Positions 1 through 64,000 of a stretch of DNA of 64,000 nucleotides are shown here, piece by piece. The DNA is taken from contig NZ_CP115396.1 of NCBI RefSeq assembly GCF_027625995.1, forward strand, positions 744,001 through 808,000. Reading direction: 5' to 3'. How positions within the stretch are numbered: position 1 is the first letter of the stretch; every line of letters starts with the position of its first letter. This DNA is from Hymenobacter yonginensis. Its GTDB lineage: Bacteria > Bacteroidota > Bacteroidia > Cytophagales > Hymenobacteraceae. The position numbers were made by a program, and so were the translations under genes. Below the pieces are notes generated by a model. It had not been told where the DNA came from. It did not search any database and was given only the letters and a program-made list of their open reading frames with translations.

Positions 1-168
1 ACCGGCTTGCCGCTGCCCCTGCTGAGCATGGGTGGCACCTCGCTCATCTTCACTGGCATCAGCGTCGGTATTATCCTGAGCGTAAGCCGTGGCGAGCGGG
101 AAATCCGCCCCGTAGTCGGCGAGCCCGCCGACACCGTGCGGATTCCGCGCAAAACAGCCTACGCTTAG
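1..168 (+). CDS. ftsW: FtsW, C-terminal end (partial)
   Basis: Frame 1 is open from the first base to the TAG at 166-168 and encodes the last 55 residues of a SEDS-family peptidoglycan glycosyltransferase. The visible segment has the family's final loop and helix (LPLPLLSMGGTS, then a hydrophobic stretch) followed by a short basic cytoplasmic tail. FtsW polymerises lipid II at the septum with a class b penicillin-binding protein. Its place immediately before murG is the usual Bacteroidota dcw order. The 5' part lies outside the window; RodA is the alternative but does not fit the context. Confidence 0.88.
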   Translation, partial: TGLPLPLLSMGGTSLIFTGISVGIILSVSRGEREIRPVVGEPADTVRIPRKTAYA

Positions 169-177
169 TGCCTGGTG

Positions 178-247
178 CCTGGTGCTCAGTGCATAGGCCG
201 TTCAAGTGAAGTATCGCTCATGAACGACCTATGCACTGAGCACCAGG
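178..247. repeat. Inverted repeat between ftsW and murG
   Basis: Two 27-nt arms (178-204 and 221-247) are reverse complements with one mismatch and are separated by a 16-nt loop. The element fills most of the ftsW-murG gap and has no T-tract on the plus strand, so it is not a typical intrinsic terminator. A shorter copy of the arm start (cctggtg) precedes it at 171-177. Confidence 0.85.
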
Positions 248-278
248 CGCTAAGCACTAACAAATAAGCACTAACAAA

Positions 279-1367
279 ATGAAATTCATCATCAGCGGCG
301 GCGGCACCGGGGGCCACATCTTCCCGGCAGTGGCCATTGCCAACGAGCTGCGCCGCCGCCTGCCCGACGCCGAAATCCTGTTTGTGGGCGCCAACGGCCG
401 CATGGAGATGACGCGCGTGCCGGAAGCCGGCTACAAAATCGTGGGCCTCGACATCAGCGGCCTGCAGCGCCGCCTCACGCCCGAAAACCTGATGTTTCCC
501 ATCAAGGTGATGCGCGCCGTGCGCAAAGCCGGCAAGCTCATCGAGCAGTTCCGGCCCGATGCCGTGGTGGGCGTGGGCGGCTACGCTTCGGCGCCGGTGC
601 TGCTGGCGGCCACCTCGCGCGGCATCCCCAGCCTGATTCAGGAGCAGAACTCCTACGCCGGCCTCGTGAACAAGCTGCTGGCCAAGCGGGTCGATAAAAT
701 CTGCGTGGCTTACGACGGCATGGACAAGTTCTTCCCCGCCGACCGCCTCGTGCTCACCGGCAACCCGGTCCGCACTGAAATAGCCACCGGCAACCGCGCC
801 GAGGCTCTGGCTTTCTTCGGGCTCGACGCCAGCCGGCCGGTGCTGCTCGTGATTGGGGGCAGCCTGGGGGCCCGCACGCTCAACCAGGCCACCGCCGCCG
901 CGCTGCCGCGCCTGCAGGCCGCCGGCGTGCAACTGCTCTGGCAAACCGGCAAAGTCTACTACCCGCAGGCCCGGGAGCAGGCCGCGCCATACACTGCCAC
1001 CGGCCAGCACGCGCTGGAGTTCGTGCAGCGCATGGACCTGGGCTACGCCGCCGCCGACGTGGTGGTCAGCCGGGCCGGAGCGCTGTCGGTGTCGGAACTG
1101 TGCCTCACGGGCAAGCCCAGCATCCTGGTGCCCTCGCCCAACGTGGCCGAAGACCACCAGACCAAAAACGCCATGGCCCTGGTGCGCAAAGATGCCGCCC
1201 TGCTCGTCCCCGATACCGAAGCTGCCACCCGCCTCTACGACGAGGCGCTGGCGCTACTGCAGAACTCCACGCAACAGCAGCAGCTGAGCGCCAACGTGCT
1301 CCAGCTCGCCCGCCCGGCCGCCACCACCACCATCGTGGATGAGCTGCTGAAGCTGGTAAAGCAGTAG
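279..1367 (+). CDS. murG: UDP-GlcNAc:lipid I N-acetylglucosaminyltransferase MurG
   Basis: This 362-residue protein is full length for MurG, the GT28 enzyme that adds GlcNAc to lipid I on the inner face of the membrane to make lipid II. The N-terminal glycine-rich loop GGGTGGH (about residues 8-14) and the second-domain motif GGSLGAR (about 193) are both present, as is an acceptor/donor-site segment near the end with EDHQTKNA. The ATG at 279 follows short A-rich DNA (aacaaataagcac). It lies between ftsW and murC in dcw order, with long inverted repeats in both flanking gaps. Confidence 0.96.
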   Translation: MKFIISGGGTGGHIFPAVAIANELRRRLPDAEILFVGANGRMEMTRVPEAGYKIVGLDISGLQRRLTPENLMFPIKVMRAVRKAGKLIEQFRPDAVVGVGGYASAPVLLAATSRGIPSLIQEQNSYAGLVNKLLAKRVDKICVAYDGMDKFFPADRLVLTGNPVRTEIATGNRAEALAFFGLDASRPVLLVIGGSLGARTLNQATAAALPRLQAAGVQLLWQTGKVYYPQAREQAAPYTATGQHALEFVQRMDLGYAAADVVVSRAGALSVSELCLTGKPSILVPSPNVAEDHQTKNAMALVRKDAALLVPDTEAATRLYDEALALLQNSTQQQQLSANVLQLARPAATTTIVDELLKLVKQ

Positions 1368-1381
1368 TAACTACAGCCCGT

Positions 1382-1478
1382 CCGTCATGCTGAGCCTGTC
1401 GAAGCATCCCTACCGCTTCGTTGCAGTGCCAATTGGTTAGCCAGCAGTAGAGATGCTTCGGCAAGCTCAGCATGACGG
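1382..1478. repeat. Inverted repeat between murG and murC
   Basis: Arms of 27 nt at 1382-1408 and 1452-1478 pair with two mismatches and carry the core gtcatgctgagc. The 43-nt spacer is not itself symmetric. The right arm is read through by the longest possible murC ORF, which is evidence that this ORF is over-extended. Immediately downstream (1486-1520) is a degenerate CATCACCT-type short repeat that also occurs near 9.8 and 43.4 kb. Confidence 0.85.
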
Positions 1479-1521
1479 TCAACGATTCACTCCATCACCT
1501 CATTACCCCATCACTTCACAC

Positions 1522-2943
1522 GTGAAACAGCTCGTCTACTTCCTTGGCATTGGCGGCATCGGTATGTCGGCGCTGGCCCGCTGGTTTCAGGCCAACGGCC
1601 ACCAAGTGTCGGGCTACGACAAAACCCGCACGCCCCTGACCGACGCGCTGGAGGCCGAAGGCATTGCCGTGCATTTCGAGGATGCCGTAAACCAGATTCC
1701 GCTTGAAGTGCGCCAGAACCCCGGCAACACGCTCGTAGTCCTGACCCCGGCCATTCCAAAAGACCACCAGGAGTGGGCCTGGCTGCGCGAAAACGGCTTC
1801 GATATCCGCAAGCGTAGCCAGGTGCTGGGCGTGCTCACGCAGGGCCACCGCACTATTGCCGTGGCCGGCACCCACGGCAAAACCACCAGCAGCAGCATGG
1901 TGGCGCACTTGCTGCACCATGCCGGCGTGCCCAGTGCGGCCTTCCTGGGCGGCATCAGCGTGAACCTGGGCTCCAACCTGCTGCTGCCGCCCGCCGGCCA
2001 CCCCGATGCGCCGGTAGTAGTAGAAGCCGACGAGTACGACCGCAGCTTCCTGACGCTACATCCCACCATTGCCATCGTCACAAGCACCGACGCCGACCAC
2101 CTCGACATCTACGGCGACAAAGAGTCGCTGGTGGAGTCGTTCCGGCAGTTTGTGGGCCAGATTCAGCCCGGCGGCACCCTGCTCATCAACCACACCGCCG
2201 ACCCCAGCGTGGCCGCCGCCGCCCCGGCCGGCGTGCGGGTGATTCGCTACGGTTTGTCGCAGGAGCAGGGGCCGGAACTGTACGCTACGGGCATCACGGC
2301 TCAGGGCCACGAGTTCCATTTCGACCTGCACGGGCCGCTGGGCACCGTGGCCGGCCTCACGCTGGCCGTGCCGGGCTTTCACAACGTGGAGAATATGCTG
2401 GCCGCCGCCGCCGTGGCCCAGCTGGAAGGCGTGGCGCCACAGGCCCTGCAGGCGGCCGTGGCGGCCTACCGGGGCGTAAAGCGCCGCTTCGAGTTCATCC
2501 TGACGGCCGGCACGCCCGCCGCGCCTCAGGTGTATCTTGATGATTATGCCCACCACCCACGCGAAATCGAAGCGTTCCTGCGTTCTGTGCGGGCGCTGTA
2601 TCCGGGCCGCCGACTCCGCGTCATCTTCCAGCCCCACCTGTTCTCCCGCACCCGCGACTTCGCGCCGGGCTTCGCCGAAAGCCTGAGTTTGGCCGATGAA
2701 GTGGTGCTGATGGATATCTACCCGGCCCGGGAGCTGCCCATGCCCGGTGTTACGTCCGAATTGATTTTGTCCCAAATAACCGCGCCCAAAAAATCGTTGC
2801 AGACCCGCAACGAAATTCTGGCAAATGCCGAAACAGGCACGGATTTCGACGTGCTGGCCACCGTCGGTGCCGGCGACATCGATCAGTTGGTACCGCGTTT
2901 AAAGAATATTTTACATCTTCGTTGGCATGGAACTCAAGCGTAA
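1522..2943 (+). CDS. murC: UDP-N-acetylmuramate--L-alanine ligase MurC
   Basis: MurC adds L-Ala to UDP-MurNAc, the first peptide step of peptidoglycan synthesis. The GTG at 1522 gives a family-like N terminus (VKQLVYFLGIGGIGMSALA) and a protein of 473 residues. The upstream ATG at 1453 would add 23 residues encoded by an intergenic repeat. The Mur-ligase P-loop GTHGKTT is at about residues 115-121, and DDYAHHP in the C-terminal domain is at about 338. The 3' end overlaps ftsQ by 17 bp, suggesting translational coupling. Confidence 0.95.
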   Translation: MKQLVYFLGIGGIGMSALARWFQANGHQVSGYDKTRTPLTDALEAEGIAVHFEDAVNQIPLEVRQNPGNTLVVLTPAIPKDHQEWAWLRENGFDIRKRSQVLGVLTQGHRTIAVAGTHGKTTSSSMVAHLLHHAGVPSAAFLGGISVNLGSNLLLPPAGHPDAPVVVEADEYDRSFLTLHPTIAIVTSTDADHLDIYGDKESLVESFRQFVGQIQPGGTLLINHTADPSVAAAAPAGVRVIRYGLSQEQGPELYATGITAQGHEFHFDLHGPLGTVAGLTLAVPGFHNVENMLAAAAVAQLEGVAPQALQAAVAAYRGVKRRFEFILTAGTPAAPQVYLDDYAHHPREIEAFLRSVRALYPGRRLRVIFQPHLFSRTRDFAPGFAESLSLADEVVLMDIYPARELPMPGVTSELILSQITAPKKSLQTRNEILANAETGTDFDVLATVGAGDIDQLVPRLKNILHLRWHGTQA

Positions 2944-3691
2944 GGTCAATAACGTGCTGTTTGCTACCGGCTGCCTCGTGCTGCTGGGCGGGCTGGCCGT
3001 GTTTGCCGGCGTGCGCCAGGCCAGCCGCCCCGTGGGCCAGGTGATTGTGACCATCGGCAACGAGTTCAACAACTTCTTCATCAGCGAGCGGGAAGTAACG
3101 GCCCTGCTCACCCGCGACGGCCGGCAGCGCCTGGAGGGCGCCACCCCCGACGAACTCAACCTGCCGGCTCTGGAGGCCCGCCTGAAGGCGCACAGCTTCG
3201 TGAAGGACGCTCAGGTGTACCGCGACTTGGCCGGCAACCTGCACGCCGACGTGCGCCAGAACCGCCCCATCGCGCGCCTCGTGCACGCCGACACCCGCCA
3301 GGACTGCTACCTCGACGCCGACGGCCACAAGCTGCCGCTGTCGTCGCTGTTTACGGCGCGGGTGGTGCCGGTGGCGCGGCCGGGCGGCCAGCCGCTGTCG
3401 GCCGGCTTTTTTCAGGATTCCACCGGCCGGCGCTACCTGGAGCTGCTGCGCTACATCGACGAGCATTCGTTCTGGCGGGCCCAGGTAGCCGAGGTATTCA
3501 TTGCCCCCAACGGCAAGGTTTCCTTTACCCAGCAAATAGGAGACCAGCAGGTAGAATTTGGTTTTCCTGAGAATATTTCGGAGAAATTTGCGAAACTGAT
3601 GGTATTTTACCGACAAATACCCCCGGCCCTGGGCTGGGACACGTACCACCGCGTCAACATCGAATTCAAAGACCAGATAATCTGTGAGTGA
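2927..3691 (+). CDS. ftsQ: Cell division protein FtsQ
   Basis: A 254-residue single-pass membrane protein with a short basic cytoplasmic start, one transmembrane helix at about residues 10-28, then a periplasmic POTRA/FtsQ region. Bacteroidota FtsQ proteins diverge strongly, so the call rests on this topology and on position between murC and ftsA. The segment VYRDLAGNLHADVRQNRPIA matches the POTRA strand region of the family. FtsQ links early and late divisome proteins. The start lies inside murC. Confidence 0.88.
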   Translation: MELKRKVNNVLFATGCLVLLGGLAVFAGVRQASRPVGQVIVTIGNEFNNFFISEREVTALLTRDGRQRLEGATPDELNLPALEARLKAHSFVKDAQVYRDLAGNLHADVRQNRPIARLVHADTRQDCYLDADGHKLPLSSLFTARVVPVARPGGQPLSAGFFQDSTGRRYLELLRYIDEHSFWRAQVAEVFIAPNGKVSFTQQIGDQQVEFGFPENISEKFAKLMVFYRQIPPALGWDTYHRVNIEFKDQIICE

Positions 3692-3721
3692 GATTTTCTT
3701 ACTCTGTTAGCTTGAAAAGGC

Positions 3722-3729
3722 TATTTTTG
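3722..3729 (+). promoter_or_regulatory. Candidate -7 box for ftsA (TATTTTTG)
   Basis: An exact match to the Bacteroidota -7 consensus TAnnTTTG lies in the 96-bp ftsQ-ftsA gap, 58 bp before the ftsA ATG. The -33 element is poor (TTTTC about 23 nt upstream). It could give ftsAZ expression in addition to read-through from the upstream genes. Confidence 0.5.
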
Positions 3730-3787
3730 CCTTTCTACACCTGCTCTCCACCGCACCTCTCTGCCAGCTTTCCCCGACATCCTCCCC

Positions 3788-5167
3788 ATGCAGCACGATA
3801 AGATTGTAGTCGGCCTCGACATTGGAACCACCAAAATCTGCGCCCTAGTGGGCCGCAAAAACGAATTTGGCAAGCTCGAAATCTTGGGCATGGGCAAAGC
3901 CGTGTCGGAGGGTGTCGTGCGCGGTATCGTGTCCAACATCGACAAAACCGTAGACGCTATCAAGCGGGCCATCCGGCAGGCCGAAGAGCAGTCCGGTATT
4001 AACATTGGCGTGGTGAACGTGGGCATTGCCGGCCAGCACATCAAGAGCTTGCAGCACAACGGCAGCATCACGCGTGCCTCGGCCGACAATGAAATCACGC
4101 AGGAAGATGTGGAACGCCTCACCGGCGACATGTACCGCCTCGTGACGCCGCCCGGCTCGCAGATCATCCACGTGATGCCCCAGGACTACAAAGTCGACTA
4201 CGAGGAAGGCATCATGGACCCTGTGGGCATGTCGGGCGTGCGGCTGGAAGGCAACTTCCACATCATCACGGCCCAGAGCACGGCCATCAACAACATTAAC
4301 AAGTGCGTCACGAAGGCCGGCCTCGAAATCGACAACCTGATTCTGGAGCCGCTGGCTTCGAGCATGTCGGTGCTGTCGGATGAGGAGAAGGAAGCCGGTG
4401 TGGCCCTGATTGACATCGGGGGCGGCACTACCGACCTGGCTATTTTCAAGGACGGCATCATCCGCCACGCGGCGGTGCTGCCGTTCGGTGGCAACATCGT
4501 GACCAGCGACATCAAGCTGGGCTGCCAGGTGATGCAGAACCAGGCAGAGCAGCTGAAGGTGAAGTTCGGCAAAGCCATTGCCGAGGAAGCTTCCGACTAC
4601 GAAATCGTGAGCATCCCCGGCCTGCGCGACCGGGCACCCAAGGAAATCAGCCTTAAGAATCTGGCCTACATCATCGAGGCCCGGATGGAGGAAATCATCG
4701 AGCTGGTGTATGCTGAAATCCAGCGCACCGGCCACGCCGACAAGCTGGCGGCCGGCATCGTGCTGACCGGCGGCGGCTCGCAGCTCCAGAACCTGGTACA
4801 ACTCACGGAGTACGTTACGGGCCTCGACACCCGCATCGGCTACCCCAACGAGCACCTGGGCAAGAGCAAGATCGAAGCCGTGAAGTCGCCGATGTACGCC
4901 ACCACGGTGGGCCTCGTGCTGACCGGCTACCGCTCGCTCGATGAGCGCCTGAACCGCAACTACGAGCAGCAAGAGGAAATTCGTCCGGCGGCCGTGCCTT
5001 ACTACCAGGCCGCCGCGCCGACTCCCGCCCCGCAGCCCGTGGCCAAAGCAGAGCCGCAGAAACCTGCTGAACCCAAGAAGCCATCTGGTGCCAGCAAGTT
5101 CCTGTCGGACATCATCAGCCGCACCAAAGGCCTGCTCATCGACGATTTCGACGATAAGCAGTACTAA
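3788..5167 (+). CDS. ftsA: Cell division protein FtsA
   Basis: FtsA is the actin-like protein that anchors FtsZ filaments to the membrane. The 459-residue product has the phosphate-1 motif GLDIGTTK (about residues 8-15), the FtsA-specific 1C domain, the second phosphate motif DIGGGTTDLA (about 209) and the adenosine motif LTGGGS near 323. A Pro/Ala/Lys-rich linker leads to a C-terminal amphipathic segment (KFLSDIISRTKGLL), the expected membrane-targeting helix. It lies 82 bp before ftsZ, the usual pairing. Confidence 0.97.
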   Translation: MQHDKIVVGLDIGTTKICALVGRKNEFGKLEILGMGKAVSEGVVRGIVSNIDKTVDAIKRAIRQAEEQSGINIGVVNVGIAGQHIKSLQHNGSITRASADNEITQEDVERLTGDMYRLVTPPGSQIIHVMPQDYKVDYEEGIMDPVGMSGVRLEGNFHIITAQSTAINNINKCVTKAGLEIDNLILEPLASSMSVLSDEEKEAGVALIDIGGGTTDLAIFKDGIIRHAAVLPFGGNIVTSDIKLGCQVMQNQAEQLKVKFGKAIAEEASDYEIVSIPGLRDRAPKEISLKNLAYIIEARMEEIIELVYAEIQRTGHADKLAAGIVLTGGGSQLQNLVQLTEYVTGLDTRIGYPNEHLGKSKIEAVKSPMYATTVGLVLTGYRSLDERLNRNYEQQEEIRPAAVPYYQAAAPTPAPQPVAKAEPQKPAEPKKPSGASKFLSDIISRTKGLLIDDFDDKQY

Positions 5168-5173
5168 AGGTGT

Positions 5174-5237
5174 TAAATGGTTGAATTGCTAAATGGTTGT
5201 CGATGAACGACCAACAATTTAACCATGCAACCATTTA
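5174..5237. repeat. Imperfect inverted repeat between ftsA and ftsZ
   Basis: The arms 5174-5201 and about 5209-5237 pair imperfectly (roughly 22 of 28 positions by eye). Each arm also contains the direct repeat taaatggttg / aaatggttg. The element fills most of the short ftsA-ftsZ gap and ends 12 nt before the ftsZ ATG, so a hairpin here could affect ftsZ translation. Confidence 0.7.
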
Positions 5238-5249
5238 GCCATTCACTTC

Positions 5250-6737
5250 ATGAATTATAAATTCGACATCCCGGCGCAGTCCAAGTCCATCATCAAGGTG
5301 ATTGGCGTGGGTGGGGGCGGCTCCAACGCCGTGAACCACATGTTCAGCCAGGGCATCAAGGACGTGGAATTCGTCATTTGCAACACCGACAAGCAGGCGC
5401 TGGCATCCTCCACGGTGCCCAACCGCCTGCAAATCGGGCTGGACCTGACGGAAGGCCTCGGCGCCGGCGCCAACCCCGAGCGGGGTAAGCAGGCGGCCAT
5501 CGAGAGCCGCGAGCAGATTCGGGAGCTTCTCAGCAACGGCACCAAAATGGTGTTTATCACGGCCGGTATGGGCGGTGGTACGGGCACCGGTGCGGCGCCG
5601 GTTATTGCCAAGGTGGCCAAGGAGCTGGGCATCCTCACGGTGGGGATAGTGACGGCTCCGTTCATGTTCGAGGGTAAAAAGAAGCGCCAGCAGGCCGAGC
5701 ACGGCATCAAGGAGCTCAGCGAGAACTGCGACACCGTACTAGTGATTCTTAACGATAAGCTGCGCGAGATTTACGGCAACCTGCCCATCCGCTCGGCCTT
5801 CGCCAAAGCCGATAACGTGCTGAGCACGGCCGCCAAGTCCATTGCCGAAATCATCACGGTGACGGCCGACGTGAACGTGGACTTCGAGGACGTGAAAACG
5901 GTGATGAAGGACAGTGGCGCCGCCGTAATGGGCAGCAGCATCACGGAAGGCGAAAACCGCGCCCGCCGTGCGGCCGAGGAAGCCCTGGCTTCGCCGCTGC
6001 TCAACAACACCGACATTCACGGTGCCCAGCGCATCCTGCTCAGCATCATGTCCGGCGACCAGGCCGAGCTGGAAATGGACGAGCTGACCGAAATTACGGA
6101 GTGCATCCAAGACAAAGCGGGCCAGAACGCCGAGGTGATTTTTGGCCACGGCATCGACGCCACGCTGGGCCAGAGCATCCGCGTGACGGTAATTGCCACG
6201 GGCTTTGCCCGCGAGGCGCACACCATCACGGCGGTGCCGGTGCGGGAAGAGGAGCCGGCGTTGCCGCAGCCCGAGCCACAGCTGAACGTGTTCAACAAGG
6301 AGCCGCTGGACGTGTCGTCGGCCCCGGTGGTGCCGTCCTTCACCAGTTCTCCGCAGTCGGTTGCGGCCACGCCCGAGCCGGTAAAATTCGATCTGGAAAC
6401 GTCGCCGTACACGGGGCAGGTGCCGCCGGTGGCCGCGCCTTCGTCGCCGGCTCCCGAGCCGGTGGTGTACCAGGCTACCCAGCCCGCGCCGCCTATTGCC
6501 GGCCGCCCCGCCATCGACGCCCGCGCCGATGAGCGCCGCCGCCGCCTGCAGGAACTCAGCAATGGTCTCACCAACGACGCCATCAAGGACCAGCTGGAAA
6601 CGCCGGCCTACCTGCGCCGCCAAGTGAAGCTGGAAAACGTGACGCCCTCTTCGGAGCGCAACATCAGCCGCTTCAACCTTTCCGACGACAACGAGCTGCT
6701 GGGCGATAACCGCTTCCTGCACGACAACGTCGACTAA
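5250..6737 (+). CDS. ftsZ: Cell division GTPase FtsZ
   Basis: FtsZ is the tubulin-like GTPase that forms the Z ring. The 495-residue protein has the nucleotide-binding GVGGGGSNAV (about residues 20-29), the tubulin signature GGGTGTGAAP (about 109-118) and the T7-loop segment NVDFEDV (about 209-215). After about residue 330 comes a long Pro/Ala-rich linker, and the end carries a conserved PAYLRRQ peptide typical of Bacteroidota FtsZ, followed by an acidic tail. It is the last gene of the dcw run and ends just before a strong hairpin. Confidence 0.98.
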   Translation: MNYKFDIPAQSKSIIKVIGVGGGGSNAVNHMFSQGIKDVEFVICNTDKQALASSTVPNRLQIGLDLTEGLGAGANPERGKQAAIESREQIRELLSNGTKMVFITAGMGGGTGTGAAPVIAKVAKELGILTVGIVTAPFMFEGKKKRQQAEHGIKELSENCDTVLVILNDKLREIYGNLPIRSAFAKADNVLSTAAKSIAEIITVTADVNVDFEDVKTVMKDSGAAVMGSSITEGENRARRAAEEALASPLLNNTDIHGAQRILLSIMSGDQAELEMDELTEITECIQDKAGQNAEVIFGHGIDATLGQSIRVTVIATGFAREAHTITAVPVREEEPALPQPEPQLNVFNKEPLDVSSAPVVPSFTSSPQSVAATPEPVKFDLETSPYTGQVPPVAAPSSPAPEPVVYQATQPAPPIAGRPAIDARADERRRRLQELSNGLTNDAIKDQLETPAYLRRQVKLENVTPSSERNISRFNLSDDNELLGDNRFLHDNVD

Positions 6738-6750
6738 CGAAACGCTAGCA

Positions 6751-6797
6751 CAAGCAGAACGGCCCGCTGAGATATTCTCAGCGGGCCGTTCTGCTTG
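6751..6797. terminator. Perfect hairpin terminator after ftsZ
   Basis: A perfect 21-bp stem (6751-6771 with 6777-6797) and a 5-nt loop sit between the convergent ftsZ and the small lipoprotein gene. There is no long T-run, but position and stem strength fit a bidirectional terminator. Confidence 0.85.
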
Positions 6798-6806
6798 GTA
6801 GGGGCG

Positions 6807-7028
6807 CTACCGGCGCGGGGCCGACAGCGGTACGGAGTCGAGCCGGGTGCTGTCGGCTGTGGGGGAGTAGCGCGGAGCGGCAGGCTCCCGGTCGGGGCTG
6901 AGCTGGTTGTGCGAGGCCACCGAGCAGGCTCCCAGCAGCAACGCCAGCCCGGCGCCCAGCAGCGCGCCGCCAAACGGCCGAGTCAGGATTTTGCGGCCAT
7001 CATTGCGGGGGAAGAAGAAAGGCTTCAA
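6807..7028 (-). CDS. Small predicted lipoprotein
   Basis: A 73-residue product with a basic N terminus, a hydrophobic helix (GALLGAGLALLLGACS) and a lipobox ending LLGAC at about residues 31-35. A short Ser/Pro/Arg-rich tail follows. No ATG is available; the frame opens with TTG at 7028, which overlaps the TGA of the upstream peroxidase gene as TTGA, consistent with translational coupling. Family unknown. It could be an accessory or anchor of the peroxidase. Confidence 0.6.
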   Translation of the reverse strand: MKPFFFPRNDGRKILTRPFGGALLGAGLALLLGACSVASHNQLSPDREPAAPRYSPTADSTRLDSVPLSAPRR

Positions 7029-8158
7029 AATGGATTGGAAAAGCGCGGATTCTGGATGAACGTAGAATCAGTGAGCGTTTTGAGAAAGGCTACGAGCTGG
7101 CGCTTCTCGGTGGCGGTAAGGTCGAGTTTGGTGCCGCCGTTGGTGTTGGACAGCAGCAGAATGGGGTCGACGTTGGGGCTGTTGGTGAGGATGTGCTCGT
7201 TGTAGTGGTCGACTACTTCTTCCAGCGTCCGGAACCGGCCGTCGTGCATGTAAGGTGCCGTCAGGGCAATGTTGCGTAGGGTGGGCACACGGAAGCGGCC
7301 CCGGTCAGCGTTCTGGCCGGTCACGTTGAAGCGGCCCTGGTCGGTGAAGGTCAGGTCGAGGCCGTTGTTGAAGTACTGGGTGGTGCCAAGGCGGCTGGCC
7401 GTGAACAGGAAGTTGTTGCCGTTGTGGCAATGGTCGCAGGAGCCGCCACGGGCCGTGGCAATGCCGCCTTCGCCCGGGTGATTGAAGAACAGCACGCGGC
7501 CGGCCCGCTCATCAACACTCAGCACGGCCTGCCCCAAGAGCGACTTTTCGTAGCGCGAATTCGACGAAATCAGGGTGCGCTCGAACTGCGCCAGCGCCTT
7601 GAGCACGTTGGCTTCGGTGATGGTAGCCGAGCCGAACGCCTGCGCAAACAGGGGCGGGTAGAGGCTGGTTTGCTGCAGCTTGCTCACGCCCACGGCCAGC
7701 GACTGGTGCAGCTCCACCGGGTTTTCGATGGGCGTGCGGGCCTGGGCTTCGAGGGTAGTGGCCGAGCCGTCCCAGTTCAGGTTGGGCTCCCAGAGCAGGT
7801 TCACCAGCGACATGGTGTTGCGTGGGTGCGGAATGCCGTCGACGCCAATGGCACGGGTGCGCCCATCGGTGAAGGCCTTGCTTTGCTGGTGGCAGCTTCC
7901 GCACGACATGGTGTTGGTGCTGGAAAGCCGGGTTTCGTAGAACAGCTTACGGCCCAACTCAATGCCTTCCACGGTGAGGGGGTTGTCGGCGGGCAGCGTC
8001 ACGCTTTGAGGCAGCTGCGAGGGCAGCACCAGCGTGTAGGGCGTAGCCGGGGCCGACGGCGGACTGGGCGGCGCCGGATCGTCCGGGTCTTTACCGCAGG
8101 CTGCAGCCAACAGCAACAAACCGAACAGCGGCAAACAGAAGCGCAGGCGGGTAGTCAT
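7025..8158 (-). CDS. Di-haem cytochrome c peroxidase / MauG-family lipoprotein
   Basis: Two CxxCH haem sites are visible, CGSCH (about residue 84) and CDHCH (about 240), with the MHDGRF segment typical of the bacterial cytochrome c peroxidase/MauG superfamily. The ATG at 8158 is preferred over 8194 because it gives a proper lipoprotein signal (LLLLAAAC, then CGKDPDDP). The mature protein should be lipid-anchored in the periplasm. It may reduce peroxide or oxidise a partner protein; the sequence does not decide. It is adjacent to, but separate from, the MbnH-like gene at 11-12 kb. Confidence 0.85.
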   Translation of the reverse strand: MTTRLRFCLPLFGLLLLAAACGKDPDDPAPPSPPSAPATPYTLVLPSQLPQSVTLPADNPLTVEGIELGRKLFYETRLSSTNTMSCGSCHQQSKAFTDGRTRAIGVDGIPHPRNTMSLVNLLWEPNLNWDGSATTLEAQARTPIENPVELHQSLAVGVSKLQQTSLYPPLFAQAFGSATITEANVLKALAQFERTLISSNSRYEKSLLGQAVLSVDERAGRVLFFNHPGEGGIATARGGSCDHCHNGNNFLFTASRLGTTQYFNNGLDLTFTDQGRFNVTGQNADRGRFRVPTLRNIALTAPYMHDGRFRTLEEVVDHYNEHILTNSPNVDPILLLSNTNGGTKLDLTATEKRQLVAFLKTLTDSTFIQNPRFSNPF

Positions 8159-8332
8159 CGGCAATGGGCAGAAAGCGAGGAAGAAGAGGTTCAAGATACG
8201 GAATATGCCTTCAACGTATCCGCCGGCCTGTTTCGTTTCCCGGCGCCGGCCGCGTGGCGTCGGCGGGAGTGTCTGCGCGCAGTTTGCGTACTTTGGGGCC
8301 GCCTACCGCAGTGGAGGCGTGTTTTAGCTGAC

Positions 8333-9613
8333 ATGATTATCCAGCCCCGAGCGCTGTTGCGCGAATATAGTTTGCTGCTGCTGTTCAGTTTCCGCTGGGT
8401 GCTGCTGAGCGCCATCGTGGGGGGACTGGCCGGTACGGCGTCGGCAGGCTTTCTGGTGGCGCTCGACTTCGTGACCAACTGGCGCGAACTGCATCCGTGG
8501 GTTATTGCGCTGCTGCCGGTCGGCGGCCTGCTGGTGGGGCTGCTCTACCACTACTGGGGTAAAAGCGTGGAAGGCGGCAACAACCTGCTGCTCGATGAAA
8601 TCAACCAGCCCGCCCAGCTCGTGCCGCTGCGCATGGTGCCGCTGGTGCTGGTGGGCACGCTGCTCACGCACCTGTTTGGCGGCTCGGCGGGCCGCGAGGG
8701 TACGGCCGTGCAAATGGGCGGCGCCCTCGCCGACCAGCTCAGCTGCTGGCCGCGCCTGATCCGGCGGCGGGAGCGGCGGTTTCTGCTGCTGGCCGGGCTG
8801 AGCGCCGGCTTCGCCTCGGTGTTCGGGACGCCGCTGGCCGGGGCGGTATTTGGGCTGGAAGTGGTGGTGCTGGGCCGCCTGCGTTACGATGCGCTGCTGC
8901 CCGCCTTCCTGGCCGCCGCCGCCGCCGACTACGTGACGCGGGCCTGGGGCGTGGGGCACACGGCGTATCCGCTGCTGGCAGTGCCTGCCTTGGCGCCGTT
9001 GCCGCTGCTGAGTGCGGCCGCCGCCGGGGTGGCGTTCGGGCTGGCCGGGCGTTTGTTTGCGGGCGCTACGCACGTCGTATCGGACTTCTACAAGCGCACG
9101 ATTGCTTGGCCGCCGCTGCGGCCGGTGGTGGGCGGGGCCGTGGTGGCGCTGCTGCTGTGGGCGGCGGGCACCACGCGCTACAGCGGGCTGGGCGTGCCCA
9201 CCATCGTGCAGGCGTTTCAGGAGCCGCTCCCGGTCTACGTTTTCGCCCTGAAAATCCTGTTTACCGCCCTCACGCTGGGGGCTGCGTTCAAAGGGGGCGA
9301 AGTGACGCCGCTGTTTTTCGTGGGTGCCACGCTGGGCAACGCCCTGGCGCTGGTGCTGCCGCTGCCCATGCCGCTGCTGGCTGGCCTGGGTTTCGCGGCG
9401 GTGTTTGCCGGAGCCGCTAATACGCCCCTGGCCTGCACGCTGCTGGCCATGGAGCTGTTCGGGCACGAGTGCGGCCTCTATGCCGGGCTGGCCTGCGTGG
9501 TGAGCTACCTGTTCTCGGGGCACCGCGGCATCTACGGCGCGCAGGTGGTCGGCCAGGCCAAGCACGGCCTCTGGCAGCGCCAGCAAGGCCGTCGCCTGCG
9601 GGATTTGCTGTAA
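8333..9613 (+). CDS. ClC-family chloride channel/transporter
   Basis: A 426-residue polytopic membrane protein with the ClC selectivity motifs: GSAGREGTAVQMG near residue 118 (the Glu of GREG is the gating glutamate position), a GxxSVFGTPLAG segment, and KGGEVTPLFFVGATLGN near 320. Length fits the core ClC fold without CBS domains. The much longer open frame upstream (from 7424) runs antisense through the peroxidase gene, so the ATG at 8333, starting MIIQPRALL, was chosen. It is divergent from the peroxidase gene. Whether it is a channel or a Cl-/H+ antiporter cannot be told. Confidence 0.92.
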   Translation: MIIQPRALLREYSLLLLFSFRWVLLSAIVGGLAGTASAGFLVALDFVTNWRELHPWVIALLPVGGLLVGLLYHYWGKSVEGGNNLLLDEINQPAQLVPLRMVPLVLVGTLLTHLFGGSAGREGTAVQMGGALADQLSCWPRLIRRRERRFLLLAGLSAGFASVFGTPLAGAVFGLEVVVLGRLRYDALLPAFLAAAAADYVTRAWGVGHTAYPLLAVPALAPLPLLSAAAAGVAFGLAGRLFAGATHVVSDFYKRTIAWPPLRPVVGGAVVALLLWAAGTTRYSGLGVPTIVQAFQEPLPVYVFALKILFTALTLGAAFKGGEVTPLFFVGATLGNALALVLPLPMPLLAGLGFAAVFAGAANTPLACTLLAMELFGHECGLYAGLACVVSYLFSGHRGIYGAQVVGQAKHGLWQRQQGRRLRDLL

Positions 9614-9845
9614 TTGGTGATGAAGTGATGGGGGGATGAGGTGAAACGTCATGCAGAGGCGTGGACGGAACAGCTTGCGTGGGCCTCACCCCCCGGCCCC
9701 CTCTCCCGTGGAGAGGGGGAGCCGGACGATTTTTCTCAGGCGACAGTGTTTTTTGGGATTAGCACGCTAGCGAGATTCCTCGCAAGCTCTGCATGACGTT
9801 CTTTCTTTACCTGTCACCTCATCACCTCATCACCTCATCACCAAT
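9613..9845. repeat. Composite convergent-gene repeat with octamer array
   Basis: An imperfect inverted repeat fills the gap between the ClC gene and the barrel gene. Outer arms are attggtgatga... (from 9613, the last base of the ClC stop) and ...tcatcaccaat (to 9845). Inside these, cgtcatgcagag (9648-9659 region) pairs with ctctgcatgacg (9787-9798). The core holds a 10-bp hairpin of ccccctctcc / ggagaggggg (9697-9719), a plausible terminator. The right arm contains about three tandem atcacctc octamers (9813-9839). Confidence 0.75.
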
Positions 9846-9858
9846 CCACCAAAACTCA

Positions 9859-10848
9859 TCACTTCAACAGATACTTGGTTTGCTTGAGGCTGTAGCCGAC
9901 GGCCAGCACCAGGCGGCCGGCGCTGGTGGGGTGGTCGGTGGGGGCGGTGTAGACGGGGAGCTGCACGCTGGCATTCAGCGACAGGTTTTTGTAGTACACA
10001 TCCAGGCCGGGGCCCAGCAGGGCGTTGTGCATGGCGTGCTCGCCGGTGAGGCGGCCCTCGAACATTTCGCCCTTGGTTTTCTCGTAGAACAGCTGCGCCG
10101 ACGGGTATAGCTGCCAGTTTTCGCCGAGCGGTACCCGGTAGAAGAGGTTGGCGAAAGCAGCTACACCGGGGGCCAGGCTTTCCTGAAACCGGTTGCTGAC
10201 TCCGCGGCGGTAGCTGGAGTTAAGGCTGAGGCCGAAGCTGCGGTAGCTGCCGATATAGTTGGCGTACACGAATCCGTCGGTGGTGCCGGTGCCGGGTTGC
10301 GTGAGGGTGGGGTAGCGCCGGCCGGCGGGGCTGCTACGGCGGAAGCTGCCGGTGGGCAGTTTCAGGCCGCCACCCACAATCAGGCGGCTCTGCACGCCGG
10401 CCGTTTCGATGTTGCGCAGCAGGTGGTAGCCCGCGAAAACCGTCACGTCGCCGAGGCCGCTGAGGTTAAGCTGCCGGCCGTTGATCTGCGACGTGTTCAT
10501 CACGTAGGGCACGAAGGCGTTCAGCTCCAAGCGCTTGGCCAGGAAGTACTTGCCGCGCATCTCCACCACCCGAAAGGCCTCAAAATCTGTGGGGTCGCCT
10601 TTATGGGAGTGAGTGTAGTCGTTGTCGGCGCCGTTGAGGGGGCGGGCCAGCAAGGGGCGGGCGCCGTTTGGGAAGAACTGCGGGTCTTGGCCCAGGGCTT
10701 GGTAGCCGTTGAAGATGCGGTAGCGGTGCATCAGCGAGAAGCTGCTCTGGTTGTCGTAGGGCGTGATGCCCATAAAGCAGCCGCAGATGTCGCAGGCCAG
10801 CATGGTCCGAGCCGGCAGGAGCACCAGCAGCAGTAGTATCTTTTTCAT
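9859..10848 (-). CDS. Predicted outer-membrane beta-barrel protein with CDICGC motif
   Basis: A 329-residue exported protein. The ATG at 10848 gives a short signal peptide, after which the mature protein begins at or next to CDICGC (about residues 18-23). The rest has alternating polar/hydrophobic strands, many aromatic residues and a GDVTVFAGYHLL-type strand pattern, ending in an aromatic/Leu strand typical of barrels. The three cysteines suggest metal binding. It is the last gene of the MbnP/MbnH-like cluster, so a role in copper or other metal handling at the outer membrane is inferred, not shown. The cysteine at position 18 could also be a weak lipobox. Confidence 0.7.
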   Translation of the reverse strand: MKKILLLLVLLPARTMLACDICGCFMGITPYDNQSSFSLMHRYRIFNGYQALGQDPQFFPNGARPLLARPLNGADNDYTHSHKGDPTDFEAFRVVEMRGKYFLAKRLELNAFVPYVMNTSQINGRQLNLSGLGDVTVFAGYHLLRNIETAGVQSRLIVGGGLKLPTGSFRRSSPAGRRYPTLTQPGTGTTDGFVYANYIGSYRSFGLSLNSSYRRGVSNRFQESLAPGVAAFANLFYRVPLGENWQLYPSAQLFYEKTKGEMFEGRLTGEHAMHNALLGPGLDVYYKNLSLNASVQLPVYTAPTDHPTSAGRLVLAVGYSLKQTKYLLK

Positions 10849-10928
10849 TGGAAATTTCAGAAGGAAAGGAGCCGACCCGCGCCTGATCCGGCCGATGTAT
10901 GGCCGTCGTGTCGGGTGGCAACATAGGA

Positions 10929-10959
10929 GCATCAGGCCGCATAGAAATCGGCCTGATGC
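10929..10959. other. Hairpin between MbnH-like and barrel genes
   Basis: A perfect 11-bp stem (10929-10939 with 10949-10959) with a 9-nt loop lies in the 139-bp gap between two codirectional minus-strand genes. It lacks a T-tract on the minus strand. It may tune expression of the barrel gene relative to the upstream genes or stabilise mRNA ends. Confidence 0.6.
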
Positions 10960-10987
10960 CTGCCTGTCAGGAGCTGGCAGCCGGGGG

Positions 10988-12040
10988 CTACTGCTCGGAA
11001 AGCTGCGGATTACGCAGAAACTCTTCGTCGGAAAGGGTGGCCAGAAACGCCAGCAGCTGGGTGCGCTCCGCAGAGGTGAGCGGAATTCCCGGCGCCTGGC
11101 CCGGCCGTCGCAGCTGCGCGTCCAGCGTGGCCGATTCCGTCATGCCGTGGTCGTAGTGGTCGAGCACCTCGCTGAGCGTGGCAAAGCGGCCATCGTGCAT
11201 GTAGGGCGCGGTGTGCAGCACGTTGCGCAGGCTCGGCACCTTGAACCGGCCCACATCAATGCTGCGCCCGGTGATGTGCGCCCGCCCCGAATCGGCGGTA
11301 AAGCGGCTGTCGAGCCCGTTGTTGCGAAACGACTCGTCGGTGAACAGCTCGCCGGCGTGGCAGCTGCCGCACTTCTGGCGCAGTACGGCCAGGCCGCCTA
11401 GTTCCTGCTCACTGAGGGTACCACCAGCTTCCTGCCGCACGTGGCGGTCGTAGCGGGAGTTAGCCGAAGTGAGAGCCGCCGTGAATTGCGCCAGCGCCCG
11501 CAGAAACTGGTAGGAATCAATGGCGCCGCTGCCGCCAAACACCTGCGCAAACCGGCGCCGGTAGCTGGCATCGGCGTTCAGCTTGCGCAGCACATTTTCC
11601 AGCGTTTCGTCCATCTCCACGGGGTTGGTGATGGGGGCCAGCGGCAGGGTTTCAATGTTGCTCGGGCCGCCGTCCCAGAAGAAATTGGGCTTCCAGCGCA
11701 GATTCTGCAGAGCCGGCGCGTTGCGCGTACCCAGCCGATTGTCTACGCCGTGGCTGAGTGTGTGCCCGGCGTGGGCAAACGCCACGAACTGCTGGTGGCA
11801 GCTGCCGCACGACACGTCGCCCGTGCGCGACAGGCGCGGGTCGTAGAACAGGCTACGGCCCAGCTCAAAAGCGGCGCGGGTGGGCGGGTTTTTCTCCGGC
11901 CCATACACCGGCACGGGGAAGTTGCCCGGCACCTGGGTGCCGGGCACTTCGCCTATGGGGGCCACATCGGCATCGGGCTGGCAGCCACTGGCTGACAGCA
12001 TCACCAGTAGGCCGTAGCAGATCTGTAGCGGCTTCTTCAT
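10988..12040 (-). CDS. MbnH-like di-haem enzyme (MauG family)
   Basis: A 350-residue exported protein with two CxxCH sites (CGSCH at about residues 76 and 222) and the MHDGRFATL segment of the bacterial di-haem peroxidase/MauG superfamily. The ATG at 12040 is preferred to GTG at 12052 and starts a signal sequence with a lipobox-like SASGC. It lies 21 bp downstream of an MbnP-like gene. In methanotrophs the paired MauG-family enzyme MbnH oxidises a tryptophan of MbnP to kynurenine; that pairing is established knowledge, its transfer to this gene is inference. Confidence 0.8.
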   Translation of the reverse strand: MKKPLQICYGLLVMLSASGCQPDADVAPIGEVPGTQVPGNFPVPVYGPEKNPPTRAAFELGRSLFYDPRLSRTGDVSCGSCHQQFVAFAHAGHTLSHGVDNRLGTRNAPALQNLRWKPNFFWDGGPSNIETLPLAPITNPVEMDETLENVLRKLNADASYRRRFAQVFGGSGAIDSYQFLRALAQFTAALTSANSRYDRHVRQEAGGTLSEQELGGLAVLRQKCGSCHAGELFTDESFRNNGLDSRFTADSGRAHITGRSIDVGRFKVPSLRNVLHTAPYMHDGRFATLSEVLDHYDHGMTESATLDAQLRRPGQAPGIPLTSAERTQLLAFLATLSDEEFLRNPQLSEQ

Positions 12041-12061
12041 GGAAGCAAGCACCGGGACCGG

Positions 12062-12826
12062 CTAGTTGCCGTGGATATGGTCGACGGTGAACATGCCCGC
12101 CGCCTGGTTATTGGCGACCAGCACCGAGCCGGGGCCTCCCATGCTGTTGCTGAGCGTGGCAAACCGGATGGTGTTGGGGCCCGAGAACATCTTCAGCACG
12201 TTGGCCTTGAGGTGTACCTCCGGCGTGCGCCCGTCGCGGATCTGGATGGTGGCCCCGTTCAACGTAGGCGAAACCGTCCGGATGGTGTTGTTAGGGCTTT
12301 TGAAGCCGCCAATGTGAAACACGATGGCACCGTTGCTGGCCTGCGGCGAGCGGCCTTCCAGCTTGGTGTAGATGTAGCCCGAGTTCCAGCTCCAGAACAT
12401 GTCGCCGGGAGCCAGCGCGCCAGTCTGCACGCCGGATACGTTGCGGGCGCTGTCTACCCCAATCGTGAACGTGAGGCCGGTATAGTCGCCGGTGGGGATG
12501 TTGGGGATAGAGAAGGTTTTGGACGCCGGCAGCGCCTCATCAATGAGGTAGTAGCTCTCAGGCTGCACGAATTCCGTGCCGTCGGCCTTCTTGAGCTTGA
12601 TGTTGGAAATGTAGTAGCGGAAGGTGCTGACCGTGAACTGGTCACCGGCGGGCGTCTGGTAGGGCGTGGCGCTGTTGAGCTGCAGGGCCGACGTGCCCAC
12701 TACGTTTTCAAACTCCAGGCTCATCTTGCCCAGACTCGGCACGTCGTCGTCCTTGTCACAGGAGGAAAGCGAGGTAGTGGCGGCAAAAAGGGACAGGCAC
12801 AGCGTGGTGTATTTCAGAAATTTCAT
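12062..12826 (-). CDS. MbnP-like copper-associated periplasmic protein
   Basis: A 254-residue lipoprotein (signal to SLSSC at about residues 19-23, followed by an acidic DKDDD). The body matches the MbnP family: an SxxRYYISNIKL strand, a VDSARNVSG segment and the diagnostic tryptophan-rich GDMFWSWNSGYIY at about 141-153, then a KLEG motif, and a histidine-containing end DHIHGN. MbnP proteins bind copper in the periplasm after a tryptophan is modified by a di-haem partner. The MbnH-like gene follows directly, which strongly supports the call. The tryptophan at about 144 or 146 is the candidate site. Confidence 0.82.
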   Translation of the reverse strand: MKFLKYTTLCLSLFAATTSLSSCDKDDDVPSLGKMSLEFENVVGTSALQLNSATPYQTPAGDQFTVSTFRYYISNIKLKKADGTEFVQPESYYLIDEALPASKTFSIPNIPTGDYTGLTFTIGVDSARNVSGVQTGALAPGDMFWSWNSGYIYTKLEGRSPQASNGAIVFHIGGFKSPNNTIRTVSPTLNGATIQIRDGRTPEVHLKANVLKMFSGPNTIRFATLSNSMGGPGSVLVANNQAAGMFTVDHIHGN

Positions 12827-12939
12827 CTTTCAGGGCGTAAATCAGGGATAAGCAAACGACGTAGCCGCTACTCAGCCAGCGGCTGGTAGTGTGCTACAAA
12901 CGAACGAAGCCCAGAAACAAGGCTTCGCTAAGTCGAAAA

Positions 12940-13320
12940 TCAGGCCCTGAAAGCCGGAGGATGAAACACGCCGTGAACCGGCGAAAACGCATACTGCGCC
13001 GCGGCCGACGGGGCGTACTGCCGCGCCGAAAGGGGCACCCGCACGGGTGTGGACACCCGCAACTGGAAAGGCACCACCACCTCGTACTTCACTTTGGCAA
13101 AGCCGGCGCCGGGCGCTTTGCTTTCCGTATCGGAAGCTTTGCGCAGCTGCTTGGCCAGATGGCATTTGCCGTTACACTTCAGCTGAGGCTTGTCCTTGTT
13201 GACGCAGAACAACTCCGTGATGCGCGCCTTATGCACCTGATAGTCCACGACGATGACCTCCCGACTGAATGTCTGGAGGAGCATCAAAGCAGCCAGGAAA
13301 AAAGCCAGGAAGCGCGTCAT
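12940..13320 (-). CDS. Small exported protein with CNGKCHL motif
   Basis: A 126-residue protein starting at ATG 13320 (MTRFLAFFLAALMLL...), which gives a clear signal peptide or membrane anchor. A CxxxxxxxxCNGKCHLAKQL region at about residues 38-56 has three cysteines and a histidine spaced like a metal-binding site. Similar short proteins are widespread in Bacteroidota but I know no assigned function. It precedes the MbnP-like gene by 113 bp on the same strand, so it may lead the metal cluster. The C-terminal half is Ala/Pro/Val-rich. Confidence 0.72.
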   Translation of the reverse strand: MTRFLAFFLAALMLLQTFSREVIVVDYQVHKARITELFCVNKDKPQLKCNGKCHLAKQLRKASDTESKAPGAGFAKVKYEVVVPFQLRVSTPVRVPLSARQYAPSAAAQYAFSPVHGVFHPPAFRA

Positions 13321-13347
13321 AGCAAGGGAAAAACCCGCAGTACGGAG

Positions 13348-13355
13348 CAAATGTA
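13348..13355 (-). promoter_or_regulatory. Candidate -7 box for the metal cluster (TACATTTG)
   Basis: On the minus strand the sequence reads TACATTTG, an exact match to TAnnTTTG, 27 nt before the ATG of the CNGKCHL protein gene. A convincing -33 TTG is not visible, so this is only a candidate. Confidence 0.45.
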
Positions 13356-13397
13356 CGCGCCGTAGTCTTAATTACCGCCCGCTACGCTCCGCGTATC

Positions 13398-13925
13398 CTA
13401 GCTGGCGACCAGCTGGGCCACTTGCTCCCGCAACAGTTGCGTGTAGAACTCATTGGTGAGCTGACCTTCGTCGGTGAGGTGCTGGTCGATGAAGGGCAGG
13501 CGCACACGGGCCGGCACCACGGTAGTGTTGAGGTACATGAGCACGTCGGTGAGGTGGCTCAGAGCCAGCAGACCGCCTTGCGCCCCGGTGCCCAGGCCCA
13601 CCAGCGCGGCCTTCTTGCCCCGGATACCGCCTTTGTAGGGCAGGCCGTCAATAAACGTCTTGAGCACGCCTGGAAACGAGCAGTTGTACTCCGGCACCAC
13701 AAACACCAGCTTATCCGCGGCCTCAGCCTGAACGGCGAGGCGATTGAAGGCGTCGTGCCGGCCGGTGTTGTGGTAGAGCGCCGACACGCTGACGTCGGCG
13801 GGCAGCTCTACCAGGTCCAGAATCTGGTGCTCAGCGTGCAGCTCACTCAGCAGACCGGCGTAGAGGTTAGCAATGCGGCGGGCGCGGGAATCGGGGCGGT
13901 TGGTACCGACAATGATGGTAATCAT
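13398..13925 (-). CDS. NAD(P)H-dependent FMN reductase family protein
   Basis: A 175-residue flavodoxin-like protein of the NADPH-dependent FMN reductase/azoreductase type. The phosphate-binding loop GTNRPDSRA lies at about residues 8-16 and the flavin-binding motif PEYNCSFPGVLK at about 82-93. Likely a cytosolic FMN enzyme reducing flavins, quinones or azo compounds; the exact substrate cannot be read. It stands alone on the minus strand, with the strong sdh terminator upstream of it. Confidence 0.85.
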   Translation of the reverse strand: MITIIVGTNRPDSRARRIANLYAGLLSELHAEHQILDLVELPADVSVSALYHNTGRHDAFNRLAVQAEAADKLVFVVPEYNCSFPGVLKTFIDGLPYKGGIRGKKAALVGLGTGAQGGLLALSHLTDVLMYLNTTVVPARVRLPFIDQHLTDEGQLTNEFYTQLLREQVAQLVAS

Positions 13926-14004
13926 CAGAGCTATAAAGAAGGAGAGAAAACAACGGAGCCGCCAAGCCGCAACGGAAAAGGATATCCGCCTGCCGGCTCA
14001 GCAA

Positions 14005-14056
14005 AGCGTCAACAAAAAAGCGAAACGGCCTGCCGTTTCGCTTTTTTGTTGACGCT
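14005..14056 (-). terminator. Intrinsic terminator of the sdhCAB operon
   Basis: A perfect 24-bp stem (14005-14028 with 14033-14056) and 4-nt loop lie 20 bp after the sdhB stop. Runs of A/T inside the stem (cttttttg) give a U-tract on the minus-strand transcript. Confidence 0.9.
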
Positions 14057-14076
14057 GATACTACTAACCGTAAACC

Positions 14077-14862
14077 TTACGCGAGGTTATTGGAAGTTGC
14101 TTTAGCAGCCAGGAATTCGCGGTTCAGGATGGCAATGTTTTCCAGCGAAATGCCCACCGGGCACTCGGCCGCGCACGAGCCGATGTTGGTGCAGGCACCA
14201 AAACCTTCCTTGTCCATCTGCGCCACCATGTTTTCCACGCGGGTTTTGCGCTCTACGTGGCCCTGCGGCAGCAGCGCCAGCTGGCTCACCTTCGCCGAAA
14301 CGAACAGCATGGCCGAGGCATTCTTGCATGAGGCCACGCAGGCGCCGCAGCCAATGCAGGTAGCGGCTTCGAAAGCGCGGTCAGCAATTTCCTTGGGAAT
14401 CGGAATTTCGTTGCCGTCGGGGGCGCCGCCGGTGTTCACGCTCACGTAGCCGCCCGCCTGAATGATCCGGTCGAAGGCCGAGCGGTCCACGCTCAGGTCG
14501 CGGTTTACGGGGAAGGCATTGGCGCGCCAGGGCTCGATGGTGATGGTGTCACCGTCGGAGAACTTGCGCATGTGCAGCTGGCAGGTGGTGGTGCCGGTTT
14601 CGGGGCCGTGGGCGCGGCCGTTGATGAACAGGTTACACGAGCCACAGATGCCTTCGCGGCAGTCGTGGTCGAAGGCTACCGGCTCGTCACCTTTGCGCAG
14701 CAGGTCTTCGTTGAGCACGTCCAGCATCTCCAGGAAAGACATTTCGGGCGAAATGTCTTTTACCTGGTAATCCACAATCGCGCCGGCTGCGGTACGGCTT
14801 TTCTGCCGCCACACTTTCAGCGTGAGGTTCATTGGTTTGGCGTTGGGGTTACTTCCGGCCAT
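14077..14862 (-). CDS. sdhB: Succinate dehydrogenase/fumarate reductase iron-sulfur subunit
   Basis: A 261-residue subunit carrying the three Fe-S clusters of complex II. The [2Fe-2S] motif CREGICGSC is at about residues 69-77, and the C-terminal ferredoxin-like domain has [11 protein letters not shown] and [13 protein letters not shown]. It passes electrons from the flavoprotein to quinone in the membrane. It is the last gene of sdhCAB, the normal Bacteroidota order, and a strong terminator follows. Confidence 0.96.
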
Positions 14863-14881
14863 TGTATTTCGAGAGTATTGG

Positions 14882-14958
14882 GTAGTGAGAATGTAGTAGG
14901 GGAGGGGCTAATAGTACTGAGCGGGTTTGGTGCCCACTCAGTACCACATACTCACTAC
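14882..14958. repeat. Nested inverted repeat between sdhA and sdhB
   Basis: Outer arms gtagtgagaatgt (14882-14894) and 14946-14958 pair with one mismatch. Inner arms gtactgagcggg (14914-14925) and 14933-14944 also pair with one mismatch. The right outer arm touches the sdhA stop codon. The hairpin lies inside an operon, so it may set mRNA stability or the sdhA:sdhB ratio rather than end transcription. Confidence 0.75.
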
Positions 14959-16892
14959 TACTTGTAGCTCCGCTGCGTGAGCTTCACGTTTTCGAACGTC
15001 AGTTCTTCCTTGTTCAGGATTTCCGGCTGGTTGTCGCCGACGTACTGCCAGGCGGCTACATAGGCGTAATTGTCGTCGTCGCGCTTGGCTTCGCCTTCTT
15101 CGGTAGCGTACTCCTCGCGGAAGTGGCCGCCGCAGCTTTCGTTGCGGTTCAGGGCGTCGTCCATCATCAGCTCACCCAGCTCCAGGAAGTCGGCTACGCG
15201 GCCGGCTTTCTCCAGGGCCTGGTTGAGCTCGGTTTCGGTGCCGGTCAGCTTCAGGTCGCTCCAGAACTCCTTGCGCAGCTTCTGAATCTCGGCTTTAGCG
15301 TAGGTGAGACCCTCGGCATTGCGAGCCATGCCGCAGTACTCCCACATCAGGTGGCCCAGGTGCTTGTGGAAGTCGTCGGGCGTGCGGGTGCCGTTGATGC
15401 TCATCAGCTTCTGCACACGGGCCCGAACCTCAGCCTCGGCCTGTTTGAAGGCAGGGTGCTCGGTCGTAACGGGTTTGGGCGGCGTGGAAGCCAGGTAATC
15501 ACCAATGGTGTACGGGATTACGAAGTAGCCATCAGCCAAGCCCTGCATCAGCGCCGAGGCCCCAAGGCGGTTGGCGCCGTGGTCAGAGAAGTTACACTCA
15601 CCCGTGGCGTACAGGCCGGGGATGGTGGTTTGCAGGTTGTAGTCCACCCACAGGCCGCCCATGGTGTAGTGTACGGCCGGGTAGATGCGCATCGGCTGCT
15701 TGTAAGGGTCCTCGTCGGTGATTTTCTCGTACATGGCAAACAGGTTGCCGTACTTCTGGCTCACTGCTTCGGCACCGGTCCGCTTGATGATGTCAGCAAA
15801 GTCGAGGTACACGGCTAGACCGGTTGTACCTACGCCACGGCCTTCGTCGCACATCTGCTTGGCGTTGCGCGAGGCTACGTCACGGGGTACGAGGTTACCG
15901 AAAGCGGGGTATTTGCGCTCCAGGAAGTAGTCCCGGTCGTCTTCGGCAATGTCAGAAGCTTTGATTTCGCCTTTGCGCAGGCGCTCAGCCATCTCCACCG
16001 TCTTGGGCACCCACACGCGGCCGTCGTTACGCAGCGACTCCGACATCAGCGTCAGCTTCGATTGGTAGTCGCCGGAAACCGGGATACAGGTCGGGTGAAT
16101 CTGGGTGAAGCAGGGGTTGGCGAAGTAGGCACCGCGCTTGTGGGCGCGCCACGCGGCCGTGGCATTGCAGTACATGGCGTTGGTGCTCAGGTAGAACACG
16201 TTGCCGTAGCCACCCGTAGCCAGCACCACGGCGTGGGCCGAATGCTGCTCGATTTCGCCGGTAATCAGGTTGCGCGTGATGATACCGCGGGCCTGACCAT
16301 CAACTACTACCACATCCAGCATTTCGGAACGGGTGTACATCTTTACCTTGCCATAGGCAATCTGGCGCGAGAGGGCAGAATAAGCACCCAGCAGCAACTG
16401 CTGTCCGGTCTGGCCGCGGGCGTAGAACGTCCGGCTTACCTGGGCACCGCCAAAGGAGCGGTTGGCCAGCAGCCCGCCGTACTCACGGGCGAAGGGCACG
16501 CCCTGGGCTACGCACTGGTCGATGATGTTCACCGACACCTGCGCCAGCCGGTACACGTTGGCTTCGCGGGCACGGTAGTCACCGCCTTTGATGGTATCGT
16601 AGAACAGGCGGAACACGGAGTCGCCGTCGTTCTGGTAGTTTTTGGCAGCGTTGATACCACCCTGCGCAGCAATGGAGTGCGCGCGGCGGGGCGAGTCGTG
16701 GTAGGTGAAGGCCTTCACGTTGTAGCCCAGCTCAGCCAGCGAAGCCGCGGCAGCGCCACCAGCCAGGCCGGTGCCCACTACGATTACGTCGTACTTGCGC
16801 TTGTTGGCGGGGTTGACGAGCTTGACGTTGAACTTATGCTTTTCCCACTTCTCGGCTAAGGGACCTTCGGGAATTTTGGACTCCGGAAACAT
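14958..16892 (-). CDS. sdhA: Succinate dehydrogenase/fumarate reductase flavoprotein subunit
   Basis: A 644-residue FAD protein, the catalytic subunit of complex II, oxidising succinate to fumarate. The dinucleotide-binding [10 protein letters not shown] is near residue 37, and [10 protein letters not shown], which includes the FAD-linking histidine position, is near residue 71. The active-site segment QIHPTCIP and the capping and C-terminal Arg-rich regions are present. Length suits the Bacteroidota (about 640-residue) form. It lies 18 bp after sdhC. Confidence 0.97.
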
Positions 16893-16910
16893 AGGCGTGC
16901 TGGGGTGGAG

Positions 16911-17582
16911 TTAGTTGAAAAAGTAGAAGTAAATCGGCATAGCGGCAAAACCGGCGCAGACGACAACAGAAAAGACGATGCCCAGCAGCTTGATGGCGGG
17001 CGTGTATTTGCGGTGGGTGAGGCCCAGGGTCTGGAAGGCGCTCTGGAAGCCGTGCAACAAGTGGTAGAGCAGGGCTACCTGCGCCAGCACGTACAGGGCC
17101 ACGTACAGCGGGTTGTGGAAGGCATCCACCACCAGCGCGTAGGCGTTTTCGTTGCCCTGTGAGTCTTTCAGCGGCTCGCCGAAGCGCAGCGTGCCAAAGA
17201 AGTTGTAGAGGTGCACAATCAGGAAGAACAGTACGATGCTGCCCAGCACGGCCATGCTGCGGGCATGCCAAGGGCTGTTCTGCTCGATGCGGTTGGCAAC
17301 GTAGTTGCTGCCGCGGGCGGCTTTGTTTTTGAGGGCCAGCGTCAGGCCTTCATAGATGTGAAAGCCAAAGCCCGCCACCAGCCCGATTTCCAGGATCCGG
17401 ATGATGGTGTTGTGGCTCATAAACTCGGAGTAGGCATTGAATGCCAGACCACCGTCGTTTTTGAATAATTGGAAGTTGCCGGCTAAGTGTACTACCAGAA
17501 AAGAGCACAAAAACAGGCCGGTGGCGGCCATAACGATTTTGCGGCCGATGCTGCTGGAAAACGTGTTACTAATCCAACTCAT
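16911..17582 (-). CDS. sdhC: Succinate dehydrogenase cytochrome b558 subunit
   Basis: A 223-residue polytopic membrane protein with five hydrophobic segments and conserved membrane histidines (HLAGNFQLF, GFHIYEGLT, HLYNFFG, YHLLHGFQS). This is the fused diheme b558-type membrane anchor that replaces separate SdhC and SdhD in Bacteroidota. It anchors SdhAB and passes electrons to menaquinone. First gene of the operon, with a good promoter upstream. Confidence 0.94.
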   Translation of the reverse strand: MSWISNTFSSSIGRKIVMAATGLFLCSFLVVHLAGNFQLFKNDGGLAFNAYSEFMSHNTIIRILEIGLVAGFGFHIYEGLTLALKNKAARGSNYVANRIEQNSPWHARSMAVLGSIVLFFLIVHLYNFFGTLRFGEPLKDSQGNENAYALVVDAFHNPLYVALYVLAQVALLYHLLHGFQSAFQTLGLTHRKYTPAIKLLGIVFSVVVCAGFAAMPIYFYFFN

Positions 17583-17622
17583 AGGAGCGAGAAAAAGGGT
17601 TTGGTGGGGTCGGTGAATCAGC

Positions 17623-17653
17623 CAAAGGTACGGGCCGACCCGCTAGGAAACAA
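17623..17653 (-). promoter_or_regulatory. Promoter of sdhCAB
   Basis: On the minus strand, TTG (17653-17651), then 20 nt, then TACCTTTG (17630-17623). The -7 box is exact for TAnnTTTG and the spacing is within the Bacteroidota range. It lies 40 bp before the sdhC ATG. Confidence 0.72.
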
Positions 17654-17850
17654 TCCAAATAAAGTCTCCACATTAGGCGTTACCTTCCGTGAATCTATCC
17701 GCCCGGAATGCCGTTACACTAACCGGCGGATAGGTTTCGGGTGATTAACCTGCCGGGCAGGATTTTTGTTGGACAACCTGTACGATTTTCCCGGTGTCTT
17801 TCCCGGTGTTCCTGAACCGGGCTTTTGTTTTCTTCTTAGCGCGCACCTCT

Positions 17851-20760
17851 ATGCATTCTTCCTTACTATTCTGGCTGGCACGGCGTGGGTCGTTGCTGGC
17901 ATTACTAATCGGCATCCTGATGTGGGCTGCCCCTCAAGCGCAAGCCTCTCACCTGCGGGCCGGCGACATCCAGGCTAAGATTGATACCACCGTTGGGCCC
18001 GGCTTCAATCCCAATCGGGTGTTCTTCAAGATGATTCTCTTTCAGAAGACGCCCGGTTTGAATGGCGCTCCGGATGAGGATTTCGTCACGATATATTTTG
18101 GCGACTGCAACGCCCCTCAGAGAGTTCAGCGTCAATCAGTGGCAGTTGTAAATAGCGAAACCAACCGCAACGTGTATGTTTTTGAGCATACTTACAATGC
18201 TGTGGGAACGTACACCGTACACTATATAGGGGAAAACCGCAACAGAGCTGTGCTCAACATGGCTAACTCAGACCAGCAGAGCTTTTATATCTCTACCACA
18301 TTCACGCTTGATCCGGGCTTAGGCCGCAACCGTTCGGCTATTCTTACTAGACCATCAATAGATAATGCAGCAGTAGGGCAGGTTTTCCTGCATAATCCAT
18401 CAGCATTCGACCCGGATGGCGATTCACTAGCATTTGTGTTGCGCGCAAGCCAGCAGGTACCAGGTGGTAATACTGGACCTACTGGGCCTTGCTTTGTACC
18501 CATGCCGATTAATTCCACAGGTTACGTATTGCCCAACCAATTGATAGGTGCCAGTAATGGCGCACAGGTACCGTACAGTGACCCGCCCAGTGGAAACCCA
18601 AATAGTGTGGATGGGGCTGCTTCCATTTTTCAGCAAAACCCGGTTACAGGTACCATCATCTGGAACTCGCCGGGCACGGTGGGGGAGTACAACATTGCTT
18701 TTGAAGTGCAGGAATGGCGCCGCACGCAGTTTGGCCGGCGGCGGATTGGTACCGTCATCCGCGACATGCAGATCAACGTGAAGGGTACTACCAATCAGCG
18801 CCCCATTCTGACCATTCCGCCGGATATCTGCGTGGTGGCAGGCACGCTGGTTACGGGCAACGTAACGGCCACCGACGCCGACCGCAACCCGGTGCGGATA
18901 ACGGCCAACAGCGGCATTCTGCCGCCGGCCACGTTCACGCAGACCTCGTTCGGCCCGCCTACGGCCGCCGGCACATTCCGCTGGACACCTGACTGCAACA
19001 ATATTGCCGCGCAGCCTACCCGCGTGAGCTTCACGGCCGAAGACCAGCCCACCGGCAACAACCCGGTACTGATTGACCAGCGCGTCTGGAACATCACGGT
19101 TATCGGGCCGGCTCCGCAGAACCTGCAGGCTAGCAGGCTAGGCAACAACACGGTGCTTACCTGGGACAGATACACCTGTCAGCGGCCGGGGGCCAAAATT
19201 CTGATCTTCCGCCGCGAAAATCCTGGGCCTTCCTTCTCAGATCCCTGTATAACCGGCATCCCGGCCTCGGCAGGCTATACGCTGATCGAAACGCTGACGT
19301 ACCCGACGCCGCCGGCCACCGGCGACCTGCTTTCGTACGTGGATACCAACAATGGGCTGGGGCTGCAACGCGGCAAAACGTATTGCTACCGCATCTATGT
19401 GGAGTTTCCGCTGCCGGCCGGCGGCAAGAGCCTGGCTTCGGAAGAGGCCTGCGTGAGCTTTGCGGGCCGCTCAGCGGTGTTTACCAACGTCACGGTGGAT
19501 GCTACCTCCACTACGGCCGGGCGCATCACGGTGAAATGGACCCGTCCCGGCCCGATCAATACCTTCAATGCGCCGCTAGTGTACCGGTTGCTGCGCGCCA
19601 ACGGCCAGAGCAGCACGGCCACGTTCACGGAAATTGCCCGCATCGTAGACCGCCCCAACGACACGGTGTACGTGGATAACAACCTCGACACGCAGAATCG
19701 GGCCTACATCTACCGGCTGGAGTTCATCAGCAACACCACCAATCAGCCCGGCTCCGGCGTCGTGACGGAAACCGCCACGGCCGCTTCGAGCGTGCGTGTG
19801 GATGGCACGCCTGATCCGCAAAACAACCGTATTGCGCTGCGCTGGACATACAATGTGCCGTGGGACAACAGCCGCCGGCCGGCCACCATCTTCCGCCGCG
19901 ACCCGGGCGCGGGCAGCCAGTTTGTGCAGATTGCCACCGTAACGGGCACGACCACCGGCGGCACCTACGTCGACCAGGGCACCACTGCTCGGCCGCTGGT
20001 GAAGGGCCAGACCTACTGCTATTACGTTTCGACGAACGGCACCTACAGCAACCCGGCCATCATCGACCCGCTCATTAACCTGAGCCAGCAGCAGTGCGTA
20101 GCCCTGCGGGCTATTCCGTGCCCACCGGTGCTGAGCATCAAGCGGCCCAACTGCGACAGCCTGGCCACGCGCCTGTTCGATCTGCCGGCAACGCCTGCTT
20201 CCGGCCCGATTTATACCAACGTGCTGAGCTGGACGCTGGGGGCTACGCCGCCCGATTGCAGCCGGGCCATTGCCTCGTATAACATCTACTACGCCCCCAA
20301 CCGTACCGACTCGTTGACTTTCCTGACCTCGGTGCCCGGCAACCAGATGAGCTATCTGCACCGCAACCTCACCTCGGAAGCCGGCTGCTATGCCGTGCAG
20401 GCTGTGGATTCCAGCGGCACCCGCAGCGTGCGCAGCAATGTGGAGTGCAAAGACGACTGCCAACTGTTCCTGCTGCCCAACGTGTTTACGCCCAACGGCG
20501 ACGGCCTCAATGATACGTTCCGGCCCAAGGTGTTCACGCCCATTCGTCGTACCAGCTTCCGGGTGTTCAACCGCTGGGGCGTGAAAATTTACGAGAGCGA
20601 CAAGGAGCCGCTGATTAAGTGGAACGGCGGCAGCCGCGCCGAGGGCAACTCCAACTCGACGGTGGTGGAAGGCGTTTACTTCTACCAAGCTGACGTGGAA
20701 TTTGGCGACGTTAATAACACCAAGCGCACCTACAAAGGGTGGGTGGAAATCAGCCGCTAA
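17851..20760 (+). CDS. Large surface protein with Fn3-like repeats and gliding-type C-terminal domain
   Basis: A 969-residue protein with a signal peptide from ATG 17851 (ending AQASHLRAGDIQAK). The upstream ATG-like start at 17794 would break the signal. The N-terminal ~300 residues form a beta-rich module; the middle has several fibronectin III-like segments (LTWDRYTC, LRWTYNVP and similar). The end carries PNVFTPNGDGLNDTF and FNRWGVKIYESDKE, the gliding-motility C-terminal (type B T9SS) signature. It is probably secreted by T9SS and attached to the surface; the ligand is unknown. Roughly the first 850 bp are visibly less GC-rich than the rest. Confidence 0.88.
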   Translation: MHSSLLFWLARRGSLLALLIGILMWAAPQAQASHLRAGDIQAKIDTTVGPGFNPNRVFFKMILFQKTPGLNGAPDEDFVTIYFGDCNAPQRVQRQSVAVVNSETNRNVYVFEHTYNAVGTYTVHYIGENRNRAVLNMANSDQQSFYISTTFTLDPGLGRNRSAILTRPSIDNAAVGQVFLHNPSAFDPDGDSLAFVLRASQQVPGGNTGPTGPCFVPMPINSTGYVLPNQLIGASNGAQVPYSDPPSGNPNSVDGAASIFQQNPVTGTIIWNSPGTVGEYNIAFEVQEWRRTQFGRRRIGTVIRDMQINVKGTTNQRPILTIPPDICVVAGTLVTGNVTATDADRNPVRITANSGILPPATFTQTSFGPPTAAGTFRWTPDCNNIAAQPTRVSFTAEDQPTGNNPVLIDQRVWNITVIGPAPQNLQASRLGNNTVLTWDRYTCQRPGAKILIFRRENPGPSFSDPCITGIPASAGYTLIETLTYPTPPATGDLLSYVDTNNGLGLQRGKTYCYRIYVEFPLPAGGKSLASEEACVSFAGRSAVFTNVTVDATSTTAGRITVKWTRPGPINTFNAPLVYRLLRANGQSSTATFTEIARIVDRPNDTVYVDNNLDTQNRAYIYRLEFISNTTNQPGSGVVTETATAASSVRVDGTPDPQNNRIALRWTYNVPWDNSRRPATIFRRDPGAGSQFVQIATVTGTTTGGTYVDQGTTARPLVKGQTYCYYVSTNGTYSNPAIIDPLINLSQQQCVALRAIPCPPVLSIKRPNCDSLATRLFDLPATPASGPIYTNVLSWTLGATPPDCSRAIASYNIYYAPNRTDSLTFLTSVPGNQMSYLHRNLTSEAGCYAVQAVDSSGTRSVRSNVECKDDCQLFLLPNVFTPNGDGLNDTFRPKVFTPIRRTSFRVFNRWGVKIYESDKEPLIKWNGGSRAEGNSNSTVVEGVYFYQADVEFGDVNNTKRTYKGWVEISR

Positions 20761-20764
20761 ACAC

Positions 20765-21039
20765 CACGGATTAGCACGGATTTTAGCGGATTACACGGAT
20801 TCCGTGGACGATTGCCGGGCGCCTCTTTGGGGCGCCCGGTTTTTTGTGGGGTATGGCCGGCGGGCGGTGCATGGGGCTATGCTGGCGTCAGAAGACATTT
20901 TTGTGCAGCTTGCAGCTGATTTTTCTCTCACCCGCCCGGAAAAGCAGACCCGGACAGACAGGCCCCGCCAGACACCCGCTGCGCTGCGGGCGCCGTCCAC
21001 GAAATCCGTGTAATCCGCTAAAATCCGTGCTAATCCGTG
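20765..21039. repeat. 46-bp inverted repeat with cggatt motifs before fabD
   Basis: Arms 20765-20810 and 20994-21039 are reverse complements with one mismatch. Each arm carries several acggatt/gcggatt units. Just inside the left arm is a gccgggcgcc/ggcgcccggt hairpin (20814-20840) followed by a T-run, a good terminator for the preceding gene. The right arm ends 5 nt before the fabD start. The remaining spacer (20841-20993) shows no gene. Confidence 0.88.
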
Positions 21040-21044
21040 ATCCT

Positions 21045-21932
21045 TTGAAAGCAGTAATTTTCCCCGGCCAGGGCAGCCAGTTCAGCGGCATGGGCCGCGA
21101 CCTGTACGAGCAGCACCCCGAGGCCAAGCGCCTCATGGACCAGGCCAACGACATTCTGGGCTTCTTGCTCACCGACGTCATGTTCTCGGGTTCCGAGGAG
21201 GACCTGCGCCGCACTGATGTTACCCAGCCGGCCATTTTCCTGCACTCGGTAGCCTTAGCAGCCGTGCTGCCCGATTTCCGGCCCGATATGGTGGCCGGTC
21301 ACTCGCTGGGCGAGTTTTCGGCGCTGGTAGCGGCCAAGGTGCTGCGCTTTGAGGATGCCCTGCGGCTGGTGGCCAAGCGCGCCCAGGCCATGCAGGCCGC
21401 CTGCCAGGAGCAGCCCGGCACCATGGCTGCCATCTTGGCCCTCGACGACGACACCACGGCCCGCATCTGCCAGGAAATCACCGACGGTGGTAACGTGGTA
21501 GTAGCGGCCAACTACAACTGCCCCGGTCAGCTGGTGGTATCCGGCTCGCAGCGCGGCATCGAGCTGGCCTGCGAGCAGCTGAAGGCCGCCGGAGCCAAGC
21601 GCGCCCTGCCGTTGCCGGTGGGCGGCGCGTTCCACTCGCCGCTGATGAAATCGGCGGAAACGGCGCTGGCCGAAGCCATTGCCCAGACCACCTTCTCGGC
21701 TGGCATCTGCCCCGTGTATCAGAACGTGGACGCCGCCCCACACACCGACCCCAACGAAATCCGCGAAAACCTAGTGCGCCAGCTCACCGCCCCGGTTCGC
21801 TGGACCCAAAGCGTACAGCGTATGGTGCAGGATGGCGCTACGGAGTTTGTGGAGTGCGGCCCCGGCAAAGTGCTGCAGGGTTTGGTGAAGAAAATTGCCC
21901 CCGAAGCCATTGTCAGCTCGGCTACCCTCTAA
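21045..21932 (+). CDS. fabD: Malonyl-CoA:ACP transacylase FabD
   Basis: FabD transfers malonyl groups from CoA to acyl-carrier protein for fatty-acid synthesis. The 295-residue product has GQGSQ near its start, the nucleophile motif GHSLGEFSAL at about residues 85-94 and the catalytic-His segment GGAFHSPLM near 197. A TTG at 21045 gives the family N terminus (KAVIFPGQGSQ). The longer frame starting at 20844 crosses the inverted repeat and is rejected. The start sits 5 nt after the repeat arm, so a hairpin could hide it. Confidence 0.94.
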   Translation: MKAVIFPGQGSQFSGMGRDLYEQHPEAKRLMDQANDILGFLLTDVMFSGSEEDLRRTDVTQPAIFLHSVALAAVLPDFRPDMVAGHSLGEFSALVAAKVLRFEDALRLVAKRAQAMQAACQEQPGTMAAILALDDDTTARICQEITDGGNVVVAANYNCPGQLVVSGSQRGIELACEQLKAAGAKRALPLPVGGAFHSPLMKSAETALAEAIAQTTFSAGICPVYQNVDAAPHTDPNEIRENLVRQLTAPVRWTQSVQRMVQDGATEFVECGPGKVLQGLVKKIAPEAIVSSATL

Positions 21933-21951
21933 ACAGGGTTGATTCACCGCT

Positions 21952-21994
21952 CACGAAAAAGGCCCGCTGACAGTGTCAGCGGGCCTTTTTCGTG
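21952..21994 (+). terminator. Terminator after fabD
   Basis: A perfect 21-bp inverted repeat around one central base (21952-21972, 21974-21994) with aaaaa and ttttt runs in the stem lies between the convergent fabD and folK genes. It should act in both directions. Confidence 0.9.
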
Positions 21995-21995
21995 G

Positions 21996-22481
21996 CTATG
22001 CTGGCTGCACCGGCAGCGTGTCGGGGCAGGTTGCCAGGAGTTGGGTGATGGTGCGATGCAGGACCGGATGTAACAGATGCGGGGCCAACTCGGCCAACGG
22101 CACCAGGGCAAACCGGCGCTCCGGCAGGCGGGGGTGGGGGAGTTGCAGCGTGGGCGTGTCAATTATTGCCGCGTCGTACAGCAGGATGTCCACATCGAGG
22201 GTGCGGGCTCCCCAGCGCACCAGCCGCTCCCGGCCGGCCCGTTGCTCGGTAGCTAAGCAGGCGGCCAGCAGCTCCGCGGGGGATAAGGTAGTCAGCAACT
22301 GCACAGCCTGGTTTAGGAACGGGGGCTGATCCTCCAGGCCCCAGGCGGCCGTTTCATAGAGGCCCGACGTGGCCTGTGCAGTGCCGGCCGTAGCGTCGAG
22401 CTGCGCCACGGCGTCGTGCAGAATGGTGGTCCGGTCGCCGAGGTTGGAGCCGAGCAGGAGGTAGGCAGTGTGCATAGGCAT
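21996..22481 (-). CDS. folK: 2-amino-4-hydroxy-6-hydroxymethyldihydropteridine diphosphokinase
   Basis: FolK pyrophosphorylates the pterin in folate synthesis. The 161-residue product has the N-terminal LLLGSNLGDR, the active-site signature RWGARTLDVDILLYD and PHPRLPERRFALVPL. The ATG at 22481 overlaps the TAA of the upstream hydrolase by one base (TAATG); ATG 22475 is an alternative two codons in. The larger open frame upstream (to 23354) is only a shadow of the hydrolase. Confidence 0.93.
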   Translation of the reverse strand: MPMHTAYLLLGSNLGDRTTILHDAVAQLDATAGTAQATSGLYETAAWGLEDQPPFLNQAVQLLTTLSPAELLAACLATEQRAGRERLVRWGARTLDVDILLYDAAIIDTPTLQLPHPRLPERRFALVPLAELAPHLLHPVLHRTITQLLATCPDTLPVQPA

Positions 22482-23341
22482 TACAGCACCCGCCGCAAAA
22501 ACTCCACAGTGGCTTCCGCGGCCTGTTGAGCCTCGACGGGTAGCTCGGCGGCCGTCCAGGGGTGCGCCCCACCAAAGTTGTGGGTTACGCCGGGCAGCAC
22601 CACCAACTCGGCGGCAGGCTGCCACTCCTTCAGTTGGTGGGCGCGGGCCAGTGGTACGGTTTCGTCCTGGTCGCCGTGGAGCACCAGCAGGGGGCGGCCC
22701 TTTAGCTTGCGGCGCAGGCCGTGGCGGATGCTCAGGCGCAGGCGGTGCTGATGGTAGTCTTCCACAATCTGAAAGTACAGCGGCAGCTGCTGGCCGGTGC
22801 GGCTGTTTTCCACGTGAAATACGCCCTGCTGCTGCCACTGCTGCATGAGGGCTTCGGGCCAACCGGGGTTCACGTCGCTGATGGCGGCCCAGCTCACCAC
22901 GGCCCGTACCCGCGGGTCTTCGGCCGTTTTCAGCAGCACCAGGCCGCCGCCCCGGCTGTGGCCGATGAGGGCTAGCCGCGACAAATCCATTTCCGTGGCC
23001 GGAATACCCGATTGGCCGGGCGTGTGCAGGCAGTCGAGCAGGGCCCCGATGTCGTCCAGCTCTAGGCTGAAATTGTTCTGGCCGAAGGCTTCTAGGTCTT
23101 CTAGGTCGCCGGTGCCGCCTACTACCACGCCGTTGTGCGAGAGGTTCAGCTTCACGAACACGAAGCCTTGGCGGGCAAACCAATCGGCCAGCACGTTGAA
23201 GTGGCCCCAGTCCTTGAACCCCTTGAAGCCATGCACGAACACCACCACAGGCTTGGGCTGCCCGTCGGCCACGAAGCGGGCATCGGCCGCGAAGGGGCGG
23301 CTGTGGCGGGAGCAGGAAAGCAGAAAATCGACGGTTACCAT
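22481..23341 (-). CDS. Alpha/beta hydrolase (dienelactone hydrolase-like)
   Basis: A 286-residue alpha/beta-hydrolase. The oxyanion-hole segment FVHGFKGFKDW is near residue 34 and the nucleophile elbow GHSRGGG near 123. HGDQDETVP gives the acid region and GVTHNFGGAHPWT the catalytic His. Substrate unknown; acyl-peptide or ester hydrolysis is possible. Translationally coupled to folK by the TAATG junction, though no functional link is evident. Confidence 0.85.
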   Translation of the reverse strand: MVTVDFLLSCSRHSRPFAADARFVADGQPKPVVVFVHGFKGFKDWGHFNVLADWFARQGFVFVKLNLSHNGVVVGGTGDLEDLEAFGQNNFSLELDDIGALLDCLHTPGQSGIPATEMDLSRLALIGHSRGGGLVLLKTAEDPRVRAVVSWAAISDVNPGWPEALMQQWQQQGVFHVENSRTGQQLPLYFQIVEDYHQHRLRLSIRHGLRRKLKGRPLLVLHGDQDETVPLARAHQLKEWQPAAELVVLPGVTHNFGGAHPWTAAELPVEAQQAAEATVEFLRRVL

Positions 23342-23378
23342 ACGTACGGAGCAAAAAACCAGGAAAAAACCGCCGGGG

Positions 23379-24248
23379 CTAGAGCAGCGCCAGCGTTACG
23401 GCAAACACCAGCAGCCGGTACACAAACTGCAGCAGCACCAGAAAGCCGCCAATCAGCCCGGCCGTCAGCAGCAGGGCCGGGAGGCGGGGCAGGTGGTAGG
23501 CGCGGCGCAGCAGGGGCAGGGCCCAGGCCCCGAGTATGAGCGCCAGCAGCCCGGTGCTGAGCGTATCGCGCTGCTCGTAGCTCAGCGACACGTGCCCCAG
23601 ATCAAGCAGTCCGAACACCAGCACGGCCGGCAGCAGTAGCAGCAGGGAGCTGAGCAGAAACTGGCTGAGCAGGTGGGTTGCCACCACCACGTGCTCCAGA
23701 AAGTAGTGTCGCCGCCGCCAGAGCAGCCCTGTGAGCACCAGCGCCAGCAGCGGAATAAACACGAACAGCAGCGACTTGGACAAGCCCTCGGACAAGTGGT
23801 TGAACTCGGGCGTCAGGGCGGCCACGGTGGTGTGGTGGGCGGCGGCGTGGGCCGCCAGGCGGGCCTGGGCCCAACTGCCGTACCAATTGTGGAGGTGAAA
23901 GCGCAGCGGCGAGCTGAAAATAAGCATGCCCACGCGCTCGGCCACGAAGAAGTACAGCACGTTGGCAATCAGAAACAGCTGCAGAGGCTTGGGCCAGGCC
24001 ACCCGCCGGCCGGCCAGCACATCGGCCGTCATGCGGCCGGGCCGGTACAACAGGGCCCACAAGCCCTTAACCACCTTTACATCAAAGTGCGTGAACGTGT
24101 CGACGGCGTTTTCCAGGTAATGGCCTAGGGCGTAGTCGCGTCGGTCGAGCCGCTTTTCGCCGCAACGGTGGCAGTAGGGGCCCTGGAGCGGCGCGGTGCA
24201 GCTGGCACAGGCCGCCAGCTGCGCATCGGGAGCAGTGGTAACGGACAT
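23379..24248 (-). CDS. DUF3667-type membrane protein with N-terminal zinc ribbon
   Basis: A 289-residue protein starting at ATG 24248. It opens with a short CASCTAPLQGPYCHRCGEKR zinc-ribbon-like pair of CxxC motifs, then an amphipathic region (FDVKVVKGLWALLYRPG) that fits the DUF3667 signature, then about five transmembrane helices. Function unknown in the family. The longer frame up to 24500 runs antisense across the promoter and start of the polyprenyl synthase and is rejected. Divergent from that synthase. Confidence 0.8.
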   Translation of the reverse strand: MSVTTAPDAQLAACASCTAPLQGPYCHRCGEKRLDRRDYALGHYLENAVDTFTHFDVKVVKGLWALLYRPGRMTADVLAGRRVAWPKPLQLFLIANVLYFFVAERVGMLIFSSPLRFHLHNWYGSWAQARLAAHAAAHHTTVAALTPEFNHLSEGLSKSLLFVFIPLLALVLTGLLWRRRHYFLEHVVVATHLLSQFLLSSLLLLLPAVLVFGLLDLGHVSLSYEQRDTLSTGLLALILGAWALPLLRRAYHLPRLPALLLTAGLIGGFLVLLQFVYRLLVFAVTLALL

Positions 24249-24393
24249 AACGAAGGATAGCAGGATGCCCGGCGAAGGTACAGGGATTTTCAGCACGCCC
24301 GAATGGGGGCGGGCCCTGCTGCCGTACCAGGCCACACCTTCGGCAGAAAGCAACCGATTTTCCGCGTACTTTCGCAGCGCCCAACTCATTCGC

Positions 24394-25374
24394 ATGACCA
24401 TAACGCTGGACCAAATACAGGCGCCCATTGCCGCCGAAATGGTGGAATTTGAACAGAAATTCCGCGCGTCCATGCAGACCAAGCAATTGCTGCTGGACAA
24501 GATTATGGGCTATATCGTGAAGCGCAAGGGCAAGCAGATCCGGCCCATGTTCGTGTTCTTCACGGCCAAAATCAGCGGCGGCGACCCGCTGCCCGAAGCC
24601 TCGTTCCGGGGCGCGGCCCTCATTGAGCTGCTGCACACGGCCACGCTGGTGCACGACGACGTGGTGGACGAGAGCAACTACCGGCGCGGCTTTTTCAGCA
24701 TCAACGCCCTCTGGAAAAACAAGATTGCCGTGCTTGTCGGCGACTACCTGCTGAGCAAGGGGTTGCTGCTGAGCCTGGAAAACGACGACTACGAGCTGCT
24801 CAAAATCGTGAGCAACGCCGTGAAGGAGCTGAGCGAAGGCGAGCTGCTGCAAATTGAAAAGGCCCGCCGCCTCGATATTACGGAGGACGTGTACTTCGAC
24901 ATCATCCGCCAGAAAACGGCCTCGCTTATTGCTTCCTGCTGCGCCGTGGGGGCTGCCTCAGCCGGCGCAGATAAGGAAACCATTGAGCGCGCCCGGCTTT
25001 TCGGCGAAAAGGTAGGCATGGCCTTCCAGATCAAAGACGACCTGTTCGACTTCGGCACGGCCGAAATCGGCAAGCCCGTGGGCATTGATATCAAGGAAAA
25101 GAAGATGACGCTGCCGCTCATCTACGCCCTGCAGCAGGCCGACTGGCTGACCAAGCGCAAGGTGATTTACAACGTGAAAAACAACGACGGCCGCAAAGAC
25201 CGGGTGCAGGCCGTCATCGACTTTGTGCAGAAATCCGGCGGCCTCGACTACGCCATCAAGGTGATGGAGCGCTACCGCGACGAGGCGCTGGCCGTGCTGC
25301 ACACCTTCCCGGCCTCGGCCTCCCGTACCTCGCTGGAGCAGCTCATCAACTACACCATCGAGCGGAATCACTGA
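24394..25374 (+). CDS. ispB: Long-chain polyprenyl diphosphate synthase
   Basis: A 326-residue trans-prenyltransferase that builds long isoprenoid chains from IPP and an allylic primer. Its product is probably the menaquinone side chain. The first aspartate-rich motif DDVVDE is at about residues 88-93, and the second, KDDLFDF, near 213. A GKQIRP segment (about 47-52) is also present. Start ATG at 24394 fits the family; upstream in-frame codons lie antisense in the DUF3667 promoter region. Chain length cannot be set from sequence alone. The stop lies in a 55-bp inverted repeat. Confidence 0.92.
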   Translation: MTITLDQIQAPIAAEMVEFEQKFRASMQTKQLLLDKIMGYIVKRKGKQIRPMFVFFTAKISGGDPLPEASFRGAALIELLHTATLVHDDVVDESNYRRGFFSINALWKNKIAVLVGDYLLSKGLLLSLENDDYELLKIVSNAVKELSEGELLQIEKARRLDITEDVYFDIIRQKTASLIASCCAVGAASAGADKETIERARLFGEKVGMAFQIKDDLFDFGTAEIGKPVGIDIKEKKMTLPLIYALQQADWLTKRKVIYNVKNNDGRKDRVQAVIDFVQKSGGLDYAIKVMERYRDEALAVLHTFPASASRTSLEQLINYTIERNH

Positions 25375-25624
25375 TTAAAGCGGATTGTCCGGATTTATCG
25401 GATTTCGTGGACGACTTGTGTACACTCTTTAGCTTGTGCTGTGCATTGTCTGACGCTATAACCAACCATGCTGTAACGACAAGAGGCTTGCCACATGGCA
25501 AGCCTCTTCTGCTTGTATTCAGTATGCTACACCATTAGTCGACTTGTAGCACAAGCTGAAGCATATGCTACAAGTCGTCCACGAAATCCGATAAATCCGG
25601 ACAATCCGCTTTAATCAGTGATTC
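25365..25624. repeat. Perfect 55-bp inverted repeat spanning two stop codons
   Basis: Arms 25365-25419 and 25570-25624 are exact reverse complements. The left arm includes the TGA of the polyprenyl synthase gene, the right arm the TGA of the convergent zinc-ribbon gene, so both proteins end in Asn-His. Inside lie a second inverted pair agcttgtgct (25431-25440 with 25548-25557), and a perfect 13-bp terminator-like hairpin at 25481-25508. Arms carry cggatt units like the element before fabD. No gene seen in the 150-bp core. Confidence 0.95.
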
Positions 25625-25917
25625 AGTTGGTAGGCTACACTGCCGGGGGCTACTTCCGAGACGTCGAATTTTACGCCGTCGAAGGTGCTTTTTACGGTGA
25701 TTTCGTGGGTCATGTCGCAGCCGGGGCACTTCACTTCCTCTTTCTCATACTGGCCGTCATCCTCCATAGAATTGGCCAGCAGATCGGGGGCGGGTACGCC
25801 GAGCGAGTCAGTGAAGACCTCAGTATGGCACTTGTTGCACTCGAACTTCAGGCCTACGGTGTGGCCCTGCAGGTCGGCGAGGGGGGCCAGGGCATCGGGT
25901 TTCTGTTGAATCCACAT
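25615..25917 (-). CDS. Small zinc-ribbon-like protein of unknown function
   Basis: A 100-residue protein with two CxxC pairs (CNKC about residues 27-30, CPGC about 64-67), consistent with a single zinc ribbon. No signal peptide. It starts MWIQQKPDALAPL. The rest is acidic and does not match a family I recognise. It is monocistronic, convergent with the polyprenyl synthase gene and sharing its stop-codon repeat, and divergent from the P450. Confidence 0.7.
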   Translation of the reverse strand: MWIQQKPDALAPLADLQGHTVGLKFECNKCHTEVFTDSLGVPAPDLLANSMEDDGQYEKEEVKCPGCDMTHEITVKSTFDGVKFDVSEVAPGSVAYQLNH

Positions 25918-26034
25918 AAGGGGAATTGGTTTGGTTGTTGGAGAAGGAACGGAGGCGGGCCGGGGCCCGGGTAGCTGTACGCGGGAAGCCTAGTGCCGGG
26001 TTGTATCCGGGCCCCGGATTGCGGGCGGGCCTCG

Positions 26035-26050
26035 TATCTTCCGGAAGATA
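26035..26050. promoter_or_regulatory. 16-bp perfect palindrome before the P450 gene
   Basis: The sequence tatcttccggaagata is a perfect palindrome 25 nt upstream of the P450 ATG, in the gap to the divergent zinc-ribbon gene. Its size and position suit an operator for a dimeric repressor or a short hairpin. No regulator gene lies beside it. Confidence 0.5.
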
Positions 26051-26075
26051 AACCGCCGATTTGCGCCCGTTTCCG

Positions 26076-27470
26076 ATGCTGCTCCCCGACGCAACCCCCG
26101 CCCTGGCCCCGCTGCCCCGCGTGCCCCGCTGGCGCACTCTGCTGGGCTCCCTGGCCATGGCCCGCCAGCCCATCCGCAACCTCGACCGGGCCCTGGCCCA
26201 CCACGGCGACACGGTGGGCCTGCACCTGGGCGGCGTGCGACCCTGCATCGTCACCCGCGACCCGGCCCTGGCCCAGCATATCCTGCAGAAAAACCACCGC
26301 CGCTACCTCAAGTCCGACCTCACGCACGGCCTGATCCGGTACCTGGGCCGCGGCCTGCTCACCAATGAAGGCACCGACTGGCTCCGGCAGCGCCGCCTGA
26401 TTCAGCCCGGCTTCCACCGGCAGCGGCTGGCCGCCCTCACGCGCCTCATGCAGGTTGCCGCCGAGGAGTGGAGCCAGGAGTTGCGCGCCCGGCTGGCGGC
26501 GGCCGGCGGCCGGCTTACCGTGGATATCCACGCCGAAATGACCCGGGTGGCGTTCCACATCATCGCGCAGGCCACCTTCGGCACCAGCATGACCGATGCC
26601 GAGCGCAACCGCCTGTCGGATATCCTGACCCGCATTCAGGCCTTCTATGTGCGCACCATCCGGCAGCCATACCTGCGGCCCTGGTTCACGGCGCGCGGCA
26701 CGTTCCGCCAGCACGATGCCCTCAGCCAGGAGCTGCGCGAGCTGGTGCGCGGCTACATCCGCCGGCGCCAGGCAGCGCCGGGTACCGCGCCAGCCCCCGA
26801 CGACCTGCTGCAAATGCTGCTGGATGCCCGCTACGAGGACACCGGGGAAGGCATGAGCGAGGAACAGCTGCTGGACGAGGCCAATATCCTGCTGCTGGCC
26901 GGCCACGAAACCAGCGCCAACGCCCTAAGCTGGATGCTGTACCTGCTGGCCCGCCACCCGGAGGCTGCCGCGCAGGTGCGGCAGGAGCGGGCCGCCGCCG
27001 GCCTCGCTCAGCGCCCACCCGAATTCGCGGAGCTAACGCAGCTACCGTACTCGATGCAGGTGGTGCAGGAAACCATGCGCCTGTACCCGCCCGCCTGGAT
27101 TCTGGACCGCGTGGCGCTGGAAGACGACGAGTTTCGGGGCCTGCCCATTCCGAAAGGCACGCTGTTTTCCATCTACATCCACGGCATCCACCGCCATCCG
27201 GGGCTGTGGCCGGAGCCTGATGCCTTCCGGCCCGAGCGGTTTGCGCCCGGCCAAGAGCCGCCCATTCCGGCCTATGCCTACCTGCCCTTCGGGGGCGGGC
27301 CCCGGCTGTGCGTGGGCAGCCATTTTGCCCTCACCGAAATTCAGCTGGTACTGCTGGAAGCTCTGCGCCACTTCACGTTTGCGCCCGTTTCGGAGGCGCC
27401 CGCCGGCACCGATCCGCTGATTACTTTGCGTCCCAAGGGGCCGCTGTGGCTGGCCGTCACCAGCGCCTGA
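26076..27470 (+). CDS. Cytochrome P450
   Basis: A 464-residue haem-thiolate monooxygenase without signal peptide or membrane anchor. The I-helix oxygen-activation motif AGHETS is at about residues 275-280, the K-helix ExxR (ETMR) near 331, the PERF-type motif FRPERF, and the haem loop FGGGPRLCVG near 404, with the axial cysteine. The ATG at 26076 was preferred over TTG at 26061. The substrate is unknown; the class is CYP102/fatty-acid or terpene-like in shape. No ferredoxin or reductase partner is nearby. A GNAT gene follows on the same strand. Confidence 0.93.
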   Translation: MLLPDATPALAPLPRVPRWRTLLGSLAMARQPIRNLDRALAHHGDTVGLHLGGVRPCIVTRDPALAQHILQKNHRRYLKSDLTHGLIRYLGRGLLTNEGTDWLRQRRLIQPGFHRQRLAALTRLMQVAAEEWSQELRARLAAAGGRLTVDIHAEMTRVAFHIIAQATFGTSMTDAERNRLSDILTRIQAFYVRTIRQPYLRPWFTARGTFRQHDALSQELRELVRGYIRRRQAAPGTAPAPDDLLQMLLDARYEDTGEGMSEEQLLDEANILLLAGHETSANALSWMLYLLARHPEAAAQVRQERAAAGLAQRPPEFAELTQLPYSMQVVQETMRLYPPAWILDRVALEDDEFRGLPIPKGTLFSIYIHGIHRHPGLWPEPDAFRPERFAPGQEPPIPAYAYLPFGGGPRLCVGSHFALTEIQLVLLEALRHFTFAPVSEAPAGTDPLITLRPKGPLWLAVTSA

Positions 27471-27504
27471 GCCCCGTTCTGCCCATTTTATTCCAGCTGC
27501 CGCC

Positions 27505-28077
27505 ATGACGCCGCCCCTGCTTAGTCTGCTCGACATGCCCGCCGTGACAGTGCCCCGCCTCGAAACGCCCGACCTGCTGTTGCGCGGCCCGCTGCCTACC
27601 GACCTGCCGGAGTTCACGGCCCTCTCCAACGACCCGGCGTTTTACCGGTTTCTGGGCAACAAGCCCCAGACCGAGGAGGAAGTGTGGCGGCGGATGCTGG
27701 GTCAGCTGGGGCACTGGGCCATGTTCGGCTACGGGGCGTGGTCCATCGAGGAAAAAGCCACCGGCCAGTACTGCGGCTCTGTGGGCTTCTTCGACTTCCA
27801 GCGCGACCTGACGCCTTCGCTCAAGGGCACCCTGGAGGCCGGCTGGACCATTGCCCCGCGCCTGCACGGCCGCGGCTACGCCAGCCAGGCCGTGCAGGCC
27901 GCCCTGGCCTGGATTGAGCCCCGTTTCCCCCAGGCCCGCCTCACCTGCATCATTGACCCCAACAACGTGGCCTCCCTGGCCGTAGCCCGCAAGTTCCACT
28001 TCCACGAATTCGCCCGCGCCACCTACCACGGCGAGTCTATCGTGCTGCTAGAAAGGCGCACGGATTTTTCCGGATAG
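27505..28077 (+). CDS. GNAT-family N-acetyltransferase (RimJ/RimL type)
   Basis: A 190-residue acetyltransferase of the RimJ/RimL class. It has an N-terminal LETPDLLLRG strand, SIEEKATGQYCGSVGF, an acetyl-CoA-binding TIAPRLHGRGYASQAVQAAL (about residues 114-133) and a DPNNVASLAVARK tail motif. It probably acetylates a small molecule or protein N terminus. Gene lies 34 bp after the P450, so cotranscription is likely. Its last codons (TDFSG-stop) lie inside an inverted repeat arm, so the C terminus may be repeat-derived. Confidence 0.85.
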   Translation: MTPPLLSLLDMPAVTVPRLETPDLLLRGPLPTDLPEFTALSNDPAFYRFLGNKPQTEEEVWRRMLGQLGHWAMFGYGAWSIEEKATGQYCGSVGFFDFQRDLTPSLKGTLEAGWTIAPRLHGRGYASQAVQAALAWIEPRFPQARLTCIIDPNNVASLAVARKFHFHEFARATYHGESIVLLERRTDFSG

Positions 28078-28236
28078 AAACGGATTTATCAAATTTCGTG
28101 GATGATTGATCTTCATGTAAAACGAAAGAGGCTCGCCAATTGGCGAGCCTCTTTCGTTTTGGAGTGCGGTGCAAACAAGCGAATCAGCGCCTTCCACAAA
28201 ATCCGTGAAATCTGCCTCAATCCGGAAAAATCCGTG
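28059..28236. repeat. Diverged convergent-gene inverted repeat with terminator core
   Basis: A perfect 17-nt arm pair (28059-28075 with 28220-28236) includes the first base of the acetyltransferase stop and ends 4 nt before the stop of the convergent thioredoxin-like gene. Weaker pairing (tttcgtgga with tccacaaaa) continues inward. The core is a perfect 20-bp hairpin (28119-28138, 28141-28160) with A- and T-runs, a bidirectional terminator. It is the third copy of the cggatt-unit family. Confidence 0.88.
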
Positions 28237-28239
28237 AGC

Positions 28240-29583
28240 TTATTCCGCCAGCAGCTGGTCGATGGTTTTGTTGAATTCGGCCACTTCCTGCTCGTAGTAT
28301 TTGCCGGTGCCGGGGCCCGAGTAGCCGGTGTGAATCTTGCGTACCTCGCCTTTCTTATCCAGGAAAATGGTGGTCGGGAAAGCCAGCACCTTTTGCAGTT
28401 GCGGCAACGACTGGCTGGCAGCGTCCTTATTCGCCTCGCCGGCCACGGCAATATCGTAGCCGATGTTCATGCGCTCCTTCATCTTCAGTAGCTTCCGGGT
28501 GGCCACGGCCTGGTCGGTGGTGCGCTCGTAGCCCAGCCCGATGATTTCCACGCCGCGGCTTTTGTTCTTCTCGTACCAGGGGGCTAGGAAGTTGGTTTCG
28601 TCCATGCAGTTGGGGCACCACGAGCCCAGTACCTGCAGCACTACCACTTTGCCTTTGTACTTGGCGTCGGAAGGGGAGATGCTGGCCCCTTCGATGATGC
28701 TCGGGAACTTGAAGTCGAGCTTTTTCTGGCCGGGTTTCATGCCGGTCAGGGCGTTGGCGTCGGGCAGCTTGGCATTGGGGTCGAGCACGGCGGTCCAGGT
28801 TTCGTGGCCCGATTTGCCGGAGTAGAAGTCACCGCTGATGCTGTTGATGTTGCCGGGCTTGGCCAGCTTGCCATCAAACAGGAAGCCGTGGCTACCATCG
28901 AAGGTAGACAGCAGGATATGCTCGCCGTCGGCCTTGGTTACCAGGTTGCCGGCCAGGTAGCGGTAGTCGCCGGTGGTGGTCAGAAACGTGCCGGTCAACT
29001 GGGTGGGATTCAGCGAATCCTGGGTAATGATGCCTACGGCCGGCGTGGTTTCGCCGTCGCTGCCCTTGAATTCTGTGCGGAACGTGCCGCCCTTCTTCAG
29101 GTCGCCGAAAACGGACGTGTTTTTGGCCGTGCCCGTGAACAGCGCTTCGTCAGCTCCAGCCTTGGTGGCCGCAAACGCCACCCGGTAGGGCTCCTTGCCG
29201 TCGTACTTCACCCAAGTGCCCTTGAGCTTGTCGGCCCCATCGGCGCGTACCACCAGCGCGGCATCGAACACGCCCAGCCGAATGGTGGTGGAGTCGCCGG
29301 CCGCGCTGATTTCATCGAGTTTCAGGCGCTCCTCGCCGTTGCGCAGCGTAACGGTGGGCTTGCCGCCGTCGGTGTTTACATCAAACAGAAAGGGTATTTC
29401 CTGGCCCTGGGCCGAGAGCACGCCGCGCCAGGTGCCGGCCGACAGGGCCGAAGCAGCGGCGGCGCTGCCGGCCTCGGTAGCGGCCTGATTTTCAGAAGTG
29501 GAGGAATTGGGCTGGCAGGCCGCGGCGGCCAGCGCGAGTCCGGCCCCGAGTACTGCCTTGCGGATGTCAATGGCAACGGGCAT
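28240..29583 (-). CDS. TlpA-like thiol-disulfide lipoprotein
   Basis: A 447-residue lipoprotein: signal with lipobox LAAAAC near residue 23, a Ser/Ala-rich linker, an N-terminal beta-rich domain of about 230 residues, and a C-terminal thioredoxin-fold (TlpA/ResA-like) domain. The active site is GSWCPNC near residue 320. It probably reduces or isomerises disulfides on the periplasmic or surface side. A pair such as this is common in Bacteroidota lipoproteins. Substrate unknown. Divergent from aconitase. Confidence 0.85.
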   Translation of the reverse strand: MPVAIDIRKAVLGAGLALAAAACQPNSSTSENQAATEAGSAAAASALSAGTWRGVLSAQGQEIPFLFDVNTDGGKPTVTLRNGEERLKLDEISAAGDSTTIRLGVFDAALVVRADGADKLKGTWVKYDGKEPYRVAFAATKAGADEALFTGTAKNTSVFGDLKKGGTFRTEFKGSDGETTPAVGIITQDSLNPTQLTGTFLTTTGDYRYLAGNLVTKADGEHILLSTFDGSHGFLFDGKLAKPGNINSISGDFYSGKSGHETWTAVLDPNAKLPDANALTGMKPGQKKLDFKFPSIIEGASISPSDAKYKGKVVVLQVLGSWCPNCMDETNFLAPWYEKNKSRGVEIIGLGYERTTDQAVATRKLLKMKERMNIGYDIAVAGEANKDAASQSLPQLQKVLAFPTTIFLDKKGEVRKIHTGYSGPGTGKYYEQEVAEFNKTIDQLLAE

Positions 29584-29734
29584 ACAAAAGAGGGTTAAGG
29601 TGATTCGGGGCTAAACTACGGCAGGCCCGAATTAGTTTACTGAGCAATGGCCGCGAATGTAGCCCAACTTTCGGCAGGCCCCGGCTGGAATCATTCTAAA
29701 TGCCGCCCGCCCACAGCTTCCGGCCACCGAAAAG

Positions 29735-29766
29735 TTGGGCTGCGCAACGACCTGTACCTATATTTG
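29735..29766 (+). promoter_or_regulatory. Promoter of the aconitase gene
   Basis: TTG at 29735-29737, then 21 nt, then TATATTTG at 29759-29766, an exact -7 TAnnTTTG. It lies about 50 bp before the ATG. Confidence 0.75.
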
Positions 29767-29816
29767 CGTACCTGTCTTTGATAGGCACGTTCTCTCCACT
29801 TTTTCCCTTTTGAATT

Positions 29817-32111
29817 ATGGCGTTTGACTTAGAGATGATCAAGGCTGTGTACGCTGGCATGGGCTCCCGCATCGAGGCCGCCCGTACCGCCGTTGGCCGC
29901 CCGCTTACCCTGACCGAAAAAATCCTGTACGCTCACCTGTACGGCGGCACTGTTTCGCAGGCGTTTGAGCGGGGCGTATCCTACGTCGATTTCGCCCCCG
30001 ACCGTGTGGCCATGCAGGATGCCACCGCCCAGATGGCGCTGCTCCAGTTCATGCAGGCCGGCAAGCCCCAGGCCGCCGTGCCCAGCACCGTGCACTGCGA
30101 CCACCTGATTCAGGCCAAAGAAGGCGCTACCGAAGACTTGGCCATCGCCAACTCCGAAAACAAGGAGGTATACGACTTCCTGGCTTCGGTTTCCAATAAA
30201 TACGGCATCGGCTTCTGGAAGCCCGGCGCTGGTATCATTCACCAGGTAGTGCTCGAAAACTACGCCTTCCCCGGCGGCATGATGATCGGCACCGACTCGC
30301 ACACGCCTAACGCGGGTGGCCTCGGCATGATTGCCATCGGCGTAGGCGGTGCCGATGCCGTGGACGTAATGGCCGGCATGGCCTGGGAGCTGAAGTTCCC
30401 GAAAGTAATCGGCGTGAAGCTGACCGGCAAAATGAACGGCTGGACTTCGGCCAAAGACGTAATCCTGAAAGTAGCGGGTATCCTGACCGTAAAAGGCGGC
30501 ACCGGCGCTATCGTGGAGTACTTCGGCGAAGGCGCCAACAGCCTCTCGGCCACCGGCAAAGGCACCATCTGCAACATGGGCGCCGAAATCGGAGCCACCA
30601 CCTCGGTGTTCAGCTACGATGAGAAGATGGGCGACTACCTGCGCTCCACCGAGCGCGCCGACATTGCTGACCTCGCCGCCGGCGTGGCCCAGCACCTGCG
30701 CGCCGACGACGAAGTGTACGCCAACCCCGAAGCTTTCTACGACCGTCTCATCGAAATCAACCTCGACGAGCTGGAGCCCTACGTGAACGGCCCGTTCACG
30801 CCGGACGCCGCCTGGCCGATTTCGCAGTTCGCTGCCGCCGTAAAAGAGCACGGCTGGCCCGAGAAGCTGGAAGTGGGCCTGATTGGCTCGTGCACCAACT
30901 CCTCGTATGAGGACATCACCCGCGCCGCCAGCATTGCCGGCCAGGCCGTAAGCAAAGGCCTGACGGTTAACGCCGAATTCACCGTAACGCCCGGCTCGGA
31001 GCTGGTGCGCTACACCGTGGAGCGCGACGGTTTGCTCGACACTTTCGCCCAGATGGGCGGCGTGGTGCTGGCCAACGCCTGCGGTCCGTGCATCGGCCAG
31101 TGGGCCCGCCACACCGACGACCCCAAGCGCCGCAACTCCATCATCACGAGCTTCAACCGCAACTTTGCCAAGCGCAACGACGGCAACCCGAACACCCACG
31201 CTTTCGTGGCTTCGCCTGAAATCGTGACGGCCTTCGCCATTGCCGGCGACCTGACCTTCAACCCCCTCACCGACACGCTGACCACCAAAGACGGCCAGCA
31301 GGTGAAGTTCGACGAGCCCCGGGGCATTGAGTTGCCGCCCGCTGGTTTCGCCGTGGAAGATGCCGGTTTCCAGGCACCCGCCGCCGATGGCTCGGGCGTT
31401 GAGGTGCTGGTAGCGCCGACGTCGGATCGTCTGCAGCTGCTCGACCCCTTCAAGGCATGGGAAGGCACCGACCTGAAAGGGTTGCGTCTGCTCATCAAGG
31501 CCCAAGGCAAGTGCACCACCGACCATATTTCGATGGCCGGCCCGTGGCTGAAATACCGCGGCCACCTGGACAACATCTCCAACAATATGCTCATCGGCGC
31601 CATCAACTCCTTCAACGGCGAAGCCAACGCTGTGAAAGATGGCCTGACGCAGGGCACGCCTTACTCGCCGGTGCCGGCAGTAGCGCGCAACTACAAAGCC
31701 CAGGGCATCGGGTCGATTGTGGTAGGCGACGAGAACTACGGCGAAGGCAGCTCGCGTGAGCACGCCGCCATGGAGCCCCGCCACCTGGGCGTGCGCGCCA
31801 TCTTGGTGAAGAGCTTCGCCCGAATTCACGAAACCAACCTCAAGAAGCAGGGCATGCTGGCCCTCACCTTCGCCAACAAGGCCGACTACGACCTGGTGGA
31901 AGAGGACGACACGTTCGACATCCTCGGCCTGACGGAGTTTGCCCCCGGCAAGCCCCTGCAGATCCGTCTGCACCACGCCGACGGCGACACCGACCTCATC
32001 ACGGTGAACCATACCTACAATGAAGGCCAGATTGAGTGGTTCAAAGCCGGCTCGGCCCTGAACCTGATCCGTCTGAAGGAGTCGGGCGAAGCCCAGCTGT
32101 CGCAGAAGTAA
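29817..32111 (+). CDS. acn: Aconitate hydratase
   Basis: A 764-residue [4Fe-4S] enzyme converting citrate to isocitrate in the TCA cycle, of the mitochondrial aconitase type. Cluster cysteines sit in GSCTNSS (about 357) and ACGPCIGQW (about 421-424), spaced as expected. [11 protein letters not shown] and the swivel-domain segment [10 protein letters not shown] are present. Full length, own promoter and terminator. A long ORF on the opposite strand here is a GC shadow. Confidence 0.96.
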
Positions 32112-32133
32112 TTCCGGCTTCGGCCTGCATGTG

Positions 32134-32169
32134 AAAACGGCCGCTTCCCACAAGGGAGGCGGCCGTTTT
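32134..32169 (+). terminator. Terminator after aconitase
   Basis: A 16-bp stem with one G-T-compatible mismatch (32134-32149, 32154-32169), 4-nt loop and a run of T (to 32172) 22 bp after the stop. Confidence 0.9.
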
Positions 32170-32416
32170 TTTGTGCCTTATCAGAATGGAACTGCGCCGT
32201 AAACCGGCTGAATCAATGCTGAAATGTGGTACTCGTAAAGTCTGAATATCTGACTAAAAACAGCTGAAGAGAGATTTTAGAGCATATTTTAGAATATACC
32301 CGAAGTCCTGAAAACGCAATAATTCGGGTGCAGGGGAGAAGGGCGGTGCGCTATACTTGTCGCAGCATATCAGTCCGGAAGACTGGTAGCAATCCTCACC
32401 GCCATACGCCCCCACC
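32170..32416. other. AT-rich gap with no gene
   Basis: After the terminator the sequence is noticeably richer in A/T and holds no coding frame. A near-match to the -7 box (TATACTTG, 32352-32359) lies 58 bp before the next gene, with no clear -33 partner. Confidence 0.6.
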
Positions 32417-33106
32417 ATGCTTCGCCCTGCCTCCCGTCTGCCACTTGCCCTGAAAGTGCTCTTCACCGCCTTCCTGGCCGTGATGGTGCCGGTGTACTGG
32501 TACAACTACGGCCCCAGCAACTTCCTGTACTTCTGCGACATATCGTTGCTGCTCTGCCTGATCAGCGTATGGACCGAGAAGGCCCTGCCGGCGTCGATGG
32601 CGGCGGTGGGCATTCTGCTGCCGCAGGTGCTCTGGTGCGCCGACTTCGTGGGCGAGCTGCTGGGCGTCCGGCTGCTGGGCATGACCTCATATATGTTCGA
32701 TGAAAACCGGAGCCTGTTTCTGCGCGGCCTCTCGTTCTTCCATGGCTGGCTGCCGTTTCTACTGGTGTACCTGGTGCGCCGCCTCGGCTACGACCGGCGC
32801 GCCCTCTGGGCCTGGACGGGCGTGGCCTGGGCGCTGTGCCTGGTAGCGTACTTCCTGCTGCCGCCCGCCGGCGCCATCATGTCGGACCCAAAGATTCCAG
32901 TAAATATTAACTACGTGTTCGGCTTCAATGATGCCGCCCCGCAAACCTGGCTGCCGGCCCCGGTATACTTAGTCTGCTGGATGCTGGCGCTGCTGGTAGT
33001 CGCCTATCTGCCCACGCACTTCGTGCTGCGCCGCTGGAGTGTCCGCCGCCCAGCTCAGCCGGCTCCGCTGCAGCTGGTTGTGGCCGGAATGCAGGAGGTG
33101 AGGTAA
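32417..33106 (+). CDS. Conserved polytopic membrane protein, function unknown
   Basis: A 229-residue protein with six or seven hydrophobic segments, starting with a basic N terminus and a helix containing VPVYWYNYGPSNFLYFCD, which I recognise as a recurring but uncharacterised Bacteroidota/Proteobacteria membrane family. Other segments include MFDENRSLFLRGLSFFHGW and VNYVFG-like loops with aromatic residues. No signal peptidase or enzyme motif. Its context next to the VIT-domain protein gives no clear role; separate terminators suggest independent expression. Confidence 0.75.
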   Translation: MLRPASRLPLALKVLFTAFLAVMVPVYWYNYGPSNFLYFCDISLLLCLISVWTEKALPASMAAVGILLPQVLWCADFVGELLGVRLLGMTSYMFDENRSLFLRGLSFFHGWLPFLLVYLVRRLGYDRRALWAWTGVAWALCLVAYFLLPPAGAIMSDPKIPVNINYVFGFNDAAPQTWLPAPVYLVCWMLALLVVAYLPTHFVLRRWSVRRPAQPAPLQLVVAGMQEVR

Positions 33107-33181
33107 GGCGTGGTTAGTTTAGTCCGGAACATGTATTAACACCTTGAAACTGCAATGGTAAAGGCTATAAAGCAGTTTACT

Positions 33182-33222
33182 AAAAACGGCCGCCTGCCCG
33201 GAGAGGAGCTGCGGCCATTTTT
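33182..33222 (+). terminator. Terminator after the membrane protein gene
   Basis: A 12-bp stem (33182-33193 with 33211-33222), one mismatch, 17-nt loop and a T-rich 3' side. Weaker than others. Confidence 0.6.
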
Positions 33223-33234
33223 ATTTGAATAAAC

Positions 33235-33266
33235 TTTGAAATACAAAGTACTTTAAAGTATGTTTG
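33235..33266 (+). promoter_or_regulatory. Promoter of the VIT-domain gene
   Basis: TTTG at 33235-33238, 20 nt, TATGTTTG at 33259-33266, both exact matches to the Bacteroidota elements. It lies about 60 bp before the ATG at 33328. Confidence 0.78.
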
Positions 33267-33327
33267 TTCGACCCGAGTAACTAGGCAGTTGCCTGATGTG
33301 GTGTGGGCGTTACGTTTACTGAATCTT

Positions 33328-36210
33328 ATGCGTAATCTATTGCATCCGAAATGGTTGTTGCTGGTCAATACCGTGGCCATTGTTGTACTGGTGCTTCTGA
33401 GCTATGGGCAGTTCAATGTTATCCAAAGCCTACTGCCAACCAGTAGTGTGCAGACCTGGGCGTGCCTGGGGGGCGGCCTGGCAGGGCTGGCCGCCAGCAC
33501 GCTGATGTATGCGCTGTGGCAGCTGAGGCGCAGACAGGAGGTCAGCACGCTATACTGTGTGCTGACGCTGGCGGGCTATGCGGCCTTCATCTGTCTGAGC
33601 GTGAGCTTGGCGGATGAGCTGGTGCCCCGGGCCGTGCCGCGCTGGATGGTGCCCACCGACCCGCTGGTGTACCTCATCACGTTTCTGATGCCCACGCTGG
33701 CCCACGCCGGTTATGCCTTGGTAATGCGCCTGACGCCCGCTGACCGTGAGTATTCCGTCCTGATTAATGTGCTGCTGGCTCTGGCGGTGCCGGGCGTGTG
33801 GTTCGTGCTGATTATGCTGCCGGGCGGCTTCCTGCTGGAAAACATTCTGCCTGCCTGGCTTAGTGGCGGGCTTATGGTGACGGGGCTGGTGGTGGGCACC
33901 ATCGGATTTCTGTTTTACGTGGTGCGGGTGGTGTACATTCTGGAACTGCGGCGGGGCGGCTACGGCCGCGAATTCAGCCTGCTCTGGAAGGTGCTGCTGG
34001 GAACTGTGTTGCCGGTGCTGGGCTTGTTGGTGAACAACGGGCTGTTCTGGGGAGGTTTCGGTAGTGCGGAGGCGGGCATATTTGGCAATTTCACCAGTCA
34101 GTGGTTTTATGGGCTGGCCGTATTGAATGGGCTGCTGCTGTGTCTGCCGGCCAGTTCCAACCGGTGGCTGCACCTACTGCTGCTGTTTGGGCGCAGTGTG
34201 CTGCTGAGTTACACGTTCTACTTTTTTCTGGTGTTTCTGCCGTTCCTGCCGCTGTCGTTGCTAGCCGTCATTATCATTGGAACCGGTTTTCTGATGCTCA
34301 CACCACTAGTGCTGCTGCTGGTGCACGTACGCGAGTTGGCTGCCGACTGGAAACTGCTGCGGCCGGTGTTTTCGGGGCGAGTACTGCTGCTGGTATTACT
34401 GGGCGGAATAGGTGCGTTGCCGCTACTCATCACGGCCCGTTATCTGTTCGACCAATACACTCTACACCAGGCCCTTGATTACCGCTACGCCCCCGATTAC
34501 CGCCGCCGGTATGATTTGGATGAGTCGGCCCTGGCCCGCACGCTGGCGGTAGTGAAGCAGCATAAAGACCGCACCAACCGGGGCGACGTCATGTTTGGCT
34601 CACATGTGCCGTACTTATCGTTGTACTTCAATTGGCTGGTGTTGGATAACCTTACACTATCGGATACCAAAATTGCGGATCTGGAACAGGTGTTCCTGGG
34701 CGCGCTGTCAGAGGATACGGAACCGACAGCCCGGCCTTTTGCTACACCAACACCCGCCGCCCCGGCCATCACTCAAGTAACCACGAAGAGCACCTATGAT
34801 GTCCGCCATCAATCTTGGGTGAGCCAAGTAGAGCTGCGCGTGGCAAACACCGATACCACCCTACGCGACGGTGAGTACACCACGCTACTGAACCTGCCTG
34901 CCGGCTGCTGGATAGGCGACTACTACCTAGACATGAAAGGCCGGCGGGAGCATGGCATTCTGGCTGAGAAAAAGGCTGCCGCCTGGGTGTATGCCCAGAT
35001 TCTGAGCGAAACCCAAGTGCGGGACCCAGGCCTGCTGACCTACCAGAACGACCACCAACTGAGTTTGCGCGTGTATCCGGTGGTCGGCCGCACCTCCCGC
35101 GTAACCGGGTTTCAACTGTTGCATAAGGAGCCGGTTGTTCTAACGCTGGATGGTCGCGCACTTCGTCTGGGGCAGGCACCCGAAGTGCCGGCCGTAACAG
35201 CCCCAGTACTGGCTTCGGACGGGGAGGTAGCATACGTGAGCGGCGCGGCTAAGCAGCGCCTGCCGCTGGTGCAGCGCCGGCCGTACTACCATTTTCTGCT
35301 CGATGTGTCGGCCCGTCAGCAGCAGCATCGTCAGGTGTATGCCCGCCACTTGGAGCAGCAGTTTGGGCCCAAGGTGCTGCGCGATACGTCCACGCGCTTT
35401 ACGCTGGTAGATGCCTACGTTACTCAGGTACCAGCCGGAGCCGACTGGCAGCAGCAGCTTACCGGACACCAGAGTCGGGGCGGATTCTACCTGGAAGGCG
35501 CTTTGCGTCAGCTGCTGGTACAGGCCCACCGACGGCCCCGCGCCACCTACCCGATTCCGGTAGTAGTAACTGAAACGCTGACTACGGCCGTGCTGGGTTC
35601 CGACCTAGCCGAATTGCAGGCTGCGTATCCGGAATCGGACCGGTTTTACGTACTAGATGCCAACCAGCAGCTAACCGCGCATGCGTTGCGGCAGAATTCC
35701 CACAAGCCCCTTACGGATTCCTCTGCAACGTCGCTGCCCACAACCACCCGCCCGAAAGTGCGCGCCTGGCCCTCGGCTATCCGGCCGCTGGCCTACCTCG
35801 CCGATAATGGCACGGCCGAAGTAGTGCTGGCGCATCCGGCGGCCCCAATGCGGCCGGCGCTGGCGGCCGGTGGACGCTGGCAGACGGGCTTGCAGCTACA
35901 CGGCTACCAGCAGTGGCAGGCGTTCCATCCCGAAGCCACCGACGAGCAGCGCGTACCGTTTGTACAAGCCAGCTTCCGGGCCGGCATCCTGACACCCTTC
36001 ACGGCTTACCTTGCCCTTGAAAACCAGGCCCAGAAAGCGGCGTTGCAACGAAAGCAGGAGCAGGTTCTCAGCGGTAAGGCAGCTCTAGATGTAGATGAAG
36101 GCGAATCGAATCAGCCGACAGCCGTGCCGCTAGATGACTACCTCGGGCTGCTGGTGGTGGCGGCAATAGGCTTGGCCGCGTGGCACCTGCTGCGGCGGCA
36201 CCCGGTGTAG
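33328..36210 (+). CDS. VIT-domain polytopic membrane protein with exosortase-like C-terminal tail
   Basis: A 960-residue protein from ATG 33328 (a TTG at 33289 is less likely). About eleven transmembrane helices fill residues 1-370. A soluble region follows with a VIT (vault/inter-alpha-inhibitor) domain at about 480-620, including REHGILAEKKAAAWVY and LRVYPV. The end is tripartite: a short PLDDY motif, a hydrophobic helix and a basic LLRRHPV, as in exosortase-sorted proteins. It resembles the XrtN-system/MSEP-CTERM families. No exosortase lies within the window. The base composition is less GC-rich than neighbours. Confidence 0.65.
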   Translation: MRNLLHPKWLLLVNTVAIVVLVLLSYGQFNVIQSLLPTSSVQTWACLGGGLAGLAASTLMYALWQLRRRQEVSTLYCVLTLAGYAAFICLSVSLADELVPRAVPRWMVPTDPLVYLITFLMPTLAHAGYALVMRLTPADREYSVLINVLLALAVPGVWFVLIMLPGGFLLENILPAWLSGGLMVTGLVVGTIGFLFYVVRVVYILELRRGGYGREFSLLWKVLLGTVLPVLGLLVNNGLFWGGFGSAEAGIFGNFTSQWFYGLAVLNGLLLCLPASSNRWLHLLLLFGRSVLLSYTFYFFLVFLPFLPLSLLAVIIIGTGFLMLTPLVLLLVHVRELAADWKLLRPVFSGRVLLLVLLGGIGALPLLITARYLFDQYTLHQALDYRYAPDYRRRYDLDESALARTLAVVKQHKDRTNRGDVMFGSHVPYLSLYFNWLVLDNLTLSDTKIADLEQVFLGALSEDTEPTARPFATPTPAAPAITQVTTKSTYDVRHQSWVSQVELRVANTDTTLRDGEYTTLLNLPAGCWIGDYYLDMKGRREHGILAEKKAAAWVYAQILSETQVRDPGLLTYQNDHQLSLRVYPVVGRTSRVTGFQLLHKEPVVLTLDGRALRLGQAPEVPAVTAPVLASDGEVAYVSGAAKQRLPLVQRRPYYHFLLDVSARQQQHRQVYARHLEQQFGPKVLRDTSTRFTLVDAYVTQVPAGADWQQQLTGHQSRGGFYLEGALRQLLVQAHRRPRATYPIPVVVTETLTTAVLGSDLAELQAAYPESDRFYVLDANQQLTAHALRQNSHKPLTDSSATSLPTTTRPKVRAWPSAIRPLAYLADNGTAEVVLAHPAAPMRPALAAGGRWQTGLQLHGYQQWQAFHPEATDEQRVPFVQASFRAGILTPFTAYLALENQAQKAALQRKQEQVLSGKAALDVDEGESNQPTAVPLDDYLGLLVVAAIGLAAWHLLRRHPV

Positions 36211-36224
36211 TATTGGGCCAACAA

Positions 36225-36632
36225 CTAAGCCGCCGCCTGCTCCGCCCGCGCCTCCCTGGGCTTCTGCACCAGATAGTAGTACAGCAGAATCAGGAGGCCC
36301 GTCAGGAATGGCAGCAGCGCCAGGTGCTTGCCCGTGACGTTGCCCCACACCCGTACCGTATCGAATTCCAGAAACTCGCTGACCATCCAATAGGAGTTGG
36401 CTGAAATCCAAAACACGATGGCCAGGTTGTGGGCCAGCTCGGCGGCAATGTGGCGGGTGCGCCAGGTGATGACGAGGGCAATGGTCAGGGTCGGGAAAAT
36501 CATGCTGATGCCCAGTGGTTTCCAGAGCATACACCAGCCGATATCCTTGAGCAGCCAAAACAGGATGTGCAGGTTTTCCATGCGCCGGTACGGGGCCGGA
36601 ATGGTGTAGAGTTGGTCGTCGGAGGTGGGCAT
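36225..36632 (-). CDS. Conserved four-helix membrane protein, function unknown
   Basis: A 135-residue protein with about four hydrophobic segments. The conserved stretch MENLHILFWLLKD and WISANSYWMVSEF mark a recurring uncharacterised Bacteroidota family. The tail is short and Lys/Arg/Ala-rich. It is convergent with the VIT-domain gene (15 bp apart) and divergent from the DUF2459 gene. Confidence 0.78.
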   Translation of the reverse strand: MPTSDDQLYTIPAPYRRMENLHILFWLLKDIGWCMLWKPLGISMIFPTLTIALVITWRTRHIAAELAHNLAIVFWISANSYWMVSEFLEFDTVRVWGNVTGKHLALLPFLTGLLILLYYYLVQKPREARAEQAAA

Positions 36633-36649
36633 AGCGCGGGTATAAGCAC

Positions 36650-36657
36650 CAAATATA
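36650..36657 (-). promoter_or_regulatory. Candidate -7 box (TATATTTG) for the four-helix protein gene
   Basis: Minus-strand exact TAnnTTTG 18 nt before the ATG at 36632. No clear -33 TTG at the usual spacing. Confidence 0.45.
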
Positions 36658-36735
36658 GCCCCGGAACGGCTTTCTTTGTGCGCTTTCGTATGAGGGGCAT
36701 TGCCCTTCTTTCCTCACTCTGTCCCTCGTTGCCAC

Positions 36736-37449
36736 ATGCCCGTTACGCTGAAGAAAATAGCCAAAGGAGCCGCCTACGCCGGCGGCAGTATACTCGGCAT
36801 TCTGGTGCTGTATGGGGTGGCCGCTGTAGGGCTGTCGGCTGTGCCGGTAGGCGAGCGGGGCCGCCCCGCCTCCGGCGGCGTGGAAGTGTACATTCTCTCC
36901 AACGGCGTGCACACTGACATTGTGGTGCCCGTGCGCAGCCCGCAGATCGACTGGACCCGGCAGATCCGCTACGCTGATACGCCCGCCGCCGACCCAAGCA
37001 TGCAGTTCGTGGGCTTCGGCTGGGGCGACAAGGGCTTCTACCTCGACACGCCCACTTGGGCCGAGCTCAAGCCCAGCACCGCCTTCAAGGCCATGTTCTG
37101 GCTGAGTGAGTCAGCCATCCACGCCACGTTTCACCACCGCCCCACTGAGGGCAAAGACTGCGTCCGGCTCTACCTGTCGGAGGCGCAGTATGCTCAGCTG
37201 ATTGACTTCATTCAGCAGAGCTTCGACTACGATGCGCAGGGCCACGTGGAGCATATTGCGGGCCATAGCTACGGCCAGTACGACGCGTTTTACGAAGCCA
37301 AGCGCACCTACAACCTGTTCTACACCTGCAACAGCTGGGCCAACGAGGCACTCAAAGCTGCCGGCCAGCGCGCCGCCTTCTGGACGCCCTTCGATGCCGG
37401 TATTTTCTGGCACTACCGGGAGCGAGGTACGGCTGGTGGTGATAAGTAG
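36736..37449 (+). CDS. DUF2459 (TIGR02117-type) membrane-anchored protein
   Basis: A 237-residue protein starting ATG 36736. One N-terminal transmembrane helix, then a conserved extracytoplasmic domain with SNGVHTDIVVPV, GFGWGDKGFYLDTP and FYTCNSWANEALKAAG. These mark the DUF2459/TIGR02117 family, sometimes called urease-associated though function is unknown. The conserved Cys, His and Asn of YTCNSW and HTD could suggest a papain-like hydrolase; that is inference. Lies about 90 bp before the carbonic anhydrase. Confidence 0.82.
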   Translation: MPVTLKKIAKGAAYAGGSILGILVLYGVAAVGLSAVPVGERGRPASGGVEVYILSNGVHTDIVVPVRSPQIDWTRQIRYADTPAADPSMQFVGFGWGDKGFYLDTPTWAELKPSTAFKAMFWLSESAIHATFHHRPTEGKDCVRLYLSEAQYAQLIDFIQQSFDYDAQGHVEHIAGHSYGQYDAFYEAKRTYNLFYTCNSWANEALKAAGQRAAFWTPFDAGIFWHYRERGTAGGDK

Positions 37450-37538
37450 AAGTCTGTTTAACAGTGGGTTAGAGAGGGGTAGTGGGAAAATATTCTGCGC
37501 CGCCTATCCTTCAGAGCCGATAAACGTATACTTGGACC

Positions 37539-38249
37539 ATGATAACCTACGACGAAATCTTCGAGAATAACCGCCAGTGGGTGGAATCCAGCACGGCCAC
37601 CAACGCCGACTTCCTCAAGCACCTGGCCTCCGACCAGAAGCCCGACTATCTCTACATCGGCTGCTCCGACTCGCGCGTGACGGCCGAAGACCTGATGGGT
37701 GTGGCTCCCGGGGAGGTGTTTGTGCACCGCAACGTGGCCAATCTGGTCATCAACATCGACCTCAATGCAACGTCGGTGATTGAGTATGCCGTAGCCCATC
37801 TGGGCGTGAAGCACATTGTGGTGTGCGGACATTACGGCTGCGGCGGCGTGAAGGCAGCCATGCAGCCCCAGGATCTGGGCATCATGAACCCCTGGCTGCG
37901 CAACATTCGCGACGTGTACCGCCTGCACCACGCCGAGCTCGATAAAATCGAGGATACTACCGCCCGCTACGACCGGCTGGTAGAGCTGAACGTGCAGGAG
38001 CAGTGCGTCAACGTCATCAAAATGGCTGTGGTACAGCAGGCCTATCTGAAGCAGGGCTACCCCACGGTACACGGCTGGGTATTCGACCTGAAAACCGGCC
38101 TGCTCAAAGATCTGAACTTGGACTTCGAGCACATCCTGCACGACATTCAGGAAATCTACAACCTCGGCGACCAAGTGCTGTTCGGCGAAGGCAAAGTAAC
38201 CCCCGCTATTGAAATCGGGCGAGAAGCCAAGACAGAAGCACAGCGTTAA
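37539..38249 (+). CDS. can: Beta-class carbonic anhydrase
   Basis: A 236-residue zinc enzyme interconverting CO2 and bicarbonate. The metal and active-site residues are visible: CSDSRV (about residues 42-47; Cys ligand and catalytic Asp-Arg), and HYGCGGV (about 100-106; His and Cys ligands). Length and sequence match the plant/Can-type beta clade. Cytosolic, likely supplying bicarbonate for carboxylations. A near-consensus -7 box (TATACTTG, 37527-37534) lies only 4 nt before the ATG. Confidence 0.95.
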   Translation: MITYDEIFENNRQWVESSTATNADFLKHLASDQKPDYLYIGCSDSRVTAEDLMGVAPGEVFVHRNVANLVINIDLNATSVIEYAVAHLGVKHIVVCGHYGCGGVKAAMQPQDLGIMNPWLRNIRDVYRLHHAELDKIEDTTARYDRLVELNVQEQCVNVIKMAVVQQAYLKQGYPTVHGWVFDLKTGLLKDLNLDFEHILHDIQEIYNLGDQVLFGEGKVTPAIEIGREAKTEAQR

Positions 38250-38293
38250 CACTGTTGTCACGCAGGGCGTTGGTATTAGTAGTGTTGGTGCAG

Positions 38294-38376
38294 TAGCGCG
38301 AACTTTTTAGTTCGCGCCCCCACGCCATTAACGCCATGCCAGCGGCACGGAGACGCGAACTGCAAAGTTCGCGCTA
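38294..38376. repeat. Inverted repeat with self-palindromic arms
   Basis: Arms 38294-38316 and 38354-38376 pair with two mismatches. Each arm is also close to palindromic in itself (gcgcgaac ... gttcgcg). It lies after the carbonic anhydrase gene. Confidence 0.8.
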
Positions 38377-38401
38377 ATGCCGTTACGCACTGAAAAGAAT
38401 T

Positions 38402-38444
38402 AAGCCCGGCTTTTCCGCTACCTGTAAGCGGAAAGGCCGGGCTT
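38402..38444. terminator. Terminator between carbonic anhydrase and the 82-residue gene
   Basis: A long stem (aagcccggc..., 38402-38420 with about 38425-38444) with one bulge and a mismatch, T-rich on both sides, between convergent genes. Confidence 0.8.
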
Positions 38445-38465
38445 TGTGGTGAGAAGGAAGGCGGC

Positions 38466-38714
38466 TTAATTCAGCCACACCTGGGCCACGGTTTCGAAAC
38501 GGTGGCGGGCAAATGCTCCGTACGGGCGCTCAGCGTAGAAGCCCAGCACGTGTACCTGCGGCTGGCCGGTGCGGGCGTTGCGCCGCATCTGCACAGGATA
38601 CACGCGGCCGGCTTCAGGCCAGTCGCCTACGTGGTCGGTGGGGCGGCGCGAGGCGTCTACACAGCGGGCATAGAGCTGCACGGGAGGCGAAACGGGAAGC
38701 TTAACTTTCGACAT
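38466..38714 (-). CDS. Small hypothetical protein
   Basis: An 82-residue soluble protein starting at ATG 38714 (an upstream TTG at 38720 is unlikely). No signal or membrane segment. It contains PVQLYARCVDASRRP and VYPVQMRRNARTGQPQVHVLGF, suggestive of a small beta-barrel fold, but no family is recognised. A full consensus promoter abuts the start codon, so the mRNA may be leaderless. Confidence 0.65.
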   Translation of the reverse strand: MSKVKLPVSPPVQLYARCVDASRRPTDHVGDWPEAGRVYPVQMRRNARTGQPQVHVLGFYAERPYGAFARHRFETVAQVWLN

Positions 38715-38717
38715 ATC

Positions 38718-38747
38718 CAAAGATAAGCATATTTCCTGTTTTCCAAA
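38718..38747 (-). promoter_or_regulatory. Consensus promoter abutting a start codon
   Basis: Minus strand reads TTTG (38747-38744), 18 nt, TATCTTTG (38725-38718), then only GAT before ATG. Both boxes are exact. With normal initiation distance the transcript would start at or within a few bases of the ATG. Confidence 0.7.
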
Positions 38748-38950
38748 AAAATTAGTCTTCTATTTTACGGGTGTAAATGGGCGATTAAAGCCTTTTTAAT
38801 TGAATTTTAACCTATTTAGCGTTATGCTGGAGGCGGCATTTCAGTGTGCGGGTTGGTGGCTAAGCACCGTGCTTTTGACGGATTTTTGCTAATTTAGTTA
38901 GTGGTCTTAATCGCGTTGTGAAACCGGCCGCCAGCGTGCTGCTGAAGCCG

Positions 38951-41794
38951 CTAGGGCTGCACCAGCAGCTGCCGGGTCAGCTGGCCCGCGGCACCCTGCA
39001 CGCGCACTACATACACGCCCGCCGGCAGGCCGCCAGCATCCAGCTCAGTGGTAGTGCCGCTGAAACTGAACTGCCGGACCAGCTGGCCCAGCGGATTGAA
39101 TAGCTGGGCGTGGTGGCCGCCAAAGCTGGCCGGAACTTCGAGGCGTATCCGTCCGGTCGTCGGGTTAGGGTAGAGCTGCCAGGCACCGGCGGCCAGCGCC
39201 GGCCGGACGGGCAGCAGCTGGTTGTAGCGGGTCTGAGCGGCATCGGCGGCGGCCTGCAACTGCGCCAGCGTGGGGGCGGCCAGTACCGCAAACGCCACCA
39301 CGGCCGAGTCGGCGGGGGCGAGGCGGGGCAGGGCGGCGCCCAGAACGTGCGCTATGTCGGTGCCGGTGGGCAGGCCGGTGCTGCGCTGGCGGGTGCCGCT
39401 GCTGAGCGCGAGGTACTTCTCGGCGCGGCTGAAGCCGTTGGACAACTGCACTGGACTGCCGGCCGGCGCATTCACGTCGATGGCGTAGGTGGTGGCGGTG
39501 CCCCCGCGCAGCCACTTCAGGCCCACGTATACGTCGGGGCTACCGGCATCGTAGGCGTAGCTTAGGCGCCGCACCGAGTCCCAGGCCACTACGTTGCGGG
39601 CGTACTCCGGCGCCACGTCCCAGTCCATGAACAGGCCGGCGTACAGCGGCTTCAACGTGTCGGGTGTGACATTGCGGAGCTGATACTCCAGCACCACGTA
39701 GTCGCGGTGCGGGGCCTGGGCCCAAGCGTAGCCGCGCTGGCGTATCTGCATGCCCACGGTGCGGTTGCGGGTGGCCGAAGGCAAAGAATCCTGTAGGACA
39801 TTGCCGGCTTCCTGGTCGGCGCGCAGTGGCTGGCGTCGCAGGGCGGCCTGGTTCAGGCGGAAGAAGTCGGCGTCGGCTACGTTGCGCTCATTGCGGAGGC
39901 GGCTGGAAACCCGGGTGGGGCTGGTGGCCAGCAGCAGGCCCCCCTCGTAGAGCAACGGCGCGCTGCCCCGGTACGTCACCCCTTCGCCCAGGTCAGACCC
40001 AATACCGTCGTAGCCAAGGCTGCCCCGGCTGGTGAGCGTAAGGGCCAGGTCGCCGGCATTGAGCACCACGTAGTCGGGGCTGAGCTGCACTGTGCTGTAT
40101 TGGTCTTCCTGATAGCCGGTGGCCGCATCCTCGAAATGATAGCGCAGCACGGCGCGGGTATTGAGCGGTACTGCCGCCGCCACCGTCAGCCGAAACGGGG
40201 CGGCCGTATTGGCGGTGCGGGCCAGCGTGGCCAGCGCCCCGGCTGCAAACGTGCCCTGCCGCACGGTCAGGTAAGGCGAAAGGGACGTAATGGTGAGGGT
40301 CAGGTTCTGGACGGGCAGCAGCAGATTCTGCATTTCCACAACCAGCCGTATGGTATCGGCGGGTTGGTAGGCGCTTTTGATGGGGCTGAACACGCGCTGG
40401 GTGAGGCGCATGGCGCGCTGGTCGTTGGCGCGTACGGCCCGCAGCATGTTCAGGCGGCCGGTGCCCAGCTTGCCGATGTAGGCGGCGTTGCCGGGCAGGG
40501 CGTCAATGTTGTCAGTGGTGCGGCGCAGCTGGGCGCGCACCTGGGCGGCGGTGAGCTGCGGAAAGCGGGCCCGCACCAGCCCGGCTGCACCCGCCACCAA
40601 TGGCGCCGAAAACGACGAGCCCGTGGCCGGAATGTAGTCGGTGTCGGTGTCGCCCCATACAGTCAGGATGTTGTCGCCGGGCGCTACCAGATCGAGGCGG
40701 CGGCTGTAGGTGGCGTAGCCCGACTTGACATCGGTGCGGTTGGAGGCGCCCACCGACAGCACGTGCTCATAGGAGGCCGGGTAGAAGTCCAGCTCGGCGT
40801 TGGTGTTGCCGGCCGAGGCCACCACTACGGCGTCGCGGTTGACGGCCGCGTAGGTAATGGCGTCCTGCTCGAACTGCGAGCGGCCCCCGGCGGCCCCCCA
40901 GCTCATGTTGATGACCTTGCAGCCGTGGTCGGCGGCGTACACGATGGCCTCGAAGCCCGCGAAGCTGCCCCCGGGCGTGCTGGGGTAAATTTTCAGGGGC
41001 AGAAAGCGGCAGTTGAAGCCGGCGCCGGCCACGCCGCGGCCGTTATCGGGACGGGCGGCGGCGGCCCCGGCCGAGTGCACGCCGTGCCGCGGCTGCTGGT
41101 AAGAGTCAGACGAGGGGTTGTTGTCGTTGTCGGCTAGGTCCCAGCCGCGGTAGTTGTCTATGTAGCCGTCGTTGTCGTTATCGAGGCCGTCGGGTGGGTC
41201 CTGGCGGTTGCGCTGCCACTGGCCGTTGAGGTCTTCGTGCGAAAGCCGGAAACCGGTGTCGGTGATGCCGATGAGCACGCTGGAGTCGCCCTTGGTCACG
41301 TCCCAGGCCTGGTAGGCGCGGATGTTGCGCAGGTGATATTGGCCGCTGGCGTTGGTGGAGTCAGCCAGGGGGTCGTTGGGCTGGTAGAGGGGCGCGCGGT
41401 AGTAGAGTGGCTCCACGTACGCCAAGGCACCGGTCTGGCGCAGGGCCAGCTGGGCCTTGGGCAGCACGGTGGTGGCCGGCAGCCACACCTGATAGATCAG
41501 GCGCAGGTCTACGGCCTCGGGGTTCTTGGGGTCGGGTGGCAGCGCGTTCGGAAACTTCTGCACCAGGCGCAACGCCCCGAGGCGGCGCAAAGTAGCTTCC
41601 AGCTGCGGTACGGCCACGCGGCCGGGCTGCGCCTGGGCCCGGTATTCGGGCTTCAACTTGAACACCAACAGCCCGGGCTGAGCTACCGCCTCCGGGCTAG
41701 CCGTGGCAGAAATGGCGCCGGCAGTTTGCGCATGCGCGGCCGGGGCTCCCAGCAGCAGAGCCAGTAAAGGATAAAACCGTAAAAATGAGGGCAT
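38951..41794 (-). CDS. S8 (subtilisin) serine protease with T9SS C-terminal domain
   Basis: A 947-residue secreted protease from ATG 41794 (signal peptide ending AHAQ). Catalytic residues appear in GITDTGF (Asp, about 178), RHGVHSAG (His, about 233) and GSSFSAPLVAG (Ser, about 394). After the protease fold are beta-rich domains of about 400 residues. The last ~75 residues carry LYPNPTTGRIRL and LPAGVYVVRVQG, a type A T9SS sorting domain. Probably cell-surface or released; substrate unknown. Confidence 0.92.
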   Translation of the reverse strand: MPSFLRFYPLLALLLGAPAAHAQTAGAISATASPEAVAQPGLLVFKLKPEYRAQAQPGRVAVPQLEATLRRLGALRLVQKFPNALPPDPKNPEAVDLRLIYQVWLPATTVLPKAQLALRQTGALAYVEPLYYRAPLYQPNDPLADSTNASGQYHLRNIRAYQAWDVTKGDSSVLIGITDTGFRLSHEDLNGQWQRNRQDPPDGLDNDNDGYIDNYRGWDLADNDNNPSSDSYQQPRHGVHSAGAAAARPDNGRGVAGAGFNCRFLPLKIYPSTPGGSFAGFEAIVYAADHGCKVINMSWGAAGGRSQFEQDAITYAAVNRDAVVVASAGNTNAELDFYPASYEHVLSVGASNRTDVKSGYATYSRRLDLVAPGDNILTVWGDTDTDYIPATGSSFSAPLVAGAAGLVRARFPQLTAAQVRAQLRRTTDNIDALPGNAAYIGKLGTGRLNMLRAVRANDQRAMRLTQRVFSPIKSAYQPADTIRLVVEMQNLLLPVQNLTLTITSLSPYLTVRQGTFAAGALATLARTANTAAPFRLTVAAAVPLNTRAVLRYHFEDAATGYQEDQYSTVQLSPDYVVLNAGDLALTLTSRGSLGYDGIGSDLGEGVTYRGSAPLLYEGGLLLATSPTRVSSRLRNERNVADADFFRLNQAALRRQPLRADQEAGNVLQDSLPSATRNRTVGMQIRQRGYAWAQAPHRDYVVLEYQLRNVTPDTLKPLYAGLFMDWDVAPEYARNVVAWDSVRRLSYAYDAGSPDVYVGLKWLRGGTATTYAIDVNAPAGSPVQLSNGFSRAEKYLALSSGTRQRSTGLPTGTDIAHVLGAALPRLAPADSAVVAFAVLAAPTLAQLQAAADAAQTRYNQLLPVRPALAAGAWQLYPNPTTGRIRLEVPASFGGHHAQLFNPLGQLVRQFSFSGTTTELDAGGLPAGVYVVRVQGAAGQLTRQLLVQP

Positions 41795-42264
41795 ACGTGA
41801 GGGAAAAGTCAGCGTACAACAGATAAAGGCATTAACGAAGCTGCGCGGCCTTCGGATGTGCGGCAACAGCGCGCCGGCAGATACCTGGGCCCTGTAAATC
41901 TACAGTTTTCGGGAGGCACTACCGCAGCGCTTATACTGCATTTTCGACCAACGGCCCGAAATCTGCCATCAATGCCATGTGGGTGGAGTGGCTACGGGCT
42001 TTTCATGCTTTAGTGCAACTATGCCATGGCCTGAAACATTTGCCATGGCAGCAACTTAGATTTGGCAGCGGCAGGACTACAGAATAGTGAGCCATGCGTA
42101 TTCAGCAGCTTAGCTGATCAGCATATTTCTACGATTGCCTGAATGCTCATGTCTGAATGCTCAGCACTGCTGTCCTGCTACTGAAAGATTGGCGCCGTAA
42201 AACCAGCAAGGCCCTGCCGTGTGGTACGGCAGGGCCTTGTTGGCAGAGAAGTAATAGCGGGAGC
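41795..42264. other. 470-bp gap with one terminator
   Basis: No convincing gene. Near the right end is a perfect 14-bp hairpin (42207-42220 with 42226-42239), the likely terminator of the downstream minus-strand lipoprotein gene. Short inverted words such as tgccatggc occur (for example near 42033-42053) without forming a larger structure. The left part may hold the protease promoter, but no exact TAnnTTTG was found. Confidence 0.6.
42207..42239 (-). terminator. Terminator of the small lipoprotein gene
   Basis: Perfect 14-bp stem and 5-nt loop, 26 bp after the stop of the 87-residue lipoprotein gene. Confidence 0.85.
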
Positions 42265-42528
42265 TTACCAGCCTACTTTACTGTACTTGTACTTTTTGGG
42301 CGCTTTCACGGTTTCGTACTGCGTGGGCTTCCGGGGCGAGAGGTCGATGCCTAAATCAATAGGGTTGCGCTCTTTGCGGAAGCGGGCCTTATTGTTGCCG
42401 CGGCGCTCAGACTTGACCTTAACCGTGCCGTAGCCGCGCGGATTGGCGTTTTGGGCGGTGCGGTCCTGCGCGCAGGAGCCGAGGCCGATAAGGGTGGCAA
42501 GGGCAAGTATGGGAAAAAGTGCTTTCAT
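42265..42528 (-). CDS. Small basic lipoprotein, function unknown
   Basis: An 87-residue product from ATG 42528. A signal peptide with lipobox GLGSC (about residues 15-19) is followed by a strongly basic, low-complexity chain (KSERRGNNKARFRKERN, PKKYKYSK). The longer frame to 42720 runs antisense into the response-regulator gene and is rejected. Function unknown; the positive charge could suit binding to cell-wall or surface polymers, which is only a guess. Confidence 0.7.
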   Translation of the reverse strand: MKALFPILALATLIGLGSCAQDRTAQNANPRGYGTVKVKSERRGNNKARFRKERNPIDLGIDLSPRKPTQYETVKAPKKYKYSKVGW

Positions 42529-42604
42529 GGCAGTAGACGAGGTAAATGGTACTTCTCCGTGTACTAACGTCATCTGCAAAAAGATACAGTTTCCCTGTAT
42601 TATG

Positions 42605-43357
42605 CTATAGGCTAAGTAGTTCGCGAAACCGCACCGACTGCTGCCGCGATACTTCCACCTCCGGGCCGCCCCGCAGCCGGATCTTGAGGGTGCTGCTGAA
42701 CCAGGGTTCGATGCCTTCAATCCATTTCAGGTTGATGATCTGCTGGCGGTTGGCCCGGAAGAACACGCGCGGGTCGAGGCGCTGCTCCAGGTGCTGCAGG
42801 GTGCGCGGAATCAGGGGCCGGTGCTGCTCGAAGTAGATCTGGGTGTAGCTGCCGTTGATTTCAAACAGCCGGATATCAGCCAGCCGCACAAACCAGCACC
42901 GCTCGCCATCCTTCACAAATACTTGGTCGTGCTCGGTGAGTAGGGTGGCGGCCGGCTCGGGGGCGGTGGTGGCCGGGGCGGGCAGGGTGGGAGCATCGGT
43001 CGGAGGCAGCAGCTTAGTGCGGGCTTTTTCCAGGGCGGCGGCCAGGCGGTGCTCCTGCACCGGCTTGAGCAGATAGTCCAAGGCATTTACCTCAAAAGCC
43101 CGCAGCGCGTACTCGTCGTAGGCGGTGGTGAAGACGACGTGCGGGGCGGTTTCCAGCGAGGCCAGCAGCTCGAAGCCGGTTTCGCCGGGCATGTGGATGT
43201 CGAGCAGCAGCAGGTCGGGGCGCAACTCCTGCAGGCGGGTGCGGGCCTCGGCGGCGTGGCGGGCTTCGCCTACCACAGTCACATCGGGGAAGGCCTGCAG
43301 CAGGTGGCGCAGTTCGGTGCGGGCCAGCCGCGAGTCGTCAACGAGCAGAACGTTCAC
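42605..43357 (-). CDS. LytTR-family response regulator
   Basis: A 250-residue two-component regulator: receiver domain (about 1-120) with phosphorylatable Asp in LLLLDIHMP (about residue 53) and the KP lysine in YLLKPV, a Pro/Ala linker, then a LytTR DNA-binding domain (about 145-248) with FEINGSYTQIYF and RANRQQIINL. It lies 60 bp after the histidine kinase gene, and the two should be a cognate pair. The target genes cannot be read from the sequence. Confidence 0.93.
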   Translation of the reverse strand: MNVLLVDDSRLARTELRHLLQAFPDVTVVGEARHAAEARTRLQELRPDLLLLDIHMPGETGFELLASLETAPHVVFTTAYDEYALRAFEVNALDYLLKPVQEHRLAAALEKARTKLLPPTDAPTLPAPATTAPEPAATLLTEHDQVFVKDGERCWFVRLADIRLFEINGSYTQIYFEQHRPLIPRTLQHLEQRLDPRVFFRANRQQIINLKWIEGIEPWFSSTLKIRLRGGPEVEVSRQQSVRFRELLSL

Positions 43358-43410
43358 AGTGATGGAGTGATGAGGTAATGGGGTGACAGGTGATGGGTGA
43401 ATGGGGGGGG
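43358..43410. repeat. Degenerate octamer repeat between kinase and regulator genes
   Basis: The gap is almost wholly gatgg/gtgat-type units; on the minus strand it reads as repeats of ATCACC/CATTACC, matching the sequence before murC (1489-1520) and the array at 9813-9839. It overlaps the start of the regulator gene. Confidence 0.65.
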
Positions 43411-43417
43411 CTCGGAG

Positions 43418-44512
43418 CTAGTGGAAAGTGGCCGGGGCCTCGGCTCGCACCGGCAGGCGCAGGTGAGCTACCACGGTGTCGGGCTCGGTGGGGTGGTTGT
43501 CGATGTCGAGGTGGGCGGCGGGGCCGAAGAGCAGAGCCAGCCGCTCGCGGGCGTTGCGCACGCCCACGCCCTCGTGGCCGGGCTGCGGCTGGTAGCGGCC
43601 CGTGTTGCGGATGCTCACGTGCAGCTGCCCGGCGCCGTCGAGCTGGGCCGTGAGCTGGATGCTGCCGCCCTCGGGCCGCGGGGCCAGGCCGTGCTTGATG
43701 GCGTTTTCGACGAGCAGCTGCAGCGTCATGGGCGGAATGAGTACCTGCTCGGCTGCCGGATCCACGTCGAGGGTGTAGGTTAGGCGCTCCTCCAGCTGCA
43801 GGGCTTCCAGCTGCAGGTAGTGCTCCACAATCTCCAGCTCGCGGCCCAGCGGCACCTGCTCGGCCGCGCTGAGCTGAATGGAGTAGCGCAGCAGGTCGGA
43901 GAGGTGGGTCATCATGGTGCGGGCGCGGGTGGGGTCTTCCATCACCAGCGCCCGGATGTTGTTGAGGCCGTTGAACAGGAAGTGCGGGTTGATCTGGGCC
44001 TTGAGGGTACGCATCTCGGCTTCCCGCACGGCCGCCGCCAGCCGCCACTTGTCCACTTCGGCTTGCTTGTAGCGGTGGAAAAAGTGCCAGCCGAAATAGA
44101 AGCCGGCCCAGAGCCACAGCATGAAGTTGACGTTGAGCGAGTAGCCCATAAACTGCGCCCAGCCGTGCGGCCGCCCATCGGCACTAGGTTTCACCACCCA
44201 GATCAGCAGCGCCCAGATGATAACCTGGCTCAGCACCGACAGCAGCGCATTGGTCACCAGCAGGCGCCCCAGCAGCGGCAGGGGCGGCAGCAGCTCCCAG
44301 CCGTTGGCCCGGATATGGTAGCGCAAAGCGTGCGACAACCCCATCACGGGCAGCACAATGGCCGTGGTAATCAGCACCAACTCGCCGGAAAACCGCCCGA
44401 AGACCGAGAACAGCACCACGTTGAACACAAAGTACAGGCTCCAGCCCAGCAGCTGCAGGCGCCAGTACAGCCGGCTCGGAGCCGGGGCGGAGGCGTAGGA
44501 AAACGTAGTCAT
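43418..44512 (-). CDS. LytS/YehU-family sensor histidine kinase
   Basis: A 364-residue membrane kinase. Four hydrophobic segments in residues 15-135 form the input domain. A short coiled linker follows. The His_kinase motif NPHFLFNGLNN is near residue 173, with ATP-lid motifs LVENAIKHGL and GVGVRNARERL. No PAS or other sensor domain, so the signal is unknown. Upstream of the LytTR regulator on the same strand. Confidence 0.92.
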   Translation of the reverse strand: MTTFSYASAPAPSRLYWRLQLLGWSLYFVFNVVLFSVFGRFSGELVLITTAIVLPVMGLSHALRYHIRANGWELLPPLPLLGRLLVTNALLSVLSQVIIWALLIWVVKPSADGRPHGWAQFMGYSLNVNFMLWLWAGFYFGWHFFHRYKQAEVDKWRLAAAVREAEMRTLKAQINPHFLFNGLNNIRALVMEDPTRARTMMTHLSDLLRYSIQLSAAEQVPLGRELEIVEHYLQLEALQLEERLTYTLDVDPAAEQVLIPPMTLQLLVENAIKHGLAPRPEGGSIQLTAQLDGAGQLHVSIRNTGRYQPQPGHEGVGVRNARERLALLFGPAAHLDIDNHPTEPDTVVAHLRLPVRAEAPATFH

Positions 44513-44524
44513 GGGAGTGTCTGC

Positions 44525-45112
44525 CTAAGCTGCCGACAGCTCCGGCAGGGAAAGCGCCGCCTGTTTGCTGTGCCGGTAAGCAGGCACCAGCAGAGCCCCC
44601 AGCACCAGCAGAGCCCCGGTGATGAAAAGCGGAATCAGGTACAGCGCAGACGTGGCCAGCTGCAGCCCCAGCACCAGGCAGCCCACCGGAATAATGCCGG
44701 CCATGATGGCATAGGGCCGGGCGCTGTACAGCCAGGCATACGGGAAGAAATGCGCCCCCGTGATGATGCCATAGGTCATGATAAAGTGCTGCGGATAGCG
44801 GGTATAGATGAAAATCAGAAAGGGGAAGTAAAACAGCTGCGCGAAGTTCAGCCACAATCCCAGCGGCTGCAGCGGGTTGTGGGGCAGCACCCAGGTGGTG
44901 CGAAACACCTTCGACAGCAGCCAAGCCAGCGGTAAGGTAAGCGCGCCCATGAAGAAGGTGATGAAGCCTTTGGTGCTGACACCGTAAGGCAGCAGCCACA
45001 CCGCCGTAATGCCGGCCCATACCACGCTGGCGGCTACAATAAAGTCGAGGCCGTTTTTGGCTTTCACGGAGAGCTCCAGCTTCAAAGCAGTAAATTCCTG
45101 GGCGGATAGCAT
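44525..45112 (-). CDS. Six-helix membrane protein (DUF7010-like), function unknown
   Basis: A 195-residue protein with about six hydrophobic segments. The N-terminal LKLELSVKAKNGLDFIVAAS and TRYPQHFIMTYGIITGAHFFPYAW mark an uncharacterised family that I associate with DUF7010, with limited certainty. It lies 12 bp upstream of the kinase, so it is probably cotranscribed and might sense or transduce the signal; that is inference. Confidence 0.72.
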   Translation of the reverse strand: MLSAQEFTALKLELSVKAKNGLDFIVAASVVWAGITAVWLLPYGVSTKGFITFFMGALTLPLAWLLSKVFRTTWVLPHNPLQPLGLWLNFAQLFYFPFLIFIYTRYPQHFIMTYGIITGAHFFPYAWLYSARPYAIMAGIIPVGCLVLGLQLATSALYLIPLFITGALLVLGALLVPAYRHSKQAALSLPELSAA

Positions 45113-45193
45113 GGACAGGTAGGGGAAAAAGGGTTGGGAAGAGATAGAAGGAAAGAGGCAGCAGATGGTAGGAGCCGGGTGGCGGCAGGACGT

Positions 45194-46141
45194 TTACTTT
45201 TTAGCCACGTAATGCTGCTGCAAAAAAGCGTCGGTTTGCTGAAAAAACCACTGAGTATCGTCGTACATCAGGAAATGGCGGCCGGCTTCCGACATTTCGA
45301 TGCGGTGCTGGGGCAGGCGGGCGTACTGCTGCTCGAATACGGCGCGGGTGCTTTCCTTAGTGGAGCCGTAGGGCTTGTAGGCCGCCCAGGCACCCAGCAC
45401 CAGCACCGGCTGCTGCACGCGGGCAATGTCCTGGCGCAGGTCGGTCGTGAACAGGTCGTACATGGCCTGGGCCACGGTGGCGGGGTTGGAGGCTACGCTC
45501 CAGCGGGCTGTCTGGGTGATGCGGGCGGTGTCCTGCATCATGGTGGCGCTCATCTGGCGGGCGGCGGCCATCGTCATCTGGCCGGCGGCCATTTGCTTGC
45601 GCATGCCTTCGGCCATGGGCCGGGCGCCTTCCACGGTCTGGGCGGGGTTCTGCACGGCCGCCAGGAATGGCAGCGAATCCACAATCACCAGCGGGCCCAC
45701 GGCCTCGGGCTGGGTGGTGCTCAGCCACAGGCCCATAAAGCCGCCCAGGCTGTGGCCCACCACCACGGGCTTGGTCAGCTGCTGGGTTTTGATGTAGGCC
45801 AGCAGCTGGTCGCGCACGTTCTGCAGCAGCTTGTCGGTGGAAGCCGGGGCCGCGTTGCCGCCAAAGCCGGCCAGGCTGATGATGTGGCACTGGTACTGGC
45901 GCTGGTAGCGGGCCACGGTTTCGTCCCAGACGGCGCCGGGGCAGGTGAGGCCCGGAATCAGCAGCATGGGCCGGCCTTTGCCCACCACCCGTACCGTGAA
46001 GTTGGGGTGGGCGGCGGGGTTGTCGGCGGCGGCGCTGGCGGCGGCTACGGCCGGCGTGGCGGCTACGGCCGTTTCAGGGGCGGTGGAAGCGGCCAGCAGC
46101 AGGGCGAGGCAGATAGGGCGGAGGCGGGCGGTCAGGTTCAT
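45194..46141 (-). CDS. Secreted alpha/beta hydrolase
   Basis: A 315-residue protein with a signal peptide (to about residue 27). Alpha/beta hydrolase features: LLIPGLTCPGAVWDE (oxyanion region), the nucleophile elbow GHSLGGF near residue 128, and a C-terminal GRHFLMYDD histidine segment. A Met/Ala-rich helical lid (GMRKQMAAGQMTMAAARQM) is notable. Substrate unknown. It starts a minus-strand run with the membrane protein, kinase and regulator, so it may be a controlled or functionally linked gene. Confidence 0.85.
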   Translation of the reverse strand: MNLTARLRPICLALLLAASTAPETAVAATPAVAAASAAADNPAAHPNFTVRVVGKGRPMLLIPGLTCPGAVWDETVARYQRQYQCHIISLAGFGGNAAPASTDKLLQNVRDQLLAYIKTQQLTKPVVVGHSLGGFMGLWLSTTQPEAVGPLVIVDSLPFLAAVQNPAQTVEGARPMAEGMRKQMAAGQMTMAAARQMSATMMQDTARITQTARWSVASNPATVAQAMYDLFTTDLRQDIARVQQPVLVLGAWAAYKPYGSTKESTRAVFEQQYARLPQHRIEMSEAGRHFLMYDDTQWFFQQTDAFLQQHYVAKK

Positions 46142-46387
46142 AGCGAAGTAGGAAAGGAAGGTTGGAGGTTGATTTCTGCTTCAAACCTAGCCGCGCTTTC
46201 AGCCTGCTGAAACCACTTTTCAGCGAACGGTAAATCCGGCGGCTGAACTGCGGGTTTTGCCGATTGAATGGCAGCCCGATTCTGCCCCGGCCGGCCGCGC
46301 CGTTCGGCCCGCACCTCCGCAACGGCGGCACGCGGCAACCGGCTGGACGCCTGCGGCGTCGGACCGGGGCCGGAGTTTGCGCGCACA

Positions 46388-46417
46388 AAAAAGACCTGCT
46401 GATGGGCAGGTCTTTTT
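46388..46417. terminator. Terminator-like hairpin
   Basis: Perfect 12-bp stem (46388-46399 with 46406-46417), 6-nt loop, A5/T5 tracts. It may serve the minus-strand gene at 46594-46917, although it lies 177 bp beyond its stop. Confidence 0.75.
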
Positions 46418-46486
46418 CCTTCTTATTCGGGCGTTGTGCGTTCTGCGGCCAGCGCCTGAGCGGTTGTTTGGGTTAGTGGTGAAAGG

Positions 46487-46586
46487 TGTAGAGACGCAAT
46501 ACTTTGCGTCTCGTCGTTGCTGATGTTGTTCAAACGGCGTGGTTCCGGTCGTTCAGCGACGAGACGCAAAGTATGACGTCTCTACA
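46487..46586. repeat. 30-bp inverted repeat after a small minus-strand gene
   Basis: Arms 46487-46516 and 46557-46586 pair with two mismatches (core gagacgcaa...ttgcgtctc), with a 40-nt spacer. The right arm ends 7 bp from the stop of the 107-residue gene. Confidence 0.85.
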
Positions 46587-46593
46587 GCAGCTT

Positions 46594-46917
46594 CTAGATG
46601 ATGTTGCGCAGGTCCTGGCGCAGGTTTTCGATGCCCTGCCAGATTTCATCCCAGGCGCTGCGGTCGGAGCTGGATGGGGCGGCGTGGCCTTCCGGCGTGG
46701 TGGGGGCGGTGCCGAGGCGCTCCTGCAGCTTGTGGCGCTTGGCTTCGAGGCTGGCAATGTGCTCGTGGTAGGTGTGGGGCGCGCCGGCCGTGGTGGCGTG
46801 GGCGCGGTTGCGCAGCGTCTGGATTTTGCTTTCCAGCTCCGTGAGAGCCTGCCGGAGCGAGGCGTCGGACAGGTTCTGCGGGGGGCGTACGTGTTCGGGG
46901 GAGGGCAGCGTCGACAT
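46594..46917 (-). CDS. Small coiled-coil hypothetical protein
   Basis: A 107-residue soluble protein from ATG 46917. The middle (LRQALTELESKIQTLRNRA and IASLEAKRHKLQERL) has heptad-like leucine spacing suggesting two helices or a short coiled coil. A Ser/Pro linker and a final WDEIWQGIENLRQDLRNII helix follow. No family recognised. Longer upstream frame to 47001 lacks support. Confidence 0.65.
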   Translation of the reverse strand: MSTLPSPEHVRPPQNLSDASLRQALTELESKIQTLRNRAHATTAGAPHTYHEHIASLEAKRHKLQERLGTAPTTPEGHAAPSSSDRSAWDEIWQGIENLRQDLRNII

Positions 46918-47053
46918 AGCAATAGCAGTGAAGTGAGCAGGAAGATTCTTCTCAAGATACAGCTTTCGGCCCCGAAAGGATACAGCCCATGTTACCAACA
47001 TAAGCGCAACGCAAGCATAATACTGGCGTTACCGGGGCGCCTGGGCCGCGACC

Positions 47054-47061
47054 TAGCTTTG
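47054..47061 (+). promoter_or_regulatory. Candidate -7 box for the TonB-like gene (TAGCTTTG)
   Basis: Exact TAnnTTTG 29 nt before ATG 47091; -33 partner (TTAC near 47029) is weak. Confidence 0.5.
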
Positions 47062-47090
47062 CGCACATTTCACTATATGCTCAGCTGCTT

Positions 47091-47555
47091 ATGCTTCGTC
47101 TTGCTACGCTTGTGCTTCTGCTCCTGATGCCCCGCCTGCTGGCCGCCCAAACCGCCGCCACTGCCGCCCTCACCGATTCCGATACCAGCCTCGCCGGCCC
47201 GGCCACGTCGGCCAGCCCCGCCGCCCCGGCCGCGCCGCTGCTCTACCACGCCGCCGACGAAATGCCGGCCTTTCCCGGTGGCGCGCCGGCGTTTCAGCAG
47301 TTTCTGCGCCAGAAGCTGCGCTACCCGGAGGAGGCGCTGCGGCGCAATCTGTCGGGCAAGGTGCACGTCAGCTTCGTGGTGGATGAGCAGGGCCACATCC
47401 TCGACCCCAAAGTGGTGCGCGGCTTAGGCAGCGGCCTCGACGAGGAAGCCCTGCGCCTGGTGCGCATCATGCCCTGGTGGACGCCCGGCCGCGTAGCCGG
47501 CCAGCCCGTGCGCGTGGCCTACACCCTGCCCATCGTGTTCCGGGCGTTGGAGTAG
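47091..47555 (+). CDS. Exported TonB C-terminal domain protein
   Basis: A 154-residue protein with a signal peptide (MLRLATLVLLLLMPRLLAA), an Ala/Pro/Ser-rich linker and a TonB C-terminal domain (about 60-154) with FRQKLRYPEEA-like PxxA, GKVHVSFVVDEQG, and VKVVRGLGSGLDEEALRLV-type segments. Ends PIVFRALE. It lacks the N-terminal membrane anchor of a real energy transducer, so it may act as a free periplasmic or anchored TonB-like adaptor. Partner unknown. Confidence 0.85.
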   Translation: MLRLATLVLLLLMPRLLAAQTAATAALTDSDTSLAGPATSASPAAPAAPLLYHAADEMPAFPGGAPAFQQFLRQKLRYPEEALRRNLSGKVHVSFVVDEQGHILDPKVVRGLGSGLDEEALRLVRIMPWWTPGRVAGQPVRVAYTLPIVFRALE

Positions 47556-47603
47556 GGGTGAGGCGCCCCGTCAGGCTGATGATGACAGGCTCATTTTTAA
47601 TTC

Positions 47604-48167
47604 TCAATTTTTAATTGCCACCGGCACGCCCAGCTCCCGGGCCAGGGGCGCGGCGGCGGAGGCGTAGAGCAGCGCCAGCACCTCGTTGAGGGCCGGCTCC
47701 AGTTCCGTGAGGTAGTCGGGGTGGAGCTTGGTGGTCTGGCGCAGCACCTCGTGGGTGCGGCGCGCCAAATGCTGCAGCAGCGGCTGGGTGGGGCCGTGCA
47801 GGCGCGCCACGGCCTCGGGCTGGTGGCGCAGCACGTTGCCCAACAGCCGCAGCGTCAGCTCAATCTCGCCGAAAGTGTCCCCCGTGATTTTGGCATGATA
47901 TGCCAGGCGGGCCTGCAGCTGGCGCACAATGTGGAGCAGGTCGTTGGGGGTTTGGTGGTAGCCGCGCACGGGGTCGTCTACCTGAGTGCGCAGGCGCTGG
48001 CGGCGGGTTTCCAGGGCGTCGGCATCGTCGTCGAGTTCCAGCAGGCGGTAGGTCAGCTGCTCTACCAGCACGGCATCCTGGGCTACGAGGCGCGTGAGAA
48101 GCTGGTCTTTCTCCTTCTGGGGCAGCGCCAGCAGGGCTTTGCGGAGGTCGGGCGGGAGGGCAGGCAT
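47604..48167 (-). CDS. Conserved hypothetical helical protein
   Basis: A 187-residue soluble, mostly helical protein from ATG 48167. The N-terminal PPDLRKALLALPQKEKDQLLTRLVAQD motif is recurrent in an uncharacterised Bacteroidota family, some of whose members are annotated as nucleotide hydrolases without evidence that I can see. Contains ETRRQRLR, and HIVRQLQARLAYHAKITGDTFG. No catalytic motif recognised. Confidence 0.7.
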   Translation of the reverse strand: MPALPPDLRKALLALPQKEKDQLLTRLVAQDAVLVEQLTYRLLELDDDADALETRRQRLRTQVDDPVRGYHQTPNDLLHIVRQLQARLAYHAKITGDTFGEIELTLRLLGNVLRHQPEAVARLHGPTQPLLQHLARRTHEVLRQTTKLHPDYLTELEPALNEVLALLYASAAAPLARELGVPVAIKN

Positions 48168-48181
48168 GGGCGTAAAACTAG

Positions 48182-48214
48182 CTGTCATCCCGCGCGCGCG
48201 GCGCAGGATGACAG
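48182..48214. repeat. Short ctgtcatcc palindrome
   Basis: Arms 48182-48195 and 48201-48214 pair with one mismatch around a cgcgcg core, between two minus-strand genes. Confidence 0.7.
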
Positions 48215-48242
48215 AACAACATCAAACCGGACAACCAAAAAT

Positions 48243-49469
48243 TCAGCCGCGCTTCTTCTGCTTCGGTGCGGCCTTGCCGCTGCCGGCGTAGGCAATGCGG
48301 TAAATCACGCCGTTGTCGTCGTCGGATACCAGCAGCGCGCCGTCGGCCGCCTGCACGATGGCGCAGGGCCGCCCGAACTGCGACTTGTCGTTTTCCACCA
48401 GCCAACCCGTGGCAAAGTCCTCGAACTGCTGGGGCTGGCCCTGTTCGTTGAAGCGCACCCGCACGATTTTGTAGCCCGAGGGCTGGGCGCGGTTCCAGGA
48501 GCCGTGCATGGTCACGAAGGCGCTGTTCTGGTAGTCGGCGGGCAGCTGCTGGCTGCGGTTGAACACCAGTCCCAGCGGCGCCGAGTGGGCCTTGTAGAGA
48601 AGCAGCGGGCGCACGGCCTTGGCATCAAACTGCTCATACGACTCGCCGCTCTTGGGCTTGTTGGCCGGGTAGGGCTTGCCGTCGGCGATGATGGACGGCC
48701 AGCCGTAGTTGGCGCCCTGCTTGAGCTGGTTGAACTCTTCCTGCTGGTCTTCGTCGCCGAGCCAGTCGATGCCGTGGTCCATGCCGAACAAGGCTTTCGT
48801 AGTCGGGTGCCAGTCGAAGCCGATGGTGTTGCGCAGGCCCGTGGCGAAGATGCGGCGGCCCGAGCCATCGGTGTTCACTTGCAGCAGGGTGGCGCTTTCG
48901 GGGTTGTCTTCGTCGCAGGCGTTGCAGGTGCTGCCCACCGAGAGGTAGAGCTGGCCGTCGGGCCCGAACTGCAGGGTGCGGTTGGCGTGCTGGCCGGCGT
49001 CGGGCAGGTCGGAGTAGAGCGTTTTCAGCTCGCCTAGCGTGCCGTCGGGCTTCACGTCGGCCACATACAGCTCGCGCACGGCGGCCATGTATAGCTTGCC
49101 GTCCCGGAGGGCGAGGCCGTGCAGGTGGGGCTTCTGGGCCACCTGCTGCGTGAGTTCCACTTTGCCGTCTTTGTTGGCGTCGCGCAGCAAGGTCACGGTG
49201 CCTTTCACGCGGTTGCTCACGTACAGGTCGCCGTTGGGGGCCTGGGCCAGCATGCGCGGCGCGTCGAGGCCCTCGGCGTATTTGCTGACCGTGAAGCCGG
49301 CCGGCACTTTCAGCGAGGCCACCCGCTCGGGCGTGGCCGGCAGCTTCTTGGGCAGGTAGATGTTGCCCGTCATCTGAAACGGCGTGGCCTCGGGCGGTAC
49401 GTTCTGGGCCGTGGCGGAACTGAGGCCGGCAAAAAGGGCCGTAGCGAGCAGGAGTGGGGCTTTGGTCAT
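48243..49469 (-). CDS. Secreted sorbosone/glucose dehydrogenase-like beta-propeller
   Basis: A 408-residue exported protein from ATG 49469 with a signal ending SATAQ. The body is a six-bladed propeller of the PQQ-dependent sugar dehydrogenase (sorbosone dehydrogenase) family, with HGLALRDGKLY, GSTCNACDEDNPES, GFDWHPTTKALFGMDHGIDWLGDE and APLGLVFN. Probably oxidises a sugar or aldehyde in the periplasm or outside, if PQQ is available. No PQQ synthesis gene in the window. Ends in a basic KQKKRG tail. Confidence 0.86.
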   Translation of the reverse strand: MTKAPLLLATALFAGLSSATAQNVPPEATPFQMTGNIYLPKKLPATPERVASLKVPAGFTVSKYAEGLDAPRMLAQAPNGDLYVSNRVKGTVTLLRDANKDGKVELTQQVAQKPHLHGLALRDGKLYMAAVRELYVADVKPDGTLGELKTLYSDLPDAGQHANRTLQFGPDGQLYLSVGSTCNACDEDNPESATLLQVNTDGSGRRIFATGLRNTIGFDWHPTTKALFGMDHGIDWLGDEDQQEEFNQLKQGANYGWPSIIADGKPYPANKPKSGESYEQFDAKAVRPLLLYKAHSAPLGLVFNRSQQLPADYQNSAFVTMHGSWNRAQPSGYKIVRVRFNEQGQPQQFEDFATGWLVENDKSQFGRPCAIVQAADGALLVSDDDNGVIYRIAYAGSGKAAPKQKKRG

Positions 49470-49535
49470 GGAAAGTCGAAAGAAAGGATTGCCCCTGTTC
49501 AACTCCCATTCACGTGCCGGGGTTACAGCCGTCTT

Positions 49536-50246
49536 TCACCCCAGCCGCCAGCGCTGCCCCAGCCGCACGGCAGACAGCAGCGTCAGCAGCAGCAACAGCA
49601 GCGTGGAGTTGCGCCAGTCGGGAGTTGCTAAGTCAGCGAAGCTAGCGGAAGTGGGTTGTGGACGCCAAGCTGCCATGTTATCGGACGTGCCGCAACTCAT
49701 CATTGGGATGGTTGATTTGGTTGTATCAGCTACAGTTGGCACGTCGGTGAAGGCGTATAGGGTATTCGGTAAACGATAGATGTCGAGCCAATACTGCTTT
49801 ATATCCCGGCTTTGCAGCTGGTCAAGTGCGAAAATCAAGCTTTTGTAAGTCGCTGACGGTTCAAAAACAAGCTTCATTCCCATTCGGTACGTGGTGTCTC
49901 GTTCCAGATAATTGGCCGCTACTTGGGTTTGCTGATAGCTGAAATAGTCCTGCCACAGATTACCAGTAAAACGGATGTTTTGCCAAGGGCGGAAGGCGGC
50001 TAGTTCATAGGAGGAAAAGTATGGGGGCCAGAGTGGACGCGGGGGACTGAATGAGTCGAAAGCGCCAGGAAACTTAGGCCCGAGCATCGTGAGCTGAGTA
50101 ACATAACCTTGCGGTTTGTTGAATCCGCTCATCTGCGGCAGCGCCACACAGCCCAGCCACAGCAGCCACGCCAAGGCCAGCAAACCCGGCGGGAACAGCA
50201 GTGGCCGGCGGTGGCGGCGGGGCAGGTGGAGGTTAATGGGTAGCAT
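49536..50246 (-). CDS. Hypothetical protein with two terminal membrane helices
   Basis: A 236-residue product from ATG 50246. A basic N terminus and a helix (LLALAWLLWLGCVALP) are followed by about 160 extracytoplasmic residues, then a final helix (LLLLLLTLLSAVRLG). The extracytoplasmic part has many Tyr, Trp and Phe residues and a SIPMMSCGTSDN-like segment. No family recognised. The middle of the gene (about 49700-50110) is less GC-rich than its neighbours, hinting at different origin or faster drift. Confidence 0.6.
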   Translation of the reverse strand: MLPINLHLPRRHRRPLLFPPGLLALAWLLWLGCVALPQMSGFNKPQGYVTQLTMLGPKFPGAFDSFSPPRPLWPPYFSSYELAAFRPWQNIRFTGNLWQDYFSYQQTQVAANYLERDTTYRMGMKLVFEPSATYKSLIFALDQLQSRDIKQYWLDIYRLPNTLYAFTDVPTVADTTKSTIPMMSCGTSDNMAAWRPQPTSASFADLATPDWRNSTLLLLLLTLLSAVRLGQRWRLG

Positions 50247-50347
50247 AGGATGAATACTAGCGGATTGATAACCAGTAGCAGCCAATAGCGCCCTGGGGCG
50301 GCACTGGCAGAGGGGAATATACGCGGATTCTGCGGCCCGCAAACCAA

Positions 50348-50386
50348 GACGCCCGGCCTTTCCCGCTGAGGGAAAAGCCGGGCGTC
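50348..50386 (-). terminator. Terminator after the 1319-residue gene
   Basis: 17-bp stem (50348-50364 with 50370-50386), one mismatch, 5-nt loop, about 22 bp after the stop of the large minus-strand gene. Confidence 0.85.
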
Positions 50387-50408
50387 CGGACAAGTGGTGC
50401 AGGAAAGG

Positions 50409-53400
50409 TTATTCCTTCACCAAGCGCTTGGCATACTGCCGGCCGTCGGTGCCGCGCACCAGCACGATGTAGGTGCCTCGGGCCGCGTTGGGCAGCACCA
50501 GCGGGCTGATGTCGCCGCCGGCCATGGTCTGGGTCAGCACGATGCGGCCCACGTTGTACAGCACCCGCACCTCATAAGAGCCGGCGGGCAGCAAGCTCAG
50601 GTCCAGCTTCGTGGTCTGGGTGAGGGTCGTGGGGTTCGGGTACAGCGAGATGCCGGCAGGCTCCGCTTTGCCGTCGAAGCGCACGATCTGTACCGGCGAG
50701 TAGGTGGCCGTGCCATCAAGGTCCACTTGGCGCAGGCGGTAGTACAGCAGCTTGCCGACCCGCTTGCCGGCTTCGGCATCGAGGTAGGAGTAAGCCGTAG
50801 CGCTGGCGGTGGTGCCCTGGCCGTTCACGCGGGCAATCCGCTCAAACGCCCGGCCATCGGTGCTGCGTTGCACCTCGAAGTACTGGTTGTTCAGCTCGGA
50901 AGCCGTGCGCCAGGTCAGCTGCGCATCTACGGCCCGCACCGCTTTAGCCTGGAAGCTCACCAGCGTCACGGGCAGCGGACGGTTGTCGATAGGCATGGAG
51001 TAGGTAGCGGTGTTGTTGCTGCCCGCGCCGCTGTCGTCGGTGGCGGTGTAGGTGAAGGTGGCCGTGCCCACGTAGTTGGCCACGGGGTCGAAGAACAACT
51101 GGCTAGCCTGCGAGGCCGGAATCACCTGGCCCGGAATAACGGGCGTGCTGTTCAGGTACAGGATGCCGGCGGCGCTGGCGGGCAGCGTCTGCACCACAAA
51201 CGACTCCAGCGGCGGGCCGGCCGTAACCGTGGCGCTCAGCGGCGGAATGCTGATGGACGGAGCCGTGTTGCTGATCGGGCCCGAGTTTACGTCGTTGGCG
51301 ACCAGGCCCACGGCGCAGGTGCCCAGGTATAGGTCGTCGAGCCCGAAGTCGTTGCCGCCGGTGGCTTTGTTCACGTCGCGAATCTCGAACACGGCCGTAG
51401 TGCTGCCGCCCGAAAACCACAGGTCGGAGATGCGCGTGTAGCCTGTCGTGCCGTCCAGGGTGGTCACCGTCGAAGTGGACTTGCCGTTGATTACGAAGCC
51501 CAGCTGGGCCGGACTCTGCGGGTTCACGCTGTTGGCGAAGGCCGAGAAGCTATAGTAGGTGTTGGGGCGTACCGTCACGGTTTGCTGATACACCACCGAC
51601 AGGTTCTGCGAGCCGTTCACAATCATGAAGTTGTCGCTGGTGCCGTTGCGGCCGTTGCCCACGAAACTTGGGTGCAGGGCTGCCGCATCGGGCCCAATAG
51701 AATACAGGGCTTCCGGCACCAGCTCATTGTTGACGCTCGGATTGTCGGCCACGTAGCCGTAATTCGACGTGAAGCCCGTGTTGCCGTTGCTGAAGCTGGG
51801 ATTGGCCAGCAGGTTGGTACCCGTACCGATGGCGCACACCTGGCTGGCATCGTACACGTTCAGGCGCACGGTAGACACGTTGGAGAACTCCGGCGAAGCG
51901 CCTGGTACCCGCACCCGGTACGTAAACACATCGGGGCCGAGGTAGCCGGCGGTGGGCGTGTAGCTATAGCTACCGTTGGCATTCAGCACCAGTGTACCCC
52001 GCGTTACGTTGCCCACCAGCTGCACCTCGAAGCCGCTGTTGGCCAGGTTGGCTGGGTTGGCATCGTTGAGGATGATGTTGCCGGACTTGGTGGAGCCGCC
52101 CGGTACCTCGTTGCTGTCGTCGTTGGTCACGAAGATGTTGCCGGCCACTATGGTCACGTTCAGCGTCGCCTGGTCGGCGGCGGTGTTGGAACCCTGGCTG
52201 GTGCTGGTGCCCACGGTGCTCAGCAGCGAGTTGGCACCCTGCGTGGTGGGCACCGTGAAGCTGAACGTGTACGTGTTGGTGGTGCCGCTGTTAAGTACGG
52301 GCACGGTCTGGAAGCTGATGGTGTTGGTGGCGGCGCTGTAAGAAGCGCCGGCCGGCAGGGCCGCCTGCTGGGCACCCGTCATGCTGGACCCGGTGGGCAG
52401 GCGCACGGTCTGCGTCACCTGATTGGCTGCCTGCGGGCCGTTATTGGTAAAGGTTACGGTGAAGGTGCCCGACGACAGCCCGGCGCCCAGCGTAGTGGGG
52501 CCGCTCAGGGCGGTCGTCACGTCGGCCACCGGGCCCACTACCGGAATGGTGTAGGTAGCGGGCTGGTTGGAGGCAATACCGGCGTTGTTGACCGCCGAAA
52601 ACGTAAACGTGGCGTTGCCCGCGAAGGAAGGCTCGGGGTCGAAGAGCAGGTTGGCGGCCTCCGTGGCCGTCAGGAGCTGGCCCGCTGCCACCGGCGTGGT
52701 GCCCACGTACAGAATGCCGCTGGCCGCCGAAGGCAGGGTGTTCACCACGTAGCCCGTAACCGAGCCGCCCGCGTTGGGGTCGGAGCCGGCCAGGGGCTGG
52801 ATGGCGGTGGAGGCGTTGGTGCTCGGCATAGCCGGCGAGTTGGTCACGGCCGTGGCCACGGGCGGCAGCGCGCTGGGCCCGGCGCACAGGGCGCTGTTGG
52901 GCACAATACGGCGGCTGATGCCCGCGCCGGCCGTGCTGCTGTATTCCAACGTGAGCGTGTTGCCGCCGGTCTGCTCGCCAAAGTACACCAGCACGTTGTG
53001 CAGCCCGGCCGAGAGGGTCACGGTGGCCTGCACCATCACGGGGCCGTGCGCACCACCGTTGTTGATGGTCACGTTGCCGAGGGTCGGGGCAAACACGGCC
53101 CCGTCCACCCACAGGTACGAGGCGTCGTCGGAAGTCAGGTAGAACGTGTACGCGCCGGCCGTCGGGATGAAGATGCTGCCCCGGTGGCGGCTGGAAAACT
53201 GGTTGGGGTCGGTGCCGGTGCCCGAGGCAGGCGGAATGATGTTGCCCCAGCCATCAACTGCCGTGGTGCTGCTGTTGGTGTAGCTCAGCTGCGGATCGAT
53301 GCGGGTGAGGCCGGGCGTGGTGGTGCCGAAAAAGCCCAGGTTGTCGGCAAAGTAGCCGGCGTAGTAGTCCGACGAAAGGCCGCTGGCCGACGCTCCGCCC

Positions 53401-54368
53401 CCATAGGCCGGGCCGCAGCCTGCCGGTGCCGCCGGGGCCACCAGCGGAATGGTGTAGGTGGCCGAGTTGGCGCTGAAGTTGCCGTTGCTGTCGGTGGCCG
53501 TATAGGCAAACGTGAGGTTCTCGGTGGTGCGGCTGGCGGGCAGGTAATACAGCTGTCTGGCCTGCGCCGGCGTCAGCACCTGGCCGGCGGTGGCTACAAA
53601 GCCCGTCGAGCTGCCAACGCGCAGCGTGCCGGTGGCGGGTACGGTGGTGAGCCGGTACGAGGCCACTGTGGCTCCGGACGGCCCCGTGATGGTGGCGCTC
53701 AGCGGGCTGATCAGGGTGGCGTTGATGGTGGCGCTGGTGCTGATGCTGGCCGTGGTGACGTCGTTGGCCGTGAGCTGCGGATTGGCTGCCGGAGCCAGCA
53801 GCGACATATCGTCGAGGCCAAAGTCATTGCCGCCGGCGTTCAGCTCCAGGTTGCGCAGCCGGATGATCAGCTGGGTGCTGGCGCCGGGATTCACCGTCAC
53901 CGTGTTCAGCTGCCACACGCCGCCGTCGTTGGGGTTGGTGAACACCGGGCCCACGTCGGTGCTGTTGGCCGACACCTGAATCCGGGCCTTGTTGGTGCCG
54001 ATGGCGTTCAGCAGCCAGAACGAGAACTGGTACGACTGGTTGGCCGTCAGGCCCGCCACCGTCTGCTGCCAGATGACGCGACCGGCCGTGGTGGCGCCGT
54101 CCACAATCATGTAGTTGCCGGTGCCCGTGGTATGGTCGCCGAAGCTGGTGGGAAACGCGGTGTTGAACGCCCGGTTATCCGTGCCGACCGTGTAAGTGCC
54201 CTGGGTGGAGTTGCCGTTCGGCGCCGTGAACGTGTAGTCCGAGGTGAATCCCGCGTTGCCGTTGGTGAAATTCGGGTTGGCCAGCCGGTTTTGCGCCGCT
54301 GCTGGAGCGGCCGCAAAGAGCAGCACTGCCAACAGCGTCCAGACAAGATGACGTAGGGGTTGAAGCAT
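50409..54368 (-). CDS. 1319-residue repeat-rich T9SS surface protein with PA14 domain
   Basis: A secreted protein with a signal ending APAAAQ. Order: a carbohydrate-binding-like module (about 27-190) with a GGNDFGLDD end, a cadherin-like repeat (about 200-310), a PA14 region (about 325-485) with a DDASYLWVDG motif, a second cadherin-like repeat (about 520-615), a DUF11-like domain (about 615-720), a second copy of the N-terminal module (about 845-1010), a third cadherin-like repeat, and a type A T9SS end (LYPNPTTLTQT ... KRLVKE). Probably an adhesin or glycan-binding surface protein. Confidence 0.88.
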   Translation of the reverse strand: MLQPLRHLVWTLLAVLLFAAAPAAAQNRLANPNFTNGNAGFTSDYTFTAPNGNSTQGTYTVGTDNRAFNTAFPTSFGDHTTGTGNYMIVDGATTAGRVIWQQTVAGLTANQSYQFSFWLLNAIGTNKARIQVSANSTDVGPVFTNPNDGGVWQLNTVTVNPGASTQLIIRLRNLELNAGGNDFGLDDMSLLAPAANPQLTANDVTTASISTSATINATLISPLSATITGPSGATVASYRLTTVPATGTLRVGSSTGFVATAGQVLTPAQARQLYYLPASRTTENLTFAYTATDSNGNFSANSATYTIPLVAPAAPAGCGPAYGGGASASGLSSDYYAGYFADNLGFFGTTTPGLTRIDPQLSYTNSSTTAVDGWGNIIPPASGTGTDPNQFSSRHRGSIFIPTAGAYTFYLTSDDASYLWVDGAVFAPTLGNVTINNGGAHGPVMVQATVTLSAGLHNVLVYFGEQTGGNTLTLEYSSTAGAGISRRIVPNSALCAGPSALPPVATAVTNSPAMPSTNASTAIQPLAGSDPNAGGSVTGYVVNTLPSAASGILYVGTTPVAAGQLLTATEAANLLFDPEPSFAGNATFTFSAVNNAGIASNQPATYTIPVVGPVADVTTALSGPTTLGAGLSSGTFTVTFTNNGPQAANQVTQTVRLPTGSSMTGAQQAALPAGASYSAATNTISFQTVPVLNSGTTNTYTFSFTVPTTQGANSLLSTVGTSTSQGSNTAADQATLNVTIVAGNIFVTNDDSNEVPGGSTKSGNIILNDANPANLANSGFEVQLVGNVTRGTLVLNANGSYSYTPTAGYLGPDVFTYRVRVPGASPEFSNVSTVRLNVYDASQVCAIGTGTNLLANPSFSNGNTGFTSNYGYVADNPSVNNELVPEALYSIGPDAAALHPSFVGNGRNGTSDNFMIVNGSQNLSVVYQQTVTVRPNTYYSFSAFANSVNPQSPAQLGFVINGKSTSTVTTLDGTTGYTRISDLWFSGGSTTAVFEIRDVNKATGGNDFGLDDLYLGTCAVGLVANDVNSGPISNTAPSISIPPLSATVTAGPPLESFVVQTLPASAAGILYLNSTPVIPGQVIPASQASQLFFDPVANYVGTATFTYTATDDSGAGSNNTATYSMPIDNRPLPVTLVSFQAKAVRAVDAQLTWRTASELNNQYFEVQRSTDGRAFERIARVNGQGTTASATAYSYLDAEAGKRVGKLLYYRLRQVDLDGTATYSPVQIVRFDGKAEPAGISLYPNPTTLTQTTKLDLSLLPAGSYEVRVLYNVGRIVLTQTMAGGDISPLVLPNAARGTYIVLVRGTDGRQYAKRLVKE

Positions 54369-54843
54369 AGGAAAGGAATGAAGTGGAAAGGCCTATGGTT
54401 GGAAATTTTATAAATTCTGCAATGAATAAGCGCTCTGGCTTATGCTGATGGGCTTGGCCTTTGCGGTTTTTTTAGCCGTTCTGGCCACACCCGGGGGCTA
54501 CTGGTAGTCAGTAAATAGATAATTCCATAGAAGCAAATAAAGAAGGAAATTATCAGAACCAAGCGAATATCAAATCATTAGGTGAATATTTAACGGGACC
54601 TGGTACTGTGTTGGGAAAGTGTTGCCGTGCGCTGGGTGTATAACAATGCATGAGAAAGGAATAATCATATAATGATCCTTTCGGAGGGCCTGCCGCCCAC
54701 CCGGTTCTGCCCGGGACGGCGCCGTGAGGTAAGCGCGCGGCCCGCCGTAGCTTTGGGGCGGCAAGAGCACGTCTGCGAAGGCGGCGCCCCCAACCTTGCG
54801 GCGGGCTCCGTCGTTCGGCCTAGCAACCTGTTCCAGATTTGTA
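54369..54843. other. 475-bp divergent regulatory gap
   Basis: No gene. The left part (54369-54680) is AT-rich and probably holds the promoter of the large minus-strand gene, though no exact TAnnTTTG was found. The right part is GC-rich. A near-match to the -7 box (CAGATTTG) lies 2 nt before the receptor's ATG. I looked for a cobalamin, TPP or other riboswitch before the TonB-dependent receptor and saw no conserved box. Confidence 0.55.
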
Positions 54844-56958
54844 ATGTCCTACCGCTACGCCGCGCCGCTGCTGCTGCTGCCTGTTTCCGCCTTTGCCCAA
54901 ACCGCCGCGCCCGATACCACCCGGGCCGTGGCTCTGCCCGAAGCCACCGTCACGGGCTACGGCCAGCAGCTGCCGCTGCGCCGCACCGCCGCCGCCGTGG
55001 GCGTACTCAGCGCCGCCGATTTCGACCGGTTCGGGCAGCAGGCCCTCACTCAGGCCGTGAACACGCTGCCCGGCGTGCGGCTGGAGGAGCGCGCCACCGC
55101 CAGCTACCGCCTCAGCGTGCGGGGAAGCACGCTCCGCTCGCCGTTCGGGGTGCGCAACGTCAAGCTCTACTACGAAGGCCTGCCGTTCACCGACGCCAGT
55201 GGTAGCACCCCGCTCAACCTCCTCGACCCCGCCCAGATTGGCAGCCTCGAAGTGCTGAAAGGCCCCGCCGCCAGCGTGTATGGGGCTGGCACCGGCGGCG
55301 CCATCCTGCTGCGCAACCGCCGCCCCGAAGCCGGCTCGGCCCGCGCCCAGGTGGGCTTCACGGCCGGCAGCTTCGGGCTGCGACGCTACACTGCTACCGC
55401 CGAAAGCGGCACCACCACCGGCTACGTGCGCGCCCAATACGCCCGCCAGACCCTTGACGGCTACCGCCAGCAAAGCGCCCTGCGCCGCGACGTGCTGGCC
55501 CTTGACGGCGAATTTCAGCCCTCGGCCCGCCAGACCGTGGCCCTGCATGGCCTCTACTCCGACATCAACTACCAGCTGCCCGGCGGCCTCACCCGCGCCC
55601 AGTTCCAAGCCGACCCCCGGCAGGCGCGGCCCAGTACGGCCACCGCGCCCGGCACCGTGGCCCAGCGCGCCTACTACGCCTCGCGCACCCTGCTGCTGGG
55701 CGGCACCCACGAGTTCCGGTTCACGCCGCGCCTGAGTTCGGTAGCCACGCTCTACGGCACCGGTAGCGTCATCCGCACGCCGTTTCTGGTGGATTTTGAG
55801 CGCAACACGCGCTTGGAAACCGGCACCCGGGTGGCGCTGCGCTACCAAAGCCGCCTGGCCGGCCGGGTGCTACGCCTGCAGGGTGGGGCCGAGGCCCAGG
55901 CCGGCTTCCTGAGCGGCCGCAGCTACCAGAACCGCGCCGGCCAGACCGGCCCGCTGCGCTACGACGACGAAATCAAGTCCGGCACCGGCTTCGTGTTTGG
56001 GCAGGCCGACTATGAGCTGCCGGCCGGTTTTCTGCTGACTGCCGGCGCCAGCTACAGCCGTCTGCGCTACGACGTGCGCCGCCTGCTCGATGCCACCCGC
56101 CCCGGCACGCCCACCAGCTACGCCGTGCAGCGCGACTTCCGGCCGGTGGTGTCGCCGCGGGTGGCGCTGCTCAAGGAGTTGACGCCGCAGATTTCCGTGT
56201 ACGGCAGTGTCAGCCGCGGCTTCTCGCCGCCTACTACTGAGGAAATCCGCCCCTCCGATGGCAGCCTTAACACCGATCTGCAGGCCGAGCGCGGCACCAG
56301 CTACGAGGTAGGCACCCGCGGCACGCTGCTGAACCAGCGCCTCAAGTTCGACGTGGCCGCCTACGACTTCCGCCTGCGCCAGACCATCACCACCTTCACC
56401 ACCGACCAGGGCACCAGCCTGTTCCGCAACGCCGGCACCACCCGCCAGCGCGGCTTGGAAGTAGCCCTGAGCGGCTGGTTGTGGGAGCAGAAAGCTTCAA
56501 GCCGTAAGCTGCAAGCCGCAAATGCCGCTGTACAAACCGGCCTGCGCGCCTTTGCCACCTACGCCTACAACCACTACCGCTTCGGCAGTTACGAAAGCGG
56601 CGGCCAGGATTTCAGCGGCAACCGGCTCACCGGCACCGCCCCGCACACGCTCACCGCCGGCCTCGATTTCTCGCAGCAGTTCGGCTTCTACCTCAGCCCC
56701 ACCGTCAGCCACCAAGCCCGCATCTTCCTCAACGACGCCAACACCGAAGCCGCGCCTGGCTACTGGGTATTCGGCGCCCGCGGTGGCTGGCGGCGCACGC
56801 TCGGCCGCCTGGAGCTGGACGTATTCGGTGGCCTCGACAACGCCACCAACCGCCGCTACAGCCTCGGTAACGACCTCAACGCCTTCGGCGGCCGCTACTT
56901 CCAGCCCGCGCCCACCCGCAATGGCTACGGCGGCGTGCTGCTGGGCTGGAAGCTGTAA
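54844..56958 (+). CDS. TonB-dependent outer-membrane receptor
   Basis: A 704-residue receptor from ATG 54844 (signal ending SAFAQ). A TonB box-like ATVTGY is near residue 40, a plug domain (about 50-160) contains LPGVRLEERA, RGSTLRSPFGVRN and PASVYGAGTGGAILLR, and a 22-strand barrel follows, ending YGGVLLGWKL. Substrate unknown; shape fits a siderophore or metal-chelate receptor. No SusD partner. A 30-bp stretch near 56493-56521 (agcttcaagccgtaagctgcaag) looks like a repeat inserted in frame (encoding KASSRKLQAA). Confidence 0.9.
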   Translation: MSYRYAAPLLLLPVSAFAQTAAPDTTRAVALPEATVTGYGQQLPLRRTAAAVGVLSAADFDRFGQQALTQAVNTLPGVRLEERATASYRLSVRGSTLRSPFGVRNVKLYYEGLPFTDASGSTPLNLLDPAQIGSLEVLKGPAASVYGAGTGGAILLRNRRPEAGSARAQVGFTAGSFGLRRYTATAESGTTTGYVRAQYARQTLDGYRQQSALRRDVLALDGEFQPSARQTVALHGLYSDINYQLPGGLTRAQFQADPRQARPSTATAPGTVAQRAYYASRTLLLGGTHEFRFTPRLSSVATLYGTGSVIRTPFLVDFERNTRLETGTRVALRYQSRLAGRVLRLQGGAEAQAGFLSGRSYQNRAGQTGPLRYDDEIKSGTGFVFGQADYELPAGFLLTAGASYSRLRYDVRRLLDATRPGTPTSYAVQRDFRPVVSPRVALLKELTPQISVYGSVSRGFSPPTTEEIRPSDGSLNTDLQAERGTSYEVGTRGTLLNQRLKFDVAAYDFRLRQTITTFTTDQGTSLFRNAGTTRQRGLEVALSGWLWEQKASSRKLQAANAAVQTGLRAFATYAYNHYRFGSYESGGQDFSGNRLTGTAPHTLTAGLDFSQQFGFYLSPTVSHQARIFLNDANTEAAPGYWVFGARGGWRRTLGRLELDVFGGLDNATNRRYSLGNDLNAFGGRYFQPAPTRNGYGGVLLGWKL

Positions 56959-56966
56959 GCTGAACG

Positions 56967-57133
56967 CTGTCATTGCGAGCGGAGCGAAGCAATCCTTCCT
57001 CTCCTTGCTCTGAACTACCCTTATCACGAAGCCCTCCGGCAGTAGTGTAGTACACTAACGCCGGAGGGCTTTGCTGTAAGGAGATTGTCTGCCACGAGAG
57101 GAAGGATTGCTTCGCTCTGCTCGCAATGACAGT
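56967..57133. repeat. Nested inverted repeat with terminator core between convergent genes
   Basis: Outer 37-nt arms 56967-57003 and 57097-57133 pair with one mismatch (gtcattgcgagc type). Inside is a 12-bp terminator stem (57029-57040 with 57061-57072) enclosing a smaller agtgta...tacact pair. The receptor's stop is 9 bp before the left arm and the oxidoreductase stop is about 7 bp after the right arm. Confidence 0.9.
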
Positions 57134-57139
57134 TTCCGC

Positions 57140-58291
57140 TTACACCTTCACTCGCTTACCGGTGCGGGCGGCTTCGTAGATGGCCATCACGAGACGGATG
57201 TCTTTCAGGCCTTCCTCGCCGGGCGTTTTGGGAGTCTTGTTTTGCAGCACGCACTCGGCCATGTGGTCGAGCTCGGCGGCGAACTGGTTGCCTTCCTTGA
57301 TCTTAGGCTGACGCTTTCCGTCTTTGTCGCCGATGGTCATGTGGTGCTCGTAGTAGTCGGTGGCGGGGTCGAGGTCCAGCCAGGCTTTGTCGCCGAAGGC
57401 CCGGAACCGCTTCACCTCCTGAATGCTGTAGGAGCTAGTGCACGAAGCCAGCACGCCGCTGGGGAAGCGCAGCGTGAAGTGGATGGTGTCCTCCACCTCC
57501 TTGAAGCGCGGGTCCGACTTGTCGCTGAACTCCTGGGCCGTGACTTCCACGGGCTCCTCACCGGTGAGGTAGCGGGTGGCGTTCAGGGAGTAGATGCCGA
57601 TGTCCATGAGCGAGCCGCCGCCGGCCAGCTTCTTCTGCACGCGCCAGGCTTCGGCGGGCTCTTCGGTGGGCTTCACGCTGCGGCCGTGGTCGGCCGTAAT
57701 CTGACGCAGCTTGCCTAGCTCACCCTTTTTGATGCGGGCAATGGCGTCCAGGTTGAACGGCTCGAACTGGGCGCGGTAGGCAATCATCAGCTTTTTGCCG
57801 GCCTTTTCGCAGGCCTCAATCATCTTCTGGCAGTCGGCCACGGAGGTAGCCATGGGCTTCTCGCAGAGCACATGTTTGCCGGCTTTGGCCGCCCGAATCG
57901 TGTACTCGGTGTGCAGGCCGGGCGGCAGCACGATGTACACCACATCCACAGCCGGGTTGTCCTTGATGGAATCGAAGTTGTCGTAGCTGTAGACATTCTT
58001 TTCCTCGACGCCGTACTCGCGGGCCAGCTTGCGGGCCTTGTCGGGCGAGCCGCTCACGAGGGCCGTGATGCGGGCGTGCTTGCACTCCTTGAAAGCGGGC
58101 ATCATCTGCTGCTGGGCAAACTTGCCGAGGCCCACAATAGCGAAGCCGAGCTTTTGTTGATCGTCGTATTGCATAGCGGAAGGGGAGGTGGCCAGAGCGG
58201 CCGTGGGGCCGGCCACGGCAGTAGCCGCGGCGGTCAGGCCAAACTGGCGCAGAAACTGCCGGCGCGAGTCGGTGGGGCTGGATGAAGACAT
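57140..58291 (-). CDS. Exported Gfo/Idh/MocA-family oxidoreductase
   Basis: A 383-residue NAD(P)-dependent sugar-type oxidoreductase. A twin-arginine signal (RRQFLRQFGLTAAATAV, about residues 10-26) suggests export folded with cofactor, as in glucose-fructose oxidoreductases. GLGKFAQQQMMPA near 53 is the nucleotide loop, CEKPMA near 138 gives the conserved Lys, and MDIGIYSLN near 228 the Asp/Tyr region. Substrate unknown. Possible partners are not adjacent. Confidence 0.9.
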   Translation of the reverse strand: MSSSSPTDSRRQFLRQFGLTAAATAVAGPTAALATSPSAMQYDDQQKLGFAIVGLGKFAQQQMMPAFKECKHARITALVSGSPDKARKLAREYGVEEKNVYSYDNFDSIKDNPAVDVVYIVLPPGLHTEYTIRAAKAGKHVLCEKPMATSVADCQKMIEACEKAGKKLMIAYRAQFEPFNLDAIARIKKGELGKLRQITADHGRSVKPTEEPAEAWRVQKKLAGGGSLMDIGIYSLNATRYLTGEEPVEVTAQEFSDKSDPRFKEVEDTIHFTLRFPSGVLASCTSSYSIQEVKRFRAFGDKAWLDLDPATDYYEHHMTIGDKDGKRQPKIKEGNQFAAELDHMAECVLQNKTPKTPGEEGLKDIRLVMAIYEAARTGKRVKV

Positions 58292-58391
58292 AAAGTGGGG
58301 ACTTGGGATGAACCTACCCTTTCCCCAACGGCCCGCAGCCGCTGGGCGTTACGTCTGGCCTGCCATTAATCGGTCCGGCCGCCGCTGCCGG

Positions 58392-59210
58392 CTACTCAGT
58401 GGCGGGCAGCAGCAGCACCGGCACGGTGCTGTGCAGCACCACCTGTGCCGACACGCTGCGGTTGAAAATCTGCCCCAGAAAGCTGCGCCGCCGAGCCACC
58501 ACCACCAAAAGGTCGGCGCTGGTTTCGGTGGCGGCCTGCAAAATTCCGCCCGCAGGCTGCAGGTGCCGCACGCCGTGCGTATCGATATGGGGCAGGTCGG
58601 TGCCGAGGCCGCTGTGCAGCACGCTGGCCAGGGCCATGCGGCAGTCGTCGCTGTCTTCGGGCTCGGCTACGTGGGTTACTGTGAGGGCCGGGTGCACCCG
58701 CTGCAGCAGCTTCTGGGTGGAGGCAATGATGGAGGGCGCCAACCGGAAGGGCTGGCCATCGGCGGCCAGGGTGAGCCGGGCCGGCGGCACGGCGGCCGTG
58801 GCCTGGCCGGGCACTACCAGCAGCGGCACCTGGGTGGCGCGCAGCAGCGTGAGCGAGGTGCTGGCTACCAGCTCGTCGGGGGTGGCGTCGGTGTTGGGCT
58901 TGCCCAGGATAACCAGCACGGCACGGTGGCGGCTCACGGCCTCTTCCACGCCGTCGGCCACGCTTTCCACGGCGGTTTCCACCACAATAGGCACCCGTAC
59001 GGTGGCAGCCCGCTCGGCCAGGGCCGCGGCTACTTCACCCTCACTCATGTGCCTGATCTTGCCGGTAAAAGCGTCGGGGTCGAGCAGCGACTCGCGGCGG
59101 ATGTGCAGCAGCACCAGCGAGGCCCCCAGCGGGGCGGCCAGGGCGGCGGCATAGGCCAGGGCATGGTCGGCGTCGGGCGTGAAATCGGTGAGGACAAGCA
59201 GAGCGGACAT
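58392..59210 (-). CDS. Tandem universal stress protein
   Basis: A 272-residue protein made of two UspA domains (about 1-140 and 150-272), starting ATG 59210 (SALLVLTDFTPDADHALAYA). The second domain keeps an ATP-type end (SFLGQIFNRSVSAQVVLHSTVPVLLLP); the first is less canonical. Fused Usp proteins of this size are common in Bacteroidota. Likely cytosolic, stress-induced. The larger frame to 59282 lacks a sensible start. Confidence 0.9.
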   Translation of the reverse strand: MSALLVLTDFTPDADHALAYAAALAAPLGASLVLLHIRRESLLDPDAFTGKIRHMSEGEVAAALAERAATVRVPIVVETAVESVADGVEEAVSRHRAVLVILGKPNTDATPDELVASTSLTLLRATQVPLLVVPGQATAAVPPARLTLAADGQPFRLAPSIIASTQKLLQRVHPALTVTHVAEPEDSDDCRMALASVLHSGLGTDLPHIDTHGVRHLQPAGGILQAATETSADLLVVVARRRSFLGQIFNRSVSAQVVLHSTVPVLLLPATE

Positions 59211-59347
59211 AAGATGGGGTGGGTTAGGAGAGTAGACGGAGGATATGCTGCTTATGCGTAGCGGCCCGGCAGAAGGTTGCACCCGGGGCCAGGGCGGGCC
59301 GCGTCCGGTGGGCTGCTACTGGCGGAGGTGGCGCAACAGCACACGAA

Positions 59348-59378
59348 AAAGGCCTTCCACAAAACGCGGAAGGCCTTT
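59348..59378 (-). terminator. Terminator upstream of the stress protein, after acidic gene
   Basis: 11-bp stem (59348-59358 with 59368-59378), 9-nt loop, A- and T-runs, 25 bp after the stop of the 90-residue gene. Confidence 0.8.
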
Positions 59379-59402
59379 CTGCAACGCCGGGAAGATGGAG
59401 TC

Positions 59403-59675
59403 CTAGCGGTTATTGTCGTCGATGGGGTTGTTGAAGCCCGGGTTCATCAGCTCGTCGGTCATGCTGGAGTTATCGGGGTCGGGGCCGGTGGTGGGGCTAT
59501 CGGTGGGCTCGCCGGCGGTGGCGTCGTCGAGCATAGCTGAAGTATCAAGGGTGCCTTCTTCGTCGCGCTTGTAGCCGTAGAGCTCTTCGCGGTGCTTGCG
59601 CTGCTCATCAGAAAGGTTGGCGCCGGCTTTCGGATCGAGGGCGTCGGCGGGGTTCTGGTTTTCGGGAGTGGCCAT
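59403..59675 (-). CDS. Small acidic hypothetical protein
   Basis: A 90-residue acidic, probably disordered protein from ATG 59675 (ATPENQNPADAL...). Contains a HREELYGYKRDEEG segment, Asp/Thr-rich middle and an Asn/Asp-rich end. No family recognised. The larger frame to 59885 is antisense to its neighbour and rejected. Near the next small acidic gene, so possibly cotranscribed and stress-related, which is inference. Confidence 0.6.
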   Translation of the reverse strand: MATPENQNPADALDPKAGANLSDEQRKHREELYGYKRDEEGTLDTSAMLDDATAGEPTDSPTTGPDPDNSSMTDELMNPGFNNPIDDNNR

Positions 59676-59712
59676 GGGGCTGGATGCGGAATGAATGAAA
59701 TGAGCCGGAAAC

Positions 59713-60171
59713 CTACTTGCCGGGTACGCCTTTACCGCCGTCCTGGCGCAGGGCGCTGAATTCGTCGGGGTTGTCGTTGCTGCCGTCGTTGGACACTGTG
59801 CGGCCGTCGTTGCCCTCCTGCTCGGCCGGGGCGGTGGTTTTGTTGGCTGGCTCAGCCGTGGCCCAGTTGCGGGTGCCGCCGCCATAGCGCGGGTCGTCTT
59901 TGGCCCAGCCTTCGCGCTGGTCTTCGTATTCAGCTTCTTTCACGTCGCGCACGCCCTCGGGGTCGAGGTTCTGGGGCACGCTGCCGCGCTGCTCAGGCTC
60001 CACGTAGGAGGGGGCTGCTACGCCGCCCGGGTTGGTACCGGCGGGGTGCGAGGCCAGTTGCTCGGGCGTAGGAGTTGGGGCTTCGGCGTGGCCGAACTCG
60101 CCGTACTGGGGCGTATTGCTGGCCGTGTTGGGGGTGGCGTTTTCGTTTTGGTCGGAAGGGTGGGTGCTCAT
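59713..60171 (-). CDS. Low-complexity hypothetical protein
   Basis: A 152-residue hydrophilic, Asn/Pro/Glu/Gly-rich protein with no signal or membrane segment. Composition (QNENATPNTASNTP, EYEDQREGWAKDDPRYGGG) resembles stress-related disordered proteins, but no family is recognised. 37 bp upstream of the 90-residue acidic gene on the same strand. Confidence 0.6.
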   Translation of the reverse strand: MSTHPSDQNENATPNTASNTPQYGEFGHAEAPTPTPEQLASHPAGTNPGGVAAPSYVEPEQRGSVPQNLDPEGVRDVKEAEYEDQREGWAKDDPRYGGGTRNWATAEPANKTTAPAEQEGNDGRTVSNDGSNDNPDEFSALRQDGGKGVPGK

Positions 60172-60357
60172 GGGAGTAGCGGAACTTAAGGTGAAGGGAG
60201 AGGCAGCCGGAAGGCTTGCCGTGTTGCATACGCAGGCAGGCCCGGTTGTGGTTAGGGTGGAAACTAAAAAATCCTGGCCTGCCTGCTTCGCGTAGTGCTG
60301 TGGAGGCCGGCTGCCACGGCAGCCCCCGCATTTTCATCGTCCATTTCTTCCGCACGT

Positions 60358-60645
60358 ATGTCTGTCCGCATCGAACACCACCCGCAAGACCAGGAATTTA
60401 TTGCCAACACCGGCGGCCATACCGGCGAGCTTGCCTATAGCACGCCCGAGGAAGGCGTCATCGACTTCATTCACACCTTTGTTGATGAAGCGCTACGCGG
60501 CCAGGGCGTGGGCGAAACGCTGGCCCGCGCCGGCCTAGACTACGCCCGTCAGCACCAGCTACGGGTGCGCACCAGCTGCAAGTTCATGGCCGCCTTCGTG
60601 CGCCAGCACCCCGAGTTTCAGGATTTGTTGGAAGCCAAAGCGTAG
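60358..60645 (+). CDS. Small GNAT acetyltransferase (YjdJ-like)
   Basis: A 95-residue acetyltransferase of the short Gcn5-related family (PF14542-type). Start ATG 60358. HTGELAYSTPEEGVIDFIHTFVDEALRGQGVGETL contains the acetyl-CoA loop RGQGVGETLARAG (about 54-66), then LRVRTSCKFM and a final AAFVRQHPEF. Cytosolic; substrate unknown. Convergent with the endonuclease gene and separated by a strong hairpin. Confidence 0.88.
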   Translation: MSVRIEHHPQDQEFIANTGGHTGELAYSTPEEGVIDFIHTFVDEALRGQGVGETLARAGLDYARQHQLRVRTSCKFMAAFVRQHPEFQDLLEAKA

Positions 60646-60670
60646 CTGCCAGAGCTGCTTTCAGACCACA

Positions 60671-60708
60671 AAAAAGCCCCGGCTTCCGTCAGGAAACCGG
60701 GGCTTTTT
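60671..60708. terminator. Bidirectional terminator between convergent genes
   Basis: 17-bp stem (60671-60687 with 60692-60708), one mismatch, A5/T5 tracts on both sides. Confidence 0.92.
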
Positions 60709-60728
60709 GAGTTGAGGCTGGCAGCAGT

Positions 60729-63047
60729 TTAGTGCTTCACAGCTACGCGGCTGGTGTAGCGCACGCCGTCTACCACCACCCGCACGGAGTAGAGGCCAGC
60801 GGGCAGGTTCTGCACGTCAATCAGGGTAGCATCGGCCCCGCTGATGGTGCGCTCCTGGAGCAGCACCTGCTGGCCCAGCGCGTTGTAGAGGCGAATGTCG
60901 GCGGCGTGGCGGCCGCGCAGGCCGGCTACCTGCACTTGCACGGCCGTGGCGGCCGGGTTGGGGTACACGGCCAGGCCGGTGTTCAGCGGCGCGTTTTTCA
61001 CCGTCGAGTTGACGATGCAGGCCGTGCTGGTGTGGCTGCCGACGTTGGTGTATACGTCGGTGCCGAGGGCCTGCCAGGTGCTGGCGCCCACGCTCCAGCG
61101 GGTTTCGCCGCGGGCCACGGTGGGCTTGCGCACCAGCGTGTTGTCGGTGGTGGAGCCGCCCCCCGGAATGGTCCAGGTGGTGCCGGGGTCTACGCCAATC
61201 ACGCCAATAACGTCCAGCGTGTCGGTGCCGTCGAACAAAGCCAGGGCGTCGTCGCCGTTGAAGAAGCACACGGCCGACTGCAGGTCCGTCTGGCCGAGAA
61301 CTACCGTGGAAACCACGCCGGTGTTAGCCACCACGTACACGTCGCCGGGGGCAATGGTGCCGCTCAGAGCCTGGGTGGCCGTGGGCGTGCTCGAGCCGTT
61401 GGCAAACAGTTCCAGGCGAATGCCGGTCAGGCTGATAGGCGCGCTGGTGGGGTTGTAGATTTCCACCGCCTTGCTGTTGCTGGCGGCGCCTTCCACGTAC
61501 TCCGAGAAGTAGAGGTCGGTGCAGGGCGAGCCGGCCGGGGCCTGGTCGTCGTTGAGGATGGTGAGCGTGTGGGTAGTGGGGGCAACAACGAGCACGGCCG
61601 CGTTGCTGGGCGTACCCAGGCGCAGGCGCACCGTTTCGTTGGGCTCGGGTGCCACGTCGCCGTTCACGGTCAGGGTCACGGCCTGAGTGCTCTGGCCGGC
61701 GGCAAAGGTGAGGGTGCTGGTGGTGAGGGTGAAGTCAGCGGCATCGGCCGTGGTGCCGGCCGTTTCTACTGATACAGGGATTGTGATGCCGCCTGCCGGA
61801 ATGCTGGCCGCCGTTACGTTTACCGAGTAGGTAGTGGTGCCGCTGTTGCCCTCCGTGAGGCTGGCCGCAGCCGAAGCAAAGCGTACCGAAGGCGGCGTAC
61901 CGTCGTCGTTGGTGATGGTAAGCTCCTGCGAAGCCGGGCCGCCGATGGCCGCGCCGGTAGCAGCGTTCCGCAGCGCCAGTACCACGGTTTCGTCGGCTTC
62001 AGCCTGGGTGTCACCGTTTACGGTTACCGTCACGGTCTGGCTGGTCTGGCCGGCCGCGAAGGTCAGGGTCTGGGGCGAGGTGAAGGTGAAGTCCTGGCCG
62101 CTGGTGGCGGTGGAGTTGGCGGCGTCAAACGCTACCTGTACCGTGAGGGCCGAGGTAGGCGCGGGCGTCACGTTCACGGTAGCCGTGAAGGTGGTGGTGC
62201 CGCTGTTGCCTTCCACGATGCTGCCGGTAGCGGAAGCAAACGAGAAGGTAGGCACTACCTGGAAGCCATAGGCGCGGGCCACGAGGTCGGGGAAAGCAAT
62301 GTAGGGGTTGAAGTTGCCCTGGCTTTTGGCCACCCGGCGGTTCCGCTCCCGCTCGCGGGCGTCTACCGGGTCGGCCAGGTGCCACTGGTAGAGCGTGTTC
62401 AGGTCGGCCAGTGCCGTGATGACGTCCTTGCCCGGGTCGAAATTCTGGCCCTGGTGCATGGTGTAGAAGTAGAACGCCGCGCGGGCCAGGTTGCCCTTGT
62501 GGTCTTCGCGGGGCTCAAACTGCGAGTTGGTGTCCTCGCTGTACTCCTCGATGTTGCTGGTCGGGACGGTAGCCTGGCTGGTGGCGCCGCGCATCCACTT
62601 GGTGGTCTGGTTGTCTGGAATCTCGGCAAACGGGTCAGAACCGCGGTCCGAGTTCCACTGAATAAACGTTGGGAACAGGTGGTGGATGTCGGAGCGCATG
62701 CGCACTACCTCGTTGAACCACGACTGCGGAATGCTGTGCTCACAGTTGATACCGCTCACCACGCCCGGGTTGGTGCTGGCCGAGTCGATGCGCACCGTTT
62801 CCTGATAGCCAGAGTACACGCACGTTACGCGGCCCTGGAAGTTATCAACGTAGTTGTACATCTTGCCGCGGGCGGTATTGTAGCTAAGCTCGGTGCGCTT
62901 GCCGTCGTACCAGTTCTGGCGCAGCCAGTCTTTCAGGGCCTGGCCCTGCAGGGAGGTAGGCGGAGCAGGCGGTAAAGTTTGCGCTGAAGCCACGACGCTG
63001 CCTAGGGTCAGCGCCGCGCCCAGCAAACGGGCGAAAAAGTGTTTCAT
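60729..63047 (-). CDS. T9SS endonuclease I with Calx-beta and lamin-tail-like domains
   Basis: A 772-residue secreted nuclease with a signal ending VASAQ. Endonuclease I domain (about 35-265): NCEHSIPQSWF (catalytic His) and SDIHHLFPT with an N..R.. metal site. Two Calx-beta repeats (about 265-500) end in TLTILNDD / ELTITNDD. A lamin-tail-like segment (DLYFSEYVEGAASNSKAVEIYN) follows, then a T9SS type A domain (VYPNPAATAVQVQV ... VAVKH). Probably degrades extracellular DNA for nutrition or matrix turnover. Confidence 0.93.
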   Translation of the reverse strand: MKHFFARLLGAALTLGSVVASAQTLPPAPPTSLQGQALKDWLRQNWYDGKRTELSYNTARGKMYNYVDNFQGRVTCVYSGYQETVRIDSASTNPGVVSGINCEHSIPQSWFNEVVRMRSDIHHLFPTFIQWNSDRGSDPFAEIPDNQTTKWMRGATSQATVPTSNIEEYSEDTNSQFEPREDHKGNLARAAFYFYTMHQGQNFDPGKDVITALADLNTLYQWHLADPVDARERERNRRVAKSQGNFNPYIAFPDLVARAYGFQVVPTFSFASATGSIVEGNSGTTTFTATVNVTPAPTSALTVQVAFDAANSTATSGQDFTFTSPQTLTFAAGQTSQTVTVTVNGDTQAEADETVVLALRNAATGAAIGGPASQELTITNDDGTPPSVRFASAAASLTEGNSGTTTYSVNVTAASIPAGGITIPVSVETAGTTADAADFTLTTSTLTFAAGQSTQAVTLTVNGDVAPEPNETVRLRLGTPSNAAVLVVAPTTHTLTILNDDQAPAGSPCTDLYFSEYVEGAASNSKAVEIYNPTSAPISLTGIRLELFANGSSTPTATQALSGTIAPGDVYVVANTGVVSTVVLGQTDLQSAVCFFNGDDALALFDGTDTLDVIGVIGVDPGTTWTIPGGGSTTDNTLVRKPTVARGETRWSVGASTWQALGTDVYTNVGSHTSTACIVNSTVKNAPLNTGLAVYPNPAATAVQVQVAGLRGRHAADIRLYNALGQQVLLQERTISGADATLIDVQNLPAGLYSVRVVVDGVRYTSRVAVKH

Positions 63048-63164
63048 GCTGGCAAAAAAGGTAAGAAAACGTCTGCTAAGGTCGGGAATTTATAGCAATG
63101 GCTGCGTGGTTAAATTGTTACCTGCCTAGTAGTTGCCGTCCGCTGGGGTCGCAGGTGCATAAAA

Positions 63165-63194
63165 AAAGACCTGCTCCGTCGGGAGCAGGTCTTT
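63165..63194 (-). terminator. Terminator after the FAS1 gene
   Basis: 13-bp stem (63165-63177 with 63182-63194), 4-nt loop, A/T tracts, 40 bp after the stop of the FAS1 gene on the minus strand. Confidence 0.9.
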
Positions 63195-63233
63195 CAGTGA
63201 AGCAGACAGGCCGCCTACAGGGCAGCACCGACC

Positions 63234-64000
63234 TTACTTGGTGGGCATCAGCACCGTGTCGATTACGTGCGTGATGCCGTTGCTCGATACCACGTTCGGA
63301 ATGGTTACGTTAGCCATGCCGCCTTTGGCGTCATGAATCATCACGGTGTTGCCGCTGCGGTGCACGGTCAGGTTTTCGCCTTCCACGGTGGTCAGGGTCT
63401 GGCCGTCCTTCAGGTCGGCAGCCATCAGGCGGCCGGGCACTACGTGGTAGGTGAGGATGGTGGTGAGCTTAGTCTTGTTTTCGGGCATCACCAGCGTGTT
63501 TACGGTGCCGGCGGGCAGCTTATCGAAAGCGGCGTTGGTGGGGGCGAAGACCGTGAACGGACCGGTGCCTTTCAGCGTCTCCACGAGGCCGCCGGCCTTC
63601 ACGGCAGCTACCAGCGTGGTGTGGTCGGCCGAGCCTACGGCGTTGTCGACGATGTCCTTATCGGGCGTCATCATGGCGCCGCCTACCATCACCCCACCCG
63701 AGGTGGAAGCGCCCATGCTGCCGGAGCTCATGGAGGCATCGCCGCTCATCTTCATTTCTTTCATGTCCTTGCCTTTGCGGGGCTTGGTGGTGGCTTTCAT
63801 CTTTGAGCCATCGGCGGCTTCGCCTTTTACCTTCATCTTGCCATCGTCGGCCACCTTGGTTTTGGTGGTCATCTCGGCGTCTTTGGTTTTGGTCTTCTCG
63901 TCGTCCGACTTAGTCTTGGTGGTCTGGGCGGCGGCGGTAGAGGAAAGGCCAACGTTTACGGCCAGAGCCAGCGTGGCTACGGAAAGGAATTGCTTGAACA
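63234..64000 (-). CDS. Fasciclin (FAS1)-domain protein, start codon cut by window edge
   Basis: On the minus strand the frame is open from the last base of the window; the first two bases read TG, so an ATG probably begins one base outside. This gives a signal peptide (FKQFLSVATLALAVNVGLSSTAAAQ), a Lys/Thr-rich linker (TKTKSDDEKTKT...) and a Met/Ser-rich stretch, and then one FAS1 domain (about 120-255) with GPFTVFAPTNAAFDKLP and TYHVVPGRLM. About 255 residues. Likely a surface adhesion protein. The track's later ATG (63872) loses the signal and is rejected. Confidence 0.85.
   Translation of the reverse strand, partial: FKQFLSVATLALAVNVGLSSTAAAQTTKTKSDDEKTKTKDAEMTTKTKVADDGKMKVKGEAADGSKMKATTKPRKGKDMKEMKMSGDASMSSGSMGASTSGGVMVGGAMMTPDKDIVDNAVGSADHTTLVAAVKAGGLVETLKGTGPFTVFAPTNAAFDKLPAGTVNTLVMPENKTKLTTILTYHVVPGRLMAADLKDGQTLTTVEGENLTVHRSGNTVMIHDAKGGMANVTIPNVVSSNGITHVIDTVLMPTK

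Follow-up and report, generated by a model that had tools for sequence, protein, structure and literature searches.

Organization of the gene cluster

The window, i.e., the entire stretch of 64,000 nucleotides analysed here, stems from a Hymenobacter-like host and contains four minus-strand genes, which encode a small cysteine-containing protein (termed the Cys protein), an MbnP-family lipoprotein, an MbnH-family di-haem lipoprotein and an outer-membrane β-barrel (Table 1). All four frames are present where an earlier, sequence-only reading had placed them, and a comparison of loci revealed the same gene order in relatives. Among 60 MbnP loci of relatives, 25 harbour both the Cys gene and the barrel gene, 5 only one of them and 30 neither. 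The Cys and barrel genes thus tend to occur as a pair. Their postulated co-occurrence with MbnP is recurrent, but since half of the loci have neither gene, neither is essential to MbnP. The earlier reading had named three points on which it could fail, the profile match of MbnP, the conservation of its motif tryptophans and this co-occurrence; all three were examined, and it failed on none.

A second MbnH-family gene, overlooked before, is located farther downstream. A long plus-strand frame separates it from the barrel gene, and therefore, it probably belongs to another transcript. In relatives, the second gene lies near the barrel gene or adjoins MbnP.

Table 1. Features of the cluster (positions refer to the window).
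Feature	Position	Strand	Remarks
TACATTTG, match to TAnnTTTG	13348..13355	(-)	35 nt ahead of the Cys-gene ATG
Cys protein, proposed copper-sensing leader peptide (CruR/CutF type)	12940..13320	(-)	126 aa, CNGKCHL; frame and homologue alignment
F119-H120-P121-P122 codons, proposed ribosome-arrest motif	12955..12966	(-)	P121/P122 invariant in 23 rows
113-nt Cys-MbnP gap	12827..12939	(-)	without TAnnTTTG; two predicted hairpins, ~12903-12929 and ~12861-12897
MbnP-family lipoprotein	12062..12826	(-)	254 aa; lipobox SLSSC, then DKDDD; PF20243 and fold match 7l6g
F144-W145-S146-W147 (FWSW) codons	12386..12397	(-)	both Trp conserved
MbnH-family di-haem lipoprotein	10988..12040	(-)	two CGSCH motifs; PF03150, TIGR04039, 6e1c
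Two CGSCH motifs of the MbnH-family protein	11795-11809, 11357-11371	(-)	sequence
Outer-membrane β-barrel, CxxCxC at mature N-terminus	9859..10848	(-)	mature end CDICGC; AlphaFold2 and alignments
CxxCxC codons of the barrel	10777-10794	(-)	invariant C19 and C22 (two alignments)
Second MbnH-family di-haem protein	7025..8194	(-)	389 aa; TIGR04039 294.6 bits

MbnP, MbnH and the barrel

MbnP is a protein in which a tryptophan is turned into kynurenine and copper is bound; the kynurenine was reportedly shown in work from 2021. The assignment of the window's protein to this family holds by profile search (PF20243, E 1.9e-60, 204.4 bits versus a cut-off of 27), and chains of 7l6g are its only six PDB matches at E < 0.001, the predicted structure yielding TM scores of 0.53-0.57 on the query. 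With 56.1 bits the protein misses the curated score of 140 for TIGR04052 (MbnP_like_WxW equivalog). In contrast to MbnP proteins of the TIGR04052 type it is devoid of a four-cysteine motif, its only cysteines being residues 10 and 23 in the signal and the lipobox. Both tryptophans of the FWSW motif are conserved among homologues, W145 in 87 and W147 in 82 of 87 sequences. The mature start DKDDD resembles a Bacteroidetes surface-export signal, and MbnP might thus catch copper at the cell surface, as suggested by this one start and a rough count of at least two acidic residues in 75 of 133 distinct starts, where the lipobox pattern picks wrong places in some rows.

The neighbouring di-haem protein had been called MbnH-like, in agreement with its matches to PF03150 (E 5.8e-51), to the “MbnH family” profile TIGR04039 and to the “Di-heme enzyme” 6e1c, the best PDB sequence match (E 2.7e-44), which we take to be the di-haem enzyme of Methylosinus trichosporium. 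Its TIGR04039 score (224.3 bits) and that of the second copy stay below the curated 362.85, a score reached in none of the 12 relatives' genomes searched. Two CxxCH motifs occur in all 190 MbnH-family homologues, and a tyrosine follows the PYxHDG motif in 176 of them by pattern and, by eye, in 8 inspected of the remaining 14. This position presumably corresponds to the axial tyrosine of MauG, and the protein of the window carries both hallmarks of an MbnH/MauG-type enzyme.

In the scheme favoured here, MbnH would oxidise one of the WxW tryptophans in MbnP, probably to kynurenine, and thereby create a copper site. Alternatively, MbnP of the window might bind copper without tryptophan oxidation, while MbnH serves another function, such as that of a peroxidase or in electron transfer. 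We consider this improbable, though somewhat less so than the two alternatives for the Cys gene discussed below. It would account for the 14 of 87 MbnP genes without MbnH within 600 nt, although MbnH-family matches are found in the 11 searched of the 12 genomes concerned (all but G054); the match in G017 belongs to the MbnP locus itself, past the barrel gene, and that in G051 is a weaker one only. The near invariance of WxW, however, speaks against this alternative, as does the finding that four of five MbnP rows lacking the second tryptophan also lack MbnH nearby (Fisher p 0.002, among related sequences). The fifth, L084, was counted as tryptophan-less with MbnH, yet its row reads WAGW and may reflect an alignment shift. 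Where MbnP stands between leader and barrel without MbnH, the second tryptophan is replaced by methionine in three of five such loci. A strict coupling of the second tryptophan with MbnH was rejected as a rule: L244 reads YWPM with an MbnH2 gene next door, and ten MbnP proteins of the 87-gene set plus two of another set retain WxW without MbnH nearby.

The barrel has no Pfam match over the cut-off. The earlier call of a barrel with the mature end CDICGC is borne out by AlphaFold2, which predicts a β-barrel with a mean pLDDT of 83. Its nearest folds are FapF (5o67 and others) and the COG4313 outer-membrane channel (4rl8; TM 0.59 on the query, 0.70 on the target), at 13-16% sequence identity. 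Unlike these proteins, the barrel family features an invariant CxxC at the mature N-terminus, and the CxxCxC barrel may pass copper through the outer membrane.

The Cys gene encodes a putative leader peptide

The Cys protein lacks a Pfam family match in a profile search. It comprises an N-terminal hydrophobic segment (judged by eye with regard to the Sec signal criterion of the CutF-like survey), the motif C39-x9-C49-x3-C53, a variable middle, FHPP and four further residues before the stop. Invariant in an alignment of 23 rows are M1, C39, C49, C53, P121 and P122, while the middle is poorly conserved. The family was matched in 119 of 296 sampled genomes of the host phylum. Among 164 distinct homologues, merged only if identical, the proline pair lies within 10 residues of the stop in 161, mostly as F-H-P-P or F-R-P-P, and the distance from CxxxC to PP amounts to 62-71 residues (64-68 in 145 of the 161). 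The homologue sets partly share species (e.g., L044 and L181), and thus, the counts do not represent independent events. Of the three misses, the frame of L054 ends without PP, which its close relatives retain, and L177 and L180 continue for 13 and 17 residues after PP. A proline pair within the last ten residues is seen in 0 of 64 MbnP, 0 of 32 barrel and 4 of 74 MbnH frames.

A survey centred on the Cys gene covered 60 loci with 62 Cys genes from 58 of the 119 matching genomes, mostly the better-scoring ones. The next same-strand gene of at least 170 aa encodes MbnP in 20 cases, a barrel in 6 and another protein in 35, and is missing in one. In 56 of 61 cases it begins no more than 350 nt away; the five longer distances count against a leader. 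The 33 distinct other proteins include 24 with a TonB plug domain, two YtkA and one SCO1/SenC protein, and PepSY_TM is found in 8 of 17 distinct second genes behind a first gene of at least 600 aa. In six loci from the genus of the nearest genome the Cys gene and MbnP point in opposite directions, and behind the Cys gene come first a frame of receptor size and then a further long one; Pfam confirmed both receptors scanned (L050, L061) and four PepSY_TM genes (L050, L054, L063, L070).

The placement of promoter elements matches this arrangement. TAnnTTTG, which we take to be the Bacteroidota -7 element, occurs within 130 nt upstream of the Cys gene in 29 of 39 homologues, window included (2.1 expected), and in 88 of 131 distinct regions from two other sets (7.1 expected), expectations being derived from single-base shuffles. 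The gap between Cys gene and MbnP contains the element in 1 of 25 cases in one set and in 1 of 103 in another (5.8 expected). MbnP genes without a Cys gene do not provide a positive control, since they too mostly lack it (2 of 25; 1.2 expected). Transcription would start just ahead of the Cys gene, which by its neighbours and its promoter appears as the first gene of copper-type operons. Searches returned no Sigma-70 type promoter in 12700-13500 and no Rfam element in 9600-13700.

The gap itself folds well in the window (z -2.85; 2 of 200 shuffles fold equally well). The mean z is -1.75 after Cys genes, -0.81 after MbnH, -1.40 after the barrel and -1.78 after MbnP; RNA structure 3' of the Cys gene is not specific, which counts against a leader. 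A conserved RNA structure in the gap was discarded as a candidate, given the unspecific folding excess and a gap alignable only to the nearest species.

In light of the invariant C-terminal proline pair, the first-gene position and the spread to other copper-type operons, the Cys gene is interpreted as a regulatory leader peptide and, by its sequence, looks like a copper-sensing leader of the CruR/CutF type, with ribosome arrest and copper sensing as presumed functions. The same three features leave its earlier portrayal as a new effector partner of MbnP unsupported. In that role, the Cys protein would be exported and would work next to MbnP as a small chaperone or scavenger of copper. Its exported-looking N-terminus and three invariant cysteines fit this role, and CutF of R. 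capsulatus was at first read as a chaperone as well (PMC9426467). Nevertheless, a chaperone seems unlikely, as it leaves unexplained why an invariant proline pair is kept at a near-fixed spacing across a variable middle, and why the gene stands first before quite different operons.

Proposed mechanism

We propose that the window harbours a copper-acquisition operon in the order leader peptide, MbnP, MbnH and barrel, and assign to this explanation as a whole, including the arrest of the leader peptide and the roles of the three other proteins, a probability of roughly 70%. The Cys protein would be made as an exported nascent chain, and the spacing of mostly 64-68 residues between C-x9-C-x3-C and F-[HR]-P-P would place the cysteines outside the tunnel once the ribosome reaches the prolines. 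In the absence of copper, the ribosome would stall at HPP, and the genes for MbnP, MbnH and the barrel would stay expressed. Binding of copper to the cysteines would release the arrest and shut down the operon, as in Bordetella CruR.

A leader of the opposite sign, as in CutF, would have copper prolong the stall and switch on MbnP for copper detoxification or storage. The CxxxC motif and the proline pair are shared with CutF, many Bacteroidota are on the list of CutF-like proteins (PMC9973294), and the short Cys-MbnP gap has a stronger predicted fold than its shuffled versions. Yet the downstream genes are of the acquisition type (TonB receptors, PepSY_TM, MbnP), the methanotroph copper protein CorA is copper-repressible according to the accessible part of PMC3912023, and CutF employs a stem-loop over the Shine-Dalgarno site, whereas the excess structure found here is not gap-specific. 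We therefore regard this scheme as unlikely, too.

Beyond the window, the leader may belong to a Bacteroidota-wide class of nascent-chain copper sensors with no detectable sequence relation to CruR and with the arrest motif F-[HR]-P-P, which would control three or more modules for copper acquisition (MbnP-MbnH-barrel, TonB receptor-PepSY_TM and barrel alone). Within this class, methionine, a ready-made copper(I) ligand, may stand in for the oxidised tryptophan in those MbnP copies that lie between leader and barrel without MbnH and have exchanged the second tryptophan of WxW. Jointly, these two propositions are an even bet. If they are true, the phylum gains a copper regulator that does not involve a DNA-binding protein, and the set of natural arrest motifs becomes wider. 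With the Trp-to-Met copies, nature itself provides a way to find out which of the two tryptophans is modified by MbnH. Barrel and leader peptide can be named as regular company of MbnP/MbnH.

Comparison with known systems

MbnP of Methylosinus trichosporium (7l6g) and MbnP of the window share the fold, a WxW motif in line and an adjoining di-haem partner. In contrast to the Methylosinus MbnP/MbnH locus, the window adds a putative leader peptide and a CxxCxC barrel, and methanobactin biosynthesis genes are absent from the four. The cluster is thus indeed “stand-alone”, as the sequence-only reading had put it, but not new in this respect, since the MbnP/MbnH pair was reported far beyond methanobactin producers already in 2013 (PMC3621798, accessible part).

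CruR and CutF are worked-out copper-sensing leader peptides, both of them proteobacterial. CruR of Bordetella pertussis requires a cysteine pair for the copper response and a C-terminal RAPP for expression (PMC9426467), and its arrest was demonstrated in vitro (PMC12992588, accessible part). Like the Cys gene, cruR is a small, exported-looking first gene with a cysteine metal motif (PMC9426467) and a C-terminal PP a few residues ahead of the stop, and in both cases the next gene is a long way off (162 nt in the CruR system, 113 nt in the window). Both families head TonB receptor/PepSY_TM as well as MbnPH-like operons, the latter having been noted among CruR-headed operons (PMC9426467), and the TonB receptor/PepSY_TM operons behind Cys homologues correspond to the gene set of Bordetella cruR-bfrG-bp2921 (PMC9426467). 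The families differ in their cysteine motif (CxxC in CruR, C-x9-C-x3-C here), in their arrest motif (RAPP/RGPP versus the candidate FHPP/FRPP) and in the Cys-to-PP spacing (45 versus mostly 64-68), and thus, the Cys family does not follow the CruR pattern of CxxC, 45 residues and RAPP near the C-terminus. DUF2946 (PF11162) matched 0 of 23 Cys-family members (Pfam, E limit 10, HMMER filters on) and is found in 8 of the 296 sampled genomes, in 5 over the cut-off, compared with 119 for the Cys family. Homology to DUF2946 was not found by hhalign either, which against five weak same-phylum matches aligned just the two prolines. Both the missing sequence relation and the deviating motif count against the proposed leader. 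In a survey of RAPP/RGPP leaders, the accessible part of which places TonB-related leaders throughout Gram-negatives, Cu-related ones are missing from Bacteroidota (PMC12992588), a gap that a widespread F[HR]PP family would fill if our reading is true.

The Cys protein also falls within the rules for CutF-like proteins (PMC9973294), which ask for fewer than 150 aa, PP at most 15 residues from the C-terminus and a same-strand gene within 1000 nt; it has 126 aa, PP four residues from the stop and MbnP 113 nt on. It shares CxxxC with these proteins and passes most of the survey's filters. That survey found many Bacteroidota proteins (PMC9973294) and, in its main text, mentions neither MbnP nor methanobactin; among the clusters it leaves unnamed, the Cys family may already be included.

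Gene identities in the window

The sequence-only reading had proposed a run of four genes, encoding a small CNGKCHL protein (the Cys protein), an MbnP-like protein, an MbnH-like di-haem enzyme and a barrel, and all four frames are present where it placed them. The MbnP call stands by its Pfam profile, but falls below the TIGR04052 cut-off (56 versus 140 bits). Likewise, the MbnH-like call is upheld by both family matches, yet its 224 bits remain under the TIGR04039 cut-off of 363.

Coordinates of the cluster and of a further MbnH-family gene in the window
Feature	Position	Strand	Profile match
Cys gene	12940-13320	minus	
MbnP	12062-12826	minus	Pfam MbnP, 204 bits (cut-off 27)
MbnH-type di-haem protein	10988-12040	minus	Pfam CCP_MauG; NCBIfam TIGR04039 (MbnH family)
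Barrel	9859-10848	minus	
Second MbnH-family gene (MbnH2)	7025-8194	minus	TIGR04039

A sequence search of the PDB with the di-haem protein returned 6e1c as the top match, above cytochrome c peroxidases and MauG. The window MbnP, used as a single sequence, found no match in the PDB, and the MbnP profile matched 7l6g weakly (E 0.019). The MbnP model (mean pLDDT 84.8) is of low confidence near residues 131-149, which cover the end of the WxW motif (W145 and W147); in a fold search only six matches reached E < 0.001, all of them 7l6g, the MbnP of Methylosinus. The proposed barrel is also predicted as a beta-barrel (mean pLDDT 83), the closest folds being FapF and the COG4313 channel. MbnH2 scores closer to TIGR04039 than the operon copy; it lies near the barrel in several relatives and is the sole MbnH-type neighbour of MbnP in others.

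MbnP tryptophans and the MbnH partner

The MbnH-family neighbour of MbnP is a di-haem protein with two CxxCH motifs and a tyrosine. These features, the WxW pair and the MbnP fold fit tryptophan oxidation. The second tryptophan is lost in the MbnP of four loci from relatives (WxM in L059, L072 and L077; MWFSN in L088), all without MbnH nearby, and a tandem MbnP copy in L198 reads WDM; L198 and L059 have the same motif stretch and may be from one genome. L062 and L064 retain WxW in an altered setting, also without MbnH nearby, and L244, contrary to the pattern, combines WPM with an adjoining MbnH2. MbnH-family matches occur in 12 of 12 genomes searched, 11 of which hold MbnP loci without MbnH. 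A link between loss of the second tryptophan and absence of MbnH is suggestive only. L198 (Hymenobacter negativus) carries Cys-MbnP(WDM)-barrel and then Cys-MbnP(WxW)-MbnH in tandem. The mature window MbnP starts with CDKDDD; K-(D/E)2 is described as a surface-export signal (PMC5080379).

Conservation of the cluster

MbnP was found in 46 of 59 relatives' genomes. Of the named relatives found, the closest belong to Hymenobacter (top MbnP identity 74%), from which we infer that the sampled phylum is Bacteroidota. Gene order was followed in 60 loci covering 63 of the 64 listed MbnP matches: 27 have a Cys gene on the same strand no more than 400 nt ahead of MbnP, 44 an MbnH-type gene downstream of it and 27 a barrel within 2.5 kb; in six the Cys gene is on the opposite strand. 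Cys gene, MbnH-type gene and barrel accompany MbnP together in 20 of the 60. Under a looser rule, 25 loci hold both Cys gene and barrel, 30 neither and five only one (Fisher p 2e-11, on related sequences). Among 80 named loci, chosen by MbnP similarity and hence biased to near relatives (including Hymenobacter, Pedobacter and Adhaeribacter), the Cys gene is directly upstream of MbnP in 66. Therefore, barrel and Cys gene travel together, and MbnP as such needs neither.

The barrel is broken over several frames in L034 (6817-7798) and L041 (6965-7486), representing broken copies or assembly errors. More distant barrels lie immediately 3' of the Cys gene in L151, L177 and L179; those of L151 and L179 are without CxxCxC, their starts bearing His/Met instead.

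The Cys protein family

Homologues of the Cys protein open with a hydrophobic stretch and have a variable middle; near the C-terminus comes a PP, in most cases 2-4 residues ahead of the stop. The window protein has the cysteine pattern C-x9-C-x3-C, and M1, C39, C49, C53, P121 and P122 are invariant in an alignment of 23 proteins. Across all sets, PP lies within 10 residues of the end in 161 of 164 distinct proteins, preceded by FH in 86 and FR in 36 of the 161; the CxxxC-to-PP spacing is 62-71 residues (64-68 in 145/161). PP falls within 12 residues of the end in all 71 Cys genes of the 80 named loci. The PP-at-end test gave 0/64 for MbnP, 0/32 for barrels, 4/74 for MbnH and 114/1784 for open frames of at least 100 residues. 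Among 296 genomes sampled from the phylum, 119 carry the family; DUF2946 occurs in 8 of 296 drawn the same way (five above its cut-off). One Cys frame, in L054 (5932-6348), is without the PP end, which close relatives keep.

Operons headed by the Cys gene

A Cys-centred survey took in 62 Cys genes at 60 loci; these came from 58 of those 119 genomes and were for the most part better-scoring matches. Counting same-strand genes of at least 170 residues, the first is MbnP in 20 cases, a barrel in six, another gene in 35 and, at a contig end, none in one. Of these 61 genes, 56 lie no more than 350 nt away. The 33 distinct "other" genes include 24 with a TonB plug, two YtkA and one SCO1/SenC, and PepSY_TM is found in 8 of 17 distinct second genes behind a first gene of at least 600 residues. 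Six loci have a Cys gene facing away from MbnP. There the next frame after the Cys gene has 781-787 residues (626 in L054) and a further one 541-592; Pfam confirmed the two receptors and four PepSY_TM proteins that were scanned. L124 and L148 carry a tandem pair of Cys genes ahead of one receptor-length gene.

Promoter element and intergenic gap

TAnnTTTG, the Bacteroidota -7 element, precedes the Cys start in 29 of 39 regions (2.1 expected) and, in further sets, in 88 of 131 (7.1 expected), usually at a distance of 15-40 nt. The gap between Cys gene and MbnP contains it in 1 of 103 cases (5.8 expected), and it is absent from the window's gap. MbnP genes without a Cys gene mostly do not have it either (present in 2/25), and therefore this set is no positive control. 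The window gap (113 nt) is predicted to fold into two hairpins (z -2.85); excess folding 3' of Cys genes was equalled 3' of MbnP.

Comparison with known copper systems

MbnP/MbnH outside methanobactin producers have been known since 2013 (PMC3621798), and CruR ahead of MbnPH-like operons is known mostly from Proteobacteria (PMC9426467). The available parts of other papers count Bacteroidota CutF-like proteins under no named family (PMC9973294), state that cruR starts >40% of crtA operons (PMC12914433) and place RAPP/RGPP leaders of TonB-related genes throughout Gram-negatives, those of copper-related genes being said to be missing from Bacteroidota (PMC12992588). Among the matches listed in the open-access literature, no account of this MbnP operon in Bacteroidota was found. 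We consider as new the F[HR]PP family with its motif constraints and its position ahead of MbnP-MbnH-barrel, the regular presence of the CxxCxC barrel beside MbnP/MbnH, and MbnP copies with a Trp-to-Met change.

Homology between the Cys family and DUF2946/CruR was not detected by profile and alignment comparison; the plan is the same as in CruR and CutF, and the succession Cys gene-receptor-PepSY_TM has the gene content of cruR-bfrG-bp2921 (PMC9426467). The ribosome stalls at RAPP of CruR in low copper and the operon is read on, while copper at CXXC frees the ribosome and Rho then ends transcription (PMC9426467); for CutF, copper prolongs the stall and opens a stem-loop (PMC9973294). The CruR sign is favoured for the putative Cys leader, because the operons it heads look like copper uptake.
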